Source: a virus
Strand: one strand, 5' to 3'
DNA length: 64,000 nucleotides
Virus record (IMG/VR): IMGVR_UViG_3300023174_000106
Span: 31,821 to 95,820 of that record
How positions within the stretch are numbered: position 1 is the first letter of the stretch; each line of letters starts with the position of its first letter. A program made the translations under genes and the position numbers. Shown one piece after another: positions 1-64,000 of the stretch. Under the pieces are notes generated by a model. That model saw only the letters and a program-made list of their open reading frames with translations, was not told the DNA's origin and ran no database searches.

Positions 1-568
1 ATCGGTTATCATCTTTATTACCAATAAAGTCAATGTTATTGATGTTTTGATACATCCACTGACGTTTTCTATCTGTAATTTTAGCGAGATAAACACTCTT
101 TTCGGGTTTAGATGGCGTTGATGTATATCGGAACATGTCTTGTCTTGCACCGTTACACACTACGTACAATCTATTTTCATTTGCACCATATTGTTTATAC
201 ACGTTTTTGATACCTTCTGACAAACAGATGACGTTGAAGTCTCCACGAAGGAATGCGTCAAAGATTCGAGCATATCCGCCGTAACGATGTGGTTGTTCTA
301 GGTAGCCATAATGGGTGGTTGCTGCTTTGTGTTTACATTTGATATACGGCAATACATCAAACAAGTCGTCGTATTGAAGATGTACAAAGTCAGGATTATA
401 TTGATTAACTTGATTAATAATATCTTGACGATTTTGTGTGTTGACAATTTGTACATCGTGACCAAGTTTTTTTAATTCGATATTATAATCCCATATCAGA
501 GATTCTACAGCACCCCATCCTTTAGGAGGAATGGGCATAATTCCGGGTCCAATAATTGAAATTTTCAT
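1..568 (-). CDS. Glycosyltransferase family 4, partial (C-terminus beyond window)
   Basis: The frame is open from the ATG at 568 to the left edge, so only about 189 N-terminal residues are seen. The start MKISIIGPGIMPIPPKGWGA is typical of the N-terminal Rossmann domain of GT4 (GT-B fold) enzymes, where the P-P-x-G-W-G-A-x-E loop lies near the acceptor site. Further on, NPDFVHLQYDD and ATTHYG are consistent with this domain, and CNGARQDMFR resembles the linker into the nucleotide-sugar domain. It should move a sugar from a nucleotide donor to a glycan. It is the last visible gene of the leftward sugar operon and overlaps the upstream methyltransferase by ATGA. The donor and acceptor cannot be told. 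Confidence 0.85.
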   Translation of the reverse strand, partial: MKISIIGPGIMPIPPKGWGAVESLIWDYNIELKKLGHDVQIVNTQNRQDIINQVNQYNPDFVHLQYDDLFDVLPYIKCKHKAATTHYGYLEQPHRYGGYARIFDAFLRGDFNVICLSEGIKNVYKQYGANENRLYVVCNGARQDMFRYTSTPSKPEKSVYLAKITDRKRQWMYQNINNIDFIGNKDDNR

Positions 569-1185
569 ATATAAATGTCACAGTCGTTAATTCTTATATC
601 AAACTTATAACCTCTTTCGGTCATATATTCACGATATGAGTTTTCATTAAAGATATTTTCCAACATAACTACTTTTGGTTTGAGTAAACAAAGTCCTTTC
701 ATGACTTCTATCTCCCAACCTTCAGTATCAACTGAAAGAATATCGAGTTGTTTGATATTCGCTTCTTTAATTATTGTATCTAAACGACGTTGTTTAACTT
801 TAATTTGGGTTTTATTTAATTTATTTACCCATCCATTCGATATTGACTGGTATGATTCTTTGATTTTTAATGATGAAAATGCGTGATCGGTAACACTACC
901 ACCAGTGATGTGAACAATCGTAAAATCTACATTATCTTCATCAGTTTCAGACGCTGCGTATTCATATATTTCATTTCCAATATCACGATGCATTTTAGCA
1001 AATGTCGGATTTGGTTCTACAATAACAGTTCTCCATTTGTTTAATGTAAAGTGACGAGATACAGATATAAACTCAGGAGTTGCACCACCGACTTCAATCA
1101 TAGTACCCTTGTAACTATAATCAGGAAAGTATTTTACTCTTAAAAATTGATCTTCTTTATGTTCTGCAAAAAATGATTCGTTCAT
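565..1185 (-). CDS. FkbM-family SAM-dependent methyltransferase
   Basis: The 206-residue protein has the order of an FkbM methyltransferase: an N-terminal SAM-binding loop (MIEVGGATPEF, about residues 31-41), an acidic strand end with EPNP (about 57-60), and the late signature LDILSVDTEGWEIEVMKGL (about 146-165), which matches the family's D-x-E-G-x-E block. These enzymes O-methylate sugars or other small substrates. The gene overlaps the downstream GT4 gene by four bases and sits in the glycosyltransferase operon, so methyl capping of a sugar is the likely role. A second, different FkbM-like gene lies at 3501-4091. Confidence 0.8.
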   Translation of the reverse strand: MNESFFAEHKEDQFLRVKYFPDYSYKGTMIEVGGATPEFISVSRHFTLNKWRTVIVEPNPTFAKMHRDIGNEIYEYAASETDEDNVDFTIVHITGGSVTDHAFSSLKIKESYQSISNGWVNKLNKTQIKVKQRRLDTIIKEANIKQLDILSVDTEGWEIEVMKGLCLLKPKVVMLENIFNENSYREYMTERGYKFDIRINDCDIYI

Positions 1186-1220
1186 ATAACTATTTTTTAT
1201 TATCTGTTGTAAATTATATT

Positions 1221-1997
1221 TTAATGTATTTTAAATTGATTTTTGTCAATTCTATGAGTGAACAATAATTTCCAAAATCTTAACAGTTCGTCATGATAAT
1301 GACGACCCATTTCATCCATAATTTGTTTTTCAGTAGCACAATTTCCATATTTTTCTGGCCATTGACTTTTTGCAAGTTCATGATCCCATGACATTGATTT
1401 TGGATGAAATCTTTCTAATAGATATTGATAAACCGATATAGGACGTTGATATATTAATTTTTTTGAAACGCTGAATGTTGGACCATGATCGTTGGTATAT
1501 ATTTTTCCCGGAAAACTACCTTTACCAAATATATGATTGTACCAATCGATATTTGAATCAGAATTAGATTTGTACCATCCTTTACGAACGCCTTTGACAT
1601 TATTAATGTTTACATCGATACATAACTTTTCTGGGACCGTACCATCGTGCCAATTATAACATCTTGAATCTCTCCCTATTTCTATATAATCATATTCGAC
1701 GCAATTTTTTATTATATACGAAAAATTAAATCTAGGCGGTGGATTATACCAGTGAATTTTTGTAAAAACAGTTACATCATTCAATGTATAGTAGTTGTTG
1801 ATAATGTGTAACAAAAATGCATAATCACAACGTCCAATATTTGGAATATTAATATAACCATCCTTGACAAATGATTCGTCTATGTTTAAATCGTCGTTCT
1901 TTTTATAAATTATTAAATTACAGTTTTCAACATAATTTTTCCAAGTGAGGTTGTGAATGTCATTATAAAAAGAAGTTACTACATCTATTTTTTTCAT
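1221..1997 (-). CDS. DUF3431-like putative glycosyltransferase
   Basis: The 258-residue product has the features I associate with DUF3431: an N-terminal strand followed by IIYKKND, then IPNIGRCDYAFLLHIINNYY (about residues 52-71), and later VTVFTKIHWYNPP. Proteins of this kind occur in polysaccharide loci and are thought to be glycosyltransferase-like, without a proven reaction. The start overlaps the stop of the upstream gene by four bases (1994-1997). There is no signal peptide or membrane segment. Function rests on family resemblance and operon context. Confidence 0.6.
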   Translation of the reverse strand: MKKIDVVTSFYNDIHNLTWKNYVENCNLIIYKKNDDLNIDESFVKDGYINIPNIGRCDYAFLLHIINNYYTLNDVTVFTKIHWYNPPPRFNFSYIIKNCVEYDYIEIGRDSRCYNWHDGTVPEKLCIDVNINNVKGVRKGWYKSNSDSNIDWYNHIFGKGSFPGKIYTNDHGPTFSVSKKLIYQRPISVYQYLLERFHPKSMSWDHELAKSQWPEKYGNCATEKQIMDEMGRHYHDELLRFWKLLFTHRIDKNQFKIH

Positions 1998-2743
1998 ATT
2001 AAAGATTTCAATATTGGTAAATGTTTACTGTTCAATCTTACATAAATGTTAAATAAATAGGGATTACGTTTAAATATATATGCTAATGCAATTTGTTCAT
2101 TGTTAATCATATTTTGATCCAACATTTCTTCTTGTAAAAATTTAAGTGTTAAATCTGATACTTGAATGACATATTCACGTGGCCCACCGAAGAAAGTGCC
2201 AACTAAAATACAATCTGATATCCATTTGTAGGTTTCGTCAATTGGAATACGGTTAGTATTCATATTCCCTTGAATTAAGAACTTTGAGGGTAGTTTATTT
2301 GAATTCGGAAACGTTAATGGTAATCCGTCAAAGAATCTGCTGCAACCAGCGTCCATCCAAAAAAAATAGTCTGAATTAAATGGATTTTCTTCGATGGTAC
2401 GTTTTAACCATTCAAACTTAGAATATTGAATGACACTGTACATTGGTAATACACATTCAACTCTATTAGGATCTTTGATTTTTTGTAGATACTCTGAATT
2501 TTTTAATATACTTTGAATCATTGTACATTTATTGTACAATGGAATTTGTTTTGTTGTAGTAACAATAACTTTAATGTTAGGTTTTTGAGGAATGTAAGGA
2601 ACTACACCTTGTTCTGTATATATGACATAATTACACGACAATGATAAAGTTTCTGGAAGCCATTTTAGATAATCTTGAAATGACCTACCATCACCATTTT
2701 TTTCACGATTAATGTCATACAACGCTGTTACGATTGTTGTCAT
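1994..2743 (-). CDS. HtrL/YibB-like putative glycosyltransferase
   Basis: The reading frame is open further upstream, but the family-like sequence begins at the ATG at 2743 (MTTIVTALYDINRE), so I place the start there; this overlaps the preceding gene by 29 bases. The opening TTIVTALYDI, then YLKWLPETLSL and YVIYTE, and later YFFWMDAGCSRFF, match the HtrL_YibB group found in LPS core and capsule clusters. The WMDAG stretch probably plays the DxD donor-binding part of a GT-A fold. The product is about 249 residues and probably acts in the cytoplasm on a sugar chain. Donor and acceptor are unknown. Confidence 0.65.
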   Translation of the reverse strand: MTTIVTALYDINREKNGDGRSFQDYLKWLPETLSLSCNYVIYTEQGVVPYIPQKPNIKVIVTTTKQIPLYNKCTMIQSILKNSEYLQKIKDPNRVECVLPMYSVIQYSKFEWLKRTIEENPFNSDYFFWMDAGCSRFFDGLPLTFPNSNKLPSKFLIQGNMNTNRIPIDETYKWISDCILVGTFFGGPREYVIQVSDLTLKFLQEEMLDQNMINNEQIALAYIFKRNPYLFNIYVRLNSKHLPILKSLI

Positions 2744-3461
2744 AGAAATATTTAAATTGATGTACGAGTGGATGTGATGTTTTTTGCCAATATGGATTTC
2801 GATTACATTCAACGATCTCACTATTAAATACTTCTTGTTCTCCTTGCAATGCAAATAAAATTGGGAGAATCACATCATGCGCAAAAATAGCGTAAAAAGT
2901 TTTTGCAATACGTGGTAAAAAAGTTGGATCTTGTTCCATCACATACTTATATGATTTCAAAAATGTTTCACAATGAATTATTGCGGGAGTTGCTCCCCAA
3001 CAATCAATATCAATTGCGCCCGGTGTTTCTTGAAGTATTTTTCTTAGTGCCCATGGTAATCCACCGTTTATTCTTGATCCTAACAATTTGGCACCGTCTG
3101 GAAAAGACAATTCGCCACGAACAAGAGTATCAGGATCCATCAACAATAAATAATCAGATTGACAATATTCTATGGCTTGTTTTACACGATTTAAAAAAGC
3201 GTTAGTTGCTACTAATATTTTTTCCTGAAAATGATATTCTAAAAAATTTTCGTGAGTTATTTTAGGAATGAAATACATTGTATCTTCTACATGATTGATA
3301 CTAATATGGTTTAATTTAAGTAAATTACTATAATCCGAAGTTTTACTTTCGGTAGTAAGATAAATCTTTGTTGTCGGATATATTTCTCTAAAAGATTTTA
3401 AAGAATATTCTACCGCACGTACTTCATTATAACATGTAACTAAAACTCCAAACATGGTCAT
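2715..3461 (-). CDS. Glycosyltransferase, GT-A/GT2-like
   Basis: The 248-residue protein starts MTMFGVLVTCYNE, the usual first strand of GT2-like enzymes (V-T-x-Y-N-E), and has LLLMDPDTLVRGE near residue 108, in which DPD is the expected DxD metal and nucleotide-sugar binding motif. A later HDVILPILFALQG segment is compatible with the C-terminal part. It belongs to the leftward glycan operon between an HtrL-like gene and an FkbM methyltransferase. The sugar cannot be predicted. Confidence 0.65.
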   Translation of the reverse strand: MTMFGVLVTCYNEVRAVEYSLKSFREIYPTTKIYLTTESKTSDYSNLLKLNHISINHVEDTMYFIPKITHENFLEYHFQEKILVATNAFLNRVKQAIEYCQSDYLLLMDPDTLVRGELSFPDGAKLLGSRINGGLPWALRKILQETPGAIDIDCWGATPAIIHCETFLKSYKYVMEQDPTFLPRIAKTFYAIFAHDVILPILFALQGEQEVFNSEIVECNRNPYWQKTSHPLVHQFKYFYDNNRNSVV

Positions 3462-3500
3462 ATCACGATATTATGAATAACGTTTTTAAATGAAGTAGTT

Positions 3501-4091
3501 TCATAGATTGGAAATAATATCCTCAGGAAATAAATTATCAAAATAATAATGATTTTTTTCAAGAGATGGATGTATCCACCAATCTTCAAATCCAACATTT
3601 TCTTCTTTTCTACCATTTTTACCTCTTGGAACTTTTACGTTGGATCCAACCAAATGATATCCCTTAGACAATAGAAATTCTCGTTGTCTCTTTTTATATT
3701 TATCCCCATATATATAAAAATCGTGTTCTATAGTAATTACATTAAAAGTATAATCGTTGTGGGGAAGAATCAAAAGAGCGTCCAAACTTAATTCATCAAT
3801 ATCTAAAGACAAATAATCAATTGTTTTTGGAAAATTTTCTTGTTCAAAAACATTTTTGTAGTTTATCTTCAATGCGTCTTGATTGATAAATTTACATGCT
3901 CTCGAAACATAACTTTGTGTGTATGATGGGTTAATTTCTACACAAATACCTTTCCATCCAAGAGACTCAAAGAAGTATGTATTGTTGGATTTAATTGCAC
4001 TACAACTTCCAATATCTAAGAAATAACCATTACGTTTTCCGTTTAGAATTTTGTGTACAAATTGATCTTGAAATGCGTCTGATTTAAACAT
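3501..4091 (-). CDS. FkbM-family SAM-dependent methyltransferase
   Basis: The 196-residue protein shows the SAM loop GYFLDIGSCSAIKSNNTYFF (about residues 22-41), followed by GWKGICVEINP, the typical acidic residue that binds the ribose of SAM. DYLSLDIDELSLDALL is a variant of the family's D-x-E-G block in which ELS replaces EG. It is clearly related in form to the methyltransferase at 565-1185 but is not a recent copy. It probably methylates a sugar made by neighbouring enzymes. Confidence 0.75.
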   Translation of the reverse strand: MFKSDAFQDQFVHKILNGKRNGYFLDIGSCSAIKSNNTYFFESLGWKGICVEINPSYTQSYVSRACKFINQDALKINYKNVFEQENFPKTIDYLSLDIDELSLDALLILPHNDYTFNVITIEHDFYIYGDKYKKRQREFLLSKGYHLVGSNVKVPRGKNGRKEENVGFEDWWIHPSLEKNHYYFDNLFPEDIISNL

Positions 4092-4094
4092 AAC

Positions 4095-5057
4095 TTATAA
4101 AATTGAAAATAAACTATTGATTCTGTTTATATATGTATGATTTTCTTTTACGTACAACATTGATTTTTTGATAAAATCATAATTTTTACGATTTTGCATA
4201 CCTATACTAAAAAGTTCGGTAGGATCGGAATTGTATAAACAATTTCCTTCCATTTCATTGTATATTTCTTGAGAATTAGTTAATCCAATATGTCCATAAC
4301 TGACGTTTTTGAATATTCTGCACGTAATTATGCCGGTCTTAACGTGTTCCGGTCCACGAATATCGATACCCAACAATGATTTTTGAACAAGTTCTTTTAC
4401 TTTGTCGTCTGATATTGGATTTTTCCATGGATCGTTGTGATAGAACGTAATGTTATTGTGTTTACATTGTTGTATAAATGGAAACCAATTACTCATATTT
4501 TCACATACGCCTGAATTTGAAAGACTTCCGCAGAAATAAATTGCGTTTTCTCTAGGGAGATAAACATCATCAAGATTAAATTCTTGTGGTAATAGATTTG
4601 TTGCCCAACTCAAATAAAATTTGTCAAAATCATCAATGGTATAATCAACATAATCGTTTTTGATACGTACTTTGTCGTTGGTTTTTGGAATAAAATAACA
4701 TGATGGTCCAACTTTTTGAGTTGTATTTTTGTCAACTGAATATTCATGAATGTGATCTTTGTGATTTTTTGCTACACATCTAACATCAATATATCGTTTA
4801 ACACCTGCATCTAAATACTTCTTTGGAGACGGACAATACATCACAAAGTATGTACTTGTATTATTTAGAGGAATGTTCTGATCAGCAAATCCTTCAGTGA
4901 TAAAAATACAATTGGAATAGTCAAAATCTTTGGGATAATCTTTGTCATGAAACCAATGTACTTCGTGACCCATATGAGACGCTGCTTTGTAGTATGAAGA
5001 ATGAACATACGAATGAGTATGTGAATAAAGAGGATGACCCCAAATAACTATTTTCAT
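4095..5057 (-). CDS. Putative GT-B-type glycosyltransferase
   Basis: The 320-residue protein begins MKIVIWGHPLYSHTHSYVHS, like the N-terminal domain of a GT-B enzyme, with EVHWFHD shortly after. The C-terminal part carries LGIDIRGPEHVKTGIITCRIFKNVSYGH followed by a conserved-looking NSQEIYNEM, which parallels the donor-binding half of GT1/GT4 enzymes, where an R-x-x-E or K-x-x-E pair sits. I do not recognise a precise family. The end overlaps the next sugar gene's context: it shares four bases (5054-5057) with the GT6 gene upstream. Confidence 0.5.
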   Translation of the reverse strand: MKIVIWGHPLYSHTHSYVHSSYYKAASHMGHEVHWFHDKDYPKDFDYSNCIFITEGFADQNIPLNNTSTYFVMYCPSPKKYLDAGVKRYIDVRCVAKNHKDHIHEYSVDKNTTQKVGPSCYFIPKTNDKVRIKNDYVDYTIDDFDKFYLSWATNLLPQEFNLDDVYLPRENAIYFCGSLSNSGVCENMSNWFPFIQQCKHNNITFYHNDPWKNPISDDKVKELVQKSLLGIDIRGPEHVKTGIITCRIFKNVSYGHIGLTNSQEIYNEMEGNCLYNSDPTELFSIGMQNRKNYDFIKKSMLYVKENHTYINRINSLFSIL

Positions 5058-5764
5058 GTGAGTGACGCTCCTTTAAATCGTGGATATTCCACCATATTTT
5101 TATCTTTATGAACCATTAGTTTGTTAACAGGCAAATCCCAATGTTCTGGATATGACATACTAGGACTTAAAATAGCCGTATCGGTTCGATGATCAACTAT
5201 AAATTTGTTTAGGTGAGATTCATCATGCCATACTGCAATGATATTGTTTTGAAGATCCGTACTGATGTTATTCTTCATTAAATTGACCATATATTCGATG
5301 TGACTTCCTTTTGCACCCCATACACATCCTTGAACGTATACACAATTATGTTTTTCTGGAATATATGCGGTTGAATTAACATTAGTCTCGACTGGCCAGA
5401 ACTTTTGATTTAAAACCACAGACGGATGACAAACCGCAAAATACTTCTTTTGTCCAACATCAAAATTACTCAATGTATCTACAAATTCCATATCACTATC
5501 AATATAGAAAATATAATCATATTGAGACAACTCTTTTAAACATTCGGATATAAATTCAAATCGTTTGAGAGTAATATATGGCCATGGTTCATGATTGATC
5601 TTGTACCACTTTATAGAATCATCAAACCAGTTTAATTTTCCATCAGTAAAGAAGTAAAAGTCTTTTTGAACATGTGGAATAAAATATTTTTGGATAGAAG
5701 TCCACAATGGGTGTAGAAACGTTTTATATTTGTTTGTAGCCAACGTAATAACGGCAATTTTCAT
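5054..5764 (-). CDS. GT6 family (ABO blood-group-like) glycosyltransferase
   Basis: The 236-residue protein carries the hallmarks of CAZy family GT6. YDYIFYIDSDMEF (about residues 83-95) holds the DxD motif, and NNIIAVWHDESHLNKF (about 173-188) matches the family's most conserved block, including the glutamate (in WHDESHLN) regarded as catalytic in human ABO enzymes and alpha-1,3-galactosyltransferase. LSPSMSYPEHWDLP and the final HKDKN also fit. GT6 enzymes add Gal or GalNAc in alpha-1,3 linkage, often to a fucosylated galactose. There is no membrane anchor, as in bacterial members. An alpha-1,2-fucosyltransferase lies in the same operon at 6595-7410. DxD is retained here; many bacterial members are reported to have NxN instead. 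Confidence 0.85.
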   Translation of the reverse strand: MKIAVITLATNKYKTFLHPLWTSIQKYFIPHVQKDFYFFTDGKLNWFDDSIKWYKINHEPWPYITLKRFEFISECLKELSQYDYIFYIDSDMEFVDTLSNFDVGQKKYFAVCHPSVVLNQKFWPVETNVNSTAYIPEKHNCVYVQGCVWGAKGSHIEYMVNLMKNNISTDLQNNIIAVWHDESHLNKFIVDHRTDTAILSPSMSYPEHWDLPVNKLMVHKDKNMVEYPRFKGASLT

Positions 5765-5767
5765 AAC

Positions 5768-6598
5768 TTAATAATTGGTCAGATACTTGACATCTGTATA
5801 ATAGGTATTTAACTGATCTTGATTCATATCACTCAGTTGTTTATATAAATCGTTGTTAGATTTAAAGTATGGGTTTTTGTCGCTGGAATCAGATCCACGA
5901 CAATGTTCAACATGATATACAAATCCTTTATCAAGATGGGTAACCATAGTATCAAATTTTATGAATCGTTCATATCGTTCACGATCTTCTGGACCATATG
6001 AGATAAAATGTTCATTTTCCCAACCATACTTTTTATATGTGGAAGTATTAAAGAACTGACAGTGACCGTATTCCGCAATACAATCCGAATAATCGTGAGA
6101 GGTAAGTTCCACAAGTGACCCTTGGTTTAATAACTTTTCTCTACCAGATGTGTTAACTTTCTTTTGAAACTTGCCTATTGCAAATGGATAAACTAAATCA
6201 TGATTTTGTCGGATGATCTTTTTGTACGCTTGTAGATATGATTCTATTGGAAGAATTACATCTGCATCATAATTAACTGTTATTGTTGTGTTTGATAACG
6301 ATAACATTCGGTTTAAGTATCTTGTTCTATGAAACGAGTTATCTGGTACGTTTTGATGAATGTATGTTACGTCATCTTTGATTACCGATGGTATAACCGC
6401 TTCTTTTGAACATTCATATACGATGATATTTGTTTCAAAATTACGACGTAAATATTCATATACAATAGTGAAGTTTTTCTTTCGGTCTTCACTTTCAATA
6501 CAAACGGGTATAATAAATGTACAATCTTGTAATGGAATTAAACCATCTGTGATTGTTTTCGCTTTTTGTATTGTTTGAATTTCTTTCGGAATTTTCAT
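5768..6598 (-). CDS. Glycosyltransferase, GT2/GT7-like
   Basis: The start is set at the ATG at 6598, which overlaps the stop of the upstream fucosyltransferase by ATGA; the frame is open further back but that part only shadows the other gene. The product (about 276 residues) has TFIIPVCIES at the front, a DxD-type motif VNYDADVILP in the middle, and near the C-terminus GWENEHFISYGPEDRERYER, the G-x-E-D-x-E-R acceptor-side motif of GT7-like and chondroitin-synthase-like domains. It probably adds a hexose or hexosamine to the same glycan as its neighbours. Confidence 0.7.
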   Translation of the reverse strand: MKIPKEIQTIQKAKTITDGLIPLQDCTFIIPVCIESEDRKKNFTIVYEYLRRNFETNIIVYECSKEAVIPSVIKDDVTYIHQNVPDNSFHRTRYLNRMLSLSNTTITVNYDADVILPIESYLQAYKKIIRQNHDLVYPFAIGKFQKKVNTSGREKLLNQGSLVELTSHDYSDCIAEYGHCQFFNTSTYKKYGWENEHFISYGPEDRERYERFIKFDTMVTHLDKGFVYHVEHCRGSDSSDKNPYFKSNNDLYKQLSDMNQDQLNTYYTDVKYLTNY

Positions 6599-7410
6599 AT
6601 TACAATCCAACCGGGAACATATAAATCTTTTGTGTTTAACGGAACATTTGGACCAAACCATCGTGATGGAGCAATAACTTTTTTATTTGTATTTACATTT
6701 AACCACGCACCCCACCAACTAAATGTACTGTTAGCAATAATATTATGATTACATAGTGTCATAAGACACATATCAACAAACTGATTGTGAGATTCTGATA
6801 TAAAAAAGTTATCACTTCCTACAAATGTAGACTTTGCCCATTCAATATCATCAGATACAACAATGAAATTGTACGATTTATCCGTGAAATGACTTAATGC
6901 ATTTGTATAATAGTTTAAATCACATGTGCCGTGATGTTTATATTTTAAATAATCGCCTCGACGAACATGGATTGCAACCGTTTCATATTCTTGTTTATCC
7001 TTGAGATATGACTTTGCAGTATTAATGATTTCTGGTCTAAACGTGAATTCTGAACGTACCGATGATTCAATGTGTTTAAAATACTTTTCCGTTTGAAAGT
7101 ATCCATTTAAATGTACATTATCTCCCGTGTTAAAAAATTTGGGAATAAAATGATAGTTAGAATATTCTTCATTGATAATATTATAATTTTCATCACAATG
7201 TAAGGCCGACAATTGAAATGGCTTTGTTAAAACCAATGTATTTTTATTGATTTCTTCGTCGTCTGTAAAATTATTCCATGAAATTTTATTACCATTATAG
7301 TAGTTAATTCCATATAAACAGTTTTGTTTAGTTGCAATACCCATTAATGATGCGTATTGAAACATTTGATTACCAAACCGTCCATTCGTTCCAATAGTTA
7401 TTGTGATCAT
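6595..7410 (-). CDS. GT11 alpha-1,2-fucosyltransferase
   Basis: The 271-residue protein is a typical GT11 enzyme. It begins with the GDP-sugar-binding-like GRFGNQMFQYAS (about residues 10-21), has the diagnostic H-V-R-R-G-D-Y motif near residue 128, and ends with the conserved NSTFSWWGAWL and APSRWFG blocks. GT11 enzymes transfer L-fucose from GDP-fucose to galactose in alpha-1,2 linkage, forming an H-antigen-like structure. It overlaps its neighbours on both sides by ATGA. A GDP-mannose 4,6-dehydratase at 40145-41374 could help make GDP-fucose, although no GDP-fucose synthase is seen in this window. Confidence 0.9.
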   Translation of the reverse strand: MITITIGTNGRFGNQMFQYASLMGIATKQNCLYGINYYNGNKISWNNFTDDEEINKNTLVLTKPFQLSALHCDENYNIINEEYSNYHFIPKFFNTGDNVHLNGYFQTEKYFKHIESSVRSEFTFRPEIINTAKSYLKDKQEYETVAIHVRRGDYLKYKHHGTCDLNYYTNALSHFTDKSYNFIVVSDDIEWAKSTFVGSDNFFISESHNQFVDMCLMTLCNHNIIANSTFSWWGAWLNVNTNKKVIAPSRWFGPNVPLNTKDLYVPGWIVI

Positions 7411-8060
7411 GTTGCTCTATAATTGTCTTCTGTTGAGAATTCATTATTATATCGTTTATTATCTTCTCTCTGTTTTTTAATTGTTTTATTATGAAACAAT
7501 GACAACTCTTCTATCGCCGGAATACGAGTAAATTCTTTAAATCCTACAATTGTTTCATGTAATTTACGATCCCACTTAATATTAGGTAAGTTTTTGTAAA
7601 TACGTGATTGATAGTCTGGCCAATTAATACGACCATTGTCATCAACTCGCCATCCGTAATTTCTAACATCTTCTTGAGTAACTCCATAAAATGCATTAAC
7701 TCTAGGAACCCAAAACATTTCACATGATGGATTTGATTTTAATAATGTGTATAAGTTTACTAACAATATTTCATTAGGAAGTTCATCTGCATCTATTTGA
7801 AATACATATTCACCATCACATTGTCGTGTTCCATAAGTTTTGTGTGCACCATAATCTTTATTGAGATGGTGTGCAACCAATTTAACACCAACTACTGATT
7901 GATATTCATGTAATACTTCTAAAGTAATTGGATCGGTAGAATAATCATCTAATACTACAATTTGATTTCCGTCTGAGTACTTTAATAATAGAGATAAAAG
8001 GGTGCGCAATTGTGCACCCTCATTATGACATGTAACTAAATAAGATATAAATGGTATCAT
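7407..8060 (-). CDS. Family 2 glycosyltransferase
   Basis: The 217-residue protein shows a compact GT2 catalytic domain: ISYLVTCHNEGAQL at the N-terminus, IVVLDDYSTD (about residues 33-42), and YVFQIDADELPNE (about 91-103) with the DxD motif. WDRKLHETIVGF in the C-terminal third resembles the acceptor-site region of LgtB/WaaE-like enzymes, where a conserved K-x-H-E is common. No membrane segment is present. It overlaps both adjacent genes by ATGA, so it is translated with the glycan operon. Confidence 0.85.
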   Translation of the reverse strand: MIPFISYLVTCHNEGAQLRTLLSLLLKYSDGNQIVVLDDYSTDPITLEVLHEYQSVVGVKLVAHHLNKDYGAHKTYGTRQCDGEYVFQIDADELPNEILLVNLYTLLKSNPSCEMFWVPRVNAFYGVTQEDVRNYGWRVDDNGRINWPDYQSRIYKNLPNIKWDRKLHETIVGFKEFTRIPAIEELSLFHNKTIKKQREDNKRYNNEFSTEDNYRAT

Positions 8061-9376
8061 ACCGATATCTTAGAAACTGGTGGAAGTGATGGAAGTTTTA
8101 ATTGTGGAATCACAATTTTTTGTTCAATTGCAAATTGAGGAACGTATTTGTCAAGAATTCCATGTAGTACTTTATCCATAGATTGTGTAGAAAAAGATTC
8201 AGCATTTCGTTTAGCAAGTTCCAATGCGTTTGTTTTCGTTTTGTGATTCAGACTAAAATAAATCTGTTTCATACGTTCTTCTGCCAAACTATATGATACT
8301 GTAAACCATGCTGATTCTTTGATTAACCATTGATTTACAGATGCCGGATTGATTGTATCAACTTTACCCGGCAATAAACATTCTTTATTGGAATTCAAGA
8401 AATCCAAATGTCCACTCCAATCAGATGCAAGAATTGGTTTACCACTGAGCGAGGCTAACAACAGAGGATGCCCAAATCCTTCACCGTGTGTAAAATTTAT
8501 ATGACACTTCACTTTTTCATGATTGAAAAGTGCATTCATTTCAGTGTCAGTAAGTTCTCCATGAATCAAATATATGTTAGGCTTATCACCTTTAATTTGT
8601 GATTCAATTGATTTGATTTTATTTAATATTTCATTTTTATCTATCTTGGAATAATTAACACCACTTGTTTTTAAGATCAAACATGGTTTTTGAATACGAT
8701 CTTTAAATACATTAATAAAGGTTTTAATCAAGTTGCCAATATCTTTGCGGTCATGATATGGATTTGAATGTGTCCATTGACCAACAAACAAAAATGCAAA
8801 TGACTCTGGAATTGTTGACATAATTTGTTCAACCGATTGAACCTTTTCATTCGTAATTTTATATAGATCGGTATTGGCTCCCCAGAAACACACTTCCATG
8901 GGTTTTAGGTTACGTAGTTGTTCTTTACGTCCACTTCCGTCTTTATATTCCTTAGTATAGTCTGCATCATCAAATACCTTCTTGGAATGACGAGATGTAA
9001 CAATGTTCATGTCCATTTTGTTTAGACCTTCAATCCATTCTCCTGCAGCTGCCGTGGTTTCAATTCCAGCCGTCATTCCAATATTGTACTTGCCAATAGG
9101 TTTAAACTCATTTGGAATTGATATTTGAATAAACAGATCTGGTTGACGGTTAATAGGTTCTTTCAACATCTTATCAAATAACGCAAGGTTGAGTGGATCG
9201 TTATAATCCAAATCATCTTGAAAACGTTTCACGGGATTTGCACCCCACTTGGTGTTTGCAATTCTTAAATCGTACTTATCGTAACGAAGAATACTTTTAG
9301 CAACATCTTTTGCCCAGTCACCGTAGCCACTTCGACTAAAGACTGGTCCTTGTATAACACATAACGGTTTACTCAT
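8057..9376 (-). CDS. Glycosyltransferase, GT4-like
   Basis: I use the ATG at 9376 (MSKPLCVIQGPVF), which has GGAA seven bases upstream, in preference to a TTG four codons earlier. The product of about 439 residues has a GT-B layout: an N-terminal domain with SRSGYGDWAKDVA, and a C-terminal domain with FVGQWTHSNPYHDRKDI and the donor-site block GEGFGHPLLLASLSGKP followed by ASDWSGHLDF. These motifs match GT4 retaining transferases. The gene starts two bases after the stop of the dUTPase gene. Confidence 0.8.
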   Translation of the reverse strand: MSKPLCVIQGPVFSRSGYGDWAKDVAKSILRYDKYDLRIANTKWGANPVKRFQDDLDYNDPLNLALFDKMLKEPINRQPDLFIQISIPNEFKPIGKYNIGMTAGIETTAAAGEWIEGLNKMDMNIVTSRHSKKVFDDADYTKEYKDGSGRKEQLRNLKPMEVCFWGANTDLYKITNEKVQSVEQIMSTIPESFAFLFVGQWTHSNPYHDRKDIGNLIKTFINVFKDRIQKPCLILKTSGVNYSKIDKNEILNKIKSIESQIKGDKPNIYLIHGELTDTEMNALFNHEKVKCHINFTHGEGFGHPLLLASLSGKPILASDWSGHLDFLNSNKECLLPGKVDTINPASVNQWLIKESAWFTVSYSLAEERMKQIYFSLNHKTKTNALELAKRNAESFSTQSMDKVLHGILDKYVPQFAIEQKIVIPQLKLPSLPPVSKISV

Positions 9377-9377
9377 A

Positions 9378-9953
9378 TTAATTTCCAAAAAGTTTGTTGT
9401 CTCTTTCTTTAATCACTTCACTATATTTTTTAATGTTAGTATCAAAATTTGCTTCTTTTATTTTAAGCAAATCTTCAATAGTTTTTCCTGATGTAGTTGG
9501 TGTTGTAGTTGACTTGTTTATGTCAGTACTTCCAAATCCACCAACACCACGTTGAGTCGAATTCAAATCATCAACCTCGATAAAACCTCCTACTGCGGTG
9601 CCACATCCTTCTATAATAATTTGAGCAATAGCGGTTTCTTTATCATCCTTAATAATTGGTAATTTAACGGGTTTATCACCTAGATTGATAAGGGCAACTA
9701 GTATTTCTCCACGATAGTCACTATCAATAACTCCTGCGAGAACGTCAATACCATATTTCACAGCAAGTCCACTACGAGGTGCGACTCGACCATAAAAACC
9801 TTCTGGAATAGCCAATGCAATATCGGTCTTAAAAGCCTTACGTTCACCCGGCTTTAGTTCGTATGATTCTGTAGTGTACAAATCATAACCAGCAGCACCA
9901 ACGCTTCCTTTGTTAGGAATAACCGCTTTATCAGATAGTTTTTTTATATTCAT
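9378..9953 (-). CDS. dut: dUTPase (dUTP diphosphatase) with C-terminal extension
   Basis: All five motifs of trimeric dUTPases are visible: AAGYDLY (motif I, about residues 20-26), PRSGLA (II), GVIDSDYRGE (III), KETAIAQIII (IV, variant of G-D-R-I-A-Q) and RGVGGFGSTD (V). The enzyme hydrolyses dUTP to dUMP and PPi, which keeps uracil out of DNA and feeds thymidylate synthase (46022-46885). About 45 residues follow motif V, first Ser/Thr-rich and then charged and probably helical, which is longer than the usual 150-residue enzyme. It is embedded between glycosyltransferase genes and overlaps the next gene upstream by four bases. Confidence 0.95.
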   Translation of the reverse strand: MNIKKLSDKAVIPNKGSVGAAGYDLYTTESYELKPGERKAFKTDIALAIPEGFYGRVAPRSGLAVKYGIDVLAGVIDSDYRGEILVALINLGDKPVKLPIIKDDKETAIAQIIIEGCGTAVGGFIEVDDLNSTQRGVGGFGSTDINKSTTTPTTSGKTIEDLLKIKEANFDTNIKKYSEVIKERDNKLFGN

Positions 9954-10921
9954 TCTATTTCCTTTTTTACTTTTTCAATATCTATTTTTCCAAAATTAAC
10001 TCCCATACAATTATCAGGTTGTGAGTGTCCAACGTATTCTTTAGTGGTATGAATACTAAATGGATTACATGGAATAAAGTTTTGTAATGTATAGTCCATT
10101 GCTTTAATCAATTCATTACACATATGTTTTGAATTTAATCCACCTTCGTTCATGGCCCATTTACGACCTTCTTCACCACGTCGTATACGTTCTTCATTTG
10201 GGATTAGATACCAATACATCATTGCTTCAGCGATATCACGACAATCTACCATGTCGTCAAAAATATATGGAGTTTGATTACTTCCATGAGTATCCAATAC
10301 CTTTGGCCAAATTGGCTTTGCCCAAACACCATGCTTCTTATACTTTCCAATGTTATTGGTAGCAAATTCCTTAGTAAATTCTACTGGGTTTCCATCATCA
10401 TCCATTTGACCGATTTGATCTTGAAGTCCACCTGTTACATTAACAATTACAGGTGTTCCCGCCATAATTGATTCTGCAATACTCAGACCAAATCCCTCAT
10501 TACTTGAAACATTAATTGTAACATCTGCCATATTGTACATTAAGTTCATGTCATTTGAACTAATTTTTTGGTTTGAAAAATAAACATCATAATCGTAACA
10601 AAGTGATTCTTTAACCGCTGGAAGATCTGTACCATGTCCAGCTTGACCAATAACTTCTGTATGAAGAACCAAACAAACTTTTTTAGACTCTTCTTTTGGA
10701 AGACTATCGCAGAATATACGATATGCCAAAATTACATTTGATACTTGTTTGCGTTTGACATTACGACTATTAAAAAATATAATGTAGTTATATTCATTAC
10801 CCTTAAAGAATTTCTTTACACCTTCTGAAAAGATTTTATCTGTTTTTTCAATGGGTTTGAATACCTGACTATTAATTCCATGAGGTACATAATGTAAAAG
10901 TGTTTTTCCTTTAACTGACAT
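9950..10921 (-). CDS. GT4 glycosyltransferase, C-terminal (donor-binding) half
   Basis: The 323-residue product begins near YVPHGINSQVFKP, the usual junction into the second Rossmann domain of GT4 enzymes, and contains FNSRNVKRKQ and the donor block NEGFGLSIAESIMAGTPVIV with the conserved E-x7-E spacing. It has no N-terminal acceptor domain; that half is encoded separately just upstream (10923-11474) in another frame. A clear ribosome site (AAGGAG, ten bases before the ATG) precedes it. The two polypeptides probably assemble into one enzyme. A sequencing frameshift is the main alternative. Confidence 0.8.
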   Translation of the reverse strand: MSVKGKTLLHYVPHGINSQVFKPIEKTDKIFSEGVKKFFKGNEYNYIIFFNSRNVKRKQVSNVILAYRIFCDSLPKEESKKVCLVLHTEVIGQAGHGTDLPAVKESLCYDYDVYFSNQKISSNDMNLMYNMADVTINVSSNEGFGLSIAESIMAGTPVIVNVTGGLQDQIGQMDDDGNPVEFTKEFATNNIGKYKKHGVWAKPIWPKVLDTHGSNQTPYIFDDMVDCRDIAEAMMYWYLIPNEERIRRGEEGRKWAMNEGGLNSKHMCNELIKAMDYTLQNFIPCNPFSIHTTKEYVGHSQPDNCMGVNFGKIDIEKVKKEIE

Positions 10922-10922
10922 A

Positions 10923-11474
10923 TTAAGCGTTCTCCTTTATGATATTACCGTTGTTATCTAGATCACCATAAATTGTGGTACAATTGTTTGGTCCTAATAC
11001 CCACTTGTTAATATTGTATGTTTGTTTGCTAATGCTAAATAATGTATCACAACTTTCATAAAATGGTTTATTCCACATAGGATATGGTAGATCATCCCAG
11101 ATGTTTAAATATGTAAGAGGAATCTTCTTTCTAATTTCACGTTCAATCGCATACAACCATGTCCAATAACGTGGATCGGTAAAATGCATTATTGCATCGG
11201 GATTTTCACGTGCCATAACAGCGTATAGAAAATCTTCATTACCATAACCGGCTACTGGATACAAAACAAGAGATGCATCTTTGACGTTTGTACTTTTTTG
11301 CATTTCCTCACTTGCGTTAATTGATTTACCTTGATCCGGGTGATTTACTGCCCCTGCGATTTGTACCCAATCATAATGGTGAATAGTTCCCATGATCAAT
11401 TCACGACTCATAGTAGATACACCACTATGCATACGCATATCATCGCTCAATAATAAAATTTTCTTTTTTGCCAT
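10923..11474 (-). CDS. GT4 glycosyltransferase, N-terminal (acceptor-side) half
   Basis: The 183-residue protein starts AKKKILLLSDDMRMHSGVST, like the first domain of GT4 enzymes, and continues with IMHFTDPRYWTWL and LTYLNIWDDLPYP, ending soon after the inter-domain segment (FSISKQTYNINKWVLG). It stops one base before the ATG of the gene for the matching C-terminal half. Alone it lacks the nucleotide-sugar site. See the C-terminal half at 9950-10921 for the proposed two-chain enzyme. Confidence 0.75.
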   Translation of the reverse strand: MAKKKILLLSDDMRMHSGVSTMSRELIMGTIHHYDWVQIAGAVNHPDQGKSINASEEMQKSTNVKDASLVLYPVAGYGNEDFLYAVMARENPDAIMHFTDPRYWTWLYAIEREIRKKIPLTYLNIWDDLPYPMWNKPFYESCDTLFSISKQTYNINKWVLGPNNCTTIYGDLDNNGNIIKENA

Positions 11475-11488
11475 AACTTTTAATAAAT

Positions 11489-11716
11489 TTAATCGGTTGT
11501 ACGTTTTATACTTGGTAGTATCGTTTTTTGACTTTCTTGTGATAACGAAGAAATGTTATAGTTATATACTGTGTTTCTAAAAGAATCATCTTGAAGATAC
11601 AAATATAACGAACGATTTACCAACTCTTGAAAATTAAATTTTTGGTTTATATTTAATTCTTTAAATTTAATGTAAGCGTCATTATCAACTTTAACGCTAG
11701 TTAGTACTTTTGACAT
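11489..11716 (-). CDS. Small ribbon-helix-helix-like DNA-binding protein
   Basis: The start is the ATG at 11716; the longer open frame upstream is low-complexity and covers another gene's end. The 75-residue protein opens with a short strand, VLTSVKVDNDAYIKFKEL, then two helices (FNFQELVNRSLYLYLQ), the pattern of Arc/MetJ ribbon-helix-helix repressors. The C-terminal 25 residues are polar. It is the first regulator-like gene of the leftward sugar operon, and a 12-base-arm palindrome lies two bases before its start codon, so it probably represses its own promoter and the downstream genes. Confidence 0.6.
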   Translation of the reverse strand: MSKVLTSVKVDNDAYIKFKELNINQKFNFQELVNRSLYLYLQDDSFRNTVYNYNISSLSQESQKTILPSIKRTTD

Positions 11717-11717
11717 A

Positions 11718-11745
11718 GTTTTGTATATACGTATATATACAAAAC
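11718..11745. promoter_or_regulatory. 28-bp palindromic operator candidate
   Basis: Arms GTTTTGTATATA (11718-11729) and TATATACAAAAC (11734-11745) are perfect inverted repeats around a central CGTA, itself palindromic. It lies directly upstream of the ribbon-helix-helix gene start at 11716 and would cover its core promoter. Such proteins bind palindromes as paired dimers, so autoregulation is likely. It has no T-run on the side expected for a terminator of the upstream gene. Confidence 0.6.
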
Positions 11746-11759
11746 AAAAAACTTTATTT

Positions 11760-12677
11760 TTAATTGTCTTCGTTTTCGTCTTTAGTTTCTTTAGCGTCAC
11801 AATTGGTTTTGTAATGAGTACAATACTTACAATTTTTCTTTGCCTTACCCGGAACCTTTGGATAATAACCATCTTCCTTATATGTTCCTTCAGAGGTAAA
11901 ACATTCGTCGATAAACGATGTAAATGTCACTAATGATTTGGCAACATAATTTTTGGAGTTTGATGGTTCAAATATTTGAATTCGACTTTGTGGAAAATTT
12001 GAATTTTCATACAACTTGCGTTTCAAAATGAAGAACTCAACATCAATTGCATCAAGAGGAACATTAAACTGTTTTGAGTAAAATGCCTTATATAACAACA
12101 ATTGAGAATATTTGCTTTCATCTGCGGTTTGATATTTGTTCCAACCCATTGCACTTGTTTTAAAATCCCAAATTTTATATTTGCCGGTGGTTTTGTCACG
12201 TAGAATCAAATCAACATACGCAATAAACCGAATATTATTCTTGATAGGAACATCCAATGGAAGTTCAACCCCAATGAATTCATATTTTCTACTGGGGAAA
12301 TACTTGATTCGATTTGCGGAACTACTAAACGTTTTCAAGATATCTTCACCGTCAAATAGAAATTCAGTAATATCATCATCTGTAAATGGATCTTTGATAG
12401 TATGTTTTTCTTCGGCCAGAATTTGATTAAATTCGTCACGAAACTTTTTAATCAAATCAATTTTATCAGAGATTTCAGGCCCTTCTGTATAAAGTGATTT
12501 GATATACTCTTGAATTGTATTATGAATTGCGGTGCCAAAACAAGTACTTAAACTTGCTTCATATACCCGTAAACCCTTTAAATAATTCAGATACCAACTG
12601 TGTGGACACTTGAACCACCCAGAATATTGTGAAAAGCTTACGGTTTTTTTATTTTTTTCTTCTATAATCTCAGACAT
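11760..12677 (-). CDS. PD-(D/E)XK nuclease, RecB/Cas4-like with cysteine cluster
   Basis: The 305-residue protein fits the PDDEXK_1 (RecB-like) superfamily. CPHSWYLNYLKGLR near residue 24 and FGTAIHNTIQEYI (about 46-58, holding the active-site histidine) precede FIAYVDLILRD (catalytic Asp) and YKIWDFKTSAMGW (D-x-K). SQLLLYKAFY is the usual Q-x-x-x-Y motif. The C-terminus has CKYCTHYKTNC, which with the early cysteine could hold an Fe-S cluster as in Cas4 and AddB. It is probably a DNA exonuclease or end-processing enzyme for phage replication or recombination. It starts the leftward transcription unit, with its own promoter at 12684-12712. Confidence 0.85.
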   Translation of the reverse strand: MSEIIEEKNKKTVSFSQYSGWFKCPHSWYLNYLKGLRVYEASLSTCFGTAIHNTIQEYIKSLYTEGPEISDKIDLIKKFRDEFNQILAEEKHTIKDPFTDDDITEFLFDGEDILKTFSSSANRIKYFPSRKYEFIGVELPLDVPIKNNIRFIAYVDLILRDKTTGKYKIWDFKTSAMGWNKYQTADESKYSQLLLYKAFYSKQFNVPLDAIDVEFFILKRKLYENSNFPQSRIQIFEPSNSKNYVAKSLVTFTSFIDECFTSEGTYKEDGYYPKVPGKAKKNCKYCTHYKTNCDAKETKDENEDN

Positions 12678-12683
12678 ACTTAT

Positions 12684-12712
12684 ATAGTATCAGACAATCT
12701 ATTCAAAGTCTA
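12684..12712 (-). promoter_or_regulatory. Sigma70-like promoter, predicted leaderless
   Basis: On the minus strand TAGACT (12707-12712), a 17-nt spacer and TACTAT (12684-12689) form a promoter. Counting seven bases from the -10 puts the transcript start at 12677, the A of the nuclease ATG. Confidence 0.55.
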
Positions 12713-12726
12713 TATCTTATAACTTT

Positions 12727-13482
12727 ATGAAAAATATAATATTCACGCTCTTGTTTGGCTTTAATGTTTATGCTAATGGTGTTTTTTATGTTCAAAAAAC
12801 AACAGGTGATGTTGTTTTAGAAAATGTGACAAATAATGTACTTTCAACGAATGCGCCGACCATTGGACAAACCTTTATGGTCAACGGTCAAAACTATGCA
12901 TTTAAAACATCAACAAATTCGGATGTAACTGTGGCATTTTCAAATGATGTCTTTGTTAAAATTAAAGAATCAACTCATATTACCGTTGATAACTTTGATC
13001 AAAGTTTCATTAATACAAATTCATTGCCCGAAAAGGCCAAGTATGAAACCTATTCCAAATCGGTATCGTTAATTGAAGGTGAACTTGATGTTTATTCCAA
13101 TCAAGAAGGTAATTCTGAATCTATTGATAATATTAATACTAAACTTGCATCAATAATATTGTCAAAAGGTAAATTTGTAATACAGGCTGATGATCGAACC
13201 ACCGTTATTATTATTCTTGATGGATCCGCTGTTATTTTAGACAATTCTTCCAAACGAAAAGAAAATGTTAAAGCTGGTCAAACCGTGGTAATTGTTCCTG
13301 CTCCAAAGTTTCAAGGTCGTGGTGTTGAAACTATGAGACATGGCAATATTTTTTCAATTAAAGAAACTGTAAATGGTGATGCTGAATCATATCTATTAGG
13401 TGTAAATTCGGTTGTTGATGCTTCTAAAAATGTTAGATTTTGTATAATAGATAAAACCATCCGTGGTATTAAAATTAATTGA
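12727..13482 (+). CDS. Secreted FecR-like domain protein
   Basis: The 251-residue protein starts with a signal peptide (MKNIIFTLLFGFNVYANG; basic n-region, hydrophobic core, A-N-G end), so it should leave the cytoplasm. The body is rich in beta strands with FecR-like phrases: TTGDVVLE, then TSTNSDVTVAFSNDVFVKI, SVSLIEGELDV, and IILDGSAVILDN followed by VKAGQTVVIVP. It lacks the transmembrane and anti-sigma parts of true FecR. Similar domains are common in Verrucomicrobiota. It has no sugar or replication neighbour that explains it. A host-envelope or surface role is a guess. Confidence 0.6.
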   Translation: MKNIIFTLLFGFNVYANGVFYVQKTTGDVVLENVTNNVLSTNAPTIGQTFMVNGQNYAFKTSTNSDVTVAFSNDVFVKIKESTHITVDNFDQSFINTNSLPEKAKYETYSKSVSLIEGELDVYSNQEGNSESIDNINTKLASIILSKGKFVIQADDRTTVIIILDGSAVILDNSSKRKENVKAGQTVVIVPAPKFQGRGVETMRHGNIFSIKETVNGDAESYLLGVNSVVDASKNVRFCIIDKTIRGIKIN

Positions 13483-13507
13483 CATTTCGACCATCTTAGA
13501 ATAAAGT
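13479..13507 (+). promoter_or_regulatory. Strong sigma70-like promoter, predicted leaderless
   Basis: TTGACA (13479-13484), a 17-nt spacer and TAAAGT (13502-13507) are present just after the FecR-like gene. The predicted start is 13514, exactly the A of the next ATG. Confidence 0.6.
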
Positions 13508-13513
13508 TATAAA

Positions 13514-13747
13514 ATGACATTGGAAGAATTGTACTCACTTAATGATGATGAAACGTCAATGTTGTGGTATATCGTAAATAAAATTGATAGACCCGCAATA
13601 TATGGCATAGAATTAGAACCATCTTTGTTTCCATCAATTAATCGTCATTGGTTGACAGAACGGGTATTGTCAACACAAACTGCTATTAAGGAAGAACACC
13701 TTTCCATCTATGAAAGTTTGAAGTCAAAGTTGGGTTATATCAAATAA
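13514..13747 (+). CDS. Hypothetical small protein (77 aa)
   Basis: I do not recognise this protein. It is acidic at the front (MTLEELYSLNDDETSMLWY) and probably helical throughout, with a WLTERVLS motif in the middle. A well-formed promoter ends seven bases before its ATG, which supports expression. It lies between the FecR-like gene and the homing endonuclease region. Confidence 0.65.
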   Translation: MTLEELYSLNDDETSMLWYIVNKIDRPAIYGIELEPSLFPSINRHWLTERVLSTQTAIKEEHLSIYESLKSKLGYIK

Positions 13748-13799
13748 AATGTTCAGTCGTTTTATGTTCCGTCGTAATATATATTAACGTGATAAACCC

Positions 13800-13955
13800 A
13801 TGGGACGAAAAAAAGCCAATAGAACACAAGATGAATTACGAGAACAAAAACGCATCCGAGATAAACGATATTACGAAAAACATAAATCAAAACTTTTACA
13901 AAAAAGAATGCAACGATACTGGAAATCAATGGAAGAAAAATTGTCCGAAATGTAA
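13800..13955 (+). CDS. Small basic protein (51 aa) overlapping the homing endonuclease
   Basis: This short frame starts at ATG 13800 and encodes a very basic, helical product: MGRKKANRTQ, then REQKRIRDKRYYEKHKS, ending in KLSEM. It overlaps the endonuclease in a different frame. Over 13800-13930 this frame looks more protein-like than the endonuclease frame (R/K/E-rich helix, no odd residues), while after about 13930 the endonuclease frame takes over. It may be an independent gene, the interrupted end of an older gene, or the true N-terminus of the endonuclease joined by a frameshift. Confidence 0.45.
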   Translation: MGRKKANRTQDELREQKRIRDKRYYEKHKSKLLQKRMQRYWKSMEEKLSEM

Positions 13956-14682
13956 TCATTTAATTTTTTATTCAGATAAATATAAGTTAAAAACAGCAAT
14001 TATAAAAAATACAAAATGTAAAATGTGTTGGAGGTTTTATAAAAATAAAACAAATATTTCAAATTTTTTCAAAAAATGTCCATGTTGTAATTGTGAAGTT
14101 TATTACAAAACGAAATACAAACTAATTTCAAGTATTAAAAATAATAGTTTATGTATAAAATGTTCTAAAATCGGAGAAAATTCTCCCGTAAAAGGACGTA
14201 TTCATACAGAAGAAGAGAAAGAAAAGAGAAATAGTAAACTTCGAGGAAAAATTAGAACATTAGAATCTCGCAAAAAATACTCTGTTTCTAAATCTGGAAA
14301 AAATAATCCCCATTATGGTAAACATATACCGAAATCAATAGAACACAAAAAAAGAATACGTTTATCATGTATAAAAGTTGTAAATGAAAAATTAAAGTTA
14401 TGCGGAAAAAAGATGCGACCAAATTTTAATCCTATAGCATGCAAATTAATAGATGAATATGGTAAACAGAACGGTTATAATTTTCAACATGCTTTAAATG
14501 GTGGTGAATTTTATATTAAAGAGTTGGGGTATTGGTTAGATGGGTATGATAAAGAAAAGAATGTTGTAATAGAATATTATGAAAATAATCATTGGCACAG
14601 AAATAGAATTGAACATGATGAAAATAGAAAAAAAGAAATTATTGACTTTTTACACTGTGAGTTTATAATTCTTAGAGAATAA
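13831..14682 (+). CDS. Homing endonuclease with NUMOD3 motif
   Basis: The protein has two zinc-ribbon-like repeats (CPKC...CKMC and CPCC...CIKC, each with an I/V-x-Y-x-x-K-Y-K-L core), then a NUMOD3 DNA-binding motif (KSGKNNPHYGKHIPKS), then a C-terminal nuclease-like region GYWLDGYDKEKNVVIEYYE followed by NNHWHRNRIEHD, resembling Vsr-like/EDxHD enzymes. This layout is typical of phage homing endonucleases. The start is uncertain: GTG at 13789 and ATG at 13831 are both in frame, but recognisable sequence begins only near 13930. It lies immediately before the DNA polymerase gene, a favoured target for such elements. Confidence 0.8.
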   Translation: MNYENKNASEINDITKNINQNFYKKECNDTGNQWKKNCPKCNHLIFYSDKYKLKTAIIKNTKCKMCWRFYKNKTNISNFFKKCPCCNCEVYYKTKYKLISSIKNNSLCIKCSKIGENSPVKGRIHTEEEKEKRNSKLRGKIRTLESRKKYSVSKSGKNNPHYGKHIPKSIEHKKRIRLSCIKVVNEKLKLCGKKMRPNFNPIACKLIDEYGKQNGYNFQHALNGGEFYIKELGYWLDGYDKEKNVVIEYYENNHWHRNRIEHDENRKKEIIDFLHCEFIILRE

Positions 14683-14698
14683 TTTAACACCTAAAATA

Positions 14699-14704
14699 AG
14701 GAGG
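14699..14704 (+). promoter_or_regulatory. Perfect Shine-Dalgarno site for DNA polymerase
   Basis: AGGAGG is the full anti-16S complement and one of the strongest ribosome sites in the window. No ATG, GTG or TTG in the polymerase frame follows it at a suitable distance; the in-frame codon at 14709 is ATT. Confidence 0.6.
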
Positions 14705-14708
14705 ATTT

Positions 14709-17252
14709 ATTTATCAAAATATTTATATCGACAAGAAAACTGAAACCGTCCACCTTTGGGATGACCAGAAGGGACATGTTACATTTCCAGTTCCTAAGTA
14801 TGCGTATCGTAAGAAGTCTGGTGGACGTTATCGTTCTGTTTACGGTGATGAACTAGAAAAGGTTATAAACTTTAACCGTAATGATCCTTCAATCTTTGAA
14901 GGTGATGTTCCTCCCGAAACACGGGTGTTGATTGACGCGTACGAAAACAGTGATGAACCGTCCAAAGGACATCGTATTGTCTTTTTTGACATTGAGGTTA
15001 GTTCCGAAGGTGGATTTCCCGTTATTGAGGAGGGTGATAAGGAACTCACCGCTATTGCTTTGTACGATAGTGCTACATCCAAGTACACGGCGTTTATTTT
15101 GGATAAAGATGGCAAACTTCAAGACAGTGAAACAACAGATACAAGTATTCAAAGTTTTGACAATGAGGAATCATTAATTAGTCATTTTATGAATAAGTGG
15201 GAGGAAATCCAACCCACGATTATTACTGGATGGAATATTGATGGGTTCGACGTTCCATATCTGTATAATCGTATCAAGAGAGTGATGGGTGCCAATTTTG
15301 CTAAAAGATTGAGTCCGATTCGGGAATGTTATTATAATAACTTTGCAAAACGAATGGTTTTAGCTGGTATTTCATGTATGGACTATATTACATTGTATCA
15401 GAAGTTTAGTGGAAAAAATGAACCAAGTTATACTCTTGGTGCTATCGGTAAGAAGGTGGTCAATATCGACAAGATCACTTATACCGGAAGCCTTAATGAT
15501 TTGTATCGTGATGACATTCAAAAGTATATTGAATACAACCTTAATGACGTTAAGATTGTGGTTGCTCTTGATAAGAAGTTACAATTCATTGATCTTGCTC
15601 GTCGTATCTGTCACACCGGGCATGTTGGTTATGAACAATTTGGAACTTCATCACGATACCTTGAAGGTGCCATATTGATGTATTTGCGTCGTCAAGGACG
15701 TGTTGCTCCGAATAAACCATTAGATGGACGTGAAGAATATGAACAACAATTGGAAGACGGAGAAGAAGGATTTGAAGGTGCGTTTGTTAAACCTCCTGTG
15801 CCTGGTAGGTATGATTGGGTGTTTGATTTGGATCTTACATCAATGTATCCGAATATCATTATTAGTCTTAACATTAGTCCTGAAACTAAAATAGCTAAAG
15901 TTGAAAACTGGAATGCAGAAGACTTTGTTCGTGGCAAGTTGACAGATGTAGTATTAAGCGGACAAAAGTATTCATCACAAGAATTCAGTGACATGTTGAT
16001 TCAAAATAATCTTAGTGTCGCTAGTAATGGAGCTGTCTATAAACTTCCAAAAGGAGACGGACAAGAAGGTACGATTCCTAGTATTTTGATCAAGTGGTTT
16101 AATGAACGTAAAGAAATGCGTAAGTTGGCCAAGAAGCACGCTGATGCAAAGGAATGGGAATTGTATGAGTTTTATGATCAACGTCAGAAAGTTCAAAAGA
16201 TTTTGCTAAACTCCATTTATGGTTGTTTGGGTCTGCCAGTATTTCGATTTTATGATAAGGATAATGCTGAAGCAGTAACATTGAGTGGTGTCAGTATCAT
16301 TAAGACTGCAAATATGGCCATCAACCAATATTATAAGAATGTTCTTGGTGATGAAGCAAAAGGTAAGGATTATGTTATTTACGTTGATACCGATTCTTGT
16401 TTTACTAGTGCTTTGCCTATTATTAAGAAAACGATGCCTGACATTGATGTAAATGACGAAAAACAAATGACCGAAGCTATTCTGAAAGTTACTGCAGAAG
16501 CTCAAACATATGTTAACCAAATGTTTGATATTATGGCTCTTCGATTATTTAACGTAAAACAACATCGTTTTGATGCAAAACAAGAAGTAATCGCCAAGTC
16601 GTCGTTTTGGTTGGCTAAGAAACGTTATTGTCAGTTCATTATTAATAAGGGTGGGGTTGAATGTGATGAACTTGAGGTCAAGGGAATTGACGTGGTGAGA
16701 ACATCCTTTCCTGCCAAGTTTAGAACTTTCATGAAACAATTCTTGATTGATTTGTTGAAAAACGTTGATCAAGAAACTATCAACAACAATATTCTTCAGT
16801 TTACAGAAGATATGAAGAACTTTGGAGTGATTGAACTTGCTAAAAATACAAGTGTGAAGTTCAAGAGCGAAAAGACTAAAGCTGATTATAATCCAAAGAG
16901 TCGTCAACCATTTCAGATTGTTTCTGGAACTCCTGCCCAAGTTAAGGCAGCGTTGTATTACAACGATTTGTTGGCACAGTTTAATTTGACCAAGATTATT
17001 CCTCCGATATTTCATGGTCAGAAAATTAAGTGGGTATATCTTAAACAGAATGAATATGGAATTGAATGTTTGGCGATGAAAGCAGATGGAACTGATCCTC
17101 AACAAATTATGGATATTATTACAAAATATATGGATCGTGATACTATGTATGAACAAGAGTTGAAGAGTAAACTTGTTGATTTCTATAAAGTCTTGAACTG
17201 GGAATATCCTAATTCAAACTGGAAAGCTGCATCTGCGTTTTTTGAATTTTAA
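14709..17252 (+). CDS. Family B DNA polymerase (T4 gp43-like), apparent ATT start
   Basis: This is the replicative polymerase with 3'-5' proofreading. Exonuclease motifs are RIVFFDIEV (Exo I), WNIDGFDVPYL (Exo II) and YNLNDVKIV (Exo III); polymerase motifs are DLDLTSMYPNI (A), KILLNSIYGCLG (B) and YVDTDSC (C). The C-terminus ASAFFEF resembles the clamp-binding tail of T4 gp43. The frame is open back to 14700, and residues such as NIYIDKKTETVHLWDD look like genuine N-terminal sequence, so the first conventional in-frame start, GTG 14925, would cut about 72 residues. The codon at 14709, after AGGAGG, is ATT. Total length would be about 847 residues. The homing endonuclease ends 26 bases upstream. 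Confidence 0.9.
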   Translation: MYQNIYIDKKTETVHLWDDQKGHVTFPVPKYAYRKKSGGRYRSVYGDELEKVINFNRNDPSIFEGDVPPETRVLIDAYENSDEPSKGHRIVFFDIEVSSEGGFPVIEEGDKELTAIALYDSATSKYTAFILDKDGKLQDSETTDTSIQSFDNEESLISHFMNKWEEIQPTIITGWNIDGFDVPYLYNRIKRVMGANFAKRLSPIRECYYNNFAKRMVLAGISCMDYITLYQKFSGKNEPSYTLGAIGKKVVNIDKITYTGSLNDLYRDDIQKYIEYNLNDVKIVVALDKKLQFIDLARRICHTGHVGYEQFGTSSRYLEGAILMYLRRQGRVAPNKPLDGREEYEQQLEDGEEGFEGAFVKPPVPGRYDWVFDLDLTSMYPNIIISLNISPETKIAKVENWNAEDFVRGKLTDVVLSGQKYSSQEFSDMLIQNNLSVASNGAVYKLPKGDGQEGTIPSILIKWFNERKEMRKLAKKHADAKEWELYEFYDQRQKVQKILLNSIYGCLGLPVFRFYDKDNAEAVTLSGVSIIKTANMAINQYYKNVLGDEAKGKDYVIYVDTDSCFTSALPIIKKTMPDIDVNDEKQMTEAILKVTAEAQTYVNQMFDIMALRLFNVKQHRFDAKQEVIAKSSFWLAKKRYCQFIINKGGVECDELEVKGIDVVRTSFPAKFRTFMKQFLIDLLKNVDQETINNNILQFTEDMKNFGVIELAKNTSVKFKSEKTKADYNPKSRQPFQIVSGTPAQVKAALYYNDLLAQFNLTKIIPPIFHGQKIKWVYLKQNEYGIECLAMKADGTDPQQIMDIITKYMDRDTMYEQELKSKLVDFYKVLNWEYPNSNWKAASAFFEF

Positions 17253-17254
17253 TT

Positions 17255-18016
17255 ATGAATATAGCAATTATCATTTCGGGAAGAATAGATTTGTTTGAAC
17301 AATCAGTTATGGAAAATTATAACAATATAATTAATCCATTAATTTATAACGGACACACTGTAAATATTTTCATGTCCATATGGAATCATCGTGATCAAGA
17401 CATGTTGTTAAGAGCATATCAACCATATGTAAAAGTTTTTGATACCGAAACGTTTACTGATTATACATCTGGATTGATAAAGGACATGGTTCCGTATGAA
17501 ACTCTTGTAAAGTTATTTGGTCACTCTGTAGAAAATAAAGTGTCTAATACACTATATTGGATGTATAAGTTAAAACGTGCGTATAAATTTGTAAAGGAAT
17601 ATGAACGTGTTAATAATATTGAACATGATTTGTACATTCGATTAAGACCCGATGTAACATGTTGTGATCCTATTGATATACATCAACTTACTACGTTGAA
17701 TGATTCATCAATTATAGTTCATGTAGATCACATTTTGGTAAAAGATGATAAATTTTATGGATGTGGAGAAGGTTGGATCGATGATAATTTATGTATTGCA
17801 AAACAACGACCATTTGAAACATTTTGTAATACATATGACGATATAATAAATTTATGTTTAATGACCGGATCTTGTATATCACATATATTGTTAAAAAAAC
17901 AGTTTGAATTAAATAATATAAAAACTATAAAACCAAATTCACCACTAATTATTTACCGAAAAGGTGATGATAATAATCCTATTTTAAAGTTTTATCATTT
18001 CGAATATTGTTATTGA
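17255..18016 (+). CDS. Putative glycosyltransferase-like protein
   Basis: The 253-residue product begins MNIAIIISGRIDLFEQSV, contains VNIFMSIWNHRD and DLYIRLRPDVTCCDP, the last being typical of a group of capsule/LPS glycosyltransferase-like proteins in which R-x-R/D-x-D stretches bind the sugar nucleotide. I cannot assign a CAZy family. It starts two bases after the polymerase stop and leads a run of sugar genes ending near 21.3 kb. Confidence 0.5.
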   Translation: MNIAIIISGRIDLFEQSVMENYNNIINPLIYNGHTVNIFMSIWNHRDQDMLLRAYQPYVKVFDTETFTDYTSGLIKDMVPYETLVKLFGHSVENKVSNTLYWMYKLKRAYKFVKEYERVNNIEHDLYIRLRPDVTCCDPIDIHQLTTLNDSSIIVHVDHILVKDDKFYGCGEGWIDDNLCIAKQRPFETFCNTYDDIINLCLMTGSCISHILLKKQFELNNIKTIKPNSPLIIYRKGDDNNPILKFYHFEYCY

Positions 18017-18028
18017 TAAATCTATTTT

Positions 18029-19402
18029 ATGATAAAATTAATTGTTTTTGATTTGGATGGCGTTTTGGTTGAAACTAAAAAACTTCACTATGATGCTTTA
18101 AATAAAGCACTACGTGATGTTGATCCTAAATATGAGATATCATATGACGAACATCTTTCCAAATACGATGGATTGAGTACTCATAAGAAATTGGATTTAC
18201 TTGGTCGTGAGAAGGGATTATCTGGAATGGAGTTTCAATGTATATGGCAACGTAAACAAGCATATACTTATCAAATGTTGAAAGAGTTATCATCTGATAA
18301 TAGACTCGTTGAAGTTCTTAAAAAGTTAAAAAATGAACATCGTTATACAATTGCTGTTGCTAGTAATAGCATTCGTGATAGTGTTAAGATTACACTTTTG
18401 AAATTGGGAGTATTGGAATATGTAGATTTTTACCTATCAAATGAAGACGTAAAATATCCAAAACCCCATCCGGAAATTTATCTACGGGCAATGATTAATG
18501 CTGGCGTAACACCAAAAGAAACTCTTATTTTAGAAGACAGCGTTATTGGACGTAATGCTGCGAATAATAGTGGTGCTTATTTACTGGGAGTAAATAATCC
18601 AACAGATGTAACGTATGAAAATATTACGAAACATATAGATTGTATCAATAAAAATATTAAAAGACCTAAATGGCAAGGAGGAAAAATGAATGTTTTAATA
18701 CCAATGGCAGGCGCAGGCAGTCGATTTGAAAAGGCAGGATATACATTTCCAAAGCCACTAATTGATGTTCGTGGAAAACCTATGATTCAATGGGTTGTTG
18801 ATAATTTGAACGTTGATGCAAAGTATATCTTTATTGTTCAAAAGAGTCACTTTGAAAAGTATAACCTTAAAGATACACTTGATAATTTCTGTCCAAATAA
18901 TGAAATTGTTCAGATTGAAGGAATTACCGAAGGTGCTGCTTGTACGACATTATTGGCAAAACAATATATTGACACAGACGAACCTTTGATTATTGCCAAT
19001 AGTGATCAATTTGTTGAATGGAATAACGAAGAGTTTATTTATACATCTACCACTGGGGATTTAGATGGTAATATTCTTACGTTTAAATCTACACACCCCA
19101 AGTGGAGTTATGCAAAAATCAATGAATTAGGATATGTAACTGAAGTTGCTGAAAAACGTCCTATAAGTGACGTGGCAACGGTAGGCATATACTATTGGAG
19201 ACGTGGTAGTGACTACGTTAAGTATACGGAACAAATGATTGACAAGAATATTCGCGTTAATAATGAGTTTTATGTGTGTCCAGTATTCAATGAAGCTATT
19301 GCTGACGGTAAAAAGATTCGAACATTTAATATTGAAAAGATGTGGGGACTAGGAACGCCAGAAGATTTGGAACACTTTTTAAAAAATTATGAAAAATACT
19401 GA
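18029..19402 (+). CDS. HAD phosphatase - sugar nucleotidyltransferase fusion
   Basis: This 457-residue protein joins two enzymes. Residues 1-205 are a HAD-IA hydrolase of the beta-phosphoglucomutase type: VFDLDGVLVE (nucleophile Asp), VASNS, and KPHPEIYLRA followed by LEDSVIGRNAA. Residues 220-457 form a nucleotidyltransferase with PMAGAGSRF (G-x-G-x-R loop), FPKPLIDV (catalytic Lys) and IIANSDQFV (metal Asp). Together they could isomerise or dephosphorylate a sugar phosphate and then activate it as a nucleotide sugar. At the domain junction the codons for Gly-Gly-Lys form AAGGAGG four bases before an in-frame ATG (18686), so the second domain may also be made alone. Confidence 0.8.
   Translation: MIKLIVFDLDGVLVETKKLHYDALNKALRDVDPKYEISYDEHLSKYDGLSTHKKLDLLGREKGLSGMEFQCIWQRKQAYTYQMLKELSSDNRLVEVLKKLKNEHRYTIAVASNSIRDSVKITLLKLGVLEYVDFYLSNEDVKYPKPHPEIYLRAMINAGVTPKETLILEDSVIGRNAANNSGAYLLGVNNPTDVTYENITKHIDCINKNIKRPKWQGGKMNVLIPMAGAGSRFEKAGYTFPKPLIDVRGKPMIQWVVDNLNVDAKYIFIVQKSHFEKYNLKDTLDNFCPNNEIVQIEGITEGAACTTLLAKQYIDTDEPLIIANSDQFVEWNNEEFIYTSTTGDLDGNILTFKSTHPKWSYAKINELGYVTEVAEKRPISDVATVGIYYWRRGSDYVKYTEQMIDKNIRVNNEFYVCPVFNEAIADGKKIRTFNIEKMWGLGTPEDLEHFLKNYEKY
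18675..18688 (+). promoter_or_regulatory. Internal ribosome site and start inside the HAD-nucleotidyltransferase gene
   Basis: AAGGAGG (18675-18681), four A residues and an in-frame ATG (18686-18688) fall exactly where the nucleotidyltransferase domain begins (MNVLIPMAG). This could yield a separate domain of about 238 residues. Confidence 0.5.
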
Positions 19403-20033
19403 ATATCACAGTGATTGGCAAAATAATCGTATCAAATTTTTAATTGATACATACGGACATTCCTTTTTTGAGAATAAAAAGATTTTAGAATTAGGATCAC
19501 ATAATGGTTATATAGGAAATTATTTTATAGAAAAGTGTGGCGCAAATGTTCTTAGTGTCGAAGGTCGTAAAGAAAATGTTAAAAAAATAAATGATGACTA
19601 TCCAAATCTTCCTGTAATTGTATCTAATTTAGATGTGAATGAATGGATATTTGGAAAGTGGGATATTATAATCAACTTTGGATTGTTTTATCATTTGGAA
19701 AAATGTCATACGCAACATTTGGTTAATTGTATAAATAATTGTAACATAATGTTTTTTGAATCAGTTATATTTGATTCAAAATATAATGAAATATTTTTTA
19801 CGAATGAAAATGGAAGTGATCAATCATTAACTAATATTGGTGGTAATCCCTCAACAAGTTTCGTAGAAAACATATTTCAAATTCATAATTGTAAATATGA
19901 AAAAAATTGTAGTGCATCATTTAATGGAGATCTACATTGTTATGATTGGGTAGACTCTAATTCGAGAAAACTAGATAGATACAACAGAAGATTTTGGACT
20001 GTATATTGTAATGATAAACTCAATAATGTTTAA
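19389..20033 (+). CDS. SAM-dependent methyltransferase
   Basis: The 214-residue protein has a class I methyltransferase core: KKILELGSHNGYIGNYFIEK (motif I, about residues 30-49), VLSVEGRKENV (acidic end of strand 2), and WDIIINFGLFYHLEK (motif IV/V region, with the Y-H-L frequent in sugar and small-molecule methyltransferases). Its start overlaps the end of the fusion gene upstream. The substrate is probably a sugar or lipid in the same pathway, by context only. Confidence 0.75.
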   Translation: MKNTEYHSDWQNNRIKFLIDTYGHSFFENKKILELGSHNGYIGNYFIEKCGANVLSVEGRKENVKKINDDYPNLPVIVSNLDVNEWIFGKWDIIINFGLFYHLEKCHTQHLVNCINNCNIMFFESVIFDSKYNEIFFTNENGSDQSLTNIGGNPSTSFVENIFQIHNCKYEKNCSASFNGDLHCYDWVDSNSRKLDRYNRRFWTVYCNDKLNNV

Positions 20034-20065
20034 CATAACGATATTTCCAATAAAAATATTATAAT

Positions 20066-20854
20066 ATGTTCGGTGATTTTACATTTATAATTCATGGAAA
20101 TTATGATGAAACGCACATTCCTATGTGTGCCGAATTAAAACGATTTGGTAAAGTCATATTATCGACCAATAAAAAATATATGGACCATGTTTCACAACAT
20201 GCAAATCATTATGATAAAATAATATGTGAATCGGATATAGATGTTACCAATATATACAATCATCAGAATATCTATCTTCATATCAACTCAGTATTAAATG
20301 GATTGCGTCAGTGTGATACTCAATATGTTGTAAAAGTTAGAACAAATCATTGTTATTCAAATATTCAATATCTTGTAAATAAAGTAAGATCAAATATAAA
20401 TGATAAATATTTGTGTAGTAATATTACTGTAAATCCAGAATTTCCATATCATCCATGTGATAATATTATTGCTGGAACTAAAGAATTGGTTTTTTCTATA
20501 TACAAAACAGCTTATAGTAGTATATTAGCTGAAGATTTTATATATCAAGACAATGATATACGAATGTGTGCTGAAGTTTTATTGTTCATTTCATATCTTA
20601 AATATAAAAACATTAAAATAAATAAAATCAATGGAAACTCATATTTTTATGTTGACGGTGCGAGAAATGATATGGTAATTCATGGTTACATCAGTGATCA
20701 ATACAGATCTATAATGAAAGAAAATTTAGAATTAATTGACGTTGAGAATTTAGCACCATATGTTATAAATTTTAATAGTCATACATTTGATGTTCTTTTT
20801 AGAAATATTAAAAATGTGGATGAACTATTAAGTAAAACAAATTTGAACTTTTAA
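20066..20854 (+). CDS. WavE-like LPS synthesis protein
   Basis: The 262-residue protein resembles the WavE lipopolysaccharide-synthesis family: FTFIIHGNYD at the front, VILSTNKKY, then SVLNGLRQCDTQYVVKVRTN, where family members show N-x-x-x-x-S-x-x-G-L and K-x-R-T/S-D. In this copy the usual Asp after the R-T is Asn. A glycosyltransferase-like activity on LPS or capsule is likely but unproven. It stands 32 bases after the methyltransferase gene, with an AT-rich leader. Confidence 0.5.
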   Translation: MFGDFTFIIHGNYDETHIPMCAELKRFGKVILSTNKKYMDHVSQHANHYDKIICESDIDVTNIYNHQNIYLHINSVLNGLRQCDTQYVVKVRTNHCYSNIQYLVNKVRSNINDKYLCSNITVNPEFPYHPCDNIIAGTKELVFSIYKTAYSSILAEDFIYQDNDIRMCAEVLLFISYLKYKNIKINKINGNSYFYVDGARNDMVIHGYISDQYRSIMKENLELIDVENLAPYVINFNSHTFDVLFRNIKNVDELLSKTNLNF

Positions 20855-20870
20855 GTAAAACGAATTGTGT

Positions 20871-21332
20871 ATGAAATACATCTCTCATAGAGGCAATCTA
20901 AGTGGTCCAAATTCAGACAAAGAAAATCATCCCGATTATATTAAAAAAGCATTAAAATTGGATTATGATGTTGAAATTGACGTGTGGTATACTGATGAAA
21001 AGTGGTATTTGGGACACGATAGTCCAACGTATCAAGTAAAATATGATTTTCTAACAGATCGAAGATTTTGGTTACATGCCAAAAATGGTGATGCATTTAA
21101 TTTGTTGGTACAAGACTATACAGTAAATGTATTTTGGCATACCACTGAAGATTGGGTTTTAACCAGCAAGAGATTTATATGGACGTATCCTGGCAAGCAA
21201 TTATATCCTGAAAGTGTGTGTGTTTTGCCAGAACACTCATGGGTGGGAGATCTTACAAAATGCCACGCAGTATGTACTGACTTTGTAAAAGAATTTCCAG
21301 AACAGTTTGAGGAAGAATACTGGATAAATTAA
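20871..21332 (+). CDS. Short glycerophosphodiesterase-like (GDPD fold) protein
   Basis: The ATG at 20871 gives MKYISHRGNLSGPNSDKENH, which matches the opening S-H-R-G-N and E-N loop of glycerophosphodiester phosphodiesterases; DYDVEIDVWYTDEKWYLGHD then supplies the metal-binding E-x-D and G-H-D motifs. At 153 residues it is far shorter than normal GDPD enzymes (about 240-300), but short phage and bacterial versions of this type exist. It may cleave a phosphodiester in a lipid head group or glycan substituent. Confidence 0.65.
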   Translation: MKYISHRGNLSGPNSDKENHPDYIKKALKLDYDVEIDVWYTDEKWYLGHDSPTYQVKYDFLTDRRFWLHAKNGDAFNLLVQDYTVNVFWHTTEDWVLTSKRFIWTYPGKQLYPESVCVLPEHSWVGDLTKCHAVCTDFVKEFPEQFEEEYWIN

Positions 21333-21333
21333 G

Positions 21334-21362
21334 TGGACAAATCAAGGTAGGTAGAATATAGT
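21334..21362 (+). promoter_or_regulatory. Sigma70-like promoter for the sliding clamp
   Basis: TGGACA (21334-21339), a 17-nt spacer and TATAGT (21357-21362) lie between the GDPD-like gene and the clamp gene. The predicted transcript starts near 21369, giving a short leader of about 15 bases. Confidence 0.5.
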
Positions 21363-21383
21363 GTGAGGAACAATTAAAAAGTT

Positions 21384-22127
21384 ATGACAAAGACAAATCT
21401 ACAAAAATTCATTAACAAATACTCTCTTAATGGAGAGGTACCATCAGTCAAGTGGAACGTTTCCGCTAAAAACAAGCAACTCAGTTTGAGTGCTATTACT
21501 AACGATAAGAGTTTGATTTATGACGTTACTTGGAAGAACGTTGAAGAATTGAACGCCGAATATGAGATCGGTGTTTATGACACTGACAAGTTGCAGAAGA
21601 TGTTGAAGGCTCTAGGTGAAGAAATTACCATGACCGTCAATGAAACTGATGGACGGGTTACATCTCTTTCATTCTCCGATGGAACATCTGAAATTCAGTT
21701 TATGACCGCTGAATTGACAGTAATTCCCAAGTCTTCTCGTCTCAAGTCTACACCTCCATATCATTTTGAAATTGATCTTACAGAGGAATTTATCGCTAAG
21801 TATCGTAGTGCGAAGGATGCTCTTTCTGAAGAGAGTAAGTTTACATTGTTGATGAACAAGAAGAGTAAGAAGGTTCAGTTGGTTCTTGGCTATGCTTCAA
21901 TCAATAGTAACCGTGTTACTTTGGATGTTCCTATCAAGGATGGAACAGCTAAGTTGGAAAAGCCTTTGAATTTCAACGCTGATTTCTTCAAGTCGGTGTT
22001 GGATGCAAACAACGAGTGTGAAAATGCTGTGTTGAAGGTGTCTGAAGCCGGATTGGCGTCAGTTGAATTTAATACTGATACATTTTCTGCTACGTATCAC
22101 TTTGGTCCGGTCCAACCTAACGAATAA
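21384..22127 (+). CDS. DNA polymerase sliding clamp (gp45-like)
   Basis: The 247-residue protein is close in length to T4 gp45 (228) and is followed directly by the clamp-loader gene, as in T4-like phages. Its composition fits a two-domain clamp subunit: repeated amphipathic strands such as YDVTWKNVEELNAEYEIGVYD, and the acidic edge strands expected on the outer face. It should form a trimeric ring that tethers the polymerase (14709-17252) and, in T4, also activates late transcription. Codon choice here is richer in G/C third positions than in the sugar genes, as expected for a highly expressed core gene. Confidence 0.85.
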   Translation: MTKTNLQKFINKYSLNGEVPSVKWNVSAKNKQLSLSAITNDKSLIYDVTWKNVEELNAEYEIGVYDTDKLQKMLKALGEEITMTVNETDGRVTSLSFSDGTSEIQFMTAELTVIPKSSRLKSTPPYHFEIDLTEEFIAKYRSAKDALSEESKFTLLMNKKSKKVQLVLGYASINSNRVTLDVPIKDGTAKLEKPLNFNADFFKSVLDANNECENAVLKVSEAGLASVEFNTDTFSATYHFGPVQPNE

Positions 22128-22132
22128 TTCAT

Positions 22133-23101
22133 ATGGATGCCTTTTTTGAAGAGGTGAGTCATACCGACGATAAGAAGGTTCATAGTTTGTGGGTTGAAAA
22201 GTATCGACCCACAATTATTGAAGATTATATCGGAAATGAAAACATCATAACCACAATTAAGAGTTATATTGACCAGCAGAACATTCCACATTTGATGTTG
22301 TATGGCGGTGCTGGTACTGGAAAGACAACGTTGGCTAAACTGTTGACTAAACAGATCAACTGTGATGTATTGTATATCAACGCATCTGATGAAAATAAGG
22401 TTGAGAATGTTCGAACCAAGATTAAGAGTTTTGCATCATGTGTGGGTATCAAACCGCTGAAGATTATTATTCTGGACGAGTGTGATTATATGTCACCAGA
22501 GGCACAAGCGGCTCTTCGTAACCTTATGGAGACGTTTAGTATGTCTACGAGGTTTATTCTGACATGTAACTATCATGAGAAGATGATTCTTCCCATTGTA
22601 TCACGTTGTATGACATTTGAGATTGCTCCGATGACTAAGGTTTCGGTTGCGGTACATTTGACTAAGATTCTTAAGTCAGAAAATGTTGAATATCAGAATG
22701 ATGATTTGGCGTATATAGTAAACACATATTATCCGGATATTCGTAAGATTATCAATGTGGCACAACAATCTACTTTTGAAGGTAAGTTGAAGGTTAATAA
22801 GGAGTCTTCGTTGAAGACTGACACACATCAAAAGTTGGTGGACATGATTAAGAATGGTATTGGTAAGCCAAATGCATTTAATGATATTCGACAATTTGTT
22901 GTGGATCAGCGTATCAAAGTATATGATGATTATTTCTCTATGCTGTATCAGAAGGTTGATGATTATGCTAATGGTAAGCAGGCAATAGCTACGATTATTA
23001 TCTCTGAGTATATGTATCAATGTAGTTTGTTGATTCCTCCATTGAAAGAAATTGCTTTGATGGCATGTATTAGTAAACTTTTAACAGATTTGAGAAAATG
23101 A
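22133..23101 (+). CDS. Clamp loader large subunit, AAA+ ATPase (gp44-like)
   Basis: The 322-residue AAA+ protein has LWVEKYRPTIIEDYIGNE at the start (the RFC box), Walker A GGAGTGKTTLAK (about residues 59-70), Walker B IIILDECDYMS (about 111-121) and the arginine-finger motif IVSRC. It loads the gp45-type clamp on DNA using ATP. It begins five bases after the clamp stop. No obvious small subunit (gp62) follows; the next genes are small and unrecognised. Confidence 0.93.
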   Translation: MDAFFEEVSHTDDKKVHSLWVEKYRPTIIEDYIGNENIITTIKSYIDQQNIPHLMLYGGAGTGKTTLAKLLTKQINCDVLYINASDENKVENVRTKIKSFASCVGIKPLKIIILDECDYMSPEAQAALRNLMETFSMSTRFILTCNYHEKMILPIVSRCMTFEIAPMTKVSVAVHLTKILKSENVEYQNDDLAYIVNTYYPDIRKIINVAQQSTFEGKLKVNKESSLKTDTHQKLVDMIKNGIGKPNAFNDIRQFVVDQRIKVYDDYFSMLYQKVDDYANGKQAIATIIISEYMYQCSLLIPPLKEIALMACISKLLTDLRK

Positions 23102-23286
23102 AACTAACAGAAAAAATCTCAAATAAATTTAGAAAAAGTTTATGGTATAACCGTTTGGAAACGGGCTTCAATAAACGTGAGTTTATTATTTATTGCAATT
23201 ATTATCCTTACACCGAGGATGGTGTCGTGTATGATTTTGCTAAAAAAAATAAAATTAAAATAATTATACGTCCAATTGGAACGTAA
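23098..23286 (+). CDS. Hypothetical small protein (62 aa)
   Basis: This basic protein overlaps the clamp-loader stop by ATGA. It has no known motif. Its C-terminal half, FIIYCNYYPYTEDGVVYDFA, has a strand-turn-helix pattern that also appears in the 67-residue protein at 23669-23872 (VIQASYYPTLEMAQFRMF), so the two may be distant copies. Confidence 0.6.
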   Translation: MKLTEKISNKFRKSLWYNRLETGFNKREFIIYCNYYPYTEDGVVYDFAKKNKIKIIIRPIGT

Positions 23287-23304
23287 TATATATTCACATA
23301 AATT

Positions 23305-23676
23305 ATGGTAAAAATAAGTGTTGATGAAGGTTATGCGTTTGATATTTTGAGTATTTTTCAAGTAAAGATAGACAATTGTGCAGACGCAAGTAAAATTAAA
23401 ATTAGTGAAAAGGCTTTTGATATACTTTATAGTGAATTGAAAGATCAACTTGGATCTGGTAAAATTTTAGAAATTATAAATTCCGAAGAATATCGTGACC
23501 TATATAGGGAAAATAAAAAAACATTTTTATTGGTAGATCAAATTCGTGCTAGCAACGAGGTTTCACTTGGAAAAGATATTGATAAAAATAATCTAAGTCG
23601 TTTTGAGTGTAAACGTAAATTGCAGAATAAATTCTTTGATTCTCAAATGTTAGAAACTAAAACAAAATATGAATAA
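23305..23676 (+). CDS. Conserved phage hypothetical protein (123 aa)
   Basis: The product starts MVKISVDEGYAFDILSIFQV and is mainly helical and charged. Proteins with this kind of opening are frequent in large phages, but I know no function. It lies in the clamp-loader operon, spaced by 18 bases, and overlaps the next gene by eight bases. Confidence 0.65.
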   Translation: MVKISVDEGYAFDILSIFQVKIDNCADASKIKISEKAFDILYSELKDQLGSGKILEIINSEEYRDLYRENKKTFLLVDQIRASNEVSLGKDIDKNNLSRFECKRKLQNKFFDSQMLETKTKYE

Positions 23677-23872
23677 ACGTCAAATTTTAAAAGATATCTG
23701 GGATACTTGGGCTACAAAAGAGTGGTTTAAATATGCTAACTACGAAAATGAACAATCCAACAAAATTGTGATTCAAGCCAGTTATTATCCTACATTGGAA
23801 ATGGCTCAATTCAGAATGTTTATGGGTAAGTATACTGATGTTCAATACGAAGTGACATATCCAAAGGGATGA
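23669..23872 (+). CDS. Hypothetical small protein (67 aa)
   Basis: The protein begins NKRQILKDIWDTWATKEWF, a Trp-rich helix, followed by a YYPTLEMAQFRMF segment similar in pattern to the small protein at 23098-23286. No catalytic motif is seen. The ATG overlaps the preceding gene, consistent with translation in one operon. Confidence 0.6.
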   Translation: MNKRQILKDIWDTWATKEWFKYANYENEQSNKIVIQASYYPTLEMAQFRMFMGKYTDVQYEVTYPKG

Positions 23873-23879
23873 ATAAATT

Positions 23880-24119
23880 ATGGAAATAGAACTAACCATG
23901 AAAGATAAGGTAGTCAACAAAATCATTATTCAACATGATGATTTGAAGTTTGATGGCAAAACTATTACTATCCCAAGTTATTATGACAGTATTATTTATG
24001 ATTATCTAAAGTATGTGGATACTAAAAATATGAATGATGCAGATAAACAAGATTATCTAGCATTCTGTAAATTTTTTGAAGATGTTATGGATTATAAGTC
24101 AGATAAAGTTATTAACTAG
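23880..24119 (+). CDS. Hypothetical small acidic protein (79 aa)
   Basis: The protein starts MEIELTMKDKVVNKIIIQ and carries an acidic helical C-terminus (NDADKQDYLAFCKFFED). It is packed between genes with gaps of seven and three bases, which supports it as real. I do not recognise it. Confidence 0.6.
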   Translation: MEIELTMKDKVVNKIIIQHDDLKFDGKTITIPSYYDSIIYDYLKYVDTKNMNDADKQDYLAFCKFFEDVMDYKSDKVIN

Positions 24120-24122
24120 TTT

Positions 24123-24707
24123 ATGGGAATGTATGATGACATAGTATGTAAATACCCTCTTCCTTTACCAGAAGATACTAAAGGATTTCACCCATGTGGA
24201 TTTCAAACCAAAGATTTAGATAATGCTTTAGATTGTTATGAAATCCGTGAAGATGGCACACTATGGTTGCGTGAATGTGAACGTGAATATACTGAAGGCA
24301 ATCCGGATGGTAAAACATGGTCAGAAAAGTTTGGTATTGTAAAAGAAATCAAAGTTTGGTGGACTCATGTAAAAACAACCAGAACCATACGTATCTATGA
24401 TTATAACAATTATAATGATGGACCATATGACTATTGGGTTGAATTTGAAATTGAATTTGTTGACGGCGTTATTAACAAGATTAACCTTGTAAAGTTTGAA
24501 GCCACTGATAACGCTAAAAGAAAAGAAAATGATAGACGATTCATTGAAGAACTTAAAAAGAACAAAGAGTTTGAATCTACTAATCTTTATAAATTAGTTA
24601 TAAAACCATATAACAAAGTAGTTAGATTTTGGACAAGACAAGTGAGTAAATTTGCCAATCTTTTGTTAAGTGTTTGTTATAAGATTGAAAGAAAACTGGT
24701 TATATGA
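24123..24707 (+). CDS. Conserved phage protein, MGMYDDI family
   Basis: The 194-residue protein begins MGMYDDIVCKYPLPLPED, then FQTKDLDNALDCYEI and EDGTLW, a widely shared opening in large phage and some bacterial genomes. Function is unknown to me. The second half is beta-rich (WWTHVKTTRTIRIYDYNN) and then a charged helix near the C-terminus. It overlaps the next gene by four bases. Confidence 0.7.
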   Translation: MGMYDDIVCKYPLPLPEDTKGFHPCGFQTKDLDNALDCYEIREDGTLWLRECEREYTEGNPDGKTWSEKFGIVKEIKVWWTHVKTTRTIRIYDYNNYNDGPYDYWVEFEIEFVDGVINKINLVKFEATDNAKRKENDRRFIEELKKNKEFESTNLYKLVIKPYNKVVRFWTRQVSKFANLLLSVCYKIERKLVI

Positions 24708-26179
24708 ATTTGAAAATGTTTGATATTTTGCCAAGCATTGTGGCAAAATTAAATCGACAAATAAAACATGAGATTAAAACCTTGGATCGATTAAACGACA
24801 AGGTTACTTTTGTATTTGTAGACGACATGTATCCAGAAATATGTCTTGAAATTATTAAAATTTATGAAAATAACGGAATTCGTAACATCAAGTTGTTTAC
24901 ATCTAAAGATATTACATCACCATATTTAGTAAAAATAGACTCTATTGTGTCTTCTTCACAATATAGCCGATTTGTATTACATGAACTTCATAAATATGTT
25001 AATACACATCATGTATTAATAAGTCAGTGGGATGGTTTTATAATTAATTTCGATAAGTGGTCTGATAGTTTTTTAGACTATGATTATATTGGAGCACCGT
25101 GGTGGTGGAAATCTGATAGTGTGTACGGTGGAAACGGTGGGTTTTCTTTACGATCTAAACGACTCTTAGATAAAACAAAAGACTTAGAATATGATGAATC
25201 TATACCGGAAGATGAATTTATTTGCGTAAAAAATTTAAATAACCTGATTCAACAAGGTATTAAATTTGCTGTTAAAGATGTATCACGTTCGTTTTCTGTT
25301 GAAAATGAACTGTGTGATTCATCATTTGGATTTCATAGTTACTCGACACAAAATATAGGAATCGCCAAATCTTTATACACGCAGAAGTTTTATCACTCCG
25401 GTGATTTGGGTGATATTATTTATTCTCTGCCTTTTATCAAATCACTAGGTGGAGGTGTTTTGATTTTATCAAGTGATTATCACAACATGGAAATACGATC
25501 TCCAATGACCTTGCACAAAGCTGAAATGATAAATTCATTGTTGATGGGTCAGGATTATATTTTTGATGTTAGATGTACACCCGTTAAACCTAATGACATT
25601 GATGTGGATCTAAATCAATTTAGAAAAATATTTATTGATTGGGGCAACCAAAAGTTCACAGAAGATGATGTTGTAGTTATCAGAAAGAAAACATTAACAC
25701 AACTATATCGTGAAATGTTAAATCCAAATATACCATCCGATTTTGATAAAACTAAATGGTTGAATTATAAAGAAAAGATAGTTATTGATGATAAGCCAAT
25801 AATAGTAAATAAAACGGAAAGATATCCACGTGAGGGATTTCCATGGAAACATCTGGTTAATGATTATGGGAAAAAGATGTTATTCGTTGGATCGCAACAC
25901 GAATATAACTTGTTTATAAAAAAGTATGGATACATAGACTTTTATCCAACAAAGTCATATATTACATTAGCACACATTATAAATGGATCCAAACTTTTTA
26001 TAGGAAATCAAAGTTTTCCGTATTCGTTGGCTGAAGGTATGAAGATAAACACAATTCAGGAAACTAACAATACAGTTGCGCCGAATTGTATGTATGTAAG
26101 AGATAACGCATATCTTACATATGATGATTATTCTTTAGAGTTTGATAAAATTAAACAGTTCGTAGAAATACATATATGA
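24704..26179 (+). CDS. Fusion of DUF5672-like and GT9-like glycosyltransferase domains
   Basis: Residues 1-215 resemble DUF5672: VLISQWDGFIINFDKW, YDYIGAPWWWK and GGNGGFSLRSKRLL are its typical landmarks and imply a GT-A-like transferase. From about residue 225 a second domain begins with FYHSGDLGDIIYSLPFIKS, the G-D-L-G-D loop of heptosyltransferase-like GT9 enzymes, and later GSKLFIGNQSFPYSLAEGMK matches the donor-site region. Two transferase domains in one chain suggest two successive sugar additions. The gene overlaps both neighbours by four bases. Confidence 0.7.
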   Translation: MNLKMFDILPSIVAKLNRQIKHEIKTLDRLNDKVTFVFVDDMYPEICLEIIKIYENNGIRNIKLFTSKDITSPYLVKIDSIVSSSQYSRFVLHELHKYVNTHHVLISQWDGFIINFDKWSDSFLDYDYIGAPWWWKSDSVYGGNGGFSLRSKRLLDKTKDLEYDESIPEDEFICVKNLNNLIQQGIKFAVKDVSRSFSVENELCDSSFGFHSYSTQNIGIAKSLYTQKFYHSGDLGDIIYSLPFIKSLGGGVLILSSDYHNMEIRSPMTLHKAEMINSLLMGQDYIFDVRCTPVKPNDIDVDLNQFRKIFIDWGNQKFTEDDVVVIRKKTLTQLYREMLNPNIPSDFDKTKWLNYKEKIVIDDKPIIVNKTERYPREGFPWKHLVNDYGKKMLFVGSQHEYNLFIKKYGYIDFYPTKSYITLAHIINGSKLFIGNQSFPYSLAEGMKINTIQETNNTVAPNCMYVRDNAYLTYDDYSLEFDKIKQFVEIHI

Positions 26180-27177
26180 AAACAAAATTTATAGAGTTAT
26201 ACAATAATTTTTATAATAAAATTAACTTTAATGTCTCGATAGAAGATATCAAAGATATAGCAAATAAAAATAACTTAGCTATTACACACTTTAAAATTAA
26301 AGATAACCAAGTAAGATTTGTTGGCGAAGTCAAAGAGAGTTTTATTTCAAATAACGTTATGATGTTGTTGAAATTAGTTGTAGAAAAGTATCCAGATTTA
26401 GATATTGAATTTTTACTTTCACCACCGGATCTTTTACCTGCATATTTTTATAATCTTCCGGTATTTTGTATATGTAATGAACCATCACAAAATATTCATA
26501 ATCCCTTTATATATCATGACTGTGTATCCACTATGTTTGAAAATATATCAAATACACAATCTAATTTTTCAGAAAAGAAAAAAATAGTATTTGGAAGATA
26601 TGGCATTAGTGGATTTCAAGGTATTAATATTAACAATTGGACTACTTATTATAAAATACAATTTGCGTTGGCAACATTAATATGTCCGGAACTGATTGAC
26701 ATTAAATTTCTAAACTATACACCTGATTCAAAAAGTTGGGATGAATTTTTTTCACCAAATTTGAAAGAGATTATGTTGTCTATGCCTGTATATGATAGGG
26801 TTAATACTAATGTTTGGACTCAAACTATTTATCAAGTATTTGATTCTAAAGTGTGTATATTTAATGATGGTAATTCTCATGCTTCAATTCCACGTATTTT
26901 AAATGTAATACACAACGATGGAGTTGTATTAAGAATAGGAAGAAATAAATATCAATCTATTTTGGATCTAATTATAGATAGCATTGATGAAAAAATTGTA
27001 TACGCACATCACGAAAAGCCAGATAATAAATTTTACGATTCAATTGAAAATAGTTTGATTGATGATAAATATAGGATTAATAAAAATCGGGTTGCGAAAG
27101 AATATTTCAATCTAAATACTATGATTGATTTAACATACGAAACATTAAAATTATACAGCGTATTGGTCAAGAAGTAA
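26176..27177 (+). CDS. Putative glycosyltransferase (possibly GT90/CAP10-like)
   Basis: The 333-residue protein is unassigned with certainty. Its C-terminal half has KKKIVFGRYGISG, WTTYYKIQFAL and then CIFNDGNSHASIPRILNVIHNDGVVLRI, which loosely follows the order of CAP10/GT90 enzymes (R-G loop, then S/A-x-R-x-x-x-x-x-x-x-G-x-V-x-L). Context between sugar transferases supports a glycan role. Its last 27 bases overlap the convergent gene at 27151-27996. Confidence 0.4.
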   Translation: MKTKFIELYNNFYNKINFNVSIEDIKDIANKNNLAITHFKIKDNQVRFVGEVKESFISNNVMMLLKLVVEKYPDLDIEFLLSPPDLLPAYFYNLPVFCICNEPSQNIHNPFIYHDCVSTMFENISNTQSNFSEKKKIVFGRYGISGFQGININNWTTYYKIQFALATLICPELIDIKFLNYTPDSKSWDEFFSPNLKEIMLSMPVYDRVNTNVWTQTIYQVFDSKVCIFNDGNSHASIPRILNVIHNDGVVLRIGRNKYQSILDLIIDSIDEKIVYAHHEKPDNKFYDSIENSLIDDKYRINKNRVAKEYFNLNTMIDLTYETLKLYSVLVKK

Positions 27178-27996
27178 TTTCAACATATCAGGAGTACGGT
27201 CATATTGATGTACAATGCTAACTGGTTTATTATTCACACAGACTTTGTTATCAACATATGTAAATGAACCGTCTAGTAGATAATTAATCACAAAGTTATT
27301 TTGATGCGGTAGAACGTTACAGTAAGTTAGTTTGTTGATTATCAACAATTTATTGATAATAATTTGATCGCATACGGGTATTTTTGTGATTACACGGGAT
27401 ATATTACTTTTAACATACAGATGATCTTTGGTAACATCATCAATTAAGTTCAAATAATTTTTTATTGATCCCATAAAAACTCCGGTATTGATAGCATATC
27501 CTTTATGTGACATTATAGAATTGTATAACGGTTCATCGAATTTGTACATTTCAAACTGTGCAGCTGACCAATCATTAATATATGGCAAACATTCTTCGCC
27601 AAAAGTCAATTTTGATGTTGGTGTAGAGTTAAATGGATCCGTTTGAAATATTGCGTCACGACTATCTATGAATAAAAGATTATCATTAATGTCAATTTTA
27701 TTTTCTTTAATATATAGGTTTTTAGTATGTAATCGTTCAATACTGTAATCTTGAAGGCCCGGTATTAGTGGATAATCATCGTTATGAAACCGTTCGTATA
27801 TGTCTTGAATTGGTACAAGTGTAGCATCCAGTCCTTTAACAAATGGTTTTAATCTATCTGTTGATTCTGTAAATAAAATTAATTTATCTTTAAATTCAAT
27901 TCGACGTAATGACTCACAAAACGCACTAATATAATTTCGTGACAAAAAATCTGAGTTCGGATTGTAATTAACATTATAAGAAAAAATATAATTCAT
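27151..27996 (-). CDS. Glycosyltransferase-like protein
   Basis: The start is placed at ATG 27996 (MNYIFSYNVNYN); the longer frame upstream is AT-repeat. The product of about 281 residues contains LLFIDSRDAIFQTDPF (about residues 98-113), a motif typical of a glycosyltransferase group found in plants, protists and large viruses, and YAINTGVFMGSIKNY, which parallels the N-x-G-x-x-x-G block of GT8-like enzymes. It is the only minus-strand gene in this block and runs against the gene at 26176-27177. Confidence 0.6.
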   Translation of the reverse strand: MNYIFSYNVNYNPNSDFLSRNYISAFCESLRRIEFKDKLILFTESTDRLKPFVKGLDATLVPIQDIYERFHNDDYPLIPGLQDYSIERLHTKNLYIKENKIDINDNLLFIDSRDAIFQTDPFNSTPTSKLTFGEECLPYINDWSAAQFEMYKFDEPLYNSIMSHKGYAINTGVFMGSIKNYLNLIDDVTKDHLYVKSNISRVITKIPVCDQIIINKLLIINKLTYCNVLPHQNNFVINYLLDGSFTYVDNKVCVNNKPVSIVHQYDRTPDMLKLLLDQYAV

Positions 27997-28031
27997 TCGT
28001 ATATATATATATAACAAAACGAATATACCCA

Positions 28032-28895
28032 TTGAAAACTATTGAAATACGTCGTCACGGATCTTTAGGTGATGTAGTTATAGCTTTATGTATCGCAAAA
28101 CATTTGGCACAGCATAATTACAGAGTCACATTTAGTACCACATACAAGTTATTACAGTTTGTTGAATACCAATATTATATTTCAAATGTTACATATGAAC
28201 ATACTAGTGCCGCTATAGATTTAAATGAAGTCGAATGGTTAATTGAATTTAATGGAAATCGACAAAAGATTGCAACAACCGATTATGGGACTGATATTTT
28301 TATTAGGTTTGTTAATAGTAAACTAAATAACGAATTGGTTATTGATCGAAACAATTTAAGTTACGATATCTCATATCCATCTGCATATAAACGTAGTGTC
28401 TACAATTATTTAAGACATTTTCCTAAACCGTGGATTGTTTTGAATACGACAGCAACAGTATCAAATCGTAGTATTCCCATAAATATTGCACAAAATATTC
28501 AAGATGAATATAATGGAACTGGAACGGTATTTTGGTTGGGCATGAACTCTAAATTGAAAAAAAATAATTTGATTGATATATTTGGTACCGATTTGTTTTA
28601 TTTCATAGCAATATTAGACTGTAGTGATATTGTTGTAACTACAAACACAAGCAGTTTACAGTTTTCAGCAGCATTCAATAAAAAAACTGTGTCAATAGAA
28701 CAATCATGGAAAACGTCGGAATGGTTATATAACAACAATAGTAATATAATCAATGTAAATTCCCAACTGTCGTGTTTATATTGCAATCGTCATGGAGGGT
28801 GTGATATCGATGCGTATATTGATAATACTAAATTTCCAATGTGTAGTAATATATCGGTGGAAAAAGTTATTGATGCCATCAATCGGTTATCTTAA
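28032..28895 (+). CDS. GT9-like glycosyltransferase (heptosyltransferase family), TTG start
   Basis: The 287-residue protein starts at TTG: the family motif RRHGSLGDVVIALCIAKHL comes so early that no later ATG is possible, and no ATG lies upstream in frame. The second half has VVTTNTSSLQFSAAFNKKTVSI (donor-site region with T-x-x-x-H/Q-x-A-x-x-x-x-K) and a Cys-rich end CLYCNRHGGC...C. GT9 members add heptose or similar sugars to LPS. It diverges from the gene at 27151-27996 across only 35 AT-rich bases. Confidence 0.75.
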   Translation: MKTIEIRRHGSLGDVVIALCIAKHLAQHNYRVTFSTTYKLLQFVEYQYYISNVTYEHTSAAIDLNEVEWLIEFNGNRQKIATTDYGTDIFIRFVNSKLNNELVIDRNNLSYDISYPSAYKRSVYNYLRHFPKPWIVLNTTATVSNRSIPINIAQNIQDEYNGTGTVFWLGMNSKLKKNNLIDIFGTDLFYFIAILDCSDIVVTTNTSSLQFSAAFNKKTVSIEQSWKTSEWLYNNNSNIINVNSQLSCLYCNRHGGCDIDAYIDNTKFPMCSNISVEKVIDAINRLS

Positions 28896-28961
28896 AAAAG
28901 AAAGTACAATATTCATACATTTATATATATCAATATCTGATGTGATTTGATATTTTTGTAA

Positions 28962-28968
28962 TATTTAT
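28962..28968 (+). promoter_or_regulatory. TATTTAT element before late-type gene
   Basis: TATTTAT lies five bases before the ATG at 28974. The same heptamer precedes five other genes at 4-8 bases. A weak hairpin with arms AATATC (28932-28937) and GATATT (28949-28954) lies just before it and may end upstream transcription. Confidence 0.5.
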
Positions 28969-28973
28969 ACTTT

Positions 28974-30797
28974 ATGACCTATAAAGACTTCTTCAAAGAA
29001 TATAACATGAGTCAGATTTCGGTAGGTGGACAACCATCAATTTCCGGACAATCTGGTACATATGCATCACCAGATGTTACTCAAAACCCCGGTTCTTTTC
29101 CAGCTGACAGTTCAAACGTTAACGTTGTACCTCCTGTAGATCAAGACATTAAGTCCAAAATTGACCCAGAACAGTATAAAAAAGATGTTGAAGACGTTAA
29201 AACTAAGGTCACTCCTGATGATATCATTCAGGGAATGCAATATGAACTCAAGAAACAGATTTATAAGAACAAGATGGTTGCTAAGGAAACCGTTGTTCAA
29301 AATTTGAAAGAAAACCCACGTTATTATCGTGATCTTGGTATGATGGGAATGACTCCTGATATGATGAATGAGTCAACTGAACCATTATTGCTTGAAGAAG
29401 AAGATCTCAATGAAAAGTTGGATCTTCGTGCTGATCGTACAAACAACAAAATTATAGTAATATCCACGTTGGAAAATGCAAGAGAAGCTGGAAATGAAAC
29501 ATATCGTAATAAAGATGCGTTAAAAGGAAATGGTTTTAGATGGGATCCAACTATTACTGCGTGGACGATTGACGCTGACAAGTTTGGTGTAGCCACATCA
29601 GTTATTAGATATATCAATTCGGGATACAAGTGGGATGTAAAAAAGAATACATGGATCGCACCAGCTGGGGATTCTAAGTTAGAAGATTTAATTCAAAAGA
29701 TAGAAGATCTTCCTGATTTTGTGATGGGTGATGCTAATATTAGCAGAAGTCAAGAACTTGCCATTAAGATTGAAAACTTCATTAAACAACTTGCAGATGC
29801 GGTTCAAGGAGCATCTACAAGTGGTCAGATTGCAGAATATTTAGCATTTAGTAAGAGATTTAGAAAGTACAGTTTCAATAACACATTGTTAATTTTCATT
29901 CAAAAACCTAATGCAACTCACGTTGCTGGATTCAATGCGTGGAAAAAGATGGGCGTAACAGTAAACAAAGGTGCTAAGGCTATTTATATTTACGCTCCTA
30001 TTACCAAGAAGGAAGATGATATTAAATCTGGGGATGAAGGACTTGATACCGAAATTACAAAGAAGAATTTAATGTTTTTCAGAGCCGTTCCAGTTTTTGA
30101 CATTAGTGATACGGACGCTGATGAAAAAGGTGTAAGACCACAAAAGCCAGAATGGCATGATCCAAATACTCCAAGCGAAGTTGCGGATAGAATATTTGAA
30201 TATGCATTGGAGTTTTGTAAAGACAAGGGTATCAAGATTACTCATGAAGATGCAAAAGGCGGAGAAATGGGATGGGCAATGGGAGATCACATCAATTTGA
30301 CAAGTAATATAGCAGGTGTTAATAAACTTGCTACGTTAATACATGAAATTGCTCACTCACTATTACATTTTAAAGATAGTTCTGTATTTTTCGGAGATGA
30401 ATATACATTGAACTTGACACGGGCTCAAGCCGAACTTCAAGCCGAATCAATTTCATATACAGTATTGAAGAACTATGATCTTCCAGTGACCCACCAAGCA
30501 ACATATCTTGCTTTATGGAAAGCTGATAAAGATGCCGTCATTAAGAACATGACTATCATCAAGAAGGTAGCCAATTTTATTATCGATGGTATTGACGCTG
30601 TTGCTAATGATAAACAGAAAGAACAACCAATGAACGAAAATCAAAAGGAGAAGATTGGGGATATTATCCGTGATATGGCCAATCAATCCAAAACACGTGA
30701 ACGTGTTGAACAAAAATATGGAAACTTTGAAGCTATTAAGAAGTTGATGGAAGAAAAGTGGGAAGAAAAGAAAAAGAGACGTAATTATGGACTCTAA
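28974..30797 (+). CDS. ArdC-like antirestriction/zincin protein with N-terminal tag
   Basis: The 607-residue protein has several parts. Residues 1-12 are MTYKDFFKEYNM, a tag shared with two other proteins here. Around residues 75-125 is a helical module (TPDDIIQGMQYELKKQ...ENPRYYRDLGMM) also seen in the protein at 30981. Residues about 150-225 form a W-rich module (GFRWDPTITAW). Residues about 265-350 resemble the ssDNA-binding N-domain of ArdC (FSKRFRKYSFNNTLLIF, then GFNAWKKMGVTVNKG). Near 455 is the zinc-peptidase motif LIHEIAHSLLHF with a later Glu (ELQAES). ArdC protects incoming plasmid DNA from restriction, so an injected antirestriction role is plausible. Confidence 0.8.
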   Translation: MTYKDFFKEYNMSQISVGGQPSISGQSGTYASPDVTQNPGSFPADSSNVNVVPPVDQDIKSKIDPEQYKKDVEDVKTKVTPDDIIQGMQYELKKQIYKNKMVAKETVVQNLKENPRYYRDLGMMGMTPDMMNESTEPLLLEEEDLNEKLDLRADRTNNKIIVISTLENAREAGNETYRNKDALKGNGFRWDPTITAWTIDADKFGVATSVIRYINSGYKWDVKKNTWIAPAGDSKLEDLIQKIEDLPDFVMGDANISRSQELAIKIENFIKQLADAVQGASTSGQIAEYLAFSKRFRKYSFNNTLLIFIQKPNATHVAGFNAWKKMGVTVNKGAKAIYIYAPITKKEDDIKSGDEGLDTEITKKNLMFFRAVPVFDISDTDADEKGVRPQKPEWHDPNTPSEVADRIFEYALEFCKDKGIKITHEDAKGGEMGWAMGDHINLTSNIAGVNKLATLIHEIAHSLLHFKDSSVFFGDEYTLNLTRAQAELQAESISYTVLKNYDLPVTHQATYLALWKADKDAVIKNMTIIKKVANFIIDGIDAVANDKQKEQPMNENQKEKIGDIIRDMANQSKTRERVEQKYGNFEAIKKLMEEKWEEKKKRRNYGL

Positions 30798-30984
30798 ACC
30801 ACCGGGGGATTGGTATATTATCGGTTCCCAAAAGAAAATTCAAGATCCATTGATTGGTCATCCTGCAATGAAAGGTCGTAGATGGCAAATTGATTATGCA
30901 TATCCATCCAATGGTTACAGTAAAATGCAGCAAGCAGAAAGAGAAGCGTCACAACACAAACATAAAGGTAATAACCGACCATGA
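30787..30984 (+). CDS. Hypothetical small basic protein (65 aa)
   Basis: The ATG lies inside the last codons of the ArdC-like gene, and its stop overlaps the next start (ATGA), so it fits the operon. The sequence begins DSKPPGDWYIIGSQKKIQDP and is Pro/Lys/His-rich, with no known motif. It may be another small virion-associated protein, judged only from its neighbours. Confidence 0.55.
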   Translation: MDSKPPGDWYIIGSQKKIQDPLIGHPAMKGRRWQIDYAYPSNGYSKMQQAEREASQHKHKGNNRP

Positions 30985-31607
30985 AGTATAAAGATTTTTT
31001 TATTAACGAAGATGAACAACTTAAAGGTGGAGTTGGTGATGCAACCGCACCTTCAACTGTAAATCCAGCACAACTTGCAATGGGTGTTCAAATTGAAATG
31101 GAACATACCAATGATGAAAAGATTGCAACCGAAATTGCATTGGATCATTTAACTGAAGATCCTGAATATTATACCAAGTTGGTTGCTTCTGGACTTGCAA
31201 AGGAATTTAAACCCCAAGCTAACTCTGGTTTTGGCGATCCTAAACAAAGTTTTAATGATAAAGCCAGATTAGGAACAGATGTAACATGTACTCCCGGAAA
31301 TAATATTGTGGGAAAAATTGGTACAACTCCACAAGGTCAAGTTAAAGACAGTGAACCGGTTGGTCCAAGTAAAAATGTAAGTGTTGAACTAGATATTGAC
31401 GAACCACAACTCAATGAGTATATTCAGATATTTAGAGAACATCTGTTATCTGAGAAAAACGTACCTACCAACAAAAAACTTTGGGCAAGAGCTAAAGCTG
31501 CTGCTAAACGTAAGTATAAAGTATATCCAAGTGCGTATGCAAATGGATGGGCTGTTAAATGGTATAAAAAACACGGTGGTAGTTGGTATAAATCAAAAAA
31601 GAAATGA
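30981..31607 (+). CDS. YKDFF-tagged basic protein with DUF5661-like module
   Basis: The 208-residue protein begins MKYKDFFINEDEQLKGG; I-N-E fits the L/I-x-E cleavage rule of T4-type prohead proteases. Residues about 28-70 (NPAQLAMGVQIEMEHTNDEK...ALDHLTEDPEYYTKL) form a DUF5661-like helical module. The C-terminus (KLWARAKAAAKRKYKVYPSA, then NGWAVKWYKKHGGSWYKSKKK) is strongly basic and common in phage proteins, probably binding DNA. Tag, position and charge suggest a protein packaged inside the head. No enzyme motif is seen. Confidence 0.65.
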   Translation: MKYKDFFINEDEQLKGGVGDATAPSTVNPAQLAMGVQIEMEHTNDEKIATEIALDHLTEDPEYYTKLVASGLAKEFKPQANSGFGDPKQSFNDKARLGTDVTCTPGNNIVGKIGTTPQGQVKDSEPVGPSKNVSVELDIDEPQLNEYIQIFREHLLSEKNVPTNKKLWARAKAAAKRKYKVYPSAYANGWAVKWYKKHGGSWYKSKKK

Positions 31608-32686
31608 TCAAATTATCTGAAATAGCAAGAGAAATTCTTTCTGGTGGAAATACAAAAAATTTATTTGGATCATTATCAAATAGAGTAACCACCGAAGAAA
31701 TGCATGGTGTATTTGGTGAGTTAAAAAAGAAACTCGCCAAGAAGTTTTCCAGCTTCAATAATACAACCAAGTTGTCAAGTCGTCAAGATCATGGCGATAT
31801 TGATATTGTTGTTGTACCACCAGCCGGACAATCAACAAAAGATATTATAATTAATGCGGTAGGAACCAATATTGTTCGAAATACTGAACCTAATCCTATT
31901 GTAACATCAAATGGCAATGTATATCAACCAAAACAAATGTACGTTACCACCAATGGTAATATTTTTTCGATTCTTTATCGTCCAGACAAGTTGGATAAAC
32001 AAGTTCATATTGATTTTATTGTTGCAAAAGACGAAGAAGATGCTCGTAACAAACAAGATTATCTAGCATACAACGATTTTTCAGGTATTGTTGGAGTTAT
32101 ATCTAGAAAACTTGGATTCAAGTATGGTAGTGACGGTTTCTTTAAGATCTTTGTTGATAAAAAAGGTCAAAACAGATTTATTTTTATCACTAAAAATCTT
32201 CGTGATGCTCAAAAGATTCTTGGATTTCGTAAAGTTGATACCAATTTTTCTAATATTAAGAGTGAAGATGATATTATTGAATATATCAAGACATCTCCAT
32301 TATTTGATATACGTCAATTGAGTGGTGAATTAAATAATGGAGATCGTAAAAAGATGCGTAGTGAACGTCAATCTGCACAATACATTCGTGACCAATTATT
32401 GCAAAGTGGTCAACGTCGTACAGTGGATGATGATGATTACTTTTTCAAGTCATTGTTTCCTTCTTTATATGATCAAGTGGAAAAAGAAAAACAAAAGTTA
32501 GACACTGATATAATTAATACTGAAAAGTATACTGGTGAATGGATCATAAACACCTTCAATTTGAAGCCAGGCAAGGTTATAGGACAAGTTAAAGACGTTT
32601 TGAACAAAGAGTACGGTGACAACTTGAACAATACACCAGAAGACCAAGTAATTAATACCGTAAAACAATATTTATCAACGATATGA
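31604..32686 (+). CDS. Nucleotidyltransferase-superfamily protein
   Basis: The 360-residue protein has a Pol-beta-like nucleotidyltransferase core: SSRQDHGDIDIVVVPPA (about residues 58-74) supplies the D-x-D pair, and KQVHIDFIVAKDEED (about 133-147) the third carboxylate. The second half contains a Lys/Arg-rich helical region and no recognised domain. The N-terminus (MIKLSEIAREILSGG) is an amphipathic helix similar in style to N-terminal tags of neighbours. It could modify RNA, DNA or protein with a nucleotide. The substrate is unknown. It overlaps both neighbours by four bases. Confidence 0.6.
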   Translation: MIKLSEIAREILSGGNTKNLFGSLSNRVTTEEMHGVFGELKKKLAKKFSSFNNTTKLSSRQDHGDIDIVVVPPAGQSTKDIIINAVGTNIVRNTEPNPIVTSNGNVYQPKQMYVTTNGNIFSILYRPDKLDKQVHIDFIVAKDEEDARNKQDYLAYNDFSGIVGVISRKLGFKYGSDGFFKIFVDKKGQNRFIFITKNLRDAQKILGFRKVDTNFSNIKSEDDIIEYIKTSPLFDIRQLSGELNNGDRKKMRSERQSAQYIRDQLLQSGQRRTVDDDDYFFKSLFPSLYDQVEKEKQKLDTDIINTEKYTGEWIINTFNLKPGKVIGQVKDVLNKEYGDNLNNTPEDQVINTVKQYLSTI

Positions 32687-34383
32687 ACGAACTTACAAAA
32701 GATCAATGGGAAAAAAGCATGTCAACTGGATTTGGTAATGGTGATCATCCAGTCAATCATAACAATCCACATCACGATAAATTGGTGGTTAAGTTGGAAA
32801 ATGCTGAAATGGCTATGAGTGATATGACAAAAACTATTAAGTACAGTGAAGATTTGCAAAAGATGTTCAATGTAAATGATGATTTGGAAGATTGGGTTAA
32901 GGCCAAGTTGAATCATGCTGCAGATTATATTGCCACGGTGAGAGACTATTTGAAGTTTTATCATGATGAAAAGTCATTGGGTACCTCTGATCAAGAAATT
33001 AACGAAAAGTGGACTCGTAAATATAAAACAAGTATTGATTGTTCTAACCCAAAAGGATTTAGTCAAAAAGCACATTGTGCAGGTCGTAGAGCACGTCGTG
33101 CTGGAAAACAGACACGTAGTAGTTCTGTAAGTGAAATCGAAGTGTATAATGAAGTTCTCAAGGATTTGATTGAAGATATTCTTGAAGAAGATAGTGCAAT
33201 GGCCATGGGTGCAGTCAAACAAATCAATAATGATGCACAAGAACTTCAATCAATGTTGAAACCTCAGATGGAACTTCCTGATTGGTGTAAGTCTAAACTG
33301 AATTTGGCGGGTGAATATCTTGATGACGTTTATCATCACTTGGATCACTTTGGACCCGAAGGGCGTGAACTTGACGAAGTTTCAGATCCAAACGAACCTG
33401 ATTTTTATAAACGTAGAAGTAAGCCAACATTACGTCTTGTTATTCCCGAAATAGCATATTGGGTTTCACCCACTGGTGAACTTATTAAGGTTGGAGATCA
33501 CACACAGTGGGTCAGAGATAATCGTGCTAATATAATAGGATTCAACGCACGTGAACCATTGACCTCTGCGTTTAGAAATGGATATGTCCGTTTAGTGTAT
33601 ATACCCCAAGATAACTTTGTCAACCTTCATAACTCTGGAGAAGACGATGGAACGAACGGATTTTATATAAATGGAAATCAAAGATCTGGTACTCCTCCGT
33701 TAACTTCACAGACAAAAGACGCAATACGTCAGTTTGTTAAAGAAAAGAATGTTCTTGTAATTGTTGATGATCGTGGTACACTACGAATTGACGAAATCAT
33801 GAACGAATTATTTAGTAAAACACTATCTACAGCTGCACTTGCTGCTGCCACTATGTTTGGCACACCACAAACGCAAGCCAATGCACCAGTAACACCTACG
33901 GCTTCAGTAACAACTACTGTACAAAAACAATCACCTTATACAGTAGAAGATATTATTGCAGCAACATTAGTTGATGAAGCTGGTGGTGAAAAGAATGCTG
34001 AACATGGAATGCATGCTGTTTTGAATGTTATTATGAATCGTGTCAAGGGTGATATCCGAAAAGGTGCAATGGAATGTTTGCGTCCAAAACAGTTTAGTGG
34101 TTGGAATAAGGTTAATAAGAAGAGTGCAGACGACATCAAAAAGTTTATTGATTCAAAACGTGGTCATAAACAATTTAAAAATGCTTTGATGTTAGTTGGT
34201 CAAGCAAAAAACAAATCTCTTACAGACATTACTAAAGGATCCAATCACTTTTTAAATGTACAGTTGACCAAACAACAACGTAAAGGTGGAAATTTGCCAT
34301 CTTGGTATGATTCAAATAAAGTTGTTGCCGATGTTGGAAAACACAGATTCTTGAAGTTAGAAGAGATTTATGAACTTTCCTGA
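32683..34383 (+). CDS. SleB-like cell wall hydrolase fused to phage-specific modules
   Basis: In this 566-residue protein residues about 10-110 and 165-225 are two similar helical repeats (AMSDMTKTIKYSEDLQK...VKAKLNHAADYIATVRDYL and AMAMGAVKQINNDAQELQ...KSKLNLAGEYLDDVYHHL). Between them is a basic Cys motif SIDCSNPKGFSQKAHCAGRR. The last 150 residues resemble Hydrolase_2 (SleB): TVEDIIAATLVDEAGGEKN, AVLNVIMNRV and PKQFSGWN. SleB-type domains cut peptidoglycan. A hydrolase inside a block of probable virion proteins suggests a role in wall entry or lysis. Confidence 0.7.
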   Translation: MNELTKDQWEKSMSTGFGNGDHPVNHNNPHHDKLVVKLENAEMAMSDMTKTIKYSEDLQKMFNVNDDLEDWVKAKLNHAADYIATVRDYLKFYHDEKSLGTSDQEINEKWTRKYKTSIDCSNPKGFSQKAHCAGRRARRAGKQTRSSSVSEIEVYNEVLKDLIEDILEEDSAMAMGAVKQINNDAQELQSMLKPQMELPDWCKSKLNLAGEYLDDVYHHLDHFGPEGRELDEVSDPNEPDFYKRRSKPTLRLVIPEIAYWVSPTGELIKVGDHTQWVRDNRANIIGFNAREPLTSAFRNGYVRLVYIPQDNFVNLHNSGEDDGTNGFYINGNQRSGTPPLTSQTKDAIRQFVKEKNVLVIVDDRGTLRIDEIMNELFSKTLSTAALAAATMFGTPQTQANAPVTPTASVTTTVQKQSPYTVEDIIAATLVDEAGGEKNAEHGMHAVLNVIMNRVKGDIRKGAMECLRPKQFSGWNKVNKKSADDIKKFIDSKRGHKQFKNALMLVGQAKNKSLTDITKGSNHFLNVQLTKQQRKGGNLPSWYDSNKVVADVGKHRFLKLEEIYELS

Positions 34384-34651
34384 TTTTCCAACATCTATGA
34401 ACGATCCAATCTTTCAAAGTTTGGTTCGTAGAAAGAAACAAGGAGAAGATACAACACTTCCTTCTATACAGGAGTTTCCACAGTCAGATATTGACGAGTT
34501 GGAATCTTTTTGTAGATCACATGGTATATTAGGATTTAACTGTGGAAGAATGAATCCTAAGGCTGCATTACAAATGTTGAAATCAAAATTAGGTGTAGTA
34601 ACTCATAAAGAAGTTACAAATTCACAAATAAAACAAATATTGAAAGGTTAG
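34370..34651 (+). CDS. Hypothetical small protein (93 aa)
   Basis: The gene starts within the final codons of the hydrolase gene. The product begins MNFPDFPTSMNDPIFQSLVR and ends in a short helical segment with CRSHGILGFNCGRMNPKAAL. I know no family. The FN-C-GRMNP loop looks conserved in style (turn plus helix), perhaps a small structural protein. Confidence 0.6.
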   Translation: MNFPDFPTSMNDPIFQSLVRRKKQGEDTTLPSIQEFPQSDIDELESFCRSHGILGFNCGRMNPKAALQMLKSKLGVVTHKEVTNSQIKQILKG

Positions 34652-34655
34652 TCAA

Positions 34656-34662
34656 TATTTAT
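34656..34662 (+). promoter_or_regulatory. TATTTAT element
   Basis: TATTTAT ends six bases before the ATG at 34669, just downstream of the previous stop, matching the spacing seen at 28962, 39247, 48485 and on the minus strand at 53337 and 57469. Confidence 0.45.
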
Positions 34663-34668
34663 TAAATT

Positions 34669-35235
34669 ATGAACTTTGAGAACCAACTTTTAGAAAAAAT
34701 CCTTAAATTGGATGAAGATCTTGCAGCTTGGTTTGGTAAAGGTCCGACAGGCAGTTCAACTGGTGGTGGATGGGATAGATACGACAGTACCGGTAAAAAG
34801 GTAGGTAAGTGTGGTGATAGCAAAAAAGGTAGTCCATATGCAGCTTGTTTAGGTAAAAAGTATGCTCAGAGACTACGTTCTAAGGGTGGTAAGAAAGCTA
34901 TTGCTAATTGGGTAAAACGTAAGAGAACCGCACAACGTAAATCTGGTCATGGTAAAAAGGGTGTCGGTACAACTGGACGTAAACCAGTCAGAGTGAGTTA
35001 CAAAGAAGAATTGTGTGAAGTATTTACAATTCAAAATAAAGTCAATTTAAAAAATGATTTGGTTCAATTTTTGAGAAATGAATTTGAAGACGGTGATATT
35101 AAAGCTGTTCATCACGGCTTGAGTACAACTGAATATAAACCAAGTGATTGGTATGAAGATATGGCCGACAATCTTATCAATCGTTTAATTCAGTATTTTC
35201 AGACAACCACAGGTCAAACAGAAAGAGACATGTAA
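34669..35235 (+). CDS. DUF5872-like basic protein
   Basis: The 188-residue protein carries a phage and giant-virus module rich in Gly, Lys and Arg: GGGWDRYDSTGKKVGKCGDS, KKGSPYAACLGKKYAQRLRS, and AIANWVKRKRTAQRK. Two or more cysteines in K-C-G-D and A-A-C-L may bind metal. The N-terminus NFENQLLEKILKLDE is an amphipathic helix with an L-L-E site. The high charge suggests DNA binding inside the head; this is inferred, not shown. Confidence 0.65.
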   Translation: MNFENQLLEKILKLDEDLAAWFGKGPTGSSTGGGWDRYDSTGKKVGKCGDSKKGSPYAACLGKKYAQRLRSKGGKKAIANWVKRKRTAQRKSGHGKKGVGTTGRKPVRVSYKEELCEVFTIQNKVNLKNDLVQFLRNEFEDGDIKAVHHGLSTTEYKPSDWYEDMADNLINRLIQYFQTTTGQTERDM

Positions 35236-35245
35236 AGGATATATT

Positions 35246-36196
35246 ATGAATAAAGTTTACTCTATTTTAAGTTTATTGTTATTAACAAGTTGTTCTACTA
35301 TTACACCATCAAAACAAATTGATGACAATCAAAAAGTTATTACTTCAGAAGAAAAGAAAGTAGATATCACTTTGAATAAAATAGAAAAGAATGACAAAGG
35401 AAAAAACGTTCAAACATCTACTTTAGCACAGGGGATTCAATATTCACTCAATCAAGTAACTAATCCACCAATTCAAGTTGATACGGCCAAATCGTTAAAC
35501 GAAAGAGTTGTTTCTATTGTTGGATCGCCTCACATTGACGAACTAAACCGAATTAAAGCTACCGTTGATCTATTAAACTCAGCAGTTGAAGAGGAAAGAA
35601 AAAAAGGTCAACAACTATTAACACAAAGAGACGAAGTAATTAATAAATTGCAAAAAGAAAATGTTGAGTTGAATGAAAAATATGATGACCAACTTTGGCA
35701 ATTAACTGACAAAGCAAAAGAGGTTGCAAAAAAAGCAGATGAAAATAAAGCGGTTCTTGATACCATGAGTGGAATGTTTGGTTTAAACGCAGTGTGGTGG
35801 GGTTTGAAAAAGTTCTTTTTAAGTCTTTTTACTACAATAATTGTGTTTATCTTTATTTTTATAATTCTACGTTTATTAGCAATAGTTAATCCGATTGCAG
35901 CAGCTGCATTTTCTATATTTAATATGTTAGGTAGTATAGTTATTTCATTGGTTAAAATATTAACTCCCAAAGCATTTGACATGAGTAATTTTATATCAAA
36001 AGATAAAGTGGATGATTACAAATTGCCACTTGTTAAAATGGTTGATGTAATTCAAGACCTTAAAGAAAAACAAAAAGATACACCTGATAGAATATATCCA
36101 TTGAATGAATTGCTTAAACGTCTTAATGTAGAAATGGATAGTCATGAAAAAGTATTGATTGACGAGATTCTAAAAGAACTTCGGTGGAAAAGATAA
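35246..36196 (+). CDS. Lipoprotein with coiled coil and C-terminal membrane segment
   Basis: The 316-residue protein starts with a lipoprotein signal (MNKVYSILSLLLLTSCS; lipobox L-T-S-C, Cys about residue 16). Residues about 105-180 form a long charged coiled coil (EERKKGQQLLTQRDEVINKL and onward). Residues about 190-240 are hydrophobic (FFLSLFTTIIVFIFIFIILR, then IVNPIAAAAFSIFNMLGSIV), giving one or two membrane spans. It should sit in the envelope, bridging membranes. A spanin-like or superinfection-exclusion role is possible but unproven. A good ribosome site (AAGGA) precedes the ATG. Confidence 0.6.
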   Translation: MNKVYSILSLLLLTSCSTITPSKQIDDNQKVITSEEKKVDITLNKIEKNDKGKNVQTSTLAQGIQYSLNQVTNPPIQVDTAKSLNERVVSIVGSPHIDELNRIKATVDLLNSAVEEERKKGQQLLTQRDEVINKLQKENVELNEKYDDQLWQLTDKAKEVAKKADENKAVLDTMSGMFGLNAVWWGLKKFFLSLFTTIIVFIFIFIILRLLAIVNPIAAAAFSIFNMLGSIVISLVKILTPKAFDMSNFISKDKVDDYKLPLVKMVDVIQDLKEKQKDTPDRIYPLNELLKRLNVEMDSHEKVLIDEILKELRWKR

Positions 36197-36210
36197 AGTT
36201 ATAAATTAAA

Positions 36211-36239
36211 TTGAGTATTGTCATATCATAAGATATACT
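36211..36239 (+). promoter_or_regulatory. Sigma70-like promoter
   Basis: TTGAGT (36211-36216), a 17-nt spacer and TATACT (36234-36239) form a good promoter match. The predicted start is 36246, seven bases before the ATG at 36253. Confidence 0.55.
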
Positions 36240-36252
36240 GTGTTTATCGTTA

Positions 36253-36606
36253 ATGAATTATAATTTAGTGTGTGCTAAATACACCACTAGTTATAGACGT
36301 ATGAACATGAAGTATTATATTATCGACAAACAAGTCAGCAAAAATCCTGCTATTTTTAACACACTACAAGATCTAGTTTCAACACTAGAACGTGTAGTGG
36401 AATATAAGTTTAAAATGACTCGTAAACAGTATATGCAGAATTTGATTGATTTGGGTCACGGTATTGATGATCCACTTGGTAGAATATTTACTGAGTCGAT
36501 GTCTGAATATGTCGAAGTTGGTGTAATAAAAAACAATTCATGCGTCCGATGTAATGTACATGAAGTAGCACAATACTCTAAGTACCGTGACGAAATGGGA
36601 CATTGA
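36253..36606 (+). CDS. Hypothetical protein (117 aa or shorter)
   Basis: The ATG at 36253 is seven bases from the predicted transcript start; ATGs at 36301 and 36307 are alternatives that would give about 100 residues. The central part (ERVVEYKFKMTRKQYMQNLI) is helical, and the C-terminus has CVRCNVHEVAQYS with a C-x-x-C pair. No family is recognised. It precedes the helicase gene by two bases. Confidence 0.55.
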   Translation: MNYNLVCAKYTTSYRRMNMKYYIIDKQVSKNPAIFNTLQDLVSTLERVVEYKFKMTRKQYMQNLIDLGHGIDDPLGRIFTESMSEYVEVGVIKNNSCVRCNVHEVAQYSKYRDEMGH

Positions 36607-36608
36607 AT

Positions 36609-38228
36609 ATGATAAATATTGATATTGAGTGGGGAGAACCATATCAACTGACAGATGAAACAAGATTGTGGAGACGTGACGGATTGATTCCTGTCACATA
36701 TCGTACTGAATTCTTTTTATACTGGAAAGGTAATAGTTTTAAACTCAAAGACAAAGGTTATGGCGTTCTTAAAAAGGACAATGATTGGTATTTGACACAA
36801 ACAAAGACCACTAAAGATCAATTTACTAAAACAAAAACAAAAACAAAAGAAATTATATCAGAAGATATAGTTCTTAAACCGCATACAATGAAACACTCTG
36901 ATGGGTTACGCCCATGGCAGGTGGAAAGTGTTGCAAAACTCTGTTCAGTGATTGATAAATGGGGATGTGGAATTGATGGAAGCGATGTAGGCGTTGGTAA
37001 AAGTTATATTGCGTGTGGCGTTGCTCGAGAGTTAGACATGGACATTCTTATAGTGTGTCCTAAAGCTGTTATGGAGAGCTGGAGACGGGTTATAGTGAAT
37101 CATTTCAAGATGAAAACCAAATTGATTGGTATCATCAACTATGAACTTCTTCGTATGGGACGATCAGACTCTATGATTGCATCATATGTTAAGAACCGAA
37201 AAACTCATGTCAACGAATTTAAGTGGAAAATTCCAAAGTCTACATTGATTATTTGGGACGAAAGTCAAAAGTTAAAGGGTGCAACTACAAAAAATAGTGA
37301 GGTGTGTTTAAAGGCTCTTAAAGATGGTTATAAAATGTTATTTTGCAGTGCAACAAATGCAACAAATCCTTTGGAATTACGTACAGTTGGAATGGCCCTC
37401 AAGTTATTTGAAAATAATAGACAGTATTATACTTGGTTATATGCACATGGTGTTACCAAAGGTCGATTTGGATTACAATTTAATGGAAACAAAGAAGTAT
37501 TAAAGAAACTACATAAAGACATATTTGTTAATAGAGGTACCCGTTTGTCAAGAGATACTATTCCAAACTTTCCAGAAAGTCAGATCATAGCAGAGTGTTA
37601 TGATATGGAAGAAGAAGCACAACATAAGATCAATGGTATTTATGACGAAATGGAATCTGAACTTGCCAAACTTAAAAATAAAGTTAAAAAGGAAAAAAAT
37701 GATAGTGCAAGTGAACTGACTGCAATTTTAAGAGCGAGACAAAAGGTTGAACTGGTTAAAGTTCCATTATTTGTTGAAATGGTTGAAGAAGCGTTGGAAA
37801 ACAATATGAGTGTTGTATTGTTTGCTAATTTTACGGAAACTATTACTGCTTTATCAAAACGTTTGAATACAACGTGTATTGTAAATGGTGTAGTTTCTGA
37901 TATTGATCGGCAACAAAATATTGATGATTTTCAAGCGGATAAACAACGAGTTATATTGGTTAATATTGCTGCGGGTGGTGCTGGATTGTCATTACATGAT
38001 TTGAACGGAAACCATCCACGTATTGCGTTAATTAGTCCATCGTATAGCGCGGTACAAATGAGACAGGCTACAGGACGTGTATGGCGTGATAGTGCAAAGA
38101 CTAAAAGTATTCAAAAGATTGTATTTGTTGCAAAAACAGTTGAAGAACGAGTTTGTAATAGTGTAAATGAAAAACTAAAAAACATGGATTTGTTAAATGA
38201 CGGTGATTTAAAATATGAAAAAAAATAG
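36609..38228 (+). CDS. SNF2-type superfamily 2 helicase/ATPase
   Basis: The ATG at 36609 gives about 539 residues. Motif Q-like LRPWQVESVAKL, Walker A DVGVGKSYIACG (about residues 118-129), Walker B LIIWDESQK (DESQ in place of DEAH/DEGH), motif III FCSATNATN, and the C-terminal motifs VVLFANFTETITAL, VNIAAGGAGLSLHDL and QATGRVWR are all visible. It probably moves along or remodels DNA, like the UvsW/SNF2 proteins of T4-like phages, in recombination or fork restart. It is transcribed from the promoter at 36211. Confidence 0.88.
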   Translation: MINIDIEWGEPYQLTDETRLWRRDGLIPVTYRTEFFLYWKGNSFKLKDKGYGVLKKDNDWYLTQTKTTKDQFTKTKTKTKEIISEDIVLKPHTMKHSDGLRPWQVESVAKLCSVIDKWGCGIDGSDVGVGKSYIACGVARELDMDILIVCPKAVMESWRRVIVNHFKMKTKLIGIINYELLRMGRSDSMIASYVKNRKTHVNEFKWKIPKSTLIIWDESQKLKGATTKNSEVCLKALKDGYKMLFCSATNATNPLELRTVGMALKLFENNRQYYTWLYAHGVTKGRFGLQFNGNKEVLKKLHKDIFVNRGTRLSRDTIPNFPESQIIAECYDMEEEAQHKINGIYDEMESELAKLKNKVKKEKNDSASELTAILRARQKVELVKVPLFVEMVEEALENNMSVVLFANFTETITALSKRLNTTCIVNGVVSDIDRQQNIDDFQADKQRVILVNIAAGGAGLSLHDLNGNHPRIALISPSYSAVQMRQATGRVWRDSAKTKSIQKIVFVAKTVEERVCNSVNEKLKNMDLLNDGDLKYEKK

Positions 38229-38526
38229 TATTATTGTAAAACTTGGAACTGAAACATTTAAGTTGGATATTGAGGATATGTTTGAAGATCCATTTATGGA
38301 AGCATGTACTCGTATTATTGAATTTAAACGTCAACAATCAACTCATATGTCAGTACCACCATGTATGATATCTTGTTTAGATCGTAAACGATCAAAGATG
38401 CATGTATATAATACTTACGTAGTACTAGTTAATGCTGCAATGTATATTCAAGCTGAAAATTTGAGAAATAGGTTTATGAAAGATAGTGGAATAGATTTGA
38501 AAAAGGAACCAATTAAATCAAAGTAA
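38215..38526 (+). CDS. Hypothetical protein (103 aa)
   Basis: The start overlaps the helicase end by 14 bases. The product opens with strands (KNSIIVKLGTETFKLDIEDM) and continues with a helix and RKRSKMHVYNTYVVLVNAAM. I do not know the family. It is followed after one base by the HNH-like gene. Confidence 0.6.
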   Translation: MKKNSIIVKLGTETFKLDIEDMFEDPFMEACTRIIEFKRQQSTHMSVPPCMISCLDRKRSKMHVYNTYVVLVNAAMYIQAENLRNRFMKDSGIDLKKEPIKSK

Positions 38527-38527
38527 T

Positions 38528-39244
38528 ATGAATGATATTCCGGAAAATATTCCTTTAAACATTCTATCCGAACTTGAAAAGTTAAAACAAGAAGTTCGTG
38601 AAATGAAAAAACTTCAAGGTTTGGGTGAATCTGTTGCAAATGAAATTCAACGTGAAATTGCAGAAAAACTTGACGTTCCACATTTGAGAGATAAACAAGA
38701 CAGTTTAAAAGTAAAACTAAAAAGAGGACATGGTGCAAGACCGTTATTACAATCAGAAATTGCAGCTGTACAGGCTGTATCAAAAAGTGGTAGAGAAGCT
38801 GCACGTAAATTAGGAGTTAATTATCTAACGTATCGTAAATATGCTAAAATGTACGATATGCACAAGTTGTTAAATCCATACAATAAAGGAATTAAAAAAG
38901 ATGTGAATCCTGAGATGGGTAAGTATCCATTGAGTTCAATACTTGAAGGTAAGTATCCGGACTATCCTGTATACAGACTCAAAGATAAGTTAATTCGTTC
39001 AAGAAAAAAAGATGCATGTTGTGAAATGTGTGGCTATAAAGAACGTAGAGTGGTTGACGGAAAAATACCTCTTCTTCTAAATTTTGAAGACGGTGATTCA
39101 AAAAATCACAAGTTGGAAAATGTTAAATTGTTGTGTTATAACTGTACATTCGTTGCAGGAAAAGGATTTATTAAACGTGGATTAAAACATTTTGATCCAG
39201 ATATTATGCAAGGGTCAAAACATTTGTTTATTACAAGATACTGA
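38528..39244 (+). CDS. HTH and degenerate HNH-like zinc protein
   Basis: The 238-residue protein has an N-terminal coiled coil, a helix-turn-helix-like stretch (SGREAARKLGVNYLTYRKYA, about residues 87-106) and a C-terminal zinc-binding HNH-like fold (CEMCGYKERR, then LLNFEDGDSKNHKLENVKLL and CYNC). In active HNH enzymes the phrase is usually L-x-H-x-D/I-G; here the first His is Asn (LNFEDG), so nuclease activity may be lost. It could be a DNA-binding regulator derived from a homing nuclease. Confidence 0.6.
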   Translation: MNDIPENIPLNILSELEKLKQEVREMKKLQGLGESVANEIQREIAEKLDVPHLRDKQDSLKVKLKRGHGARPLLQSEIAAVQAVSKSGREAARKLGVNYLTYRKYAKMYDMHKLLNPYNKGIKKDVNPEMGKYPLSSILEGKYPDYPVYRLKDKLIRSRKKDACCEMCGYKERRVVDGKIPLLLNFEDGDSKNHKLENVKLLCYNCTFVAGKGFIKRGLKHFDPDIMQGSKHLFITRY

Positions 39245-39246
39245 CA

Positions 39247-39253
39247 TATTTAT
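39247..39253 (+). promoter_or_regulatory. TATTTAT element
   Basis: TATTTAT ends six bases before the ATG at 39260, in the 15-base gap after the HNH-like gene. Confidence 0.45.
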
Positions 39254-39259
39254 TATTAT

Positions 39260-39736
39260 ATGCAAACGTGCGATCACATACTAGCAAAATATGGTGTTAT
39301 GTCCAATTTTTCAATTGCGAAGAAGGTAACTAAAGATCGCATTAAAAAAATGTCTGAAAAACTTAACACGGTAGACGAATTTTCTTTGGACTTTCAAGAA
39401 GCATTAAAACAAGAAATACTAAAAGAAACGCAACTTGCAATATTTAATAATACAATTCCGGGTTTAATCACTAATTCTAAGAAAAAAAAGGAACCAAATC
39501 ACAAAATGATGTTGATTACAGAAAAAGACAAAAGAAAAATAATTTTAATGTCTTCACTTATAGTTAATACGATTTTAGAAAAAGATTTGTCTAAAGATGA
39601 AACGTGTTTATTGATTATTCAACTGGTCAATACTTTAGGATTGCGTGATGTTGATTTCAAGAAGTTTAATGATAATTCCAATACCCCACCCGATGATGAG
39701 GATGAAAATTATGAAGATAACGATGAGGACTATTAG
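39260..39736 (+). CDS. Hypothetical protein with acidic tail (158 aa)
   Basis: The protein is helical (AKKVTKDRIKKMSEKL, later KDKRKIILMSSLIVNTILEK) and ends in a very acidic tail of Asp/Glu/Tyr/Asn (about residues 138-158). Acidic tails occur in DNA mimics and in scaffolding or chaperone-like phage proteins; nothing here decides between these. It carries the TATTTAT element and so may be a late gene. Its end overlaps a convergent gene by four bases. Confidence 0.55.
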   Translation: MQTCDHILAKYGVMSNFSIAKKVTKDRIKKMSEKLNTVDEFSLDFQEALKQEILKETQLAIFNNTIPGLITNSKKKKEPNHKMMLITEKDKRKIILMSSLIVNTILEKDLSKDETCLLIIQLVNTLGLRDVDFKKFNDNSNTPPDDEDENYEDNDEDY

Positions 39737-40095
39737 TAGAAATATACTTTGATTTTATTATTATTTTCTACTACGCTAATACCTTCATACTTCCAGTTTT
39801 CAGATTTAGCTTTACGAATTAGACGTAAATACTCTTCTGAATTATTTAGTTCAAATACTTTACCATCTACACGATTAAAATCTTTTTTCTGACTAACGTA
39901 ATTGATGAATACTTTTTTTAGATTTTCATTTTCATCATAAAATTTACCAATTACATTTTTACACTTTTCATTGTGTTCTTGCGATGCGTTTTGTTTAAAT
40001 GATGTGATATACGAATAAAGACCCGGAAATCTTTTAATCAGTTCATTACTGAAGTTATTGTCGCTAATAATTAAATAGAATAAATCTTCTTTCAT
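39733..40095 (-). CDS. Hypothetical protein (120 aa)
   Basis: This isolated minus-strand gene encodes a helical, lysine-rich protein (DLFYLIISDNNFSNELIKRF at the front; EYLRLIRKAKSENWKYEGIS near the end). The C-terminal piece resembles a common phage end motif with R-K-A-K-x-x-N-W-x-Y-x-G-I. No function is known to me. It is convergent with the gene at 39260 and divergent from gmd. Confidence 0.55.
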   Translation of the reverse strand: MKEDLFYLIISDNNFSNELIKRFPGLYSYITSFKQNASQEHNEKCKNVIGKFYDENENLKKVFINYVSQKKDFNRVDGKVFELNNSEEYLRLIRKAKSENWKYEGISVVENNNKIKVYFY

Positions 40096-40144
40096 ATGCT
40101 TTCATATATATTATTACAACGTAGTTGAAAGGTTATTTTAAATT

Positions 40145-41374
40145 ATGACATCAAAAAATTTACAAGAAACATTATATGGAAAAAAGATTGACACAGCTAA
40201 TATTTTAAGCATAGCTGATGCAAAAACCGTTCGTGATCAAAAACTTAAACAACATATTTATACAAAGATCGTAATTATTACGGGCGTGACTGGTCAAGAT
40301 GGAAGTCACATGATCGATTATCTATTGGAAAACACCGATGTAATTATTTTTGGTGGTGTACGTAGACTGAGTGTATATAATCATCATAATCTGTCACACA
40401 TTAACTCTGATCGATTTTTCTTAGTGAATTTTGATCTTACTGATACACATTCAATTGGTCAGTTTGTAGAAAAGATGAAACCAGATTATTTCATCAACTT
40501 TGCTGCTCAAAGTTTTGTTGCAAGTAGTTGGGACTTTCCAAGACAAACTTGGCAAACCAATTGTACATCAGTATTAGATATACTTGAGGCAATTCGTTTG
40601 TATAGACCAAGTTGCAGATTTTATAATGCTGGTTCATCCGAAGAATTTGGAAACATTATACGTTCTCCTCAGGATGAAAACCATCCTCTTAGACCACGTA
40701 GTCCATATGGTGCTAGCAAAGCCGCGGCCCGTCAAATTGTGAAGGTTTATCGTGATAGTTACAATCTATATGCAATTCAAAGTTGGTTGTTCAATCACGA
40801 AGGAACACGTCGTGGAGAAGAATTCGTAACACGTAAGATTTCAAAGAACGTTGCACGTATTTCCGAAGAGTTGAGTGAAGGACGTATTCCTAAAGCAGTT
40901 GAATTAGGTAATGTAAATGCCAAACGTGACTGGAGTGATAGTGAAGACTTTGTACATTGTGTTTGGATGATGCTTAATCAGGAAAAACATCGTGCTGATT
41001 TGAACCCAAAACTCTACACAGGTTTATCTTATAGTAAAGAATCAATCGATGTTTTGAAAGAATATGTTCTTTCAAGTAATGAAACACATACTATTAAAGA
41101 ATTCGTTGAATTATCATTTAAATGTTTAAATATTAATGGGCATTGGGAGGGAACTGATATTAATGAACAGTACATACAAAATGGTACCAACCATGTTTTA
41201 GTGAAAATCAATAGTAACTTTTATCGTCCAGCCGAAGTAGATCTTCTATGGGGTGATAGCAGTGAGTTTAGAAATGATTTCAACTGGAATCCTAAAACGT
41301 CTTTCAATGAACTAGTTCAAAAGATGGTTAAAAACGATCACTATTTGAGATGTAAAGAGTATCTAAACAAGTAA
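40145..41374 (+). CDS. gmd: GDP-mannose 4,6-dehydratase
   Basis: The 409-residue SDR enzyme has about 40 extra N-terminal residues, then the NAD(P)-binding VIITGVTGQDGSHMIDYL, DLTDTHSIGQFVEKMKPDY, NFAAQSFVASSW, and catalytic residues in FYNAGSSEEFG (Thr/Ser-x-Glu) and SPYGASKAAARQIVKVYRD (Y-x-x-x-K). NHEGTRRGEEFVTRKIS matches the family-specific G-x-R-R-G-x-x-F-V-T block. It converts GDP-mannose to GDP-4-keto-6-deoxymannose, the precursor of GDP-fucose. This would feed the fucosyltransferase at 6595-7410 if the host or another phage gene supplies GDP-fucose synthase. The gene ends at a strong hairpin terminator. Confidence 0.93.
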   Translation: MTSKNLQETLYGKKIDTANILSIADAKTVRDQKLKQHIYTKIVIITGVTGQDGSHMIDYLLENTDVIIFGGVRRLSVYNHHNLSHINSDRFFLVNFDLTDTHSIGQFVEKMKPDYFINFAAQSFVASSWDFPRQTWQTNCTSVLDILEAIRLYRPSCRFYNAGSSEEFGNIIRSPQDENHPLRPRSPYGASKAAARQIVKVYRDSYNLYAIQSWLFNHEGTRRGEEFVTRKISKNVARISEELSEGRIPKAVELGNVNAKRDWSDSEDFVHCVWMMLNQEKHRADLNPKLYTGLSYSKESIDVLKEYVLSSNETHTIKEFVELSFKCLNINGHWEGTDINEQYIQNGTNHVLVKINSNFYRPAEVDLLWGDSSEFRNDFNWNPKTSFNELVQKMVKNDHYLRCKEYLNK

Positions 41375-41396
41375 GTTATAAAAAATACTTTAACAA

Positions 41397-41432
41397 AAAA
41401 CCAGATGACAAACAAATATCATCTGGTTTTTT
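41397..41432. terminator. Bidirectional rho-independent terminator
   Basis: AACCAGATGA (41399-41408) and TCATCTGGTT (41419-41428) form a 10-bp stem with a 10-base loop. T-runs follow on both strands, between the convergent gmd and HNH genes. Confidence 0.85.
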
Positions 41433-41443
41433 AATATCTTAAC

Positions 41444-42088
41444 TTAATTTAACAAAAAATGTTTCCAATCTTCATGTTTAGCTTCTTTTATCAAAGCATA
41501 CACTGGAATTGGTTGTGGAACAATGGGATTTTTTAGTAGAGTCAATCCCGCTTCGTTATTGGTTTTATTTCCCTTTTTACTGTTAATATCTTTTGAACAC
41601 AATACAAGATTAGTCCAACTATCAGTTCCACCTTTGCTACGTGGAATGACATGATCAACCGTAGCATTGTTTCGATCTACTTTTTTTCCGGAATATTGAC
41701 AGATGCCATTATCACGGTTATAGATCCCATCTCTACTCGGCTTACCCTTGAAATAACGTACAGGCATTTTTGAATAGTTAGTTGCAATAATGACAGTAGG
41801 AACCCGATAAATTCGATTTATACCAGAAATGGTTAAATCCCAACTACGAATTGGCAAATTCATCCATTCGGTCCAACTTATTGGATTCATGCTTTTAGCT
41901 TCAGTCATAATAGGATCATCATTTGCATCAAGCTCATAATCAATATCAAGTGCTAATGACGTAGGTTTTCCGTTACTATTTCCACCACATAGGTCAATAA
42001 TAGCATCTTTTACAGTTTTAAATCCAATTGGTTGCCAATTAGAATTTAAACTTAGACAAATAGCTTTATTTACAACGCTTTCATTCAT
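41444..42088 (-). CDS. HNH endonuclease
   Basis: The 214-residue protein has the HNH core YNRDNGICQYSGKKVDRNNA (about residues 123-142) and VDHVIPRSKGGTDSWTNLVL, with the catalytic D-H and later Asn; CSKDINSKKGNKT completes it. The N-terminal half (ICLSLNSNWQPIGFKTVKDA) resembles that of HNH proteins common in phages and bacteria. It may be a free-standing homing nuclease or act in packaging or defence. Its promoter at 42095-42122 predicts a leaderless mRNA. Confidence 0.85.
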   Translation of the reverse strand: MNESVVNKAICLSLNSNWQPIGFKTVKDAIIDLCGGNSNGKPTSLALDIDYELDANDDPIMTEAKSMNPISWTEWMNLPIRSWDLTISGINRIYRVPTVIIATNYSKMPVRYFKGKPSRDGIYNRDNGICQYSGKKVDRNNATVDHVIPRSKGGTDSWTNLVLCSKDINSKKGNKTNNEAGLTLLKNPIVPQPIPVYALIKEAKHEDWKHFLLN

Positions 42089-42094
42089 AACTTC

Positions 42095-42122
42095 ATCCTA
42101 TCACACAGTTAAAATAAGTCAA
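42095..42122 (-). promoter_or_regulatory. Sigma70-like promoter, predicted leaderless
   Basis: On the minus strand TTGACT (42117-42122), a 16-nt spacer and TAGGAT (42095-42100). The predicted start is 42088, the A of the HNH ATG. It overlaps the 3' end of the GIY-YIG gene. Confidence 0.55.
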
Positions 42123-42426
42123 TTCCTTTTTTATTTGTTTCGTACAACTCCAATTGTTCATCTAATCGGGGTTTTGCCATATGAAGATCCACTTCAAACC
42201 ACTCATTTTTGATTGATTTAGCAAATGGCTTCATTGTTTCCTTGATTTGTTTTTCAGCCTCAAGGTATTTTGGATGTTGGATTGAATATACCAACTTATA
42301 ATCTCTGAATGGCGAAGATGTTTGATATTGTTGAAGTCTCTTTTTAAGATCCAACGTCACACCAACCTTTACATATCCTGGCCACGCTTTATTGGTTATG
42401 ATATACAGATATCCAACATTAAACAT
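42109..42426 (-). CDS. GIY-YIG-type (T5orf172-like) nuclease domain protein
   Basis: I place the start at ATG 42426 (MFNVGYLYIITN), since the six preceding in-frame codons add nothing family-like. The 105-residue protein is a single GIY-YIG domain: VGYLYIITNKAWPGYVKVGV (G-Y-L-Y replaces G-I-Y, Y-V-K-V-G replaces Y-I-G), then RLQQYQTSSPFRDYKLVYS and a Glu in EAEKQIKE. Such small proteins may be nucleases or DNA-binding relatives (T5orf172). Confidence 0.75.
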   Translation of the reverse strand: MFNVGYLYIITNKAWPGYVKVGVTLDLKKRLQQYQTSSPFRDYKLVYSIQHPKYLEAEKQIKETMKPFAKSIKNEWFEVDLHMAKPRLDEQLELYETNKKGIDLF

Positions 42427-42467
42427 GCTGGATATATATATCATAAAATTTCATCAACTACATCATA

Positions 42468-43052
42468 TTAACAGATATAATCGACTAAACCATACTTCAA
42501 ACACTCATCTGCACTTAAATATGTGTCATGTTTGAGAATTTCGATCAAATCATTTTCTGGAATTTTGGTATATTTAAGATAAATCTGTTTGATATATTTC
42601 ATTAACAATTCCATGTTCTTCGATTCTTCTTGAACCATCTCAAATGATCCCCAAACACCACCGCTTAATTGATGAATTAACATGAATCCGTTTTGACGAA
42701 TGTAACGTTTGTGTGCACAAACAGTAAGTAAAGTTGCAGCACTTGCACATAGTCCCTCTACATATGAGTGTATAGGAATCGGTGACGACGTTATACGGTC
42801 AACCGCGCTGAATGCGCTAAATATTTCACCACCTTCACTATTAACATAAAATTCAATTGTTGGTGCAACTTGTAGATTGTAATGAATTTTAAGAAGTTGA
42901 ATAGATTTAGCAGTCGCATCTAATTGACGGTTTAGATTGTATATACTTTGGCGAGTTACATCATCGTAAAAGAATATTTGATTGCTACTGATATTTAATG
43001 ATTCTTTAGATGTTTTTGATTGATCTTGGTCAAGATCAACTTCCTCAGACAT
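42468..43052 (-). CDS. ClpP-like serine protease
   Basis: I use the ATG at 43052 (MSEEVDLDQDQSK), which overlaps the upstream stop; an ATG at 43085 is the alternative. The 194-residue protein matches ClpP: PTIEFYVNSEGGEIFSAFSA, the nucleophile Ser in EGLCASAATLL (about residue 104), the catalytic His in GFMLIHQLSGG (about 127), and a C-terminal HDTYLSADECLKYGLVDYI with the third residue. It may form a phage protease ring working with host ClpX, or mature or degrade proteins during infection. The acidic N-terminus is unusual. Confidence 0.88.
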   Translation of the reverse strand: MSEEVDLDQDQSKTSKESLNISSNQIFFYDDVTRQSIYNLNRQLDATAKSIQLLKIHYNLQVAPTIEFYVNSEGGEIFSAFSAVDRITSSPIPIHSYVEGLCASAATLLTVCAHKRYIRQNGFMLIHQLSGGVWGSFEMVQEESKNMELLMKYIKQIYLKYTKIPENDLIEILKHDTYLSADECLKYGLVDYIC

Positions 43053-43254
43053 TAAGTAAACCGGAGAGTAAGTCTTTTTTGTCATAAACGTTATTAACAC
43101 CGTCACTCAATAAATATACTTTATCATTATAAAATCCACTCAATATTTCATCAATTTTTATAAATCGTGTATCATCGTCACATATACAACACATTTTGAT
43201 GATATTATCTGACTTTGTTGTTGGTGTATGACAATATGCACAGTTAAATTTCAT
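43045..43254 (-). CDS. Small zinc-ribbon-like protein (69 aa)
   Basis: The protein has two cysteine pairs (CAYC near residue 5 and CCIC near 22) that probably bind zinc, followed by IDEILSGFYNDKVYLLSDG. No family is recognised. It overlaps the ClpP-like gene and starts an AT-rich gap of 93 bases that contains a TATACT box (43266-43271) but no clear -35. Confidence 0.6.
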   Translation of the reverse strand: MKFNCAYCHTPTTKSDNIIKMCCICDDDTRFIKIDEILSGFYNDKVYLLSDGVNNVYDKKDLLSGLLNV

Positions 43255-43347
43255 ATACTATCTAAAGTATACAAACGTATTATGTACATATTGTTTGTAA
43301 AACAATTGTCACGGTTGTAACACCAATTTTTCAAAAGATAATTATCT

Positions 43348-44091
43348 TTATTTCCACCTGTTAATGTCAATCGAAGATTTTATATCCAACTTACTATTGC
43401 TATATATCACATAATCACGATTGTGTGTATCTAAACACAAGTTTATACTTTCTTCGGTGCCACTTCCATAGTTCTTCCACATTGGTTTTTGTTGCGGGGT
43501 GTGTCCAAAAATCTGTTTTACACCGGGAATACCCACAAACTCCTTAAAGTCACACCATACAATTCCACCGTAAAGTTGATTACCACCACGGCAACGACTA
43601 ATATGAAACATTTCATGGATTTGAACACGACGATCAAACGCATGTGCCAACGCAATTTTAGACTCTTGTTCTAACCATGTCTTCAAATCACGTCCATTTG
43701 CACTGTTTTGATCATGAAAGTGTTTGTGTACACCCGCATGACTACACAGAACATCATCCAACCAATGATACATTTTTAGTTGTTTCCAATGATCCTGTGT
43801 CATTACGGTGTTGATAAAATACTCTTTGTCTTCACTGTAGCCAGAACAACGATATTTACGATCACGGGTAGCATACATGATGTCATGATTACCCATGATG
43901 TGAATACGATTGGGCTGTTCAAGCGAATTTACCAACCATTCCGCCATCTTAAGATTAAGTACGGCGTTATCACCAAAATCATCGAAATAATCACCCAAGA
44001 AAATAATTTCATCTGGGGACTCTTCATTGATAATATTATCAACTAACTTCCATCTCAGATGGATATCAGATATAATAAGTGTTCTTTTCAT
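43348..44091 (-). CDS. Calcineurin-like metallophosphoesterase
   Basis: The 247-residue protein shows the five metal-binding blocks in order: LIISDIHL (D-x-H), IIFLGDYFDDFGD (G-D-x-x-D), IHIMGNHDIMY (G-N-H-D/E), VLCSHAGVHK and QIFGHTPQQKP (G-H-T). These enzymes hydrolyse phosphomono- or diesters with two metal ions; T4-like phages carry similar ones of uncertain target (nucleotides, phosphoprotein or RNA). It overlaps the small gene at 44088-44213 by ATGA. Confidence 0.88.
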   Translation of the reverse strand: MKRTLIISDIHLRWKLVDNIINEESPDEIIFLGDYFDDFGDNAVLNLKMAEWLVNSLEQPNRIHIMGNHDIMYATRDRKYRCSGYSEDKEYFINTVMTQDHWKQLKMYHWLDDVLCSHAGVHKHFHDQNSANGRDLKTWLEQESKIALAHAFDRRVQIHEMFHISRCRGGNQLYGGIVWCDFKEFVGIPGVKQIFGHTPQQKPMWKNYGSGTEESINLCLDTHNRDYVIYSNSKLDIKSSIDINRWK

Positions 44092-44213
44092 TTTTTCTTT
44101 TTAGTTCTTCCCCAGTTAATGTTATCGTAATTTTTGTCATACACGCTCTTTTTAACAGGACGTGGAGAATCACCTTTTCCATTTTGACCAGATATATTGT
44201 TCTTATTCTGCAT
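44088..44213 (-). CDS. Small basic phage protein (41 aa)
   Basis: This short gene runs from ATG 44213 to TGA 44088. Its sequence NISGQNGKGDSPRPVKKSVY followed by YDNINWGRTKKKK resembles a small protein found in many T4-like phages (G-K-G-D-x-P-R-P ... N-Y-D-x-I-x-W). It overlaps the gene upstream and the phosphoesterase downstream, exactly the spacing expected in this operon. Function is unknown. Confidence 0.7.
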   Translation of the reverse strand: MQNKNNISGQNGKGDSPRPVKKSVYDKNYDNINWGRTKKKK

Positions 44214-44874
44214 AATCTTCGACTTCTTTTTTTACTTCATTTTTTACTTCATTTGAAATTTTCGAAAAAAACTTTCCAATTTCACTGTTGGGCATATTGA
44301 ATCCCAACTTAGCGTACTTCATACAACGAGCCATTGTATGTGGAGCATTAAACACCTCATTGATATTAATAAATTTATTTTCGATGGATTGAATTGTACC
44401 TTCTGCAACAAATAGATATTTACCATCATATGCCAATTGACATATATTCAAATCAAATTCATCCAAAAGTTTACAAGGTCCATCGTAAAATTGTCTGTGT
44501 ATTAGTTGTATGATAAAGGTACGTTCCTTATAGTTGATAACAATATTAACTGCGTTTTTACGTAGTTCCTCCTTTACATATGAAAACTTTTTACCTTCAT
44601 AATTAAGTTTCAACTTTGATTTGTAATCCTCTAGCTGAGGATAATTTTTAAAAAACAAATCAATGTCCGTAGTCATTGGCAAACCAAGTTTTGTTCTAAG
44701 CAATGCTCCACCAGCAATCCAAGGACCGTCTTCACCTAACGGAGGTAGAATTTCTATAAGATATTCCAGTTCGGATATTTTTGGATGATTTTCAGTCAGT
44801 AATGACAATTTGTGTTTAATATAGATAGGCACAGTTTTTCCTATGTCGAAACTATAACTGAAATTGACATTCAC
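44203..44874 (-). CDS. Nucleotidyltransferase-like protein, GTG start
   Basis: The 223-residue protein has a minimal nucleotidyltransferase signature: GPWIAGGALLRTKLGLPM followed by TTDIDLFFKN (G-G ... D-x-D, about residues 51-77), then DEFDLNICQLAYDG with a third acidic residue. The start is GTG 44874; a nearby ATG is out of frame. The C-terminal tail is a charged helix. Similar phage proteins are annotated as nucleotidyltransferases without a known target; tRNA or a host protein is possible. Confidence 0.65.
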   Translation of the reverse strand: MNVNFSYSFDIGKTVPIYIKHKLSLLTENHPKISELEYLIEILPPLGEDGPWIAGGALLRTKLGLPMTTDIDLFFKNYPQLEDYKSKLKLNYEGKKFSYVKEELRKNAVNIVINYKERTFIIQLIHRQFYDGPCKLLDEFDLNICQLAYDGKYLFVAEGTIQSIENKFININEVFNAPHTMARCMKYAKLGFNMPNSEIGKFFSKISNEVKNEVKKEVEDYAE

Positions 44875-44880
44875 GTCAAA

Positions 44881-45063
44881 CTATTTTTCTTGTATTTTGA
44901 TTGCACATTTATCACACAACTGTCCAGACCCATCAACGTAATTTTTTCTATAGTCCACATACATTGATTTTAGTACGTCGGTTTCTTCTTTACATACGAT
45001 ACACTTTTCGTTATCTTCAATTTCAAAGTCACCGTTTGATAGTTTTTTAATAGTATTATTCAT
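44881..45063 (-). CDS. Small zinc-finger-like protein (60 aa)
   Basis: Two C-x-x-C pairs (KCIVCKEE and LCDKCAIK) spaced by about 28 residues suggest a zinc-binding fold. It sits three bases from the cupin gene and six from the nucleotidyltransferase gene in one operon. No further function can be read. Confidence 0.6.
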   Translation of the reverse strand: MNNTIKKLSNGDFEIEDNEKCIVCKEETDVLKSMYVDYRKNYVDGSGQLCDKCAIKIQEK

Positions 45064-45066
45064 AAT

Positions 45067-45423
45067 TTAATCTCCTTTTTCAATTCGGTGACTATCTTCG
45101 TCAAAATGCTGCGTGCTAAATTCAAACAGTTCAGTATCTTCCAAAGCACGCATTTGATGTACTAGACCAACTGGAATATGAAAATGGTCACCTTTGTTTA
45201 GAACTACGGATGTTGACATGTTAATATCATAATCTTTACCATATAGGAGTTCGATTTTACCACTTTGTACATAAAAAGTTTCATCTTTTATTTTGTGATA
45301 ATGCCAACTACACTTGTGGTCTTTTACAATGTAAAGTATCTTACCACAATACTTTTTATTGTTTACAATCCATTTTTCAAATCCCCATCCTTTGGGTACA
45401 ATTTTTAGTTTTTCAAATGCCAT
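45067..45423 (-). CDS. Cupin protein, sugar-isomerase-like
   Basis: The start is ATG 45423 (MAFEKLKIVPKGWG); a TTG five codons upstream is less likely. The 118-residue single-domain cupin has KCSWHYHKIKDETFYVQSGK (metal-binding H-x-H and Glu) and HIPVGLVHQM (third His). It resembles the cupin half of type II mannose-6-phosphate isomerases and WxcM/FdtA-like sugar enzymes. It might act in GDP-mannose or deoxysugar supply. Confidence 0.75.
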   Translation of the reverse strand: MAFEKLKIVPKGWGFEKWIVNNKKYCGKILYIVKDHKCSWHYHKIKDETFYVQSGKIELLYGKDYDINMSTSVVLNKGDHFHIPVGLVHQMRALEDTELFEFSTQHFDEDSHRIEKGD

Positions 45424-45428
45424 ATGAT

Positions 45429-45767
45429 TTATTTCCAAATAACTTGTAAAGCCACAATGATACCACTCAATGCAATCAATACAAGTGTTTTGAGGTTAAT
45501 TTTCTCATTAAAATATATTTGAGTCAAAACCGTAAACATCACAATTCCTATACTAAATGTGAGAATACGATTTGGCCACATCTTTCCTTCAAAATGTTCA
45601 CTGATAAGTTTGACCGAATAAATTGACAACAACGTATTCGGTATACTAATAAGTACCAACCAATTTTGATACTTTTTATACCAGTCTGCAATAAACTGTC
45701 CATATAGTTGATGCCAACCAATAATGTATACAAAAGTTAATATTCCGATTCCCAGTAGTAGTTTCAT
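45429..45767 (-). CDS. Small integral membrane protein (four helices)
   Basis: From ATG 45767, the 112-residue protein has four hydrophobic stretches: LLLGIGILTFVYIIGW, WLVLISIPNTLLSIYSV, ILTFSIGIVMFTVLTQIYF and LKTLVLIALSGIIVALQVI. This size and topology resemble small multidrug-resistance or EamA-half proteins. It should sit in the host inner membrane. The start overlaps the upstream stop by ATGA. Confidence 0.65.
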   Translation of the reverse strand: MKLLLGIGILTFVYIIGWHQLYGQFIADWYKKYQNWLVLISIPNTLLSIYSVKLISEHFEGKMWPNRILTFSIGIVMFTVLTQIYFNEKINLKTLVLIALSGIIVALQVIWK

Positions 45768-46009
45768 TTGATTATGAATATCGGTGTAGTATCTCCAACC
45801 CACGCGTCTGCTTGATTATATTCATGATATTCTTCTGCTTCAGCATAAGTCATACCGTATGACATAATTTTTTCAATAACCTTTTCACGATCATATACAA
45901 CTACCAATTCACGCATTTTTCCATATACAACACCGTCAATACAATCATCGAATCCGTCCATAGTTAGAAGATTGTGTTCCTCAATTATTTCTTTTATGTC
46001 GTCAGTCAT
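45764..46009 (-). CDS. Conserved phage hypothetical protein (81 aa)
   Basis: The sequence has GFDDCIDGVVYG, VVVYDREKVIEKIMSYGMTY and AEEYHEYNQADAWVGDTTPIF. This last E-Y-x-x-Y-N-Q-x-x-A-W-V-G motif is frequent in T4-like phage proteins of unknown function. It is acidic and soluble. It lies just downstream of thyA. Confidence 0.7.
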   Translation of the reverse strand: MTDDIKEIIEEHNLLTMDGFDDCIDGVVYGKMRELVVVYDREKVIEKIMSYGMTYAEAEEYHEYNQADAWVGDTTPIFIIK

Positions 46010-46021
46010 ATAATGAATTTG

Positions 46022-46885
46022 TTATACAGCTACATCAAACTTTACACTAGGAAGTGGTTTGTAGTCAAGTAAAATCGTATCACTATATTGCCAATCATAT
46101 ATTGATTTAAAGTTATCAGTTTTTATGGTTGGCAAGCTACTCGTTGCATCTCTACTTAACAATTCTTTAATGCCATCTATATGATTCAGATATATGTGTG
46201 CGTCTGCAAAAAATCCTACTAACATACCTTCTTTTAAATTAGATTCTTTTGCCAATAGATGTAAAAGCAAACCATAAGTGTTTAAATCATTACCCAACAC
46301 AAAATCTACACTTCGCATATAATAAAACAAATTAAGTTTACCATCGGTAACATTTACTTGCCAAGCAAAATGACAAGGCGGCAATGCCATATGTTCTAAT
46401 GATAGAGGATTCCACGCACTACACAACATTCTTCTACTATTAGGATTAGATTTAAGCGTATCAACTACATCTTTTAATTGATCTATATGTTCTCCACCCC
46501 ACGGATATGTTACATCGTGAAAATCTCTCCATTGTTTTCCGTAGATTTCTCCCAAGTCATCACATTCTTCCATTTTCTTCTTAGTATCATCATCAGTACC
46601 ATATGCAACTTGTTGTGGATTACACCATTGATTCCAGTAGTTACATCCTCGTTCTTTATACCATTGTTTTGATGTAATTCCCTTGATAAATCCTTCCAAT
46701 TCTATTGCGGCTGATTTAAATGGAACTTTTCTAAGTGTAAGCAATGGATATCCATCAGACATATCGTGACGGATCATTACGCCTGGAAAAGAAATTGTTC
46801 CTGTTCCAGTTCTATCTTCTTTTTTATATCCTTTTGTTAGGATTAGTTCTAAATTTTCTTGAAATGTTTTATCTAATACTTGCAT
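46022..46885 (-). CDS. thyA: Thymidylate synthase
   Basis: The 287-residue enzyme has every landmark of ThyA: EDRTGTGTISFPG (folate/dUMP loop with Arg), LRKVPFKSAAIELEGFIKG, LGEIYGKQWRDF, RRMLCSAWNP, the catalytic Cys in LPPCHFAWQVNV, and FVLGNDLNTYGLLLHLLA. It methylates dUMP to dTMP with methylene-tetrahydrofolate, using dUMP from dUTPase (9378-9953), while DHFR (47116-47589) in the same operon regenerates folate. No sign of intron or truncation. Confidence 0.97.
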   Translation of the reverse strand: MQVLDKTFQENLELILTKGYKKEDRTGTGTISFPGVMIRHDMSDGYPLLTLRKVPFKSAAIELEGFIKGITSKQWYKERGCNYWNQWCNPQQVAYGTDDDTKKKMEECDDLGEIYGKQWRDFHDVTYPWGGEHIDQLKDVVDTLKSNPNSRRMLCSAWNPLSLEHMALPPCHFAWQVNVTDGKLNLFYYMRSVDFVLGNDLNTYGLLLHLLAKESNLKEGMLVGFFADAHIYLNHIDGIKELLSRDATSSLPTIKTDNFKSIYDWQYSDTILLDYKPLPSVKFDVAV

Positions 46886-46886
46886 A

Positions 46887-47111
46887 TTACTTATTTAATT
46901 TATTGTCAATGAAATCAATGCACACTCTTTCCCATTCAGTTATATCACTTATATCAGGTCCAAATTTTGCATCGTGTGATATCGTAACCTGTTGGATTGT
47001 CAACATTTTATCATCTTCACTGATAATCAATTCACCTTCGTATGGCGCCACCCGTGTCACACATACTTTAAACTTCTTATCTATTGTACTTTCCCAAATT
47101 GTATAATTCAT
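46887..47111 (-). CDS. Hypothetical protein (74 aa) between thyA and folA
   Basis: The ATG at 47111 follows the DHFR stop by four bases. The product MNYTIWESTIDKKFKV, with VAPYEGELIISED and SHDAKFGPDISDITEWE, looks like a small beta-rich protein with an acidic helix. Comparable short genes sit beside nucleotide genes in other T4-like phages, but no function is known. Confidence 0.6.
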   Translation of the reverse strand: MNYTIWESTIDKKFKVCVTRVAPYEGELIISEDDKMLTIQQVTISHDAKFGPDISDITEWERVCIDFIDNKLNK

Positions 47112-47115
47112 ATTA

Positions 47116-47589
47116 TTATCTTGTATATTTACAAACTTTGTGACCACCTTCAAATTCAATAAACTTTGAAACCTTGTTTAAGTGTTTACCAAGTTCTGGC
47201 ATATAAGTATCACCTTCATATTCACCATTAACCTGTGTAATATAAAATTCATCAATTGCGTCCATAAACACTTCATATGTCTTGGCACCACCAATTACAA
47301 TTACATCACGTTTTTCAGCAACCTTCAGTATATCAACATATGACAACGTACACATTGCGGTGTCGTTAAACGGATTGAACCAACGGTCTGTAAAGTTATC
47401 CGTCAATACCAACAACTTTCTGCCAGGAAGAGGTGGAAGTGTTCGATACGTAGTAGATCCAACAACAAGATATTGGTTTGCAGTAAATTCTTTGAACCAT
47501 TGAAAATCTTCCTTGATACTTGGCCAAGGAAGACCTCCCCCACGTCCAATGAGTAGGTTTTTATCGACGGCAGCTATTGCTTTAATCAT
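47116..47589 (-). CDS. folA: Dihydrofolate reductase
   Basis: The 157-residue protein matches DHFR: MIKAIAAVDKNLLIGRGGGLPW (substrate loop), PSIKEDFQWFKEFT (catalytic acidic residue), LVVGSTTYRTLPPLPGRKLLVL (NADPH site), VIVIGGAKTYEVFM and YITQVNGEYEGDTYMPEL. It reduces dihydrofolate formed by thymidylate synthase. It is cotranscribed with thyA and the RNA repair genes upstream. Confidence 0.95.
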   Translation of the reverse strand: MIKAIAAVDKNLLIGRGGGLPWPSIKEDFQWFKEFTANQYLVVGSTTYRTLPPLPGRKLLVLTDNFTDRWFNPFNDTAMCTLSYVDILKVAEKRDVIVIGGAKTYEVFMDAIDEFYITQVNGEYEGDTYMPELGKHLNKVSKFIEFEGGHKVCKYTR

Positions 47590-47595
47590 AATAAT

Positions 47596-47979
47596 TTATT
47601 GCACAATTATAGTTTGATTGTATCTTTCAATGATATTACGAATGTTACTAGCACCCACCGGATTCATACTGTGAACCACATATGATGGGTGTTTAATGCC
47701 TTTATTGTTACATTGATTGAGGAGAAACTGACAACAGTCATATCCAGTTTTTTCTGCATATTTACTATAATCAATTTCATCTCCATTCAATCCATGACCG
47801 TAATGTTTGTCTGCCAAATCATGATCGTAGGCAACAAATTCCGGTATACCCAAACTCAATATAATGTTACGAAATTCTGAATAGTTACGAACAATAGTCC
47901 ACTCCACGTTAGGCAGTTTAACCCATCTAACATCGCTTGGAATTCTAATATCGTCCAAAAATAAATAATACTTTTTCAT
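47596..47979 (-). CDS. cREC: cyclic-phosphate-processing receiver-like protein
   Basis: The 127-residue protein fits the cREC group, receiver-like domains predicted to process 2',3'-cyclic phosphates in RNA repair: YYLFLDDIRIPSDVRW (D-D pair), WTIVRNYSEF, PEFVAYDHDLADKHYG (D-H-D-L), TGYDCCQFL and YVVHSMNPVGASNI (H-S-x-N-P-x-G). It overlaps the polynucleotide kinase gene by ATGA, so the two are probably made together. The role is a family-based prediction. Confidence 0.75.
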   Translation of the reverse strand: MKKYYLFLDDIRIPSDVRWVKLPNVEWTIVRNYSEFRNIILSLGIPEFVAYDHDLADKHYGHGLNGDEIDYSKYAEKTGYDCCQFLLNQCNNKGIKHPSYVVHSMNPVGASNIRNIIERYNQTIIVQ

Positions 47980-48434
47980 ATAAAATGTATCTGATTAAAT
48001 CCCTCTTCCTTTGAAGGTTCAACATAATTAGTTAACATACGATCAATAACATCAACAGGCACGTTTCTGCCTCCCGTTGCCCCACGCTTTTTATTACGTT
48101 CTATCAATGTATCACGACTCACAACAAAAACGTAGGCAGTCAATATTGCACCATGTTGTTTTGCCAAAGTAATCCACACTTTACGTGCCTTACGGTGCAT
48201 ATTGGTTGCGTCAATACACACATCTTTTCCTTCACGCAAAAGTCGATCAACTTCGTTCTCCATGTGTTCAAATACACGACCACTAACAGTTTGATCGTTT
48301 TCATTCTTGCCAAATACTGCACGAAGAGCATCACTGCTCAAAAATGTGGTATCGGCATGAGTTGTCTTATACTTTTCAACCCACGTTGATTTTCCACTTC
48401 CGGGTGCTCCAACTGTAATTATAAAGTTGTTCAT
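47976..48434 (-). CDS. Polynucleotide kinase-like P-loop kinase
   Basis: The start is ATG 48434 (MNNFIITVGAPGSGKSTW). The 152-residue protein has the P-loop GAPGSGKSTW, the substrate Asp-rich region TTFLSSDALRAVFG, DVCIDATNMHRKARKVWI and a lid R-D-T-L-I-E-R-N-K-K-R-G. This is the kinase half of T4 Pnkp; the C-terminal phosphatase half is absent. It would phosphorylate 5'-OH RNA ends for ligation. Promoter at 48446-48474 starts the rightmost end of the thyA-folA operon. Confidence 0.85.
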   Translation of the reverse strand: MNNFIITVGAPGSGKSTWVEKYKTTHADTTFLSSDALRAVFGKNENDQTVSGRVFEHMENEVDRLLREGKDVCIDATNMHRKARKVWITLAKQHGAILTAYVFVVSRDTLIERNKKRGATGGRNVPVDVIDRMLTNYVEPSKEEGFNQIHFI

Positions 48435-48445
48435 ATGGTTACTGT

Positions 48446-48474
48446 ATAGTAAGAAAAATAGTTTGTAAAGTCGT
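48446..48474 (-). promoter_or_regulatory. Sigma70-like promoter for the PNK-cREC-folA-thyA operon
   Basis: On the minus strand ACGACT (48469-48474), a 17-nt spacer and TACTAT (48446-48451). The predicted start is 48439, five bases before the kinase ATG. Confidence 0.5.
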
Positions 48475-48484
48475 TTTTTATTTA

Positions 48485-48491
48485 TATTTAT
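48485..48491 (+). promoter_or_regulatory. TATTTAT element
   Basis: TATTTAT ends four bases before the ATG at 48496 of a YKDFF-tagged gene and is divergent from the kinase promoter. Confidence 0.5.
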
Positions 48492-48495
48492 CATC

Positions 48496-49284
48496 ATGGA
48501 CTATAAAGACTTTTTTAAACATTTATTTGAAGCTAAAAAACCAAACGGTGATGAAGGAGACGATTGGGTTAGACCAGGCAGCGATTTGGAACCGGGAATG
48601 AAAATTGGAGGAACGAATTTTCCTCATGGATTGGGTTATCCAAATTATAGACCCAAACACAACGATGATGAAGATTTTAAAGAAACCGCACATATTGATC
48701 ACATAGTTGATGTTCCATATGAACACTCAGATCAAGATGATAAAAAACGTACCGGGGTTCTTTATAAGTACATAAAAGATAAAATGCCAGAGTTTTATCA
48801 AAAGTTTCAGTCTTACATAGACCGTCTATTTGCAGAATACGAAAATTATTGGTCCATGCACCATTGGTTAATTAGTTTTATTGATTTGGCAAAAACCGAT
48901 CCTTCTCATAAGAATATCCCCGATGAACTTAAAAACCTAAATATTACAGATCAGGATATTGAAAATGTTAAAAAAATACACGATACGTATCATAAATTGT
49001 ATAGTTTGATACATCATCGTAATGATTCTCACAATGAATTGAATTATCCGTTATACGTCAGTTTATATGATATTACAAGAGCACTAGGAGGATATGAGGA
49101 AGGTGGTTGGTGGTATGATAAATATGAATTGATTGATACTATCCCAATACGTACTCCAAGTGAATTAATACCTACCGCAGAAAAGTTATACGGAAAAATA
49201 GGTAGAAATTTTAATGGAAAACCTAGTATTGTTGTTGAAAAAGAAAGTGGCAGTCAAGAAAAAGAACCACCACACTATAGTTAA
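48496..49284 (+). CDS. YKDFF-tagged protein, probable virion-internal
   Basis: The 262-residue protein starts MDYKDFFKHLFEAKKPNG; L-F-E fits the L/I-x-E rule for T4-type prohead cleavage. The rest is acidic and His-rich (DHIVDVPYEHSDQDD, SLIHHRNDSHNELNYPLYVS) and has a GGYEEGGWWYDKYE stretch. No enzyme motif is known to me. It is the only plus-strand gene between about 41.4 and 52.7 kb, which fits a late gene set apart from the metabolic operon. Its end overlaps the RNA ligase by four bases. Confidence 0.6.
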   Translation: MDYKDFFKHLFEAKKPNGDEGDDWVRPGSDLEPGMKIGGTNFPHGLGYPNYRPKHNDDEDFKETAHIDHIVDVPYEHSDQDDKKRTGVLYKYIKDKMPEFYQKFQSYIDRLFAEYENYWSMHHWLISFIDLAKTDPSHKNIPDELKNLNITDQDIENVKKIHDTYHKLYSLIHHRNDSHNELNYPLYVSLYDITRALGGYEEGGWWYDKYELIDTIPIRTPSELIPTAEKLYGKIGRNFNGKPSIVVEKESGSQEKEPPHYS

Positions 49285-50300
49285 TCGTTGTATTTAAGTT
49301 CGAATGGCTCACTAATAATCTTACCAGACAAACGTCCCTTTAGAGTCTCACTACAAGTCTCTACAGTAGGACGAATTACAATACCCTCAGCTAGATTACC
49401 ATTCTCATAAACGAGATTGTTGGCAAACTCCTGCAATTCTCGAAGAGTCTTGTTGAAAGAAGTACCATCGTCAATGGTTTCAACAACAGGAATATCATTC
49501 ACATCACAAAATCTCAAAAGCTCATTACGATCAAGATACTTGTAGTTGTCAATGTCAAATAGATTGAATGCACGAAACTGAATATCCTTAACACCAAGTA
49601 GATTTCCTTGAATGCCAGGTCCGTAAACCTCACCTTGAATGGCAAGATTACGACCGTCATTCTTCAACTTGTTCTCAAGATCATACTTTCTAGCAACAAC
49701 CCAAAAACTATTCTTATCGTCTTCCTTGAGTTGGTAGTTACGACTACAAACGCCAAATCCAACGTCATCCTTGTAGAAGTAAGTTCCGCTACTTCCATCC
49801 ACCTTCATGGTGATGTAATATGACTTACCAGCAAGTTCCTGAAGGATCTCTGGATTGTTCTTAATGTTGTCTTCATCCGTCTTACGAAGATATGAAGGCA
49901 TCAGACCATATACTTGTCCAGAAAGTTGTGCGGAAAGAGGCTTTTCGTAGTGTTTGGCATAAACGTATTGACTCACATCACTTCCGATAATACCCGGTTC
50001 AGAAAACACAACGGTATCGTGACCAAGCTGCTTGAACAGAGTCAACGGAAACGCAATTCCTTGACTGATTTGTCCACGAAGTTTGACGGTCTTGATACGA
50101 AAGTGTTTGCTGCTCAAGAATTGATACGGTGGCTTGTCTTCAAGAACGCTATCAATGCAAATGTAAATGCACATATCTCCTTGCTTGAACTCACCTTTCT
50201 TGATGCACACTTGCCATCCCTTGATGGTAGCCAGTTCAAGAGCATCCGCATTTGGATGTGCTTTAACTTCCAAAATCTTTTCAATTGTCGCAACTCTCAT
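49281..50300 (-). CDS. RNA ligase, Rnl5/DraRnl-like
   Basis: The 339-residue protein has an N-terminal OB-like domain (about residues 1-110: EKILEVKAHPNADALELATI, KGDMCIYICIDS) and a C-terminal nucleotidyltransferase domain with motif I TMKVDGSSGTYFY (Lys about residue 165), FGVCSRNYQL (motif Ia/III region), AIQGEVYGPGI (motif III/IIIa), LAEGIVIRP (IV) and GRLSGKIISEPFELKY (V). The order, OB domain first, is that of Deinococcus DraRnl. It would seal RNA nicks with ATP. A terminator lies between it and the DUF262 gene, and it has its own promoter. Confidence 0.85.
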   Translation of the reverse strand: MRVATIEKILEVKAHPNADALELATIKGWQVCIKKGEFKQGDMCIYICIDSVLEDKPPYQFLSSKHFRIKTVKLRGQISQGIAFPLTLFKQLGHDTVVFSEPGIIGSDVSQYVYAKHYEKPLSAQLSGQVYGLMPSYLRKTDEDNIKNNPEILQELAGKSYYITMKVDGSSGTYFYKDDVGFGVCSRNYQLKEDDKNSFWVVARKYDLENKLKNDGRNLAIQGEVYGPGIQGNLLGVKDIQFRAFNLFDIDNYKYLDRNELLRFCDVNDIPVVETIDDGTSFNKTLRELQEFANNLVYENGNLAEGIVIRPTVETCSETLKGRLSGKIISEPFELKYND

Positions 50301-50306
50301 AACTTT

Positions 50307-50335
50307 ACTTTAGACTATATAGTGAGTGAAGTCAA
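50307..50335 (-). promoter_or_regulatory. Sigma70-like promoter, predicted leaderless
   Basis: On the minus strand TTGACT (50330-50335), a 17-nt spacer and TAAAGT (50307-50312). The predicted start is 50300, the A of the RNA ligase ATG. Confidence 0.6.
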
Positions 50336-50362
50336 CAAAAAACCCACCTTTCGGTGGGTTTT
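50335..50362 (-). terminator. Rho-independent terminator after the DUF262-HNH gene
   Basis: An 8-bp stem, AACCCACC (50341-50348) with GGTGGGTT (50353-50360), four-base loop, followed on the minus strand by six T residues. It ends leftward transcription of the gene at 50381-51967, directly before the next promoter. Confidence 0.85.
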
Positions 50363-50380
50363 CGTATCATATGTGGATCG

Positions 50381-51967
50381 TTATCCGACTTTCTGTTTCA
50401 TATATTGATCAAAATGTTCAGACCCCTGTTTAAGATTGTCAAACTTGTTGATCAACACTGTGTTTTCAATATTTGAATTTCCACCCTTGGAGTGTGCCAA
50501 GACGTGACCTTTTACGAGTTCGTTAATTGGCATATCCTGTCCGGTAACTGCATCTTTTCCATTTTGACGAGCATACACTGTGAGTGCTTCTACATCAGAG
50601 ATGGTACGACGTTTGTCTTTGGCTAAGATACCAATTGACTTCAATTGTTCTGGGTTATTGACGTAAGATTCAAATGCCTTTTCCCATTCAGCAAAAATTC
50701 CATCAAGTTCATCTTTGTTACGATGTGCCTTACGAGTTTTCAATCCGTATGCGCTTTCAACTGGCTTACCTGTAACAGGATCAATTTGAACGACCAATTG
50801 ATTTTGAACTGGATCAAATGTTTTGACTTGAGATAGGTCACAGTGAGTCATCCAGAACCACATGAAGAACTTACGAGGATCTTCGTATTCAACTTCACAA
50901 TTCTTCAAGTAATACTTTTCAATATGGAACAATAGAGAATACAATGTAAACAATGTGCCTTTATTAAGAAGCATTCCAGAATTGCGTTGAACATTATTGA
51001 ACTGAACCATGTTGTGAATCAACGTCAACCTATCCTTTACGGTATTCAACAACTTTCTGAATGATCCTTCCTTGGAATATCGTTCATACAAGTTATCCAA
51101 TGATTGAATTCCTACACTGAAGTGTGCGTTTCTATCAAAATCATCTTCAAACAAACAAAGTTCAGCCAGAGTACGTTCCATTTCGTAACGTCCAAAACTA
51201 ATCTTTGTCCATCGTCCGACAACTTTTCCAGAAGTTGACGTTATGACTTCAAACAATGGATGAAGTTTAAATGTCTTGTGTGGTTCCGCGTCATATCGTG
51301 CAGTTTTACGAATAGCAACACATGCTTCTCCACCAAATGCGTTCCGCATTTCTTGGTCATTGAGCTTGGTTTTGTTGTTGATCTTACGAAAGATGTCAGC
51401 AATTTCATCAATTTGATAATTGACATACTGAGAGACATCAAAAGTACGTTCAACGAGAACATCCTCAAGGTATGAATCCAATTCTGGACTATACTGACGA
51501 ATATTGTTCAATTCTTTCCATGACATTCCACCCAAGTTCAAAATCTTTCCTTGATATGGAACAATAATGTCATCATCCAAGTGATACTTGCTATCATCTT
51601 GAAAGAAGTCATAGATGGCACGAAGACGTTGACCACCTTCAACAACTTGCAACTTTACATGACCAGTGTCATCAGCAACTTCACGAATATGAAGTTTATC
51701 GAAGTGACTAAATCCGTCCTTTGCGAACAATGTTGATACCCATTGTCTTCCAAAGCCAGACCAGCCGGTTACTTGTCCACGTTGATAATCTTCGGGAAAT
51801 TCAAATCCTTTGGATTTGAATGTGTTGATGATAAACTTGATTGAATAATGTTTACGATCAACTCGCTTGTGGTTTGATTGAACTACAATACCGTCTCCAA
51901 CGACCTTATTGAGTTTTTCCTGCGTTTTAGAGCCAACGATTGGCGTCTTGTATATTTTATCAGTCAT
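50381..51967 (-). CDS. DUF262 and HNH domain protein
   Basis: The 528-residue protein begins with a DUF262 (ParB/Srx-like) region: SIKFIINTFKSKGFEFPEDY followed by QRG, then KLQVVEGGQRLRAIYDFFQD, the family's D/E-G-x-Q-R motif (about residues 112-117). NAFGGEACVAIRKTAR follows. Its C-terminus resembles an HNH nuclease: GQDMPINELVKGHVLAHSKG then GNSNIENTVLINKFDN. DUF262 plus a nuclease recalls GmrSD-type modification-dependent restriction and BrxU. In a phage it could exclude other phages or regulate host DNA. It has a single-gene unit with promoter and terminator. Confidence 0.75.
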   Translation of the reverse strand: MTDKIYKTPIVGSKTQEKLNKVVGDGIVVQSNHKRVDRKHYSIKFIINTFKSKGFEFPEDYQRGQVTGWSGFGRQWVSTLFAKDGFSHFDKLHIREVADDTGHVKLQVVEGGQRLRAIYDFFQDDSKYHLDDDIIVPYQGKILNLGGMSWKELNNIRQYSPELDSYLEDVLVERTFDVSQYVNYQIDEIADIFRKINNKTKLNDQEMRNAFGGEACVAIRKTARYDAEPHKTFKLHPLFEVITSTSGKVVGRWTKISFGRYEMERTLAELCLFEDDFDRNAHFSVGIQSLDNLYERYSKEGSFRKLLNTVKDRLTLIHNMVQFNNVQRNSGMLLNKGTLFTLYSLLFHIEKYYLKNCEVEYEDPRKFFMWFWMTHCDLSQVKTFDPVQNQLVVQIDPVTGKPVESAYGLKTRKAHRNKDELDGIFAEWEKAFESYVNNPEQLKSIGILAKDKRRTISDVEALTVYARQNGKDAVTGQDMPINELVKGHVLAHSKGGNSNIENTVLINKFDNLKQGSEHFDQYMKQKVG

Positions 51968-51981
51968 ATGTAATTGTAACC

Positions 51982-52009
51982 ACTATAACTCAACAGTTTA
52001 AACTTCCAA
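51982..52009 (-). promoter_or_regulatory. Sigma70-like promoter for the DUF262-HNH gene
   Basis: On the minus strand TTGGAA (52004-52009), a 16-nt spacer and TATAGT (51982-51987). The predicted start is about 51975, eight bases before the ATG. Confidence 0.45.
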
Positions 52010-52026
52010 GTTTTAGACTAATGATG

Positions 52027-52062
52027 TTGATACTAATCACTCTATATTTCTGTTAGTATCAA
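52027..52062. repeat. Perfect inverted repeat upstream of the DUF262 gene
   Basis: TTGATACTAA (52027-52036) and TTAGTATCAA (52053-52062) are perfect 10-base arms 16 bases apart. They stand just upstream of the DUF262 promoter in a 142-base gap. No T-run follows, so an operator is more likely than a terminator. The rest of the gap shows no gene. Confidence 0.55.
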
Positions 52063-52109
52063 TAACAGTGTCTTTCACCATTGACTTACAATCGTCACAC
52101 TAAAACATA

Positions 52110-52328
52110 TTATGCGACTTTCTCAAAGATTTCTTTTTTTGTTGTTGGCTGAGACTTTTGTGTTTCAAACAACTTTTCTGACTTCTCAATCACCGATTTG
52201 ATAAAGTCATCGGTAAGACCAGTATACACTCCTCTAGCAAGATCTTCTTTGACAGCACCTTGTTTCCATTTTGGAAGTTTAACAAATTCCTCATTGTATA
52301 CCTTTTTGTAGAGTTCAGACATTTGCAT
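52110..52328 (-). CDS. Hypothetical small protein (72 aa)
   Basis: The protein MSELYKKVYNEEFVKL (from the second ATG, or two residues more from the first) continues WKQGAVKEDLARGVYTGLTD and ends in a charged tail. No family is known to me. It lies five bases downstream of the zinc-finger gene, in the same leftward unit. Confidence 0.6.
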   Translation of the reverse strand: MQMSELYKKVYNEEFVKLPKWKQGAVKEDLARGVYTGLTDDFIKSVIEKSEKLFETQKSQPTTKKEIFEKVA

Positions 52329-52333
52329 ATTGA

Positions 52334-52585
52334 TTAGAAAGAAGTGGAGATTCGACTAGCATATCCCATGTTGCTGCCTTTGTTCATACGATAAGAAACC
52401 TTGCTGTAGTTATCAAACCCCGCCTTGGAGGTAATAACGATGCTGCCGGCCGTTTTATGACCGTAGTGTACATAACCAAACGGCTTCTTCTTGAGTGCAA
52501 TCTTTTCTCCACAAGCAATACACACCTTGAATCCAAGATTGAGACGTTCTTCAGGAATTTCGTTTCCACATCCACAGTTCTTCAT
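52334..52585 (-). CDS. DksA/TraR-type C4 zinc-finger-like protein
   Basis: The 83-residue protein has CGCGNEIPEERLNLGFKVCI then ACGEK: a four-cysteine zinc site with the I-P-E-x-R-L spacing seen in DksA/TraR-like phage proteins. YVHYGHKTAGSIV follows, another common phage motif. It may bind RNA polymerase or RNA. A perfect 15-bp palindrome covers its promoter -10 region. Confidence 0.65.
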   Translation of the reverse strand: MKNCGCGNEIPEERLNLGFKVCIACGEKIALKKKPFGYVHYGHKTAGSIVITSKAGFDNYSKVSYRMNKGSNMGYASRISTSF

Positions 52586-52587
52586 AC

Positions 52588-52602
52588 GGTACAGACTGTA
52601 CC
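52588..52602. promoter_or_regulatory. 15-bp perfect palindrome (operator candidate)
   Basis: GGTACAG-A-CTGTACC lies three bases upstream of the ATG of the zinc-finger gene and overlaps its -10 box, a position suited to repression. Confidence 0.55.
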
Positions 52603-52622
52603 ATCAAGATTACAAAAATCAA
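52595..52622 (-). promoter_or_regulatory. Sigma70-like promoter
   Basis: On the minus strand TTGATT (52617-52622), a 16-nt spacer and TACAGT (52595-52600). The predicted start is 52588, three bases before the ATG of the zinc-finger gene. Confidence 0.45.
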
Positions 52623-52720
52623 GTTTTTTGTAAAGCAAATGTAAAAGAAAAATTGAGTACGATTTTACCCACTATGTATGTTTGAATATCAGCGTTATTG
52701 CTGACAACGAAAGGAAGTCT

Positions 52721-53035
52721 ATGAAGTATACACTATTAGCATTGTTAACCGCACTCTCAGTAAGTGCTCAAGAAGGTCCAAAGGGTCCACCTCCTGGCAA
52801 TCGCCCTCCACGTCCAAAGTTGACGGAGGAACAAAAAACACAACGTATTGCATTGGTTGCCAAGTATGACGCAAACAAAGATGGCAAATTGGACAAGGAA
52901 GAACGAGCCAAAGTCAGTGATGCTGACCGTAAATTAATGAGAAGTTTTGGACCACCACCAGGCGGACCAAAAGGACCAAAACACGATGGTCCACCAAAAG
53001 ATGGTGATAGACCAAGTAAACCAAAGAAAGATTAA
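52721..53035 (+). CDS. Secreted EF-hand, Pro/Gly-rich protein
   Basis: The ATG at 52721 follows AAGGAAG and gives a signal peptide MKYTLLALLTALSVSAQ. The mature part, about 85 residues, holds a single EF-hand loop DANKDGKLDKEE (residues at 1, 3, 5, 12 suitable for calcium) flanked by Pro/Gly/Lys-rich stretches. Such small EF-hand proteins with a P-P-P-G-G tail are common in Verrucomicrobiota and Planctomycetota. A TCAGC/GCTGA hairpin (52690-52705) lies in the leader. It could work at the host surface or have been taken from a host. A terminator follows. Confidence 0.65.
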   Translation: MKYTLLALLTALSVSAQEGPKGPPPGNRPPRPKLTEEQKTQRIALVAKYDANKDGKLDKEERAKVSDADRKLMRSFGPPPGGPKGPKHDGPPKDGDRPSKPKKD

Positions 53036-53042
53036 ATCAAAT

Positions 53043-53070
53043 AACCCCACTTTTAACGGTGGGGTTTTTT
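53043..53070 (+). terminator. Rho-independent terminator after the EF-hand gene
   Basis: AACCCCAC (53043-53050) and GTGGGGTT (53059-53066) form an 8-bp stem with T residues to 53070. Confidence 0.85.
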
Positions 53071-53099
53071 ATACTTCTTACAAACTTGTTCTGATCTGG

Positions 53100-53330
53100 T
53101 TAAAAAGGTGTGGATGGGTCAAGATCAGCGTCGATTAGACGAATGATGTCAGCCGCAGCCACTCTAGCTTTCTTTTGTATATCTGGACGGTTTATCCGAC
53201 CAATGATAAAGTTTAATTTCTGACCAGCCTCTTGCGCCTCTTTAGATTTTCCAATTGGCAAATTTTCGTTTACGAATTGGGTTTCAGATAAAACTTCCTT
53301 GATTAATTTTTTAAGTTCTAATTTTGTCAT
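53100..53330 (-). CDS. Small protein with LKKLIKEVLSE N-terminus (76 aa)
   Basis: The protein starts MTKLELKKLIKEVLSETQFV. An amphipathic helix ending in L-S-E is a common N-terminus in phage head-associated proteins and fits the L/I-x-E cleavage rule. The rest (QEAGQKLNFIIGRINRPDIQ, KARVAAADIIRLIDADL) is helical. The TATTTAT element at 53337-53343 lies six bases upstream. A virion-internal role is inferred. Confidence 0.55.
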   Translation of the reverse strand: MTKLELKKLIKEVLSETQFVNENLPIGKSKEAQEAGQKLNFIIGRINRPDIQKKARVAAADIIRLIDADLDPSTPF

Positions 53331-53336
53331 ATGTTT

Positions 53337-53343
53337 ATAAATA
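53337..53343 (-). promoter_or_regulatory. TATTTAT element
   Basis: On the minus strand TATTTAT ends six bases before the ATG at 53330. Confidence 0.45.
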
Positions 53344-53358
53344 TATCTATAAAAAATA

Positions 53359-53386
53359 AAACCCCACTAAATTAATAGCGGGGTTA
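53359..53386 (-). terminator. Rho-independent terminator after RNA ligase 1
   Basis: On the minus strand AACCCCGC and GTGGGGTT (53360-53367 and 53378-53385 on the plus strand) pair over eight bases with one G-U, followed by TTATTTTTT. The ligase stop is at 53390. Confidence 0.75.
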
Positions 53387-53389
53387 TTG

Positions 53390-54478
53390 TTAGTTTTTTA
53401 AAACTTGCCAGAACAACTTTTTTTGTTGATCGGTAGTCAGATTCTTACCATCAAGCAATGAAAATATCATTGATGATCTGTTAGATTCTGAATATGATGA
53501 TATTACCTTTTGAGCTTGTTCTTTACGGGTTGATAATGATTTTAATTGATTATCAATGAATGATTTAAATCCGTCAACAATTTTGTTTACTTCTTTAGAA
53601 GCATCACATACTTGAGACGCATATCCTCTTACCATTTCAAAACACTCATAATCAAAAGTTTCAGTCAACTTAGATGCGAACTCTTGATATGATGGTTTAT
53701 CATAGTTAAAATACAAATCTAAAGTATTTTCCAAAGTAGCTTCAGACTTAAATCTGTGTTTAATCAGATAATCCATAGCCTTTACCTTGTGAAGCATTTG
53801 GTCATTCTTTGAATAAACAACCACACCTTCCTTACCTCTCCATTGATCAACATCCTTTAACAGATCTTGAACACTAGAAAAAGTATAAGTAGCAGGACGT
53901 TTGAAATCATACTTCTTAGCCATAGCATCCAACATATCTTGTTGTGCAAGTGAATAGTTGATATGATTAATCAAACCAATCAACTTCCACATAGGTTCAT
54001 CACCATACGATAACACAATTTTATTGATTGGAGACAGCCATTCCCAAATGATAGAATAGTTCCAAGTATCATTATTATCCTGTAACTTACTTAGAATAGT
54101 TGACTTGAACAATTCTAACTCATATCCGTTAGCCATAGTAGAAGCATCAACAGTTCCACGGGTACGTAGAATATATTGACCATTATACTTGCTAACAGTT
54201 AAAGTGCTACCGTCCAATTTTTCAACTACAGTTGCATTCTTTAGTGAAGTAGGAACAGGGGATAAATCAGGCTGTTCTGACCAGTTAAAGAATTTTGGAA
54301 ATGATGCACTGATCAATTCTCCATTATAATTCCATACAGATGAACGAAAGTGTAAATTGTCATTTTTCCACTTTGCGCCTATATGTTTTGGCTGTACCAA
54401 ATATACAACTTCTCCAGAAATAATATGTTCGTGAACCATAAACGATTCACGATCAATTGAGGAAATATCAATCTTCAT
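53390..54478 (-). CDS. T4 RNA ligase 1-like (Rnl1) protein
   Basis: The 362-residue enzyme has the Rnl1 layout: FFNWSEQPDL, the adenylated Lys in VVEKLDGSTLTV (motif I, about residue 88), ILRTRGTV (motif Ia/III), WEWLSPINKIVLSYG (IIIa), WRGKEGVVVYSK (IV) and LHKVKAMDYL (V, K-x-K), then a helical C-terminal domain. Rnl1 reseals tRNAs cut by anticodon nucleases. It has its own promoter and terminator, so it is expressed alone. With PNK, cREC and the DraRnl-like ligase it completes an RNA repair set. Confidence 0.88.
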   Translation of the reverse strand: MKIDISSIDRESFMVHEHIISGEVVYLVQPKHIGAKWKNDNLHFRSSVWNYNGELISASFPKFFNWSEQPDLSPVPTSLKNATVVEKLDGSTLTVSKYNGQYILRTRGTVDASTMANGYELELFKSTILSKLQDNNDTWNYSIIWEWLSPINKIVLSYGDEPMWKLIGLINHINYSLAQQDMLDAMAKKYDFKRPATYTFSSVQDLLKDVDQWRGKEGVVVYSKNDQMLHKVKAMDYLIKHRFKSEATLENTLDLYFNYDKPSYQEFASKLTETFDYECFEMVRGYASQVCDASKEVNKIVDGFKSFIDNQLKSLSTRKEQAQKVISSYSESNRSSMIFSLLDGKNLTTDQQKKLFWQVLKN

Positions 54479-54484
54479 ACAAAT

Positions 54485-54513
54485 ACCTTACCGCAGATTT
54501 TAAAGAAAGTCAA
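54485..54513 (-). promoter_or_regulatory. Sigma70-like promoter, predicted leaderless
   Basis: On the minus strand TTGACT (54508-54513), a 17-nt spacer and TAAGGT (54485-54490). The predicted start is 54478, the A of the ligase ATG. Confidence 0.6.
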
Positions 54514-54845
54514 GACTCTTCTTCCTCATTTACTCCACATTCTTTGCAACTATCAAATAGTAGAAACAAAGGCAGTTTATCTTCCATTTGTTCTTTGCTT
54601 CCAAAGTGTTCTGTAAGAACTTCATCTGCTTTGATATGATCTTCCCAACCCTTCCATTTTCCATCACCGGGAGTGCCACCCAATTCTAAATAATTACACC
54701 ACGGAAATTCCACACCATTGACATTTTTTACATCATAGTATGGACAGTAATTTACTTTTCCACGATAATTGTTACTTTCACTGGGAACTTCCTTCCAAGT
54801 ATAACAATAATCTCCTTTTGGTATGATGGTGGTGTCTTTATTCAT
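54510..54845 (-). CDS. Conserved phage hypothetical protein (111 aa)
   Basis: From ATG 54845 (MNKDTTIIPKGDYCYTW) the protein contains VNYCPYYD, FPWCNYLEL and LFDSCKECGVN. This pattern, with paired cysteines and a final K-E-C-G-V-N, recurs in phage hypotheticals and could bind a metal. Its start overlaps the end of the upstream gene. Function is unknown. Confidence 0.65.
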   Translation of the reverse strand: MNKDTTIIPKGDYCYTWKEVPSESNNYRGKVNYCPYYDVKNVNGVEFPWCNYLELGGTPGDGKWKGWEDHIKADEVLTEHFGSKEQMEDKLPLFLLFDSCKECGVNEEEES

Positions 54846-54846
54846 T

Positions 54847-55368
54847 TTATCCAACAAAGGTAACATTTTCAAAATCAACATAGTACCCGTTATTCTTTGT
54901 ATCTGATTCACTAATAACAACTCTATAGTTATCTTTGTCGATAGATGTAATAAAGTAACCACTAAACTTACGTGTACCAATATGAGCATTTACTTTCTTA
55001 CCTATCACATCGTCGGAAATAGTTAGGAAATTTTCTTTTACCCACTGTTTAATTACTTCGTTTTTCAGTGATTCCTTTACGTGGAATACATCGTCAAGTA
55101 TGCTTACTAGATCACTATCTGGGTCAATATACTTATAAGTCTTCAAATACTCAGCAAGACGATAACCATCTAAGTTGAACTCATTCAAACATTCAATAAT
55201 GTCGTCTTCAAATACTGAACGAGGTTCTTGTATATCATTACCCTCACTCCACTTCTGATAACTATCCACCAATTTTTTAAATCGTATGTTATCACGATTA
55301 ATGGGTTTGCTGTTAAACAATGGACGTTTAACAGCATCTTTTAGGTTCATATAGGTTTGTTCACTCAT
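54847..55368 (-). CDS. Hypothetical protein (173 aa)
   Basis: The protein MSEQTYMNLKDAVKRPLFNS is acidic and mainly helical, with a C-terminal beta-rich part (IGKKVNAHIGTRKFSGYFIT, then YRVVISESDTKNNGYYVDFE) like a small SH3 or Tudor barrel. No family is recognised. It begins a leftward unit at the promoter 55378-55406. Confidence 0.6.
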   Translation of the reverse strand: MSEQTYMNLKDAVKRPLFNSKPINRDNIRFKKLVDSYQKWSEGNDIQEPRSVFEDDIIECLNEFNLDGYRLAEYLKTYKYIDPDSDLVSILDDVFHVKESLKNEVIKQWVKENFLTISDDVIGKKVNAHIGTRKFSGYFITSIDKDNYRVVISESDTKNNGYYVDFENVTFVG

Positions 55369-55377
55369 AACTTTATA

Positions 55378-55406
55378 AGATTACCACACAGTTTATAACA
55401 AGTCAA
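55378..55406 (-). promoter_or_regulatory. Sigma70-like promoter
   Basis: On the minus strand TTGACT (55401-55406), a 17-nt spacer and TAATCT (55378-55383). The predicted start is 55371, three bases before the ATG at 55368. Confidence 0.55.
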
Positions 55407-55603
55407 GCCACTTTTTTCAATTTCCAGTCTGGAATTTGACCTGAAAACCAGAAAAAGTCTTCTTCAAAACTATAATGAAAAGTTTGATTAGTAGCATTGT
55501 TATATGCTTCAATTACGGTTCTGTCATTCAATTGTCGCTGTTTACCCCTAAATTCCATATGAGGATATTTAGCTTTAATTTCATCTGGAACATGAATGTT
55601 CAT
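55403..55603 (-). CDS. Hypothetical small protein (66 aa)
   Basis: The sequence MNIHVPDEIKAKYPHMEFRG continues with TVIEAYNNATNQTFHYSFEE and a Trp/Phe-rich end (FFWFSGQIPDWKL). It looks like a small beta-sandwich or accessory protein. No family is known to me. It lies seven bases after the glycosyltransferase stop. Confidence 0.6.
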   Translation of the reverse strand: MNIHVPDEIKAKYPHMEFRGKQRQLNDRTVIEAYNNATNQTFHYSFEEDFFWFSGQIPDWKLKKVA

Positions 55604-55610
55604 GATTTTA

Positions 55611-56888
55611 TTAAGGTTTGAAATCCAAATTTAGACGTTGTTCATAATCACCGCTTCTTGGACGATTTTTTCCCAAATAAAAATTCTTAACACAATCTGG
55701 ATTTGTACTGTCGTATGCCCAATCGTGTTTTCCTAATTCTTCAATTCGTTCTTTAATCTTGAGATTATAATTATTTTGAATATATCTCACATGGCGCAAT
55801 ATATCACCATGATACTCCCATCCTAATCCTCCATTGCTTACTTTTGTATTGTTATTATAAAAATATTGTTCATAACAAAAGTGATGTAGATGAACCATTG
55901 TTGTATTCATAAAAGTTCTTAACATTAATTCATAATCATCAGCACTGTTCAAGTATCTATTGTGTCCACCAATTTTCATGTAAACATCTTTTTTCCACGA
56001 TTTAGGATGATTAAACATACTCCAAAGTCTACGAATTGTTAATGGATTAACACTAGGTGCACAAACAACTTTTATTTCTCGATCCTTATACGGATGTTTT
56101 GTGTTGTAATATGAACCATAACCCCACGCAAAACCTACGCCATAATCAATTTCATTTTTACTTTCAAAGTTCATTTCTACCCAATCACCATAAACAAACC
56201 CACACTCAGGAAATTTCTTATGCGTCATTAAGATTTTTTCAAGACAATCCTTGGTCAAAGCGTCATCATGATCCAATTCAACAATATAATTTGATCCACA
56301 ATGAGTTGCTGCACTAAATTTGTTGTATCCGATTCGGGAATATTTAGATTGATTTTGATTTTTATTAATTAAAACACGTGTGTCAGACTTGGCAATTTCT
56401 TTTACAATATCCCATGTGACGTTATCAGTAGAATCATCATAAATTGACCATTCCCAATTTTGATGTGTTTGGTTTTTTAACGATTCATAAGCAACACGTA
56501 AACGTTCTTCAGTATTACATGTCGCCGTGTATACGGATATTTTATCTACAGAATTGTGATTTTTAATGCTGTTATCAATATATCTAATAAAGAATTCTTC
56601 AACAAAATATGTGATTCCATTTTCTGCAAGATCTTGTTTTGATATGATATACAGTTTTGACTTTAACGAGTGTTCTAGAGACAATATATTGGGAAAATGA
56701 ATTACGTCGCCTACAACAACAACAATATCAGGTTCCCAATTGACACAAATATCTTTAAAATTCTCATCATCGACAAACGATACAGTTTGTATTCCAGAGT
56801 ATTCGGGTTGATACCCAGTTATTTGGGTGGTGATGTCGAATCGTTCAGAAACGCCATATACCACCATCTTTACAATTTTTAAAGACAT
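55611..56888 (-). CDS. Family 2 glycosyltransferase with extra N-terminal domain
   Basis: In this 425-residue protein residues 1-115 form an unassigned alpha/beta domain (VVVVGDVIHFPN). From about residue 117 a GT2 domain follows: KISVYTATCNTEERLRVAYE then SLKNQTHQNWEWSIYDDSTD, IVELDHDDALTKDCL (D-x-D) and SADDYELMLRTFM (the E-D-Y-E/acceptor motif). It transfers a sugar from a nucleotide donor. It is set apart from the main sugar blocks and is next to a 2OG oxygenase-like gene. Confidence 0.8.
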   Translation of the reverse strand: MSLKIVKMVVYGVSERFDITTQITGYQPEYSGIQTVSFVDDENFKDICVNWEPDIVVVVGDVIHFPNILSLEHSLKSKLYIISKQDLAENGITYFVEEFFIRYIDNSIKNHNSVDKISVYTATCNTEERLRVAYESLKNQTHQNWEWSIYDDSTDNVTWDIVKEIAKSDTRVLINKNQNQSKYSRIGYNKFSAATHCGSNYIVELDHDDALTKDCLEKILMTHKKFPECGFVYGDWVEMNFESKNEIDYGVGFAWGYGSYYNTKHPYKDREIKVVCAPSVNPLTIRRLWSMFNHPKSWKKDVYMKIGGHNRYLNSADDYELMLRTFMNTTMVHLHHFCYEQYFYNNNTKVSNGGLGWEYHGDILRHVRYIQNNYNLKIKERIEELGKHDWAYDSTNPDCVKNFYLGKNRPRSGDYEQRLNLDFKP

Positions 56889-56890
56889 AC

Positions 56891-57460
56891 TCAGTGTTCA
56901 GTATTGAAAAAGAAAACTTGAAATAATCTACAAGTTTCAAAAGTTTTGCCAAAGTAATCACGACTCATATGATAAGCATGACCACGGTACAAAACTAACC
57001 GATTGAAAATATTACCAAAGCTATCTACAGTTTCCCATTTAGTTCGATCACTTCCATCAGAATCAAGTTCTTTTGCCATTTCCGGATTAACATCAGTTGA
57101 TGAACGTGCGCCTGTTTTTTTATGTTGATAGGTTGCAGTACCACCGCTCAATGGTGCATCTGGAGTCAAATAACAAACTCCCGCCCACGTATTAAAATGA
57201 TCTGAGTGAATCCATGATTTATCCCACGCATATGTGGTCTGAAACGAACCATTGTATCCATCATCAGGAAAATACGTAATCAACCCTCCCGCATTATTTA
57301 ATATATTTTGCAATGTATTTTTAATCGAATCGTTTAACATTGGAAGTGTTCTAGCACCCGGATAATTTCCACGTACTTTAAATTCCTGAGACATTGCAAA
57401 TTGACGAACTTCGTGTGGATTTGTATAAAAATCATCTATAATAATAACATTAGTCTTCAT
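56891..57460 (-). CDS. 2-oxoglutarate/Fe(II) oxygenase-like protein (DUF6445-like)
   Basis: The 189-residue protein has NVIIIDDFYTNPHEVRQFAM, then KSWIHSDHFNTWAGVCYLTP (H-x-D iron site, about residues 82-85), LSGGTATYQHKKTG and NRLVLYRGHAYHMSRDYFG, which supplies the second His. The order fits small phage prolyl-hydroxylase-like oxygenases. It may hydroxylate a protein or sugar. The TATTTAT element precedes it at 57469-57475. Confidence 0.7.
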   Translation of the reverse strand: MKTNVIIIDDFYTNPHEVRQFAMSQEFKVRGNYPGARTLPMLNDSIKNTLQNILNNAGGLITYFPDDGYNGSFQTTYAWDKSWIHSDHFNTWAGVCYLTPDAPLSGGTATYQHKKTGARSSTDVNPEMAKELDSDGSDRTKWETVDSFGNIFNRLVLYRGHAYHMSRDYFGKTFETCRLFQVFFFNTEH

Positions 57461-57468
57461 ATTTGAAT

Positions 57469-57475
57469 ATAAATA
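57469..57475 (-). promoter_or_regulatory. TATTTAT element
   Basis: On the minus strand TATTTAT ends eight bases before the ATG at 57460, overlapping the gap after the gene at 57480. Confidence 0.4.
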
Positions 57476-57479
57476 TTAT

Positions 57480-58034
57480 CTACTTGTCCCCACGTATTTT
57501 TTTAAATAATTCATTTGCTTCATTATTATGAATACTTCGTTTAGAACCATTTGCGTGTTTTTCACATAGATTACGAATCCATCCACCAGTAGACCCAACA
57601 TCAATTGTGTTACCACAATCTTCACAGATATATTTAGTATATGATTCATAAAAATCAACAATCGGAGTAATTCTATCATCCCCACCAATATAATAAAATC
57701 GAAGAGTTCCAAACTTTTCCTTGATTTGTACAGCAACAACCTGTGGAATAGGAGTTTGATTGTTACGCAAATAATGATACCGTGAACGCTTATATATTGA
57801 AAAGAACTTTTTGTACCAAGGAAGTTTGTTATAATGACATTTCAAATTTTCATAATTGGTCTCACTATAATCAATCATGGATTGAATTGACTCAAACATT
57901 CGATCCAAGTGTAGAAACCATCCATCACTACATTCAATGCCAAACAAGCCATAACAATGGTCCTTGTTTACATCAGATTGTTTTAGTATCTTTGGATACT
58001 TTTCAACCAAATATTTTGTTAGTTCGTCGTTCAT
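57480..58034 (-). CDS. Conserved phage protein with zinc-like CxxC pair
   Basis: The 184-residue protein has CSDGWFLHLDRMFESI, VAVQIKEKFGTLRFYYIGGD and YICEDCGNTIDVGSTGGWIR followed by NLCEKH. The K-E-K-F-G-x-L-R-F-Y-Y block and the C-x-x-C / C-x-x-H pair are typical of a widespread phage family of unknown function. It overlaps the next gene by four bases. Confidence 0.7.
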   Translation of the reverse strand: MNDELTKYLVEKYPKILKQSDVNKDHCYGLFGIECSDGWFLHLDRMFESIQSMIDYSETNYENLKCHYNKLPWYKKFFSIYKRSRYHYLRNNQTPIPQVVAVQIKEKFGTLRFYYIGGDDRITPIVDFYESYTKYICEDCGNTIDVGSTGGWIRNLCEKHANGSKRSIHNNEANELFKKIRGDK

Positions 58035-58237
58035 GCCTTAAAGGTATATGTTTGTGTGATTGCACTGTCAAATGTAAATCCCTTGGGATCTAAATTGATA
58101 TTACACAATGCAGCGTTATCGATAATGTTTTGAATATCTCGTTCTACATGTTCAGAACTAAAACATTCGGTTGAAACCCATCCGTTCTTAAGAAGGTGAG
58201 CGAGAATTTGTTTTGCAGCGTAATTAGAGTTTGTCAT
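58031..58237 (-). CDS. Hypothetical small protein (68 aa)
   Basis: The protein MTNSNYAAKQILAHLLKNGW then VSTECFSSEHVERDIQNIID is helical. I do not recognise it. It overlaps both neighbours (4 and 14 bases), which supports translation within the operon. Confidence 0.6.
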   Translation of the reverse strand: MTNSNYAAKQILAHLLKNGWVSTECFSSEHVERDIQNIIDNAALCNINLDPKGFTFDSAITQTYTFKA

Positions 58238-58499
58238 ATATTAGTTTTGTAAAGTTTTTCATTAATGCACCAATTGCATCAGTTTTTCCTTGTTCACGCC
58301 CCCTTGTATATGCATCTTCATTGATATGTAGAAACAACACTCTAAAGTTGGTGACTGTTTGATGTTTATAGAGTTCAATAGAAATTGCATTGGGATAGTC
58401 ATATGCAATACGTAAAGTTTGACCGAGTATTGGTCTTGCAACAAAACCAATATCAGTCAAAAACTTGTGACTTTCTTCGTGTAACAATTGTGTAGTCAT
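58224..58499 (-). CDS. Hypothetical protein (91 aa)
   Basis: The start is set at ATG 58499 (MTTQLLHEESHKFLTDIGF); the longer frame upstream runs through the promoter at 58509-58537. The sequence continues with short strands (TLRIAYDYPNAISIELYKHQ) and a helix (REQGKTDAIGALMKNF). No known family. Confidence 0.55.
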   Translation of the reverse strand: MTTQLLHEESHKFLTDIGFVARPILGQTLRIAYDYPNAISIELYKHQTVTNFRVLFLHINEDAYTRGREQGKTDAIGALMKNFTKLIYDKL

Positions 58500-58508
58500 A
58501 TAACCACT

Positions 58509-58537
58509 AATATATACGAGACACGTCAACAATTCAA
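58509..58537 (-). promoter_or_regulatory. Sigma70-like promoter
   Basis: On the minus strand TTGAAT (58532-58537), a 17-nt spacer and TATATT (58509-58514). The predicted start is 58502, three bases before the ATG at 58499. Confidence 0.45.
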
Positions 58538-58547
58538 CTTATTATAG

Positions 58548-59183
58548 TTATTTAACGTGGTGATCTACTTTACGAATATTCTTCTTGTTCATGATCCTAA
58601 CAATATCATCAAACAACAAAGGCGTTGCATGACCATCCCAACCACAATCAAGTGTTAGTCCATCAATACATTCAACTCTGGTTGACGGATAACTATAATG
58701 ACTATGTCCACACAACATGTAAGATCCCTCCTTCATGTTTTCCCATACAGCGATAGGAAAATGATTCATAACCACATACTTACCCTTAATCGTACACTCA
58801 TAATGATAACCAATAATTTCAACATTACGATACCTATAAGGATATACCTCAATATCATCTCGTTGATATTCTGCAGCCACCATCCGTCGATACATCTTGT
58901 AAATAGGATTGGGATGATTGCCCCAAATCAACTTGATATTTTGACATGTAATCTGACTAAGATATGCGTCAAACTGTTCTTCGCTGGTATTAAGACAAAA
59001 GTCTCCCAGTGAAAACAACACATCATCGGGTCCAACAAATTCATTGATCTTGGCAATAATACCACGATCATGTTCTTCAACGCTGGAATATCCACGTTTG
59101 CTCCAAATAAACGCCTTCGTGTGACCAAGATGTAGATCGCTAACTACCCAACACTTAACATCATTATAACTTTTAATTCTCAT
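58548..59183 (-). CDS. Calcineurin-like metallophosphoesterase
   Basis: The 211-residue protein has CWVVSDLHLGHTKA (D-x-H), DVLFSLGDFCLN (G-D), IKLIWGNHPNP (G-N-H), KYVVMNHFPIAVW (H) and YMLCGHSHYSYP (G-H-x-H). It is a different subgroup from the enzyme at 43348-44091, closer to phage and bacterial phosphoesterases that act on nucleotides or diesters. AGGAG lies just upstream of the ATG within the preceding gene's end. Confidence 0.88.
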   Translation of the reverse strand: MRIKSYNDVKCWVVSDLHLGHTKAFIWSKRGYSSVEEHDRGIIAKINEFVGPDDVLFSLGDFCLNTSEEQFDAYLSQITCQNIKLIWGNHPNPIYKMYRRMVAAEYQRDDIEVYPYRYRNVEIIGYHYECTIKGKYVVMNHFPIAVWENMKEGSYMLCGHSHYSYPSTRVECIDGLTLDCGWDGHATPLLFDDIVRIMNKKNIRKVDHHVK

Positions 59184-59192
59184 ATAGACAGT

Positions 59193-59708
59193 CTACTCCT
59201 TGTTCACGATGAATTCAATCAATTTATCCACAAATTCTTCGTAATCTGAATAGTATTCCACAAAATTACGCTTTGGACGATCTTTAACCATCGAAACATA
59301 TGTATCTAGAATCATTTCAGTCTGATACTCAACATCAAACTTGCGACGATACTCGGGTTCACAGTAAATGAATATCTGTTGTGGTTTATCGCCATATAAA
59401 TTACGTTCCAACGCAGCTCCTAGTTCAAACAAAGTAATCGGTGCAAGCGTTTCGTGACTGAAATAGAAAATAATGACATCTGATTGATGTAGATGTACAT
59501 ATTCCCAACTGATTTGTTCTGCACTTTCGTTTGGATTATTGATATCAAAGTTTTCACGTCTGGGATTATAGACGGTTCCATTACATAACTTGATACGTTC
59601 AAAAAGGTTCTTTTGCCAATCTTTTGCTCCGGTAATGCTACCAGCAAAAAATATTGACGGATACGGACTATTAAGATGTTCGTAATTAGGTGCTTCAATG
59701 TATTTCAT
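59193..59708 (-). CDS. Nucleoside 2-deoxyribosyltransferase-like protein
   Basis: From ATG 59708 the 171-residue protein shows PSIFFAGSITGAKDWQKNLF, the G-x-I loop of the nucleoside deoxyribosyltransferase-like fold, then VYNPRRENFD, ISWEYVHLHQSDVIIFYFS and ITLFELGAALE with the catalytic-type Glu. These enzymes hydrolyse or exchange nucleoside bases. In phages they may salvage or clear nucleotides, or act on NAD-like molecules. It overlaps the HAD-like gene by ATGA and lies two genes from the Prs-like gene. Confidence 0.75.
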   Translation of the reverse strand: MKYIEAPNYEHLNSPYPSIFFAGSITGAKDWQKNLFERIKLCNGTVYNPRRENFDINNPNESAEQISWEYVHLHQSDVIIFYFSHETLAPITLFELGAALERNLYGDKPQQIFIYCEPEYRRKFDVEYQTEMILDTYVSMVKDRPKRNFVEYYSDYEEFVDKLIEFIVNKE

Positions 59709-60166
59709 GACCAATTATCCTCCATAATTCTTTTAGTTTTTGTACCAACCACCTCAGGTTCAACTAAAGCATAATAAATCTCTTTCCAATCAGTTGTGCC
59801 ATCAAATCCGGCCTTGTCATCAAGTAGGAAATTGAAGTAAAACTTCTCATTAAAGTTGCAAATTTCAGTATTTGCACATCGTGGATTACAATTAATTGAA
59901 TTAAATTGCAACTCAAATCGTTCCATCACATCAGCAATCGCAGTATAGTGACTACTTGTCCACAAAATGGTTATATGATCCGGGTGATTAAACAAATAAT
60001 CAAGGGTTGCCTTAGCATAAGGATACATTATAGCCCCATCATTGAACTTGTTATAGGTGCCAGTAATGATTGTATCGTGTAAATCAATACACCAATATAG
60101 TTCTTTCCAATTACGTTCACTTTTCTGTTTGTAAACGTTTTGAATAATTTGAGTCCAAGTTTTCAT
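59705..60166 (-). CDS. HAD-like hydrolase
   Basis: The 153-residue protein has YWCIDLHDTIITG near residue 24 (D-x-H-D-T, a variant of D-x-D-x-T), TILWTSSHYTAI (motif II Ser/Thr) and FYFNFLLDDKAGFDG (D-D motif IV). It is probably a small phosphatase. It overlaps the Prs-like gene by four bases. A nucleotide or 3'-phosphate substrate is possible, but there is no direct evidence. Confidence 0.65.
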   Translation of the reverse strand: MKTWTQIIQNVYKQKSERNWKELYWCIDLHDTIITGTYNKFNDGAIMYPYAKATLDYLFNHPDHITILWTSSHYTAIADVMERFELQFNSINCNPRCANTEICNFNEKFYFNFLLDDKAGFDGTTDWKEIYYALVEPEVVGTKTKRIMEDNWS

Positions 60167-61122
60167 ACAAATAGTTCACTTACACTTTCATTCTTGTTGA
60201 TACTACGAATAGCCTTAGCAAACAACATACTTACATCCAATTCTGTAACATTAGCTGGTTTAAATCCAATATTACCCCATGTATTTGTTGTATTGCTATG
60301 AATAAATTCGTCAATACTATTATTCTCCGCCAATCGTTTGATACCCATATCAGTCAAACAACCATGCGTAACAGCACAAGTTACCTTTGTAGCACCTTGT
60401 TTCTTACATTCATTAGCCGCCTGAACCATTGTACCAAGACTTTCTGTAAGATCATCAATAATAACTACGTGTTTATCTTTTACATTACCTACAACATTTT
60501 GTAGTTCAACCTTGGTATCACTTACACGCTTCTTACTAATAAATCCAAAATCACTCTTTAGTAGATCCGCATACTTTTCTACACGTTTGACCGCACCAAC
60601 GTCAGGTGCCATCAATACAACACTATCCCTATAAGCCAATGAATGATACTTGGTACTAATATATTCACTCAATACTGGTTCAAATGTAAGATGATCAAAT
60701 GGTAGATTGGTAAAACCACCCACTTGTGGACTATGTAGATCCATAGTTACTACCCTATCAATACCAGCAGTAGCAATCAAATCCATTACAAGCCTAGCTG
60801 TAATAGGCACACGACTCTTGTCCTTACGATCCTGCCTCGCATAGCCAAAGTATGGAATTACCGCAGTAATTCGTTCTGCACTAGCACGCCTAGCCGCATC
60901 AGCCATAACAAGCAACTCCATTAGGTTTTCATTGGCCGGATTAGTGATGCCTTGAATTAAAAATACATCACTACCACGAATGTTTTCCTTGAATTGACAA
61001 TAGGTTTCACCACTTGGAAATTTGTGGTGGTAAATCTTTCCTAGAGGTTCATTTAGATTTTGTGAAATCTTCTGAGCCAATGGTAGATTGCTTGTACCTG
61101 CAAATAGTTTAATAGTTTTCAT
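60163..61122 (-). CDS. Ribose-phosphate pyrophosphokinase-like (Prs-like) enzyme
   Basis: The 319-residue protein has the Prs fold: KLFAGTSNLPLAQKI, FPSGETYCQF, YFGYARQDRKDKSRVPITAR (ATP/flexible loop), VVTMDLHSPQVGGF, and VVIIDDLTESLGTMVQAANE (PRPP/ribose-phosphate loop). In ordinary Prs the loop is D-D-x-x-D-T-G/A-G-T; here D-T-G/A is E-S-L, which should change binding of the ribose-5-phosphate end. It may make PRPP for the NAMPT-like enzyme (61772-63166), or, as in the NARP1 pathway, pyrophosphorylate ADP-ribose. The gene is in a dense operon. Confidence 0.85.
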   Translation of the reverse strand: MKTIKLFAGTSNLPLAQKISQNLNEPLGKIYHHKFPSGETYCQFKENIRGSDVFLIQGITNPANENLMELLVMADAARRASAERITAVIPYFGYARQDRKDKSRVPITARLVMDLIATAGIDRVVTMDLHSPQVGGFTNLPFDHLTFEPVLSEYISTKYHSLAYRDSVVLMAPDVGAVKRVEKYADLLKSDFGFISKKRVSDTKVELQNVVGNVKDKHVVIIDDLTESLGTMVQAANECKKQGATKVTCAVTHGCLTDMGIKRLAENNSIDEFIHSNTTNTWGNIGFKPANVTELDVSMLFAKAIRSINKNESVSELFV

Positions 61123-61352
61123 TTGTTCAAATCCTTTTCAACTTGTTCATTCCACGATTTATTAATTTCATCTAATTTGTTTGCTACTTCTTTTAGATGA
61201 TATGATGACCAAGCACCATTGTTATCTACTGGCCAGAAATAAAAATAACCATCCACATCCATAACTAAACTACCAACCTCTCTTCCAGGCCAATCTATAT
61301 TGGCTCGTACACTATACTGGCGTTGGTTAATCTGTTGGTAAATTACACTCAT
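61119..61352 (-). CDS. Hypothetical small protein (77 aa)
   Basis: The protein MSVIYQQINQRQYSVRANID continues with LVMDVDGYFYFWPVDNNGAW and a helical end. D-G-Y/F-Y-F-x-P and G-x-W are common in small phage proteins of this size. It overlaps genes on both sides by four bases. No function known. Confidence 0.65.
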   Translation of the reverse strand: MSVIYQQINQRQYSVRANIDWPGREVGSLVMDVDGYFYFWPVDNNGAWSSYHLKEVANKLDEINKSWNEQVEKDLNK

Positions 61353-61723
61353 AGAAGTTTTAGATGCTTAGTGACGGGATCAATTACAGAACTATAATCT
61401 GGTCCGATAGCTATACAAGTAACGGTAGGTTTATCAAATCCGGCGGTTTCTTCAATGTATTTGACTGATATACCCATCGCAATAGCATTATATGCAATGT
61501 CAAGCAGTTCCTTTTCACTATCTACACCCACACAAACCTTGAAGAAAGTGCCATATACCCATTCTTTTTCAGCTTTACTCAAAAGAAGTGATTCTCCATT
61601 ATATCCACGGACTAGATGGGTAAGAAATGCAACACTTGCATGAGCACCTTGAGTAACCATTTTGCCCTTACTCATATTGAGGTCTTTGCGCATTACAATA
61701 ACTTGTTTAACTTTATCAGTCAT
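61349..61723 (-). CDS. Peptidyl-tRNA hydrolase 2 (PTH2)-like
   Basis: From ATG 61723 the 124-residue protein has KQVIVMRKDLNMSKGKMVTQ followed by GAHASVAFL, the PTH2 core (K-x-x-x-V-x-R-x-D-L-x-M-x-x-G-K-x-x-A/T-Q-x-x-H-A). Later FKVCVGVDSEKELLDIAYNA and KPTVTCIAIGPD complete the fold. PTH2 removes peptides from peptidyl-tRNA, recycling tRNAs from stalled ribosomes. Presence in a phage may relate to tRNA damage or high translation. Its promoter TTGACA-N17-TATCCT is strong. Confidence 0.85.
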   Translation of the reverse strand: MTDKVKQVIVMRKDLNMSKGKMVTQGAHASVAFLTHLVRGYNGESLLLSKAEKEWVYGTFFKVCVGVDSEKELLDIAYNAIAMGISVKYIEETAGFDKPTVTCIAIGPDYSSVIDPVTKHLKLL

Positions 61724-61742
61724 AAAAGAAGCGGTTTTAGTT

Positions 61743-61771
61743 AGGATAACCGCAAACCTTTGATTTGTCAA
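61743..61771 (-). promoter_or_regulatory. Strong sigma70-like promoter for PTH2 and Prs-like operon
   Basis: On the minus strand TTGACA (61766-61771), a 17-nt spacer and TATCCT (61743-61748), directly after the NAMPT-like stop. The predicted start is 61736, 13 bases before the ATG. Confidence 0.65.
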
Positions 61772-63166
61772 TTACAAAGCAGCATTCTTACGAACGGTAT
61801 CAAAATCAATTTCCTTGACCAACACACCGTTAGTGAACACCACCTTCAAATAATCCTCACCGGGATCATTCTCACCAACAGTCTCAAATTCACCATCAAC
61901 CTTGATCAACTTGAGCTTGCCCTTCTTGGATGCCTTGGAAACATCCTTGGGATTCTTCTGAATGTCATACCACTGACCATCACGATACTGAGCAGAACAC
62001 TTAAAAGCACAACGCTGAGTATCACGATTTACCTTCTGCAACAGTCCACCACCCATACCAAAACAAGCAATGTTCTCAGTTGCAAATCCAGCCTTGGTAA
62101 CGGCATACAGAATCTTCTTGATGCCTTCAATATCAATTCCGTCACCCCACAAAACCCTTACACAAGGAGTGAGCAATTTGTAACCCTTGCTGTTTACGGT
62201 ACCGCCAAAATGATCCCATAGGGTATCAATAATCCAAACCATTTCCGCTTCAGGCGTAGGATGGGTAGGAGTAATAGAGTCAGGACGAACTACAAACACT
62301 CCCTTACGATTCTTGATACGATCACGAAACTTCTGACCTACAATATAGTCAACAAAGTTATAAATGTCATAGCTATCAGAAACAACAGACAAAATACCCG
62401 TAGGATATTCATTGAGAAGATTCTCAACAACCTGTTCTTCACCATTCTTACCAAGAGCAGTCATAACAGAGTGCTCAGTAGCAGCAACACTGTATGCCAG
62501 ATTATCAAGATTAGCATTATAATAGTTCACGGCTACTTCCATAGCCACTACCGTATCAGTCCCCAAGAAATTAATCAAGTGGGCTGCCCCCCCAATACCC
62601 GCAGATTCCCAAGAGCTAGCTCCACGGAATCCAAAGTCATGAAGTCCAAAGTTAAGCAATCCACCATCTGAAGTAAGATCAAGATATTCCTTGATATTCA
62701 CCTTAACTTCACGGGACAAAGCTGCGACTGTAGTACTATACCAAACCTGAGATAATACCGTTTCCAAATAGTTAGTGAGCCAGAAACACTTATTGTCAGT
62801 GTTTTCAATAGTCATCAACACATTGTTGATAGGAACAACAGTTCCTTCCTCAACTGCCTTGATAACAACAGGCAACTTACCGTCATAGTTATTCAGAATA
62901 TATTCCCAACCTTCACGGTTGAAATACTTCTCACTACCAAAGTGAGCCTTACACAACTTGGCTGCATTTTCAATCTTTTCACGGGTCACAACTACACCCT
63001 CAAGATGATTCTTAATAATATACTGAAGTCCAAAGAATGGAGTTTCAGCAAACTTAGCACCCTTACGACATTCAAAGTAACTATAAACCTTTTCTGTGCC
63101 AGCGGGATACTGATTCCAGTGTCCCATTTTATAACTATCAGCAGTCAAACAAATGTTTTTATTCAT
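61772..63166 (-). CDS. nadV: Nicotinamide phosphoribosyltransferase-like (NAMPT/NadV)
   Basis: The 464-residue protein aligns by eye along human NAMPT: TADSYKMGHWNQYPAGTEKV, YSYFECR, FFGLQYIIKNHLEG, HDFGFRGASSWESAGIGGAA (substrate Asp), AATEHSVMTALGK (catalytic His), SVVSDSYDIYNFVDY, RPDSITP (PRPP loop), GDGIDIEGI, GMGGGLLQKVNRDTQRCAFK and SKKGKLKL. It should join nicotinamide to PRPP giving NMN, or in the NARP1 version to an ADP-ribose pyrophosphate giving NAD+ directly. Codon use is more GC-rich than nearby genes, suggesting high expression. A promoter lies at 63219-63247. Confidence 0.93.
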   Translation of the reverse strand: MNKNICLTADSYKMGHWNQYPAGTEKVYSYFECRKGAKFAETPFFGLQYIIKNHLEGVVVTREKIENAAKLCKAHFGSEKYFNREGWEYILNNYDGKLPVVIKAVEEGTVVPINNVLMTIENTDNKCFWLTNYLETVLSQVWYSTTVAALSREVKVNIKEYLDLTSDGGLLNFGLHDFGFRGASSWESAGIGGAAHLINFLGTDTVVAMEVAVNYYNANLDNLAYSVAATEHSVMTALGKNGEEQVVENLLNEYPTGILSVVSDSYDIYNFVDYIVGQKFRDRIKNRKGVFVVRPDSITPTHPTPEAEMVWIIDTLWDHFGGTVNSKGYKLLTPCVRVLWGDGIDIEGIKKILYAVTKAGFATENIACFGMGGGLLQKVNRDTQRCAFKCSAQYRDGQWYDIQKNPKDVSKASKKGKLKLIKVDGEFETVGENDPGEDYLKVVFTNGVLVKEIDFDTVRKNAAL

Positions 63167-63218
63167 AATTTTATCTTTCTGTATTGATTTTTATCTGTAC
63201 CTTAATCTTTACTTTTTT

Positions 63219-63247
63219 AAGTTAACCTAGACTTCACTCAAAGTCAA
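63219..63247 (-). promoter_or_regulatory. Sigma70-like promoter for nadV
   Basis: On the minus strand TTGACT (63242-63247), a 17-nt spacer and TAACTT (63219-63224). The predicted start is about 63212, giving a 46-base leader, the longest of the promoters found here. Confidence 0.5.
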
Positions 63248-63255
63248 GGGGTTTT

Positions 63256-63567
63256 TTAATGAAGACCAAGAAGTTCTTTTTCTTCCTTGGTCAATTTTTT
63301 CAGAGCAGTTTGGACAGCTTGATTTTTGATACCCTCCAAATACTCACCAATGTTATCGTAAACGACCATATCTCGTTCAACAACATCATATTTTCCACCA
63401 TCATATGGTGCGCAACCCATCACTCCATAAGTTTTGTAAAATGTGGGGTTAGTGACAATCTTGATTGCCGTGTCTTTATTAGATGTGTAACACACATCAT
63501 ACATCGATCCACGACCTTCAGTTTGATCACTATTGGCTTGACATGCCCAAAGTTTTAGAGTTTTCAT
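63256..63567 (-). CDS. Conserved phage hypothetical protein (103 aa)
   Basis: The protein MKTLKLWACQANSDQTEGRG has MYDVCYTSNKDTAIKIVTNP then YGVMGCAPYDGGKYDVVERD. It looks like a small alpha/beta protein common in T4-like phages, of unknown function. The spacing of five bases from the Nudix gene suggests one operon with it. Confidence 0.65.
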   Translation of the reverse strand: MKTLKLWACQANSDQTEGRGSMYDVCYTSNKDTAIKIVTNPTFYKTYGVMGCAPYDGGKYDVVERDMVVYDNIGEYLEGIKNQAVQTALKKLTKEEKELLGLH

Positions 63568-63572
63568 ATTCT

Positions 63573-64000
63573 TTAAGGCATATTTCCATCAATCTGTGGT
63601 TGAAATACCTTATCTTGCAACTCACGATTGTTTCCAAACTTTTCGTTGAACATATCCACCAAAACATGGTGAAGAGGTTCAATGTTGTCTTTTGCCAATC
63701 CAGTTCCAATTGGAACCCACTTGACTTCGGCAATGTCATCTGCGCCTTCAGGTTTACCAAAGATGTACTTTGCCAAAAACAAAGCAGTCTTGATCTTGTC
63801 CTGTTCACCACGATAACGCCAGTCATCAATCAATGTGGAACCAAGATACGAAATTATTTCAACTTCGATACCAGCTTCCTCTTGAACTTCACGTTTGGCA
63901 TCCTCTTCCAACGAATGTGTACGTGGATCACTGAATCCACCGATGAACCTCCACTTCTTTTCGTCAGGCTTACGTGCCAACAACACTTCTTGTTTGTCAT
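63573..64000 (-). CDS. Nudix hydrolase domain, partial (N-terminus beyond window)
   Basis: The frame is open through the right edge (DKQEVLLARKPDEKKWRFIG precedes any start), so this is the C-terminal part of a longer protein. GGFSDPRTHSLEEDAKREVQ followed by EEAGIEVE is a Nudix box variant with a longer G-to-E spacing, and EVKWVPI fits the Nudix fold. Phage KVP40 NatV joins an NMN adenylyltransferase to a Nudix domain of this type; the visible part cannot show whether an adenylyltransferase domain is present. Near nadV, that possibility matters. Confidence 0.8.
   Translation of the reverse strand, partial: DKQEVLLARKPDEKKWRFIGGFSDPRTHSLEEDAKREVQEEAGIEVEIISYLGSTLIDDWRYRGEQDKIKTALFLAKYIFGKPEGADDIAEVKWVPIGTGLAKDNIEPLHHVLVDMFNEKFGNNRELQDKVFQPQIDGNMP

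Follow-up and report, generated by a model that had tools for sequence, protein, structure and literature searches.

The locus analyzed here raises the question of whether a small phage protein of the ribbon-helix-helix (RHH) type controls its own gene, together with the glycosyltransferase genes behind it, through a palindrome at its own start. The DNA comes from an IMG/VR virus record of 95,820 bases; the window, the whole stretch that was analyzed, comprises bases 31,821 to 95,820 of that record (64 kb), and coordinates below are those of the window.

The palindrome and its gene run

The features on which the argument depends are the following.

11718..11745, no strand: proposed operator, a 28-bp palindrome with 12-bp arms and spacer CGTA, unique in the record
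11724..11737, no strand: conserved operator core TATATACGTATATA, a 14-bp perfect dyad, kept in close relatives and fitting the family motif
11489..11716, minus strand: gene for a 75-aa RHH-type regulator, assigned from family alignments, PHROG Arc-like matches in relatives, and AF2 with Foldseek
11760..12677, minus strand: PD-(D/E)XK nuclease gene (PF12705), heading the run, 5′ of the site and neighbor of the RHH gene in most relatives
10923..11474, minus strand: GT4-like glycosyltransferase, N-terminal half, next after the regulator; its homolog follows the RHH gene in relatives
9950..10921, minus strand: the same glycosyltransferase, C-terminal half (PF00534, E 3.5e-12); the halves are fused in relatives
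8057..9388, minus strand: glycosyltransferase further down the run (phrog_2170), with a homolog in relatives
7407..8060, minus strand: family 2 glycosyltransferase of the same run (PF00535)
6595..7410, minus strand: family 11 glycosyltransferase of the same run (PF01531)

As an earlier note on this DNA had described it, GTTTTGTATATACGTATATATACAAAAC at 11718-11745 is a palindrome with perfect 12-base arms. That note placed it two bases upstream of the ATG (11716-11714) of the minus-strand gene; the distance is one base (11717). In the 95.8-kb record the palindrome is present once, and a single copy fits a local autoregulator. Arms of at least 12 bases with a spacer of at most 4 appear in 6, 6, and 3% of simulated 64-kb runs (Markov order 2, 3, and 5, respectively), and TA-rich DNA is partly self-complementary, a caveat that applies to this palindrome. 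When we scored the 60 nt 5′ of 121 genes in the record, the site ranked first with a palindrome score of 12, the runner-up having 9.5. It is the strength of the palindrome and its position abutting the start codon, taken together, that place it beyond chance. The dyad axis of the core TATATACGTATATA lies 1 bp off the axis of the outer arms. The palindrome is unchanged in the near-identical phages L002 and L003; taken alone, this carries no information.

The RHH gene had been supposed to lead the operon, but it is second in it. A nuclease gene on the same strand stands first and ends 43 nt 5′ of the RHH gene; the run starts at 12677 and is divergent from 12727. The divergent gene (12727-13482) has a FecR-domain match and a signal-like N-terminus, which is unusual for a phage. 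Downstream, the run goes on with a dUTPase gene and further glycosyltransferase genes. To compare the locus among relatives, we grouped 80 loci into 38 lineages at 90% identity. Of 157 loci, some of them on contigs counted twice, 150 have the start of a homolog of the 10923-11474 gene no more than 300 nt beyond the RHH gene; four of the other seven have the glycosyltransferase further on, behind an inserted stretch, and in three the contig ends there. Counted by lineage, this conserved glycosyltransferase is directly downstream in 36 of the 38, with an inserted ORF in the other two. Endonuclease-like or zinc-binding-like ORFs are found between the two genes in L072, L077, L163, and L164. In the window, the glycosyltransferase of about 475 aa of most lineages is split at 9950-11474 into ORFs of 183 and 323 aa; by comparison with the fused homologs, the split in the window clade is a gene fission. 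The claim that the run consists of surface-glycan genes holds in part: the comparative evidence links the regulator to glycosylation genes, but it does not extend to a surface location. A surface glycan is one option for the target of these glycosyltransferases, and DNA is another.

Assignment of the regulator family

The reading frame of the RHH gene stays open through the palindrome up to an ATG within the nuclease gene, so it is the family alignment that places the start at 11716. When the window protein was scanned alone, Pfam gave no match and PHROG gave weak matches, to families of unknown function only. Relatives are plentiful: two overlapping scans of viral contigs yielded at least 575 and at least 558 confirmed places. 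A scan of bacterial genomes yielded two contigs, one of them binned as Flavobacteriales with the gene order seen in phages. Members of the family conserve T-[ST]-[VI]-K-[VLI] near the N-terminus, then [YF]..FK, and then Q-[DK]-[LF]-V-[ND]-[RK]. The Arc-like repressor family phrog_3180 matches 5 of 18 members (best E 8.7e-6), the window protein having no convincing score. In the family-wide scan RHH_4 matches weakly (E 0.09), and the family profile has ParG as its top PDB match, aligned in the RHH register and weak as well (E 0.17).

The AF2 model of the window protein (pLDDT 73) has an extended N-terminus and helices at 12-25 and 29-42, and that of the shorter relative L090 (mean pLDDT 86) has an extended N-terminus and, besides helices at 13-26 and 30-43, a third, short one; the RHH strand is unformed in the monomer model. 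With the window model, Foldseek returned a single weak match, to the RHH domain of PutA. Most of the 13 matches of the L090 model, each of them weak (E ≥ 1), are RHH proteins, and they include CdbA, the MazE6 N-domain, CopG, MatP, AmrZ, and ParD2, all of which we take to be of this type. Conserved S/T and K alternate in the predicted strand, an arrangement compatible with a two-stranded sheet in the major groove. Judging from these alignments and models, RHH is the clear best assignment of the family, each homology test being weak and none significant for the window protein. The description of the gene as RHH-like is supported by the phrog_3180 matches in relatives, the models, and Foldseek. 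We also considered a type II toxin-antitoxin pair and rejected it, as no small toxin family gave a match beside the gene and its constant neighbor is the glycosyltransferase of about 475 aa. The family has several hundred members, to which Pfam is blind and of which PHROGs recognize a part, and it is apparently undescribed.

The DNA polymerase encoded in the window matches those of T4-type phages, the closest named one being that of Microcystis phage Mel-JY01 (44% identity). On sequence grounds, the replicon is a T4-like phage and not a bacterial chromosome. Boxes of the TTGACTT type at the −35 position stand at several gene starts in the window, for example upstream of 49281-50300 and 53390-54478; they suggest that the host uses sigma-70 promoters, in contrast to immuto (Flavobacterium phage vB_FspM_immuto_2-6A, MW353175.1), whose promoters are of the Flavobacterium type.

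The site across relatives and its rival explanations

The upstream regions of the 38 lineages have TATATA-NN-TATATA in common, in which NN is mostly TT in immuto-like lineages, whereas lineages near the window have CG or TG. The exact core TATATANNTATATA lies within 60 nt upstream of the RHH gene in 21 of the 38 lineages and in none of the 222 upstream regions that served as controls, taken from the same contigs; dinucleotide shuffling produced it in 0.22 of 38 on average and in 2 at most (300 trials). The remaining 17 lineages have degenerate cores only. Palindrome scores upstream of RHH genes exceed those of control genes (p about 2e-20), a gap that TA-preserving shuffles shrink, though not to zero (mean 8.4 vs 6.0). 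Moreover, when a weight matrix was trained on other clades and run over both strands of the record, the window site came out on top, at 20.3 bits; the next distinct place is intragenic and scores 15.3 bits.

We also looked at 59 loci that had been found through the nuclease. The exact core is present in 31 of the 53 with an RHH gene and in 0 of the 6 without one, the loci being partly non-independent, and in every case it lies a few dozen bases 5′ of the RHH gene. In L040-type loci an extra gene separates the nuclease from the RHH gene, and the site moves with the latter. Because the cores in these loci stand only before RHH genes, and because of the L040-type arrangement, the site belongs to the RHH gene, with which it is strictly associated. 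The outer arms behave differently from the core. L066 and L069 (61% and 51% protein identity) are without the outer GTTTT/AAAAC arms and retain GTATATATACGTATATAC, the next relatives carry TATATGCGCATATA, and the clade of L024, L076, and L129 has a different long palindrome, with 15-bp arms in L024. By this comparison, conservation covers the inner 14-18 bp and not the whole 28-bp palindrome, so that the proposal of the 28-bp palindrome as regulatory site survives for its inner part and not for its outer arms. Before the regulator's gene the family keeps a symmetric putative operator, as is characteristic of autoregulatory RHH repressors.

The palindrome could instead work as a leader RNA hairpin, tuning translation of the RHH protein or mRNA stability without protein-DNA binding. 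The window leader does form the 12-bp hairpin, at 1 nt from the start codon and with an MFE of −13.3 kcal/mol, and the leader of L094 folds far better than its shuffles (z −4.6), but most leaders of the family, including that of the window, fold no better than shuffles (z about −1 to −1.7). Across the family, 1 to about 35 nt lie between site and ATG, and the center of the conserved core is only 2 nt. The core is kept as letters: agreement between dyad partners in 27 distinct sites does not exceed what column composition would give (p 0.39). Conservation as symmetric letters is more in keeping with a dimeric protein that binds DNA than with an RNA hairpin, and we regard the hairpin as quite unlikely. 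That the element is mainly a phage promoter, an AT-rich late or host-type −10/−7 box whose symmetry is incidental, also seems unlikely to us. Many immuto promoters hold TATATTTA or CTATTTATAA, which are similar to the TT-centered core, and similar cores stand before the terminase gene and an orphan gene in immuto. The window core TATATACGTATATA, however, is without TATTTATA and unique in the record, the exact core occurs solely at RHH genes in the 59 loci and at none of the 222 control genes, and the gap between core and start codon is only a few bases in the window and 2 nt at the immuto terminase gene. A promoter is only a partial rival, as operator and promoter may overlap.

The short intergenic gap right after the nuclease stop codon, together with the TA-rich letters, would be in keeping with a terminator of the nuclease gene or with a chance product of TA-rich DNA. 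No terminator was recognized at the site, which has no U-tract; shuffles that keep dinucleotides almost never yield the core, and the site tracks the RHH gene and not the nuclease gene. These shuffles and this association contradict such an origin, which we therefore rejected as hardly credible.

Proposed regulation and comparison with known systems

The reading that we favor, with a probability of roughly 0.78, is that RHH dimers on the core negatively autoregulate the RHH gene and the glycosyltransferase genes downstream. Dimers would bind the AT-rich dyad core directly before their own gene, perhaps cooperatively, with two or more of them next to each other along the 28 bp. Once bound, they would repress a promoter at or near the site and so limit both the RHH protein and the glycosyltransferases behind it; repression rather than activation, like the binding and the promoter concerned, is what we infer. 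Some points weigh against this reading: the homology tests are weak one by one, 17 lineages have degenerate cores only, the site partly resembles AT-rich promoter elements of relatives, no sigma-70 promoter was recognized at it, and transcription of the RHH gene may start upstream of the nuclease gene. The "autoregulated switch" of the earlier note is accordingly retained in its comparative part, a conserved putative operator before the regulator's own gene with glycosyltransferase synteny, but without the RHH gene at the head of the run. As a whole, the family of viral RHH regulators with its proposed operator is real, well supported, and ordinary in kind. For the glycosylation genes that environmental T4-like phages commonly carry, it supplies a regulator that can be put to the test at a defined site.

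The immuto group comprises the only cultured phages that we found with the RHH gene. In immuto the homolog is QQO91768.1, annotated as hypothetical, for which we found no published study. The order nuclease, RHH, glycosyltransferases is that of the window, and transaminases and an epimerase follow the glycosyltransferases. A perfect 20-bp palindrome, TATATTTATATATAAATATA, stands before the ATG of QQO91768.1; its core letters differ from those of the window, and the immuto genome has look-alike sites elsewhere. Since cultured immuto has the nuclease-RHH-glycosyltransferase unit, a test is feasible with a laboratory phage and host.

Phages of the immuto type may hold further targets of the regulator. 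Immuto and two relatives (L145, at 1280 and 1564; L147; L148) have two exact TATATATTTATATA sites about 280-300 bp apart, conserved inside an otherwise divergent non-coding stretch before an orphan gene of about 140 aa. In L146 (1002), L151 (860), and L155 (715), a TATATANNTATATA site is followed after 2 nt by the start codon of the gene for the terminase large subunit. Both the orphan-gene sites and the terminase sites are candidates for regulation; no such extra sites were found in the 95.8 kb of the window phage. One could go further and see an old, fixed regulator-glycosyltransferase unit in T4-like phages of diverse hosts, extended in the immuto type to the terminase and other genes as a timing switch. 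We consider this doubtful; if true, it would link glycosylation to late functions.

Finally, we compared the window protein with known RHH regulators. In the literature searched, a limited collection, we found no RHH regulator of phage glycosyltransferases. The Arc repressor of phage P22, which regulates its own operon, is a phage RHH repressor of the type proposed for the window protein, but its context is one of immunity genes, whereas that of the window is glycosylation. Two plasmid regulators that came up in these comparisons, ParG as the best PDB profile match and CopG in Foldseek, are RHH proteins that each repress their own operon; they serve plasmid partition and copy number, and their operator sequences differ from the window site. 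A review (PMC5569661) describes SvtR of the archaeal virus SIRV1 as an RHH autorepressor that uses imperfect inverted repeats to repress its own promoter along with a few viral genes. It differs from the window protein in virus, sequence, and site, binding having been shown for SvtR and the window operator being predicted, and the two are alike in being small viral proteins of the RHH type.
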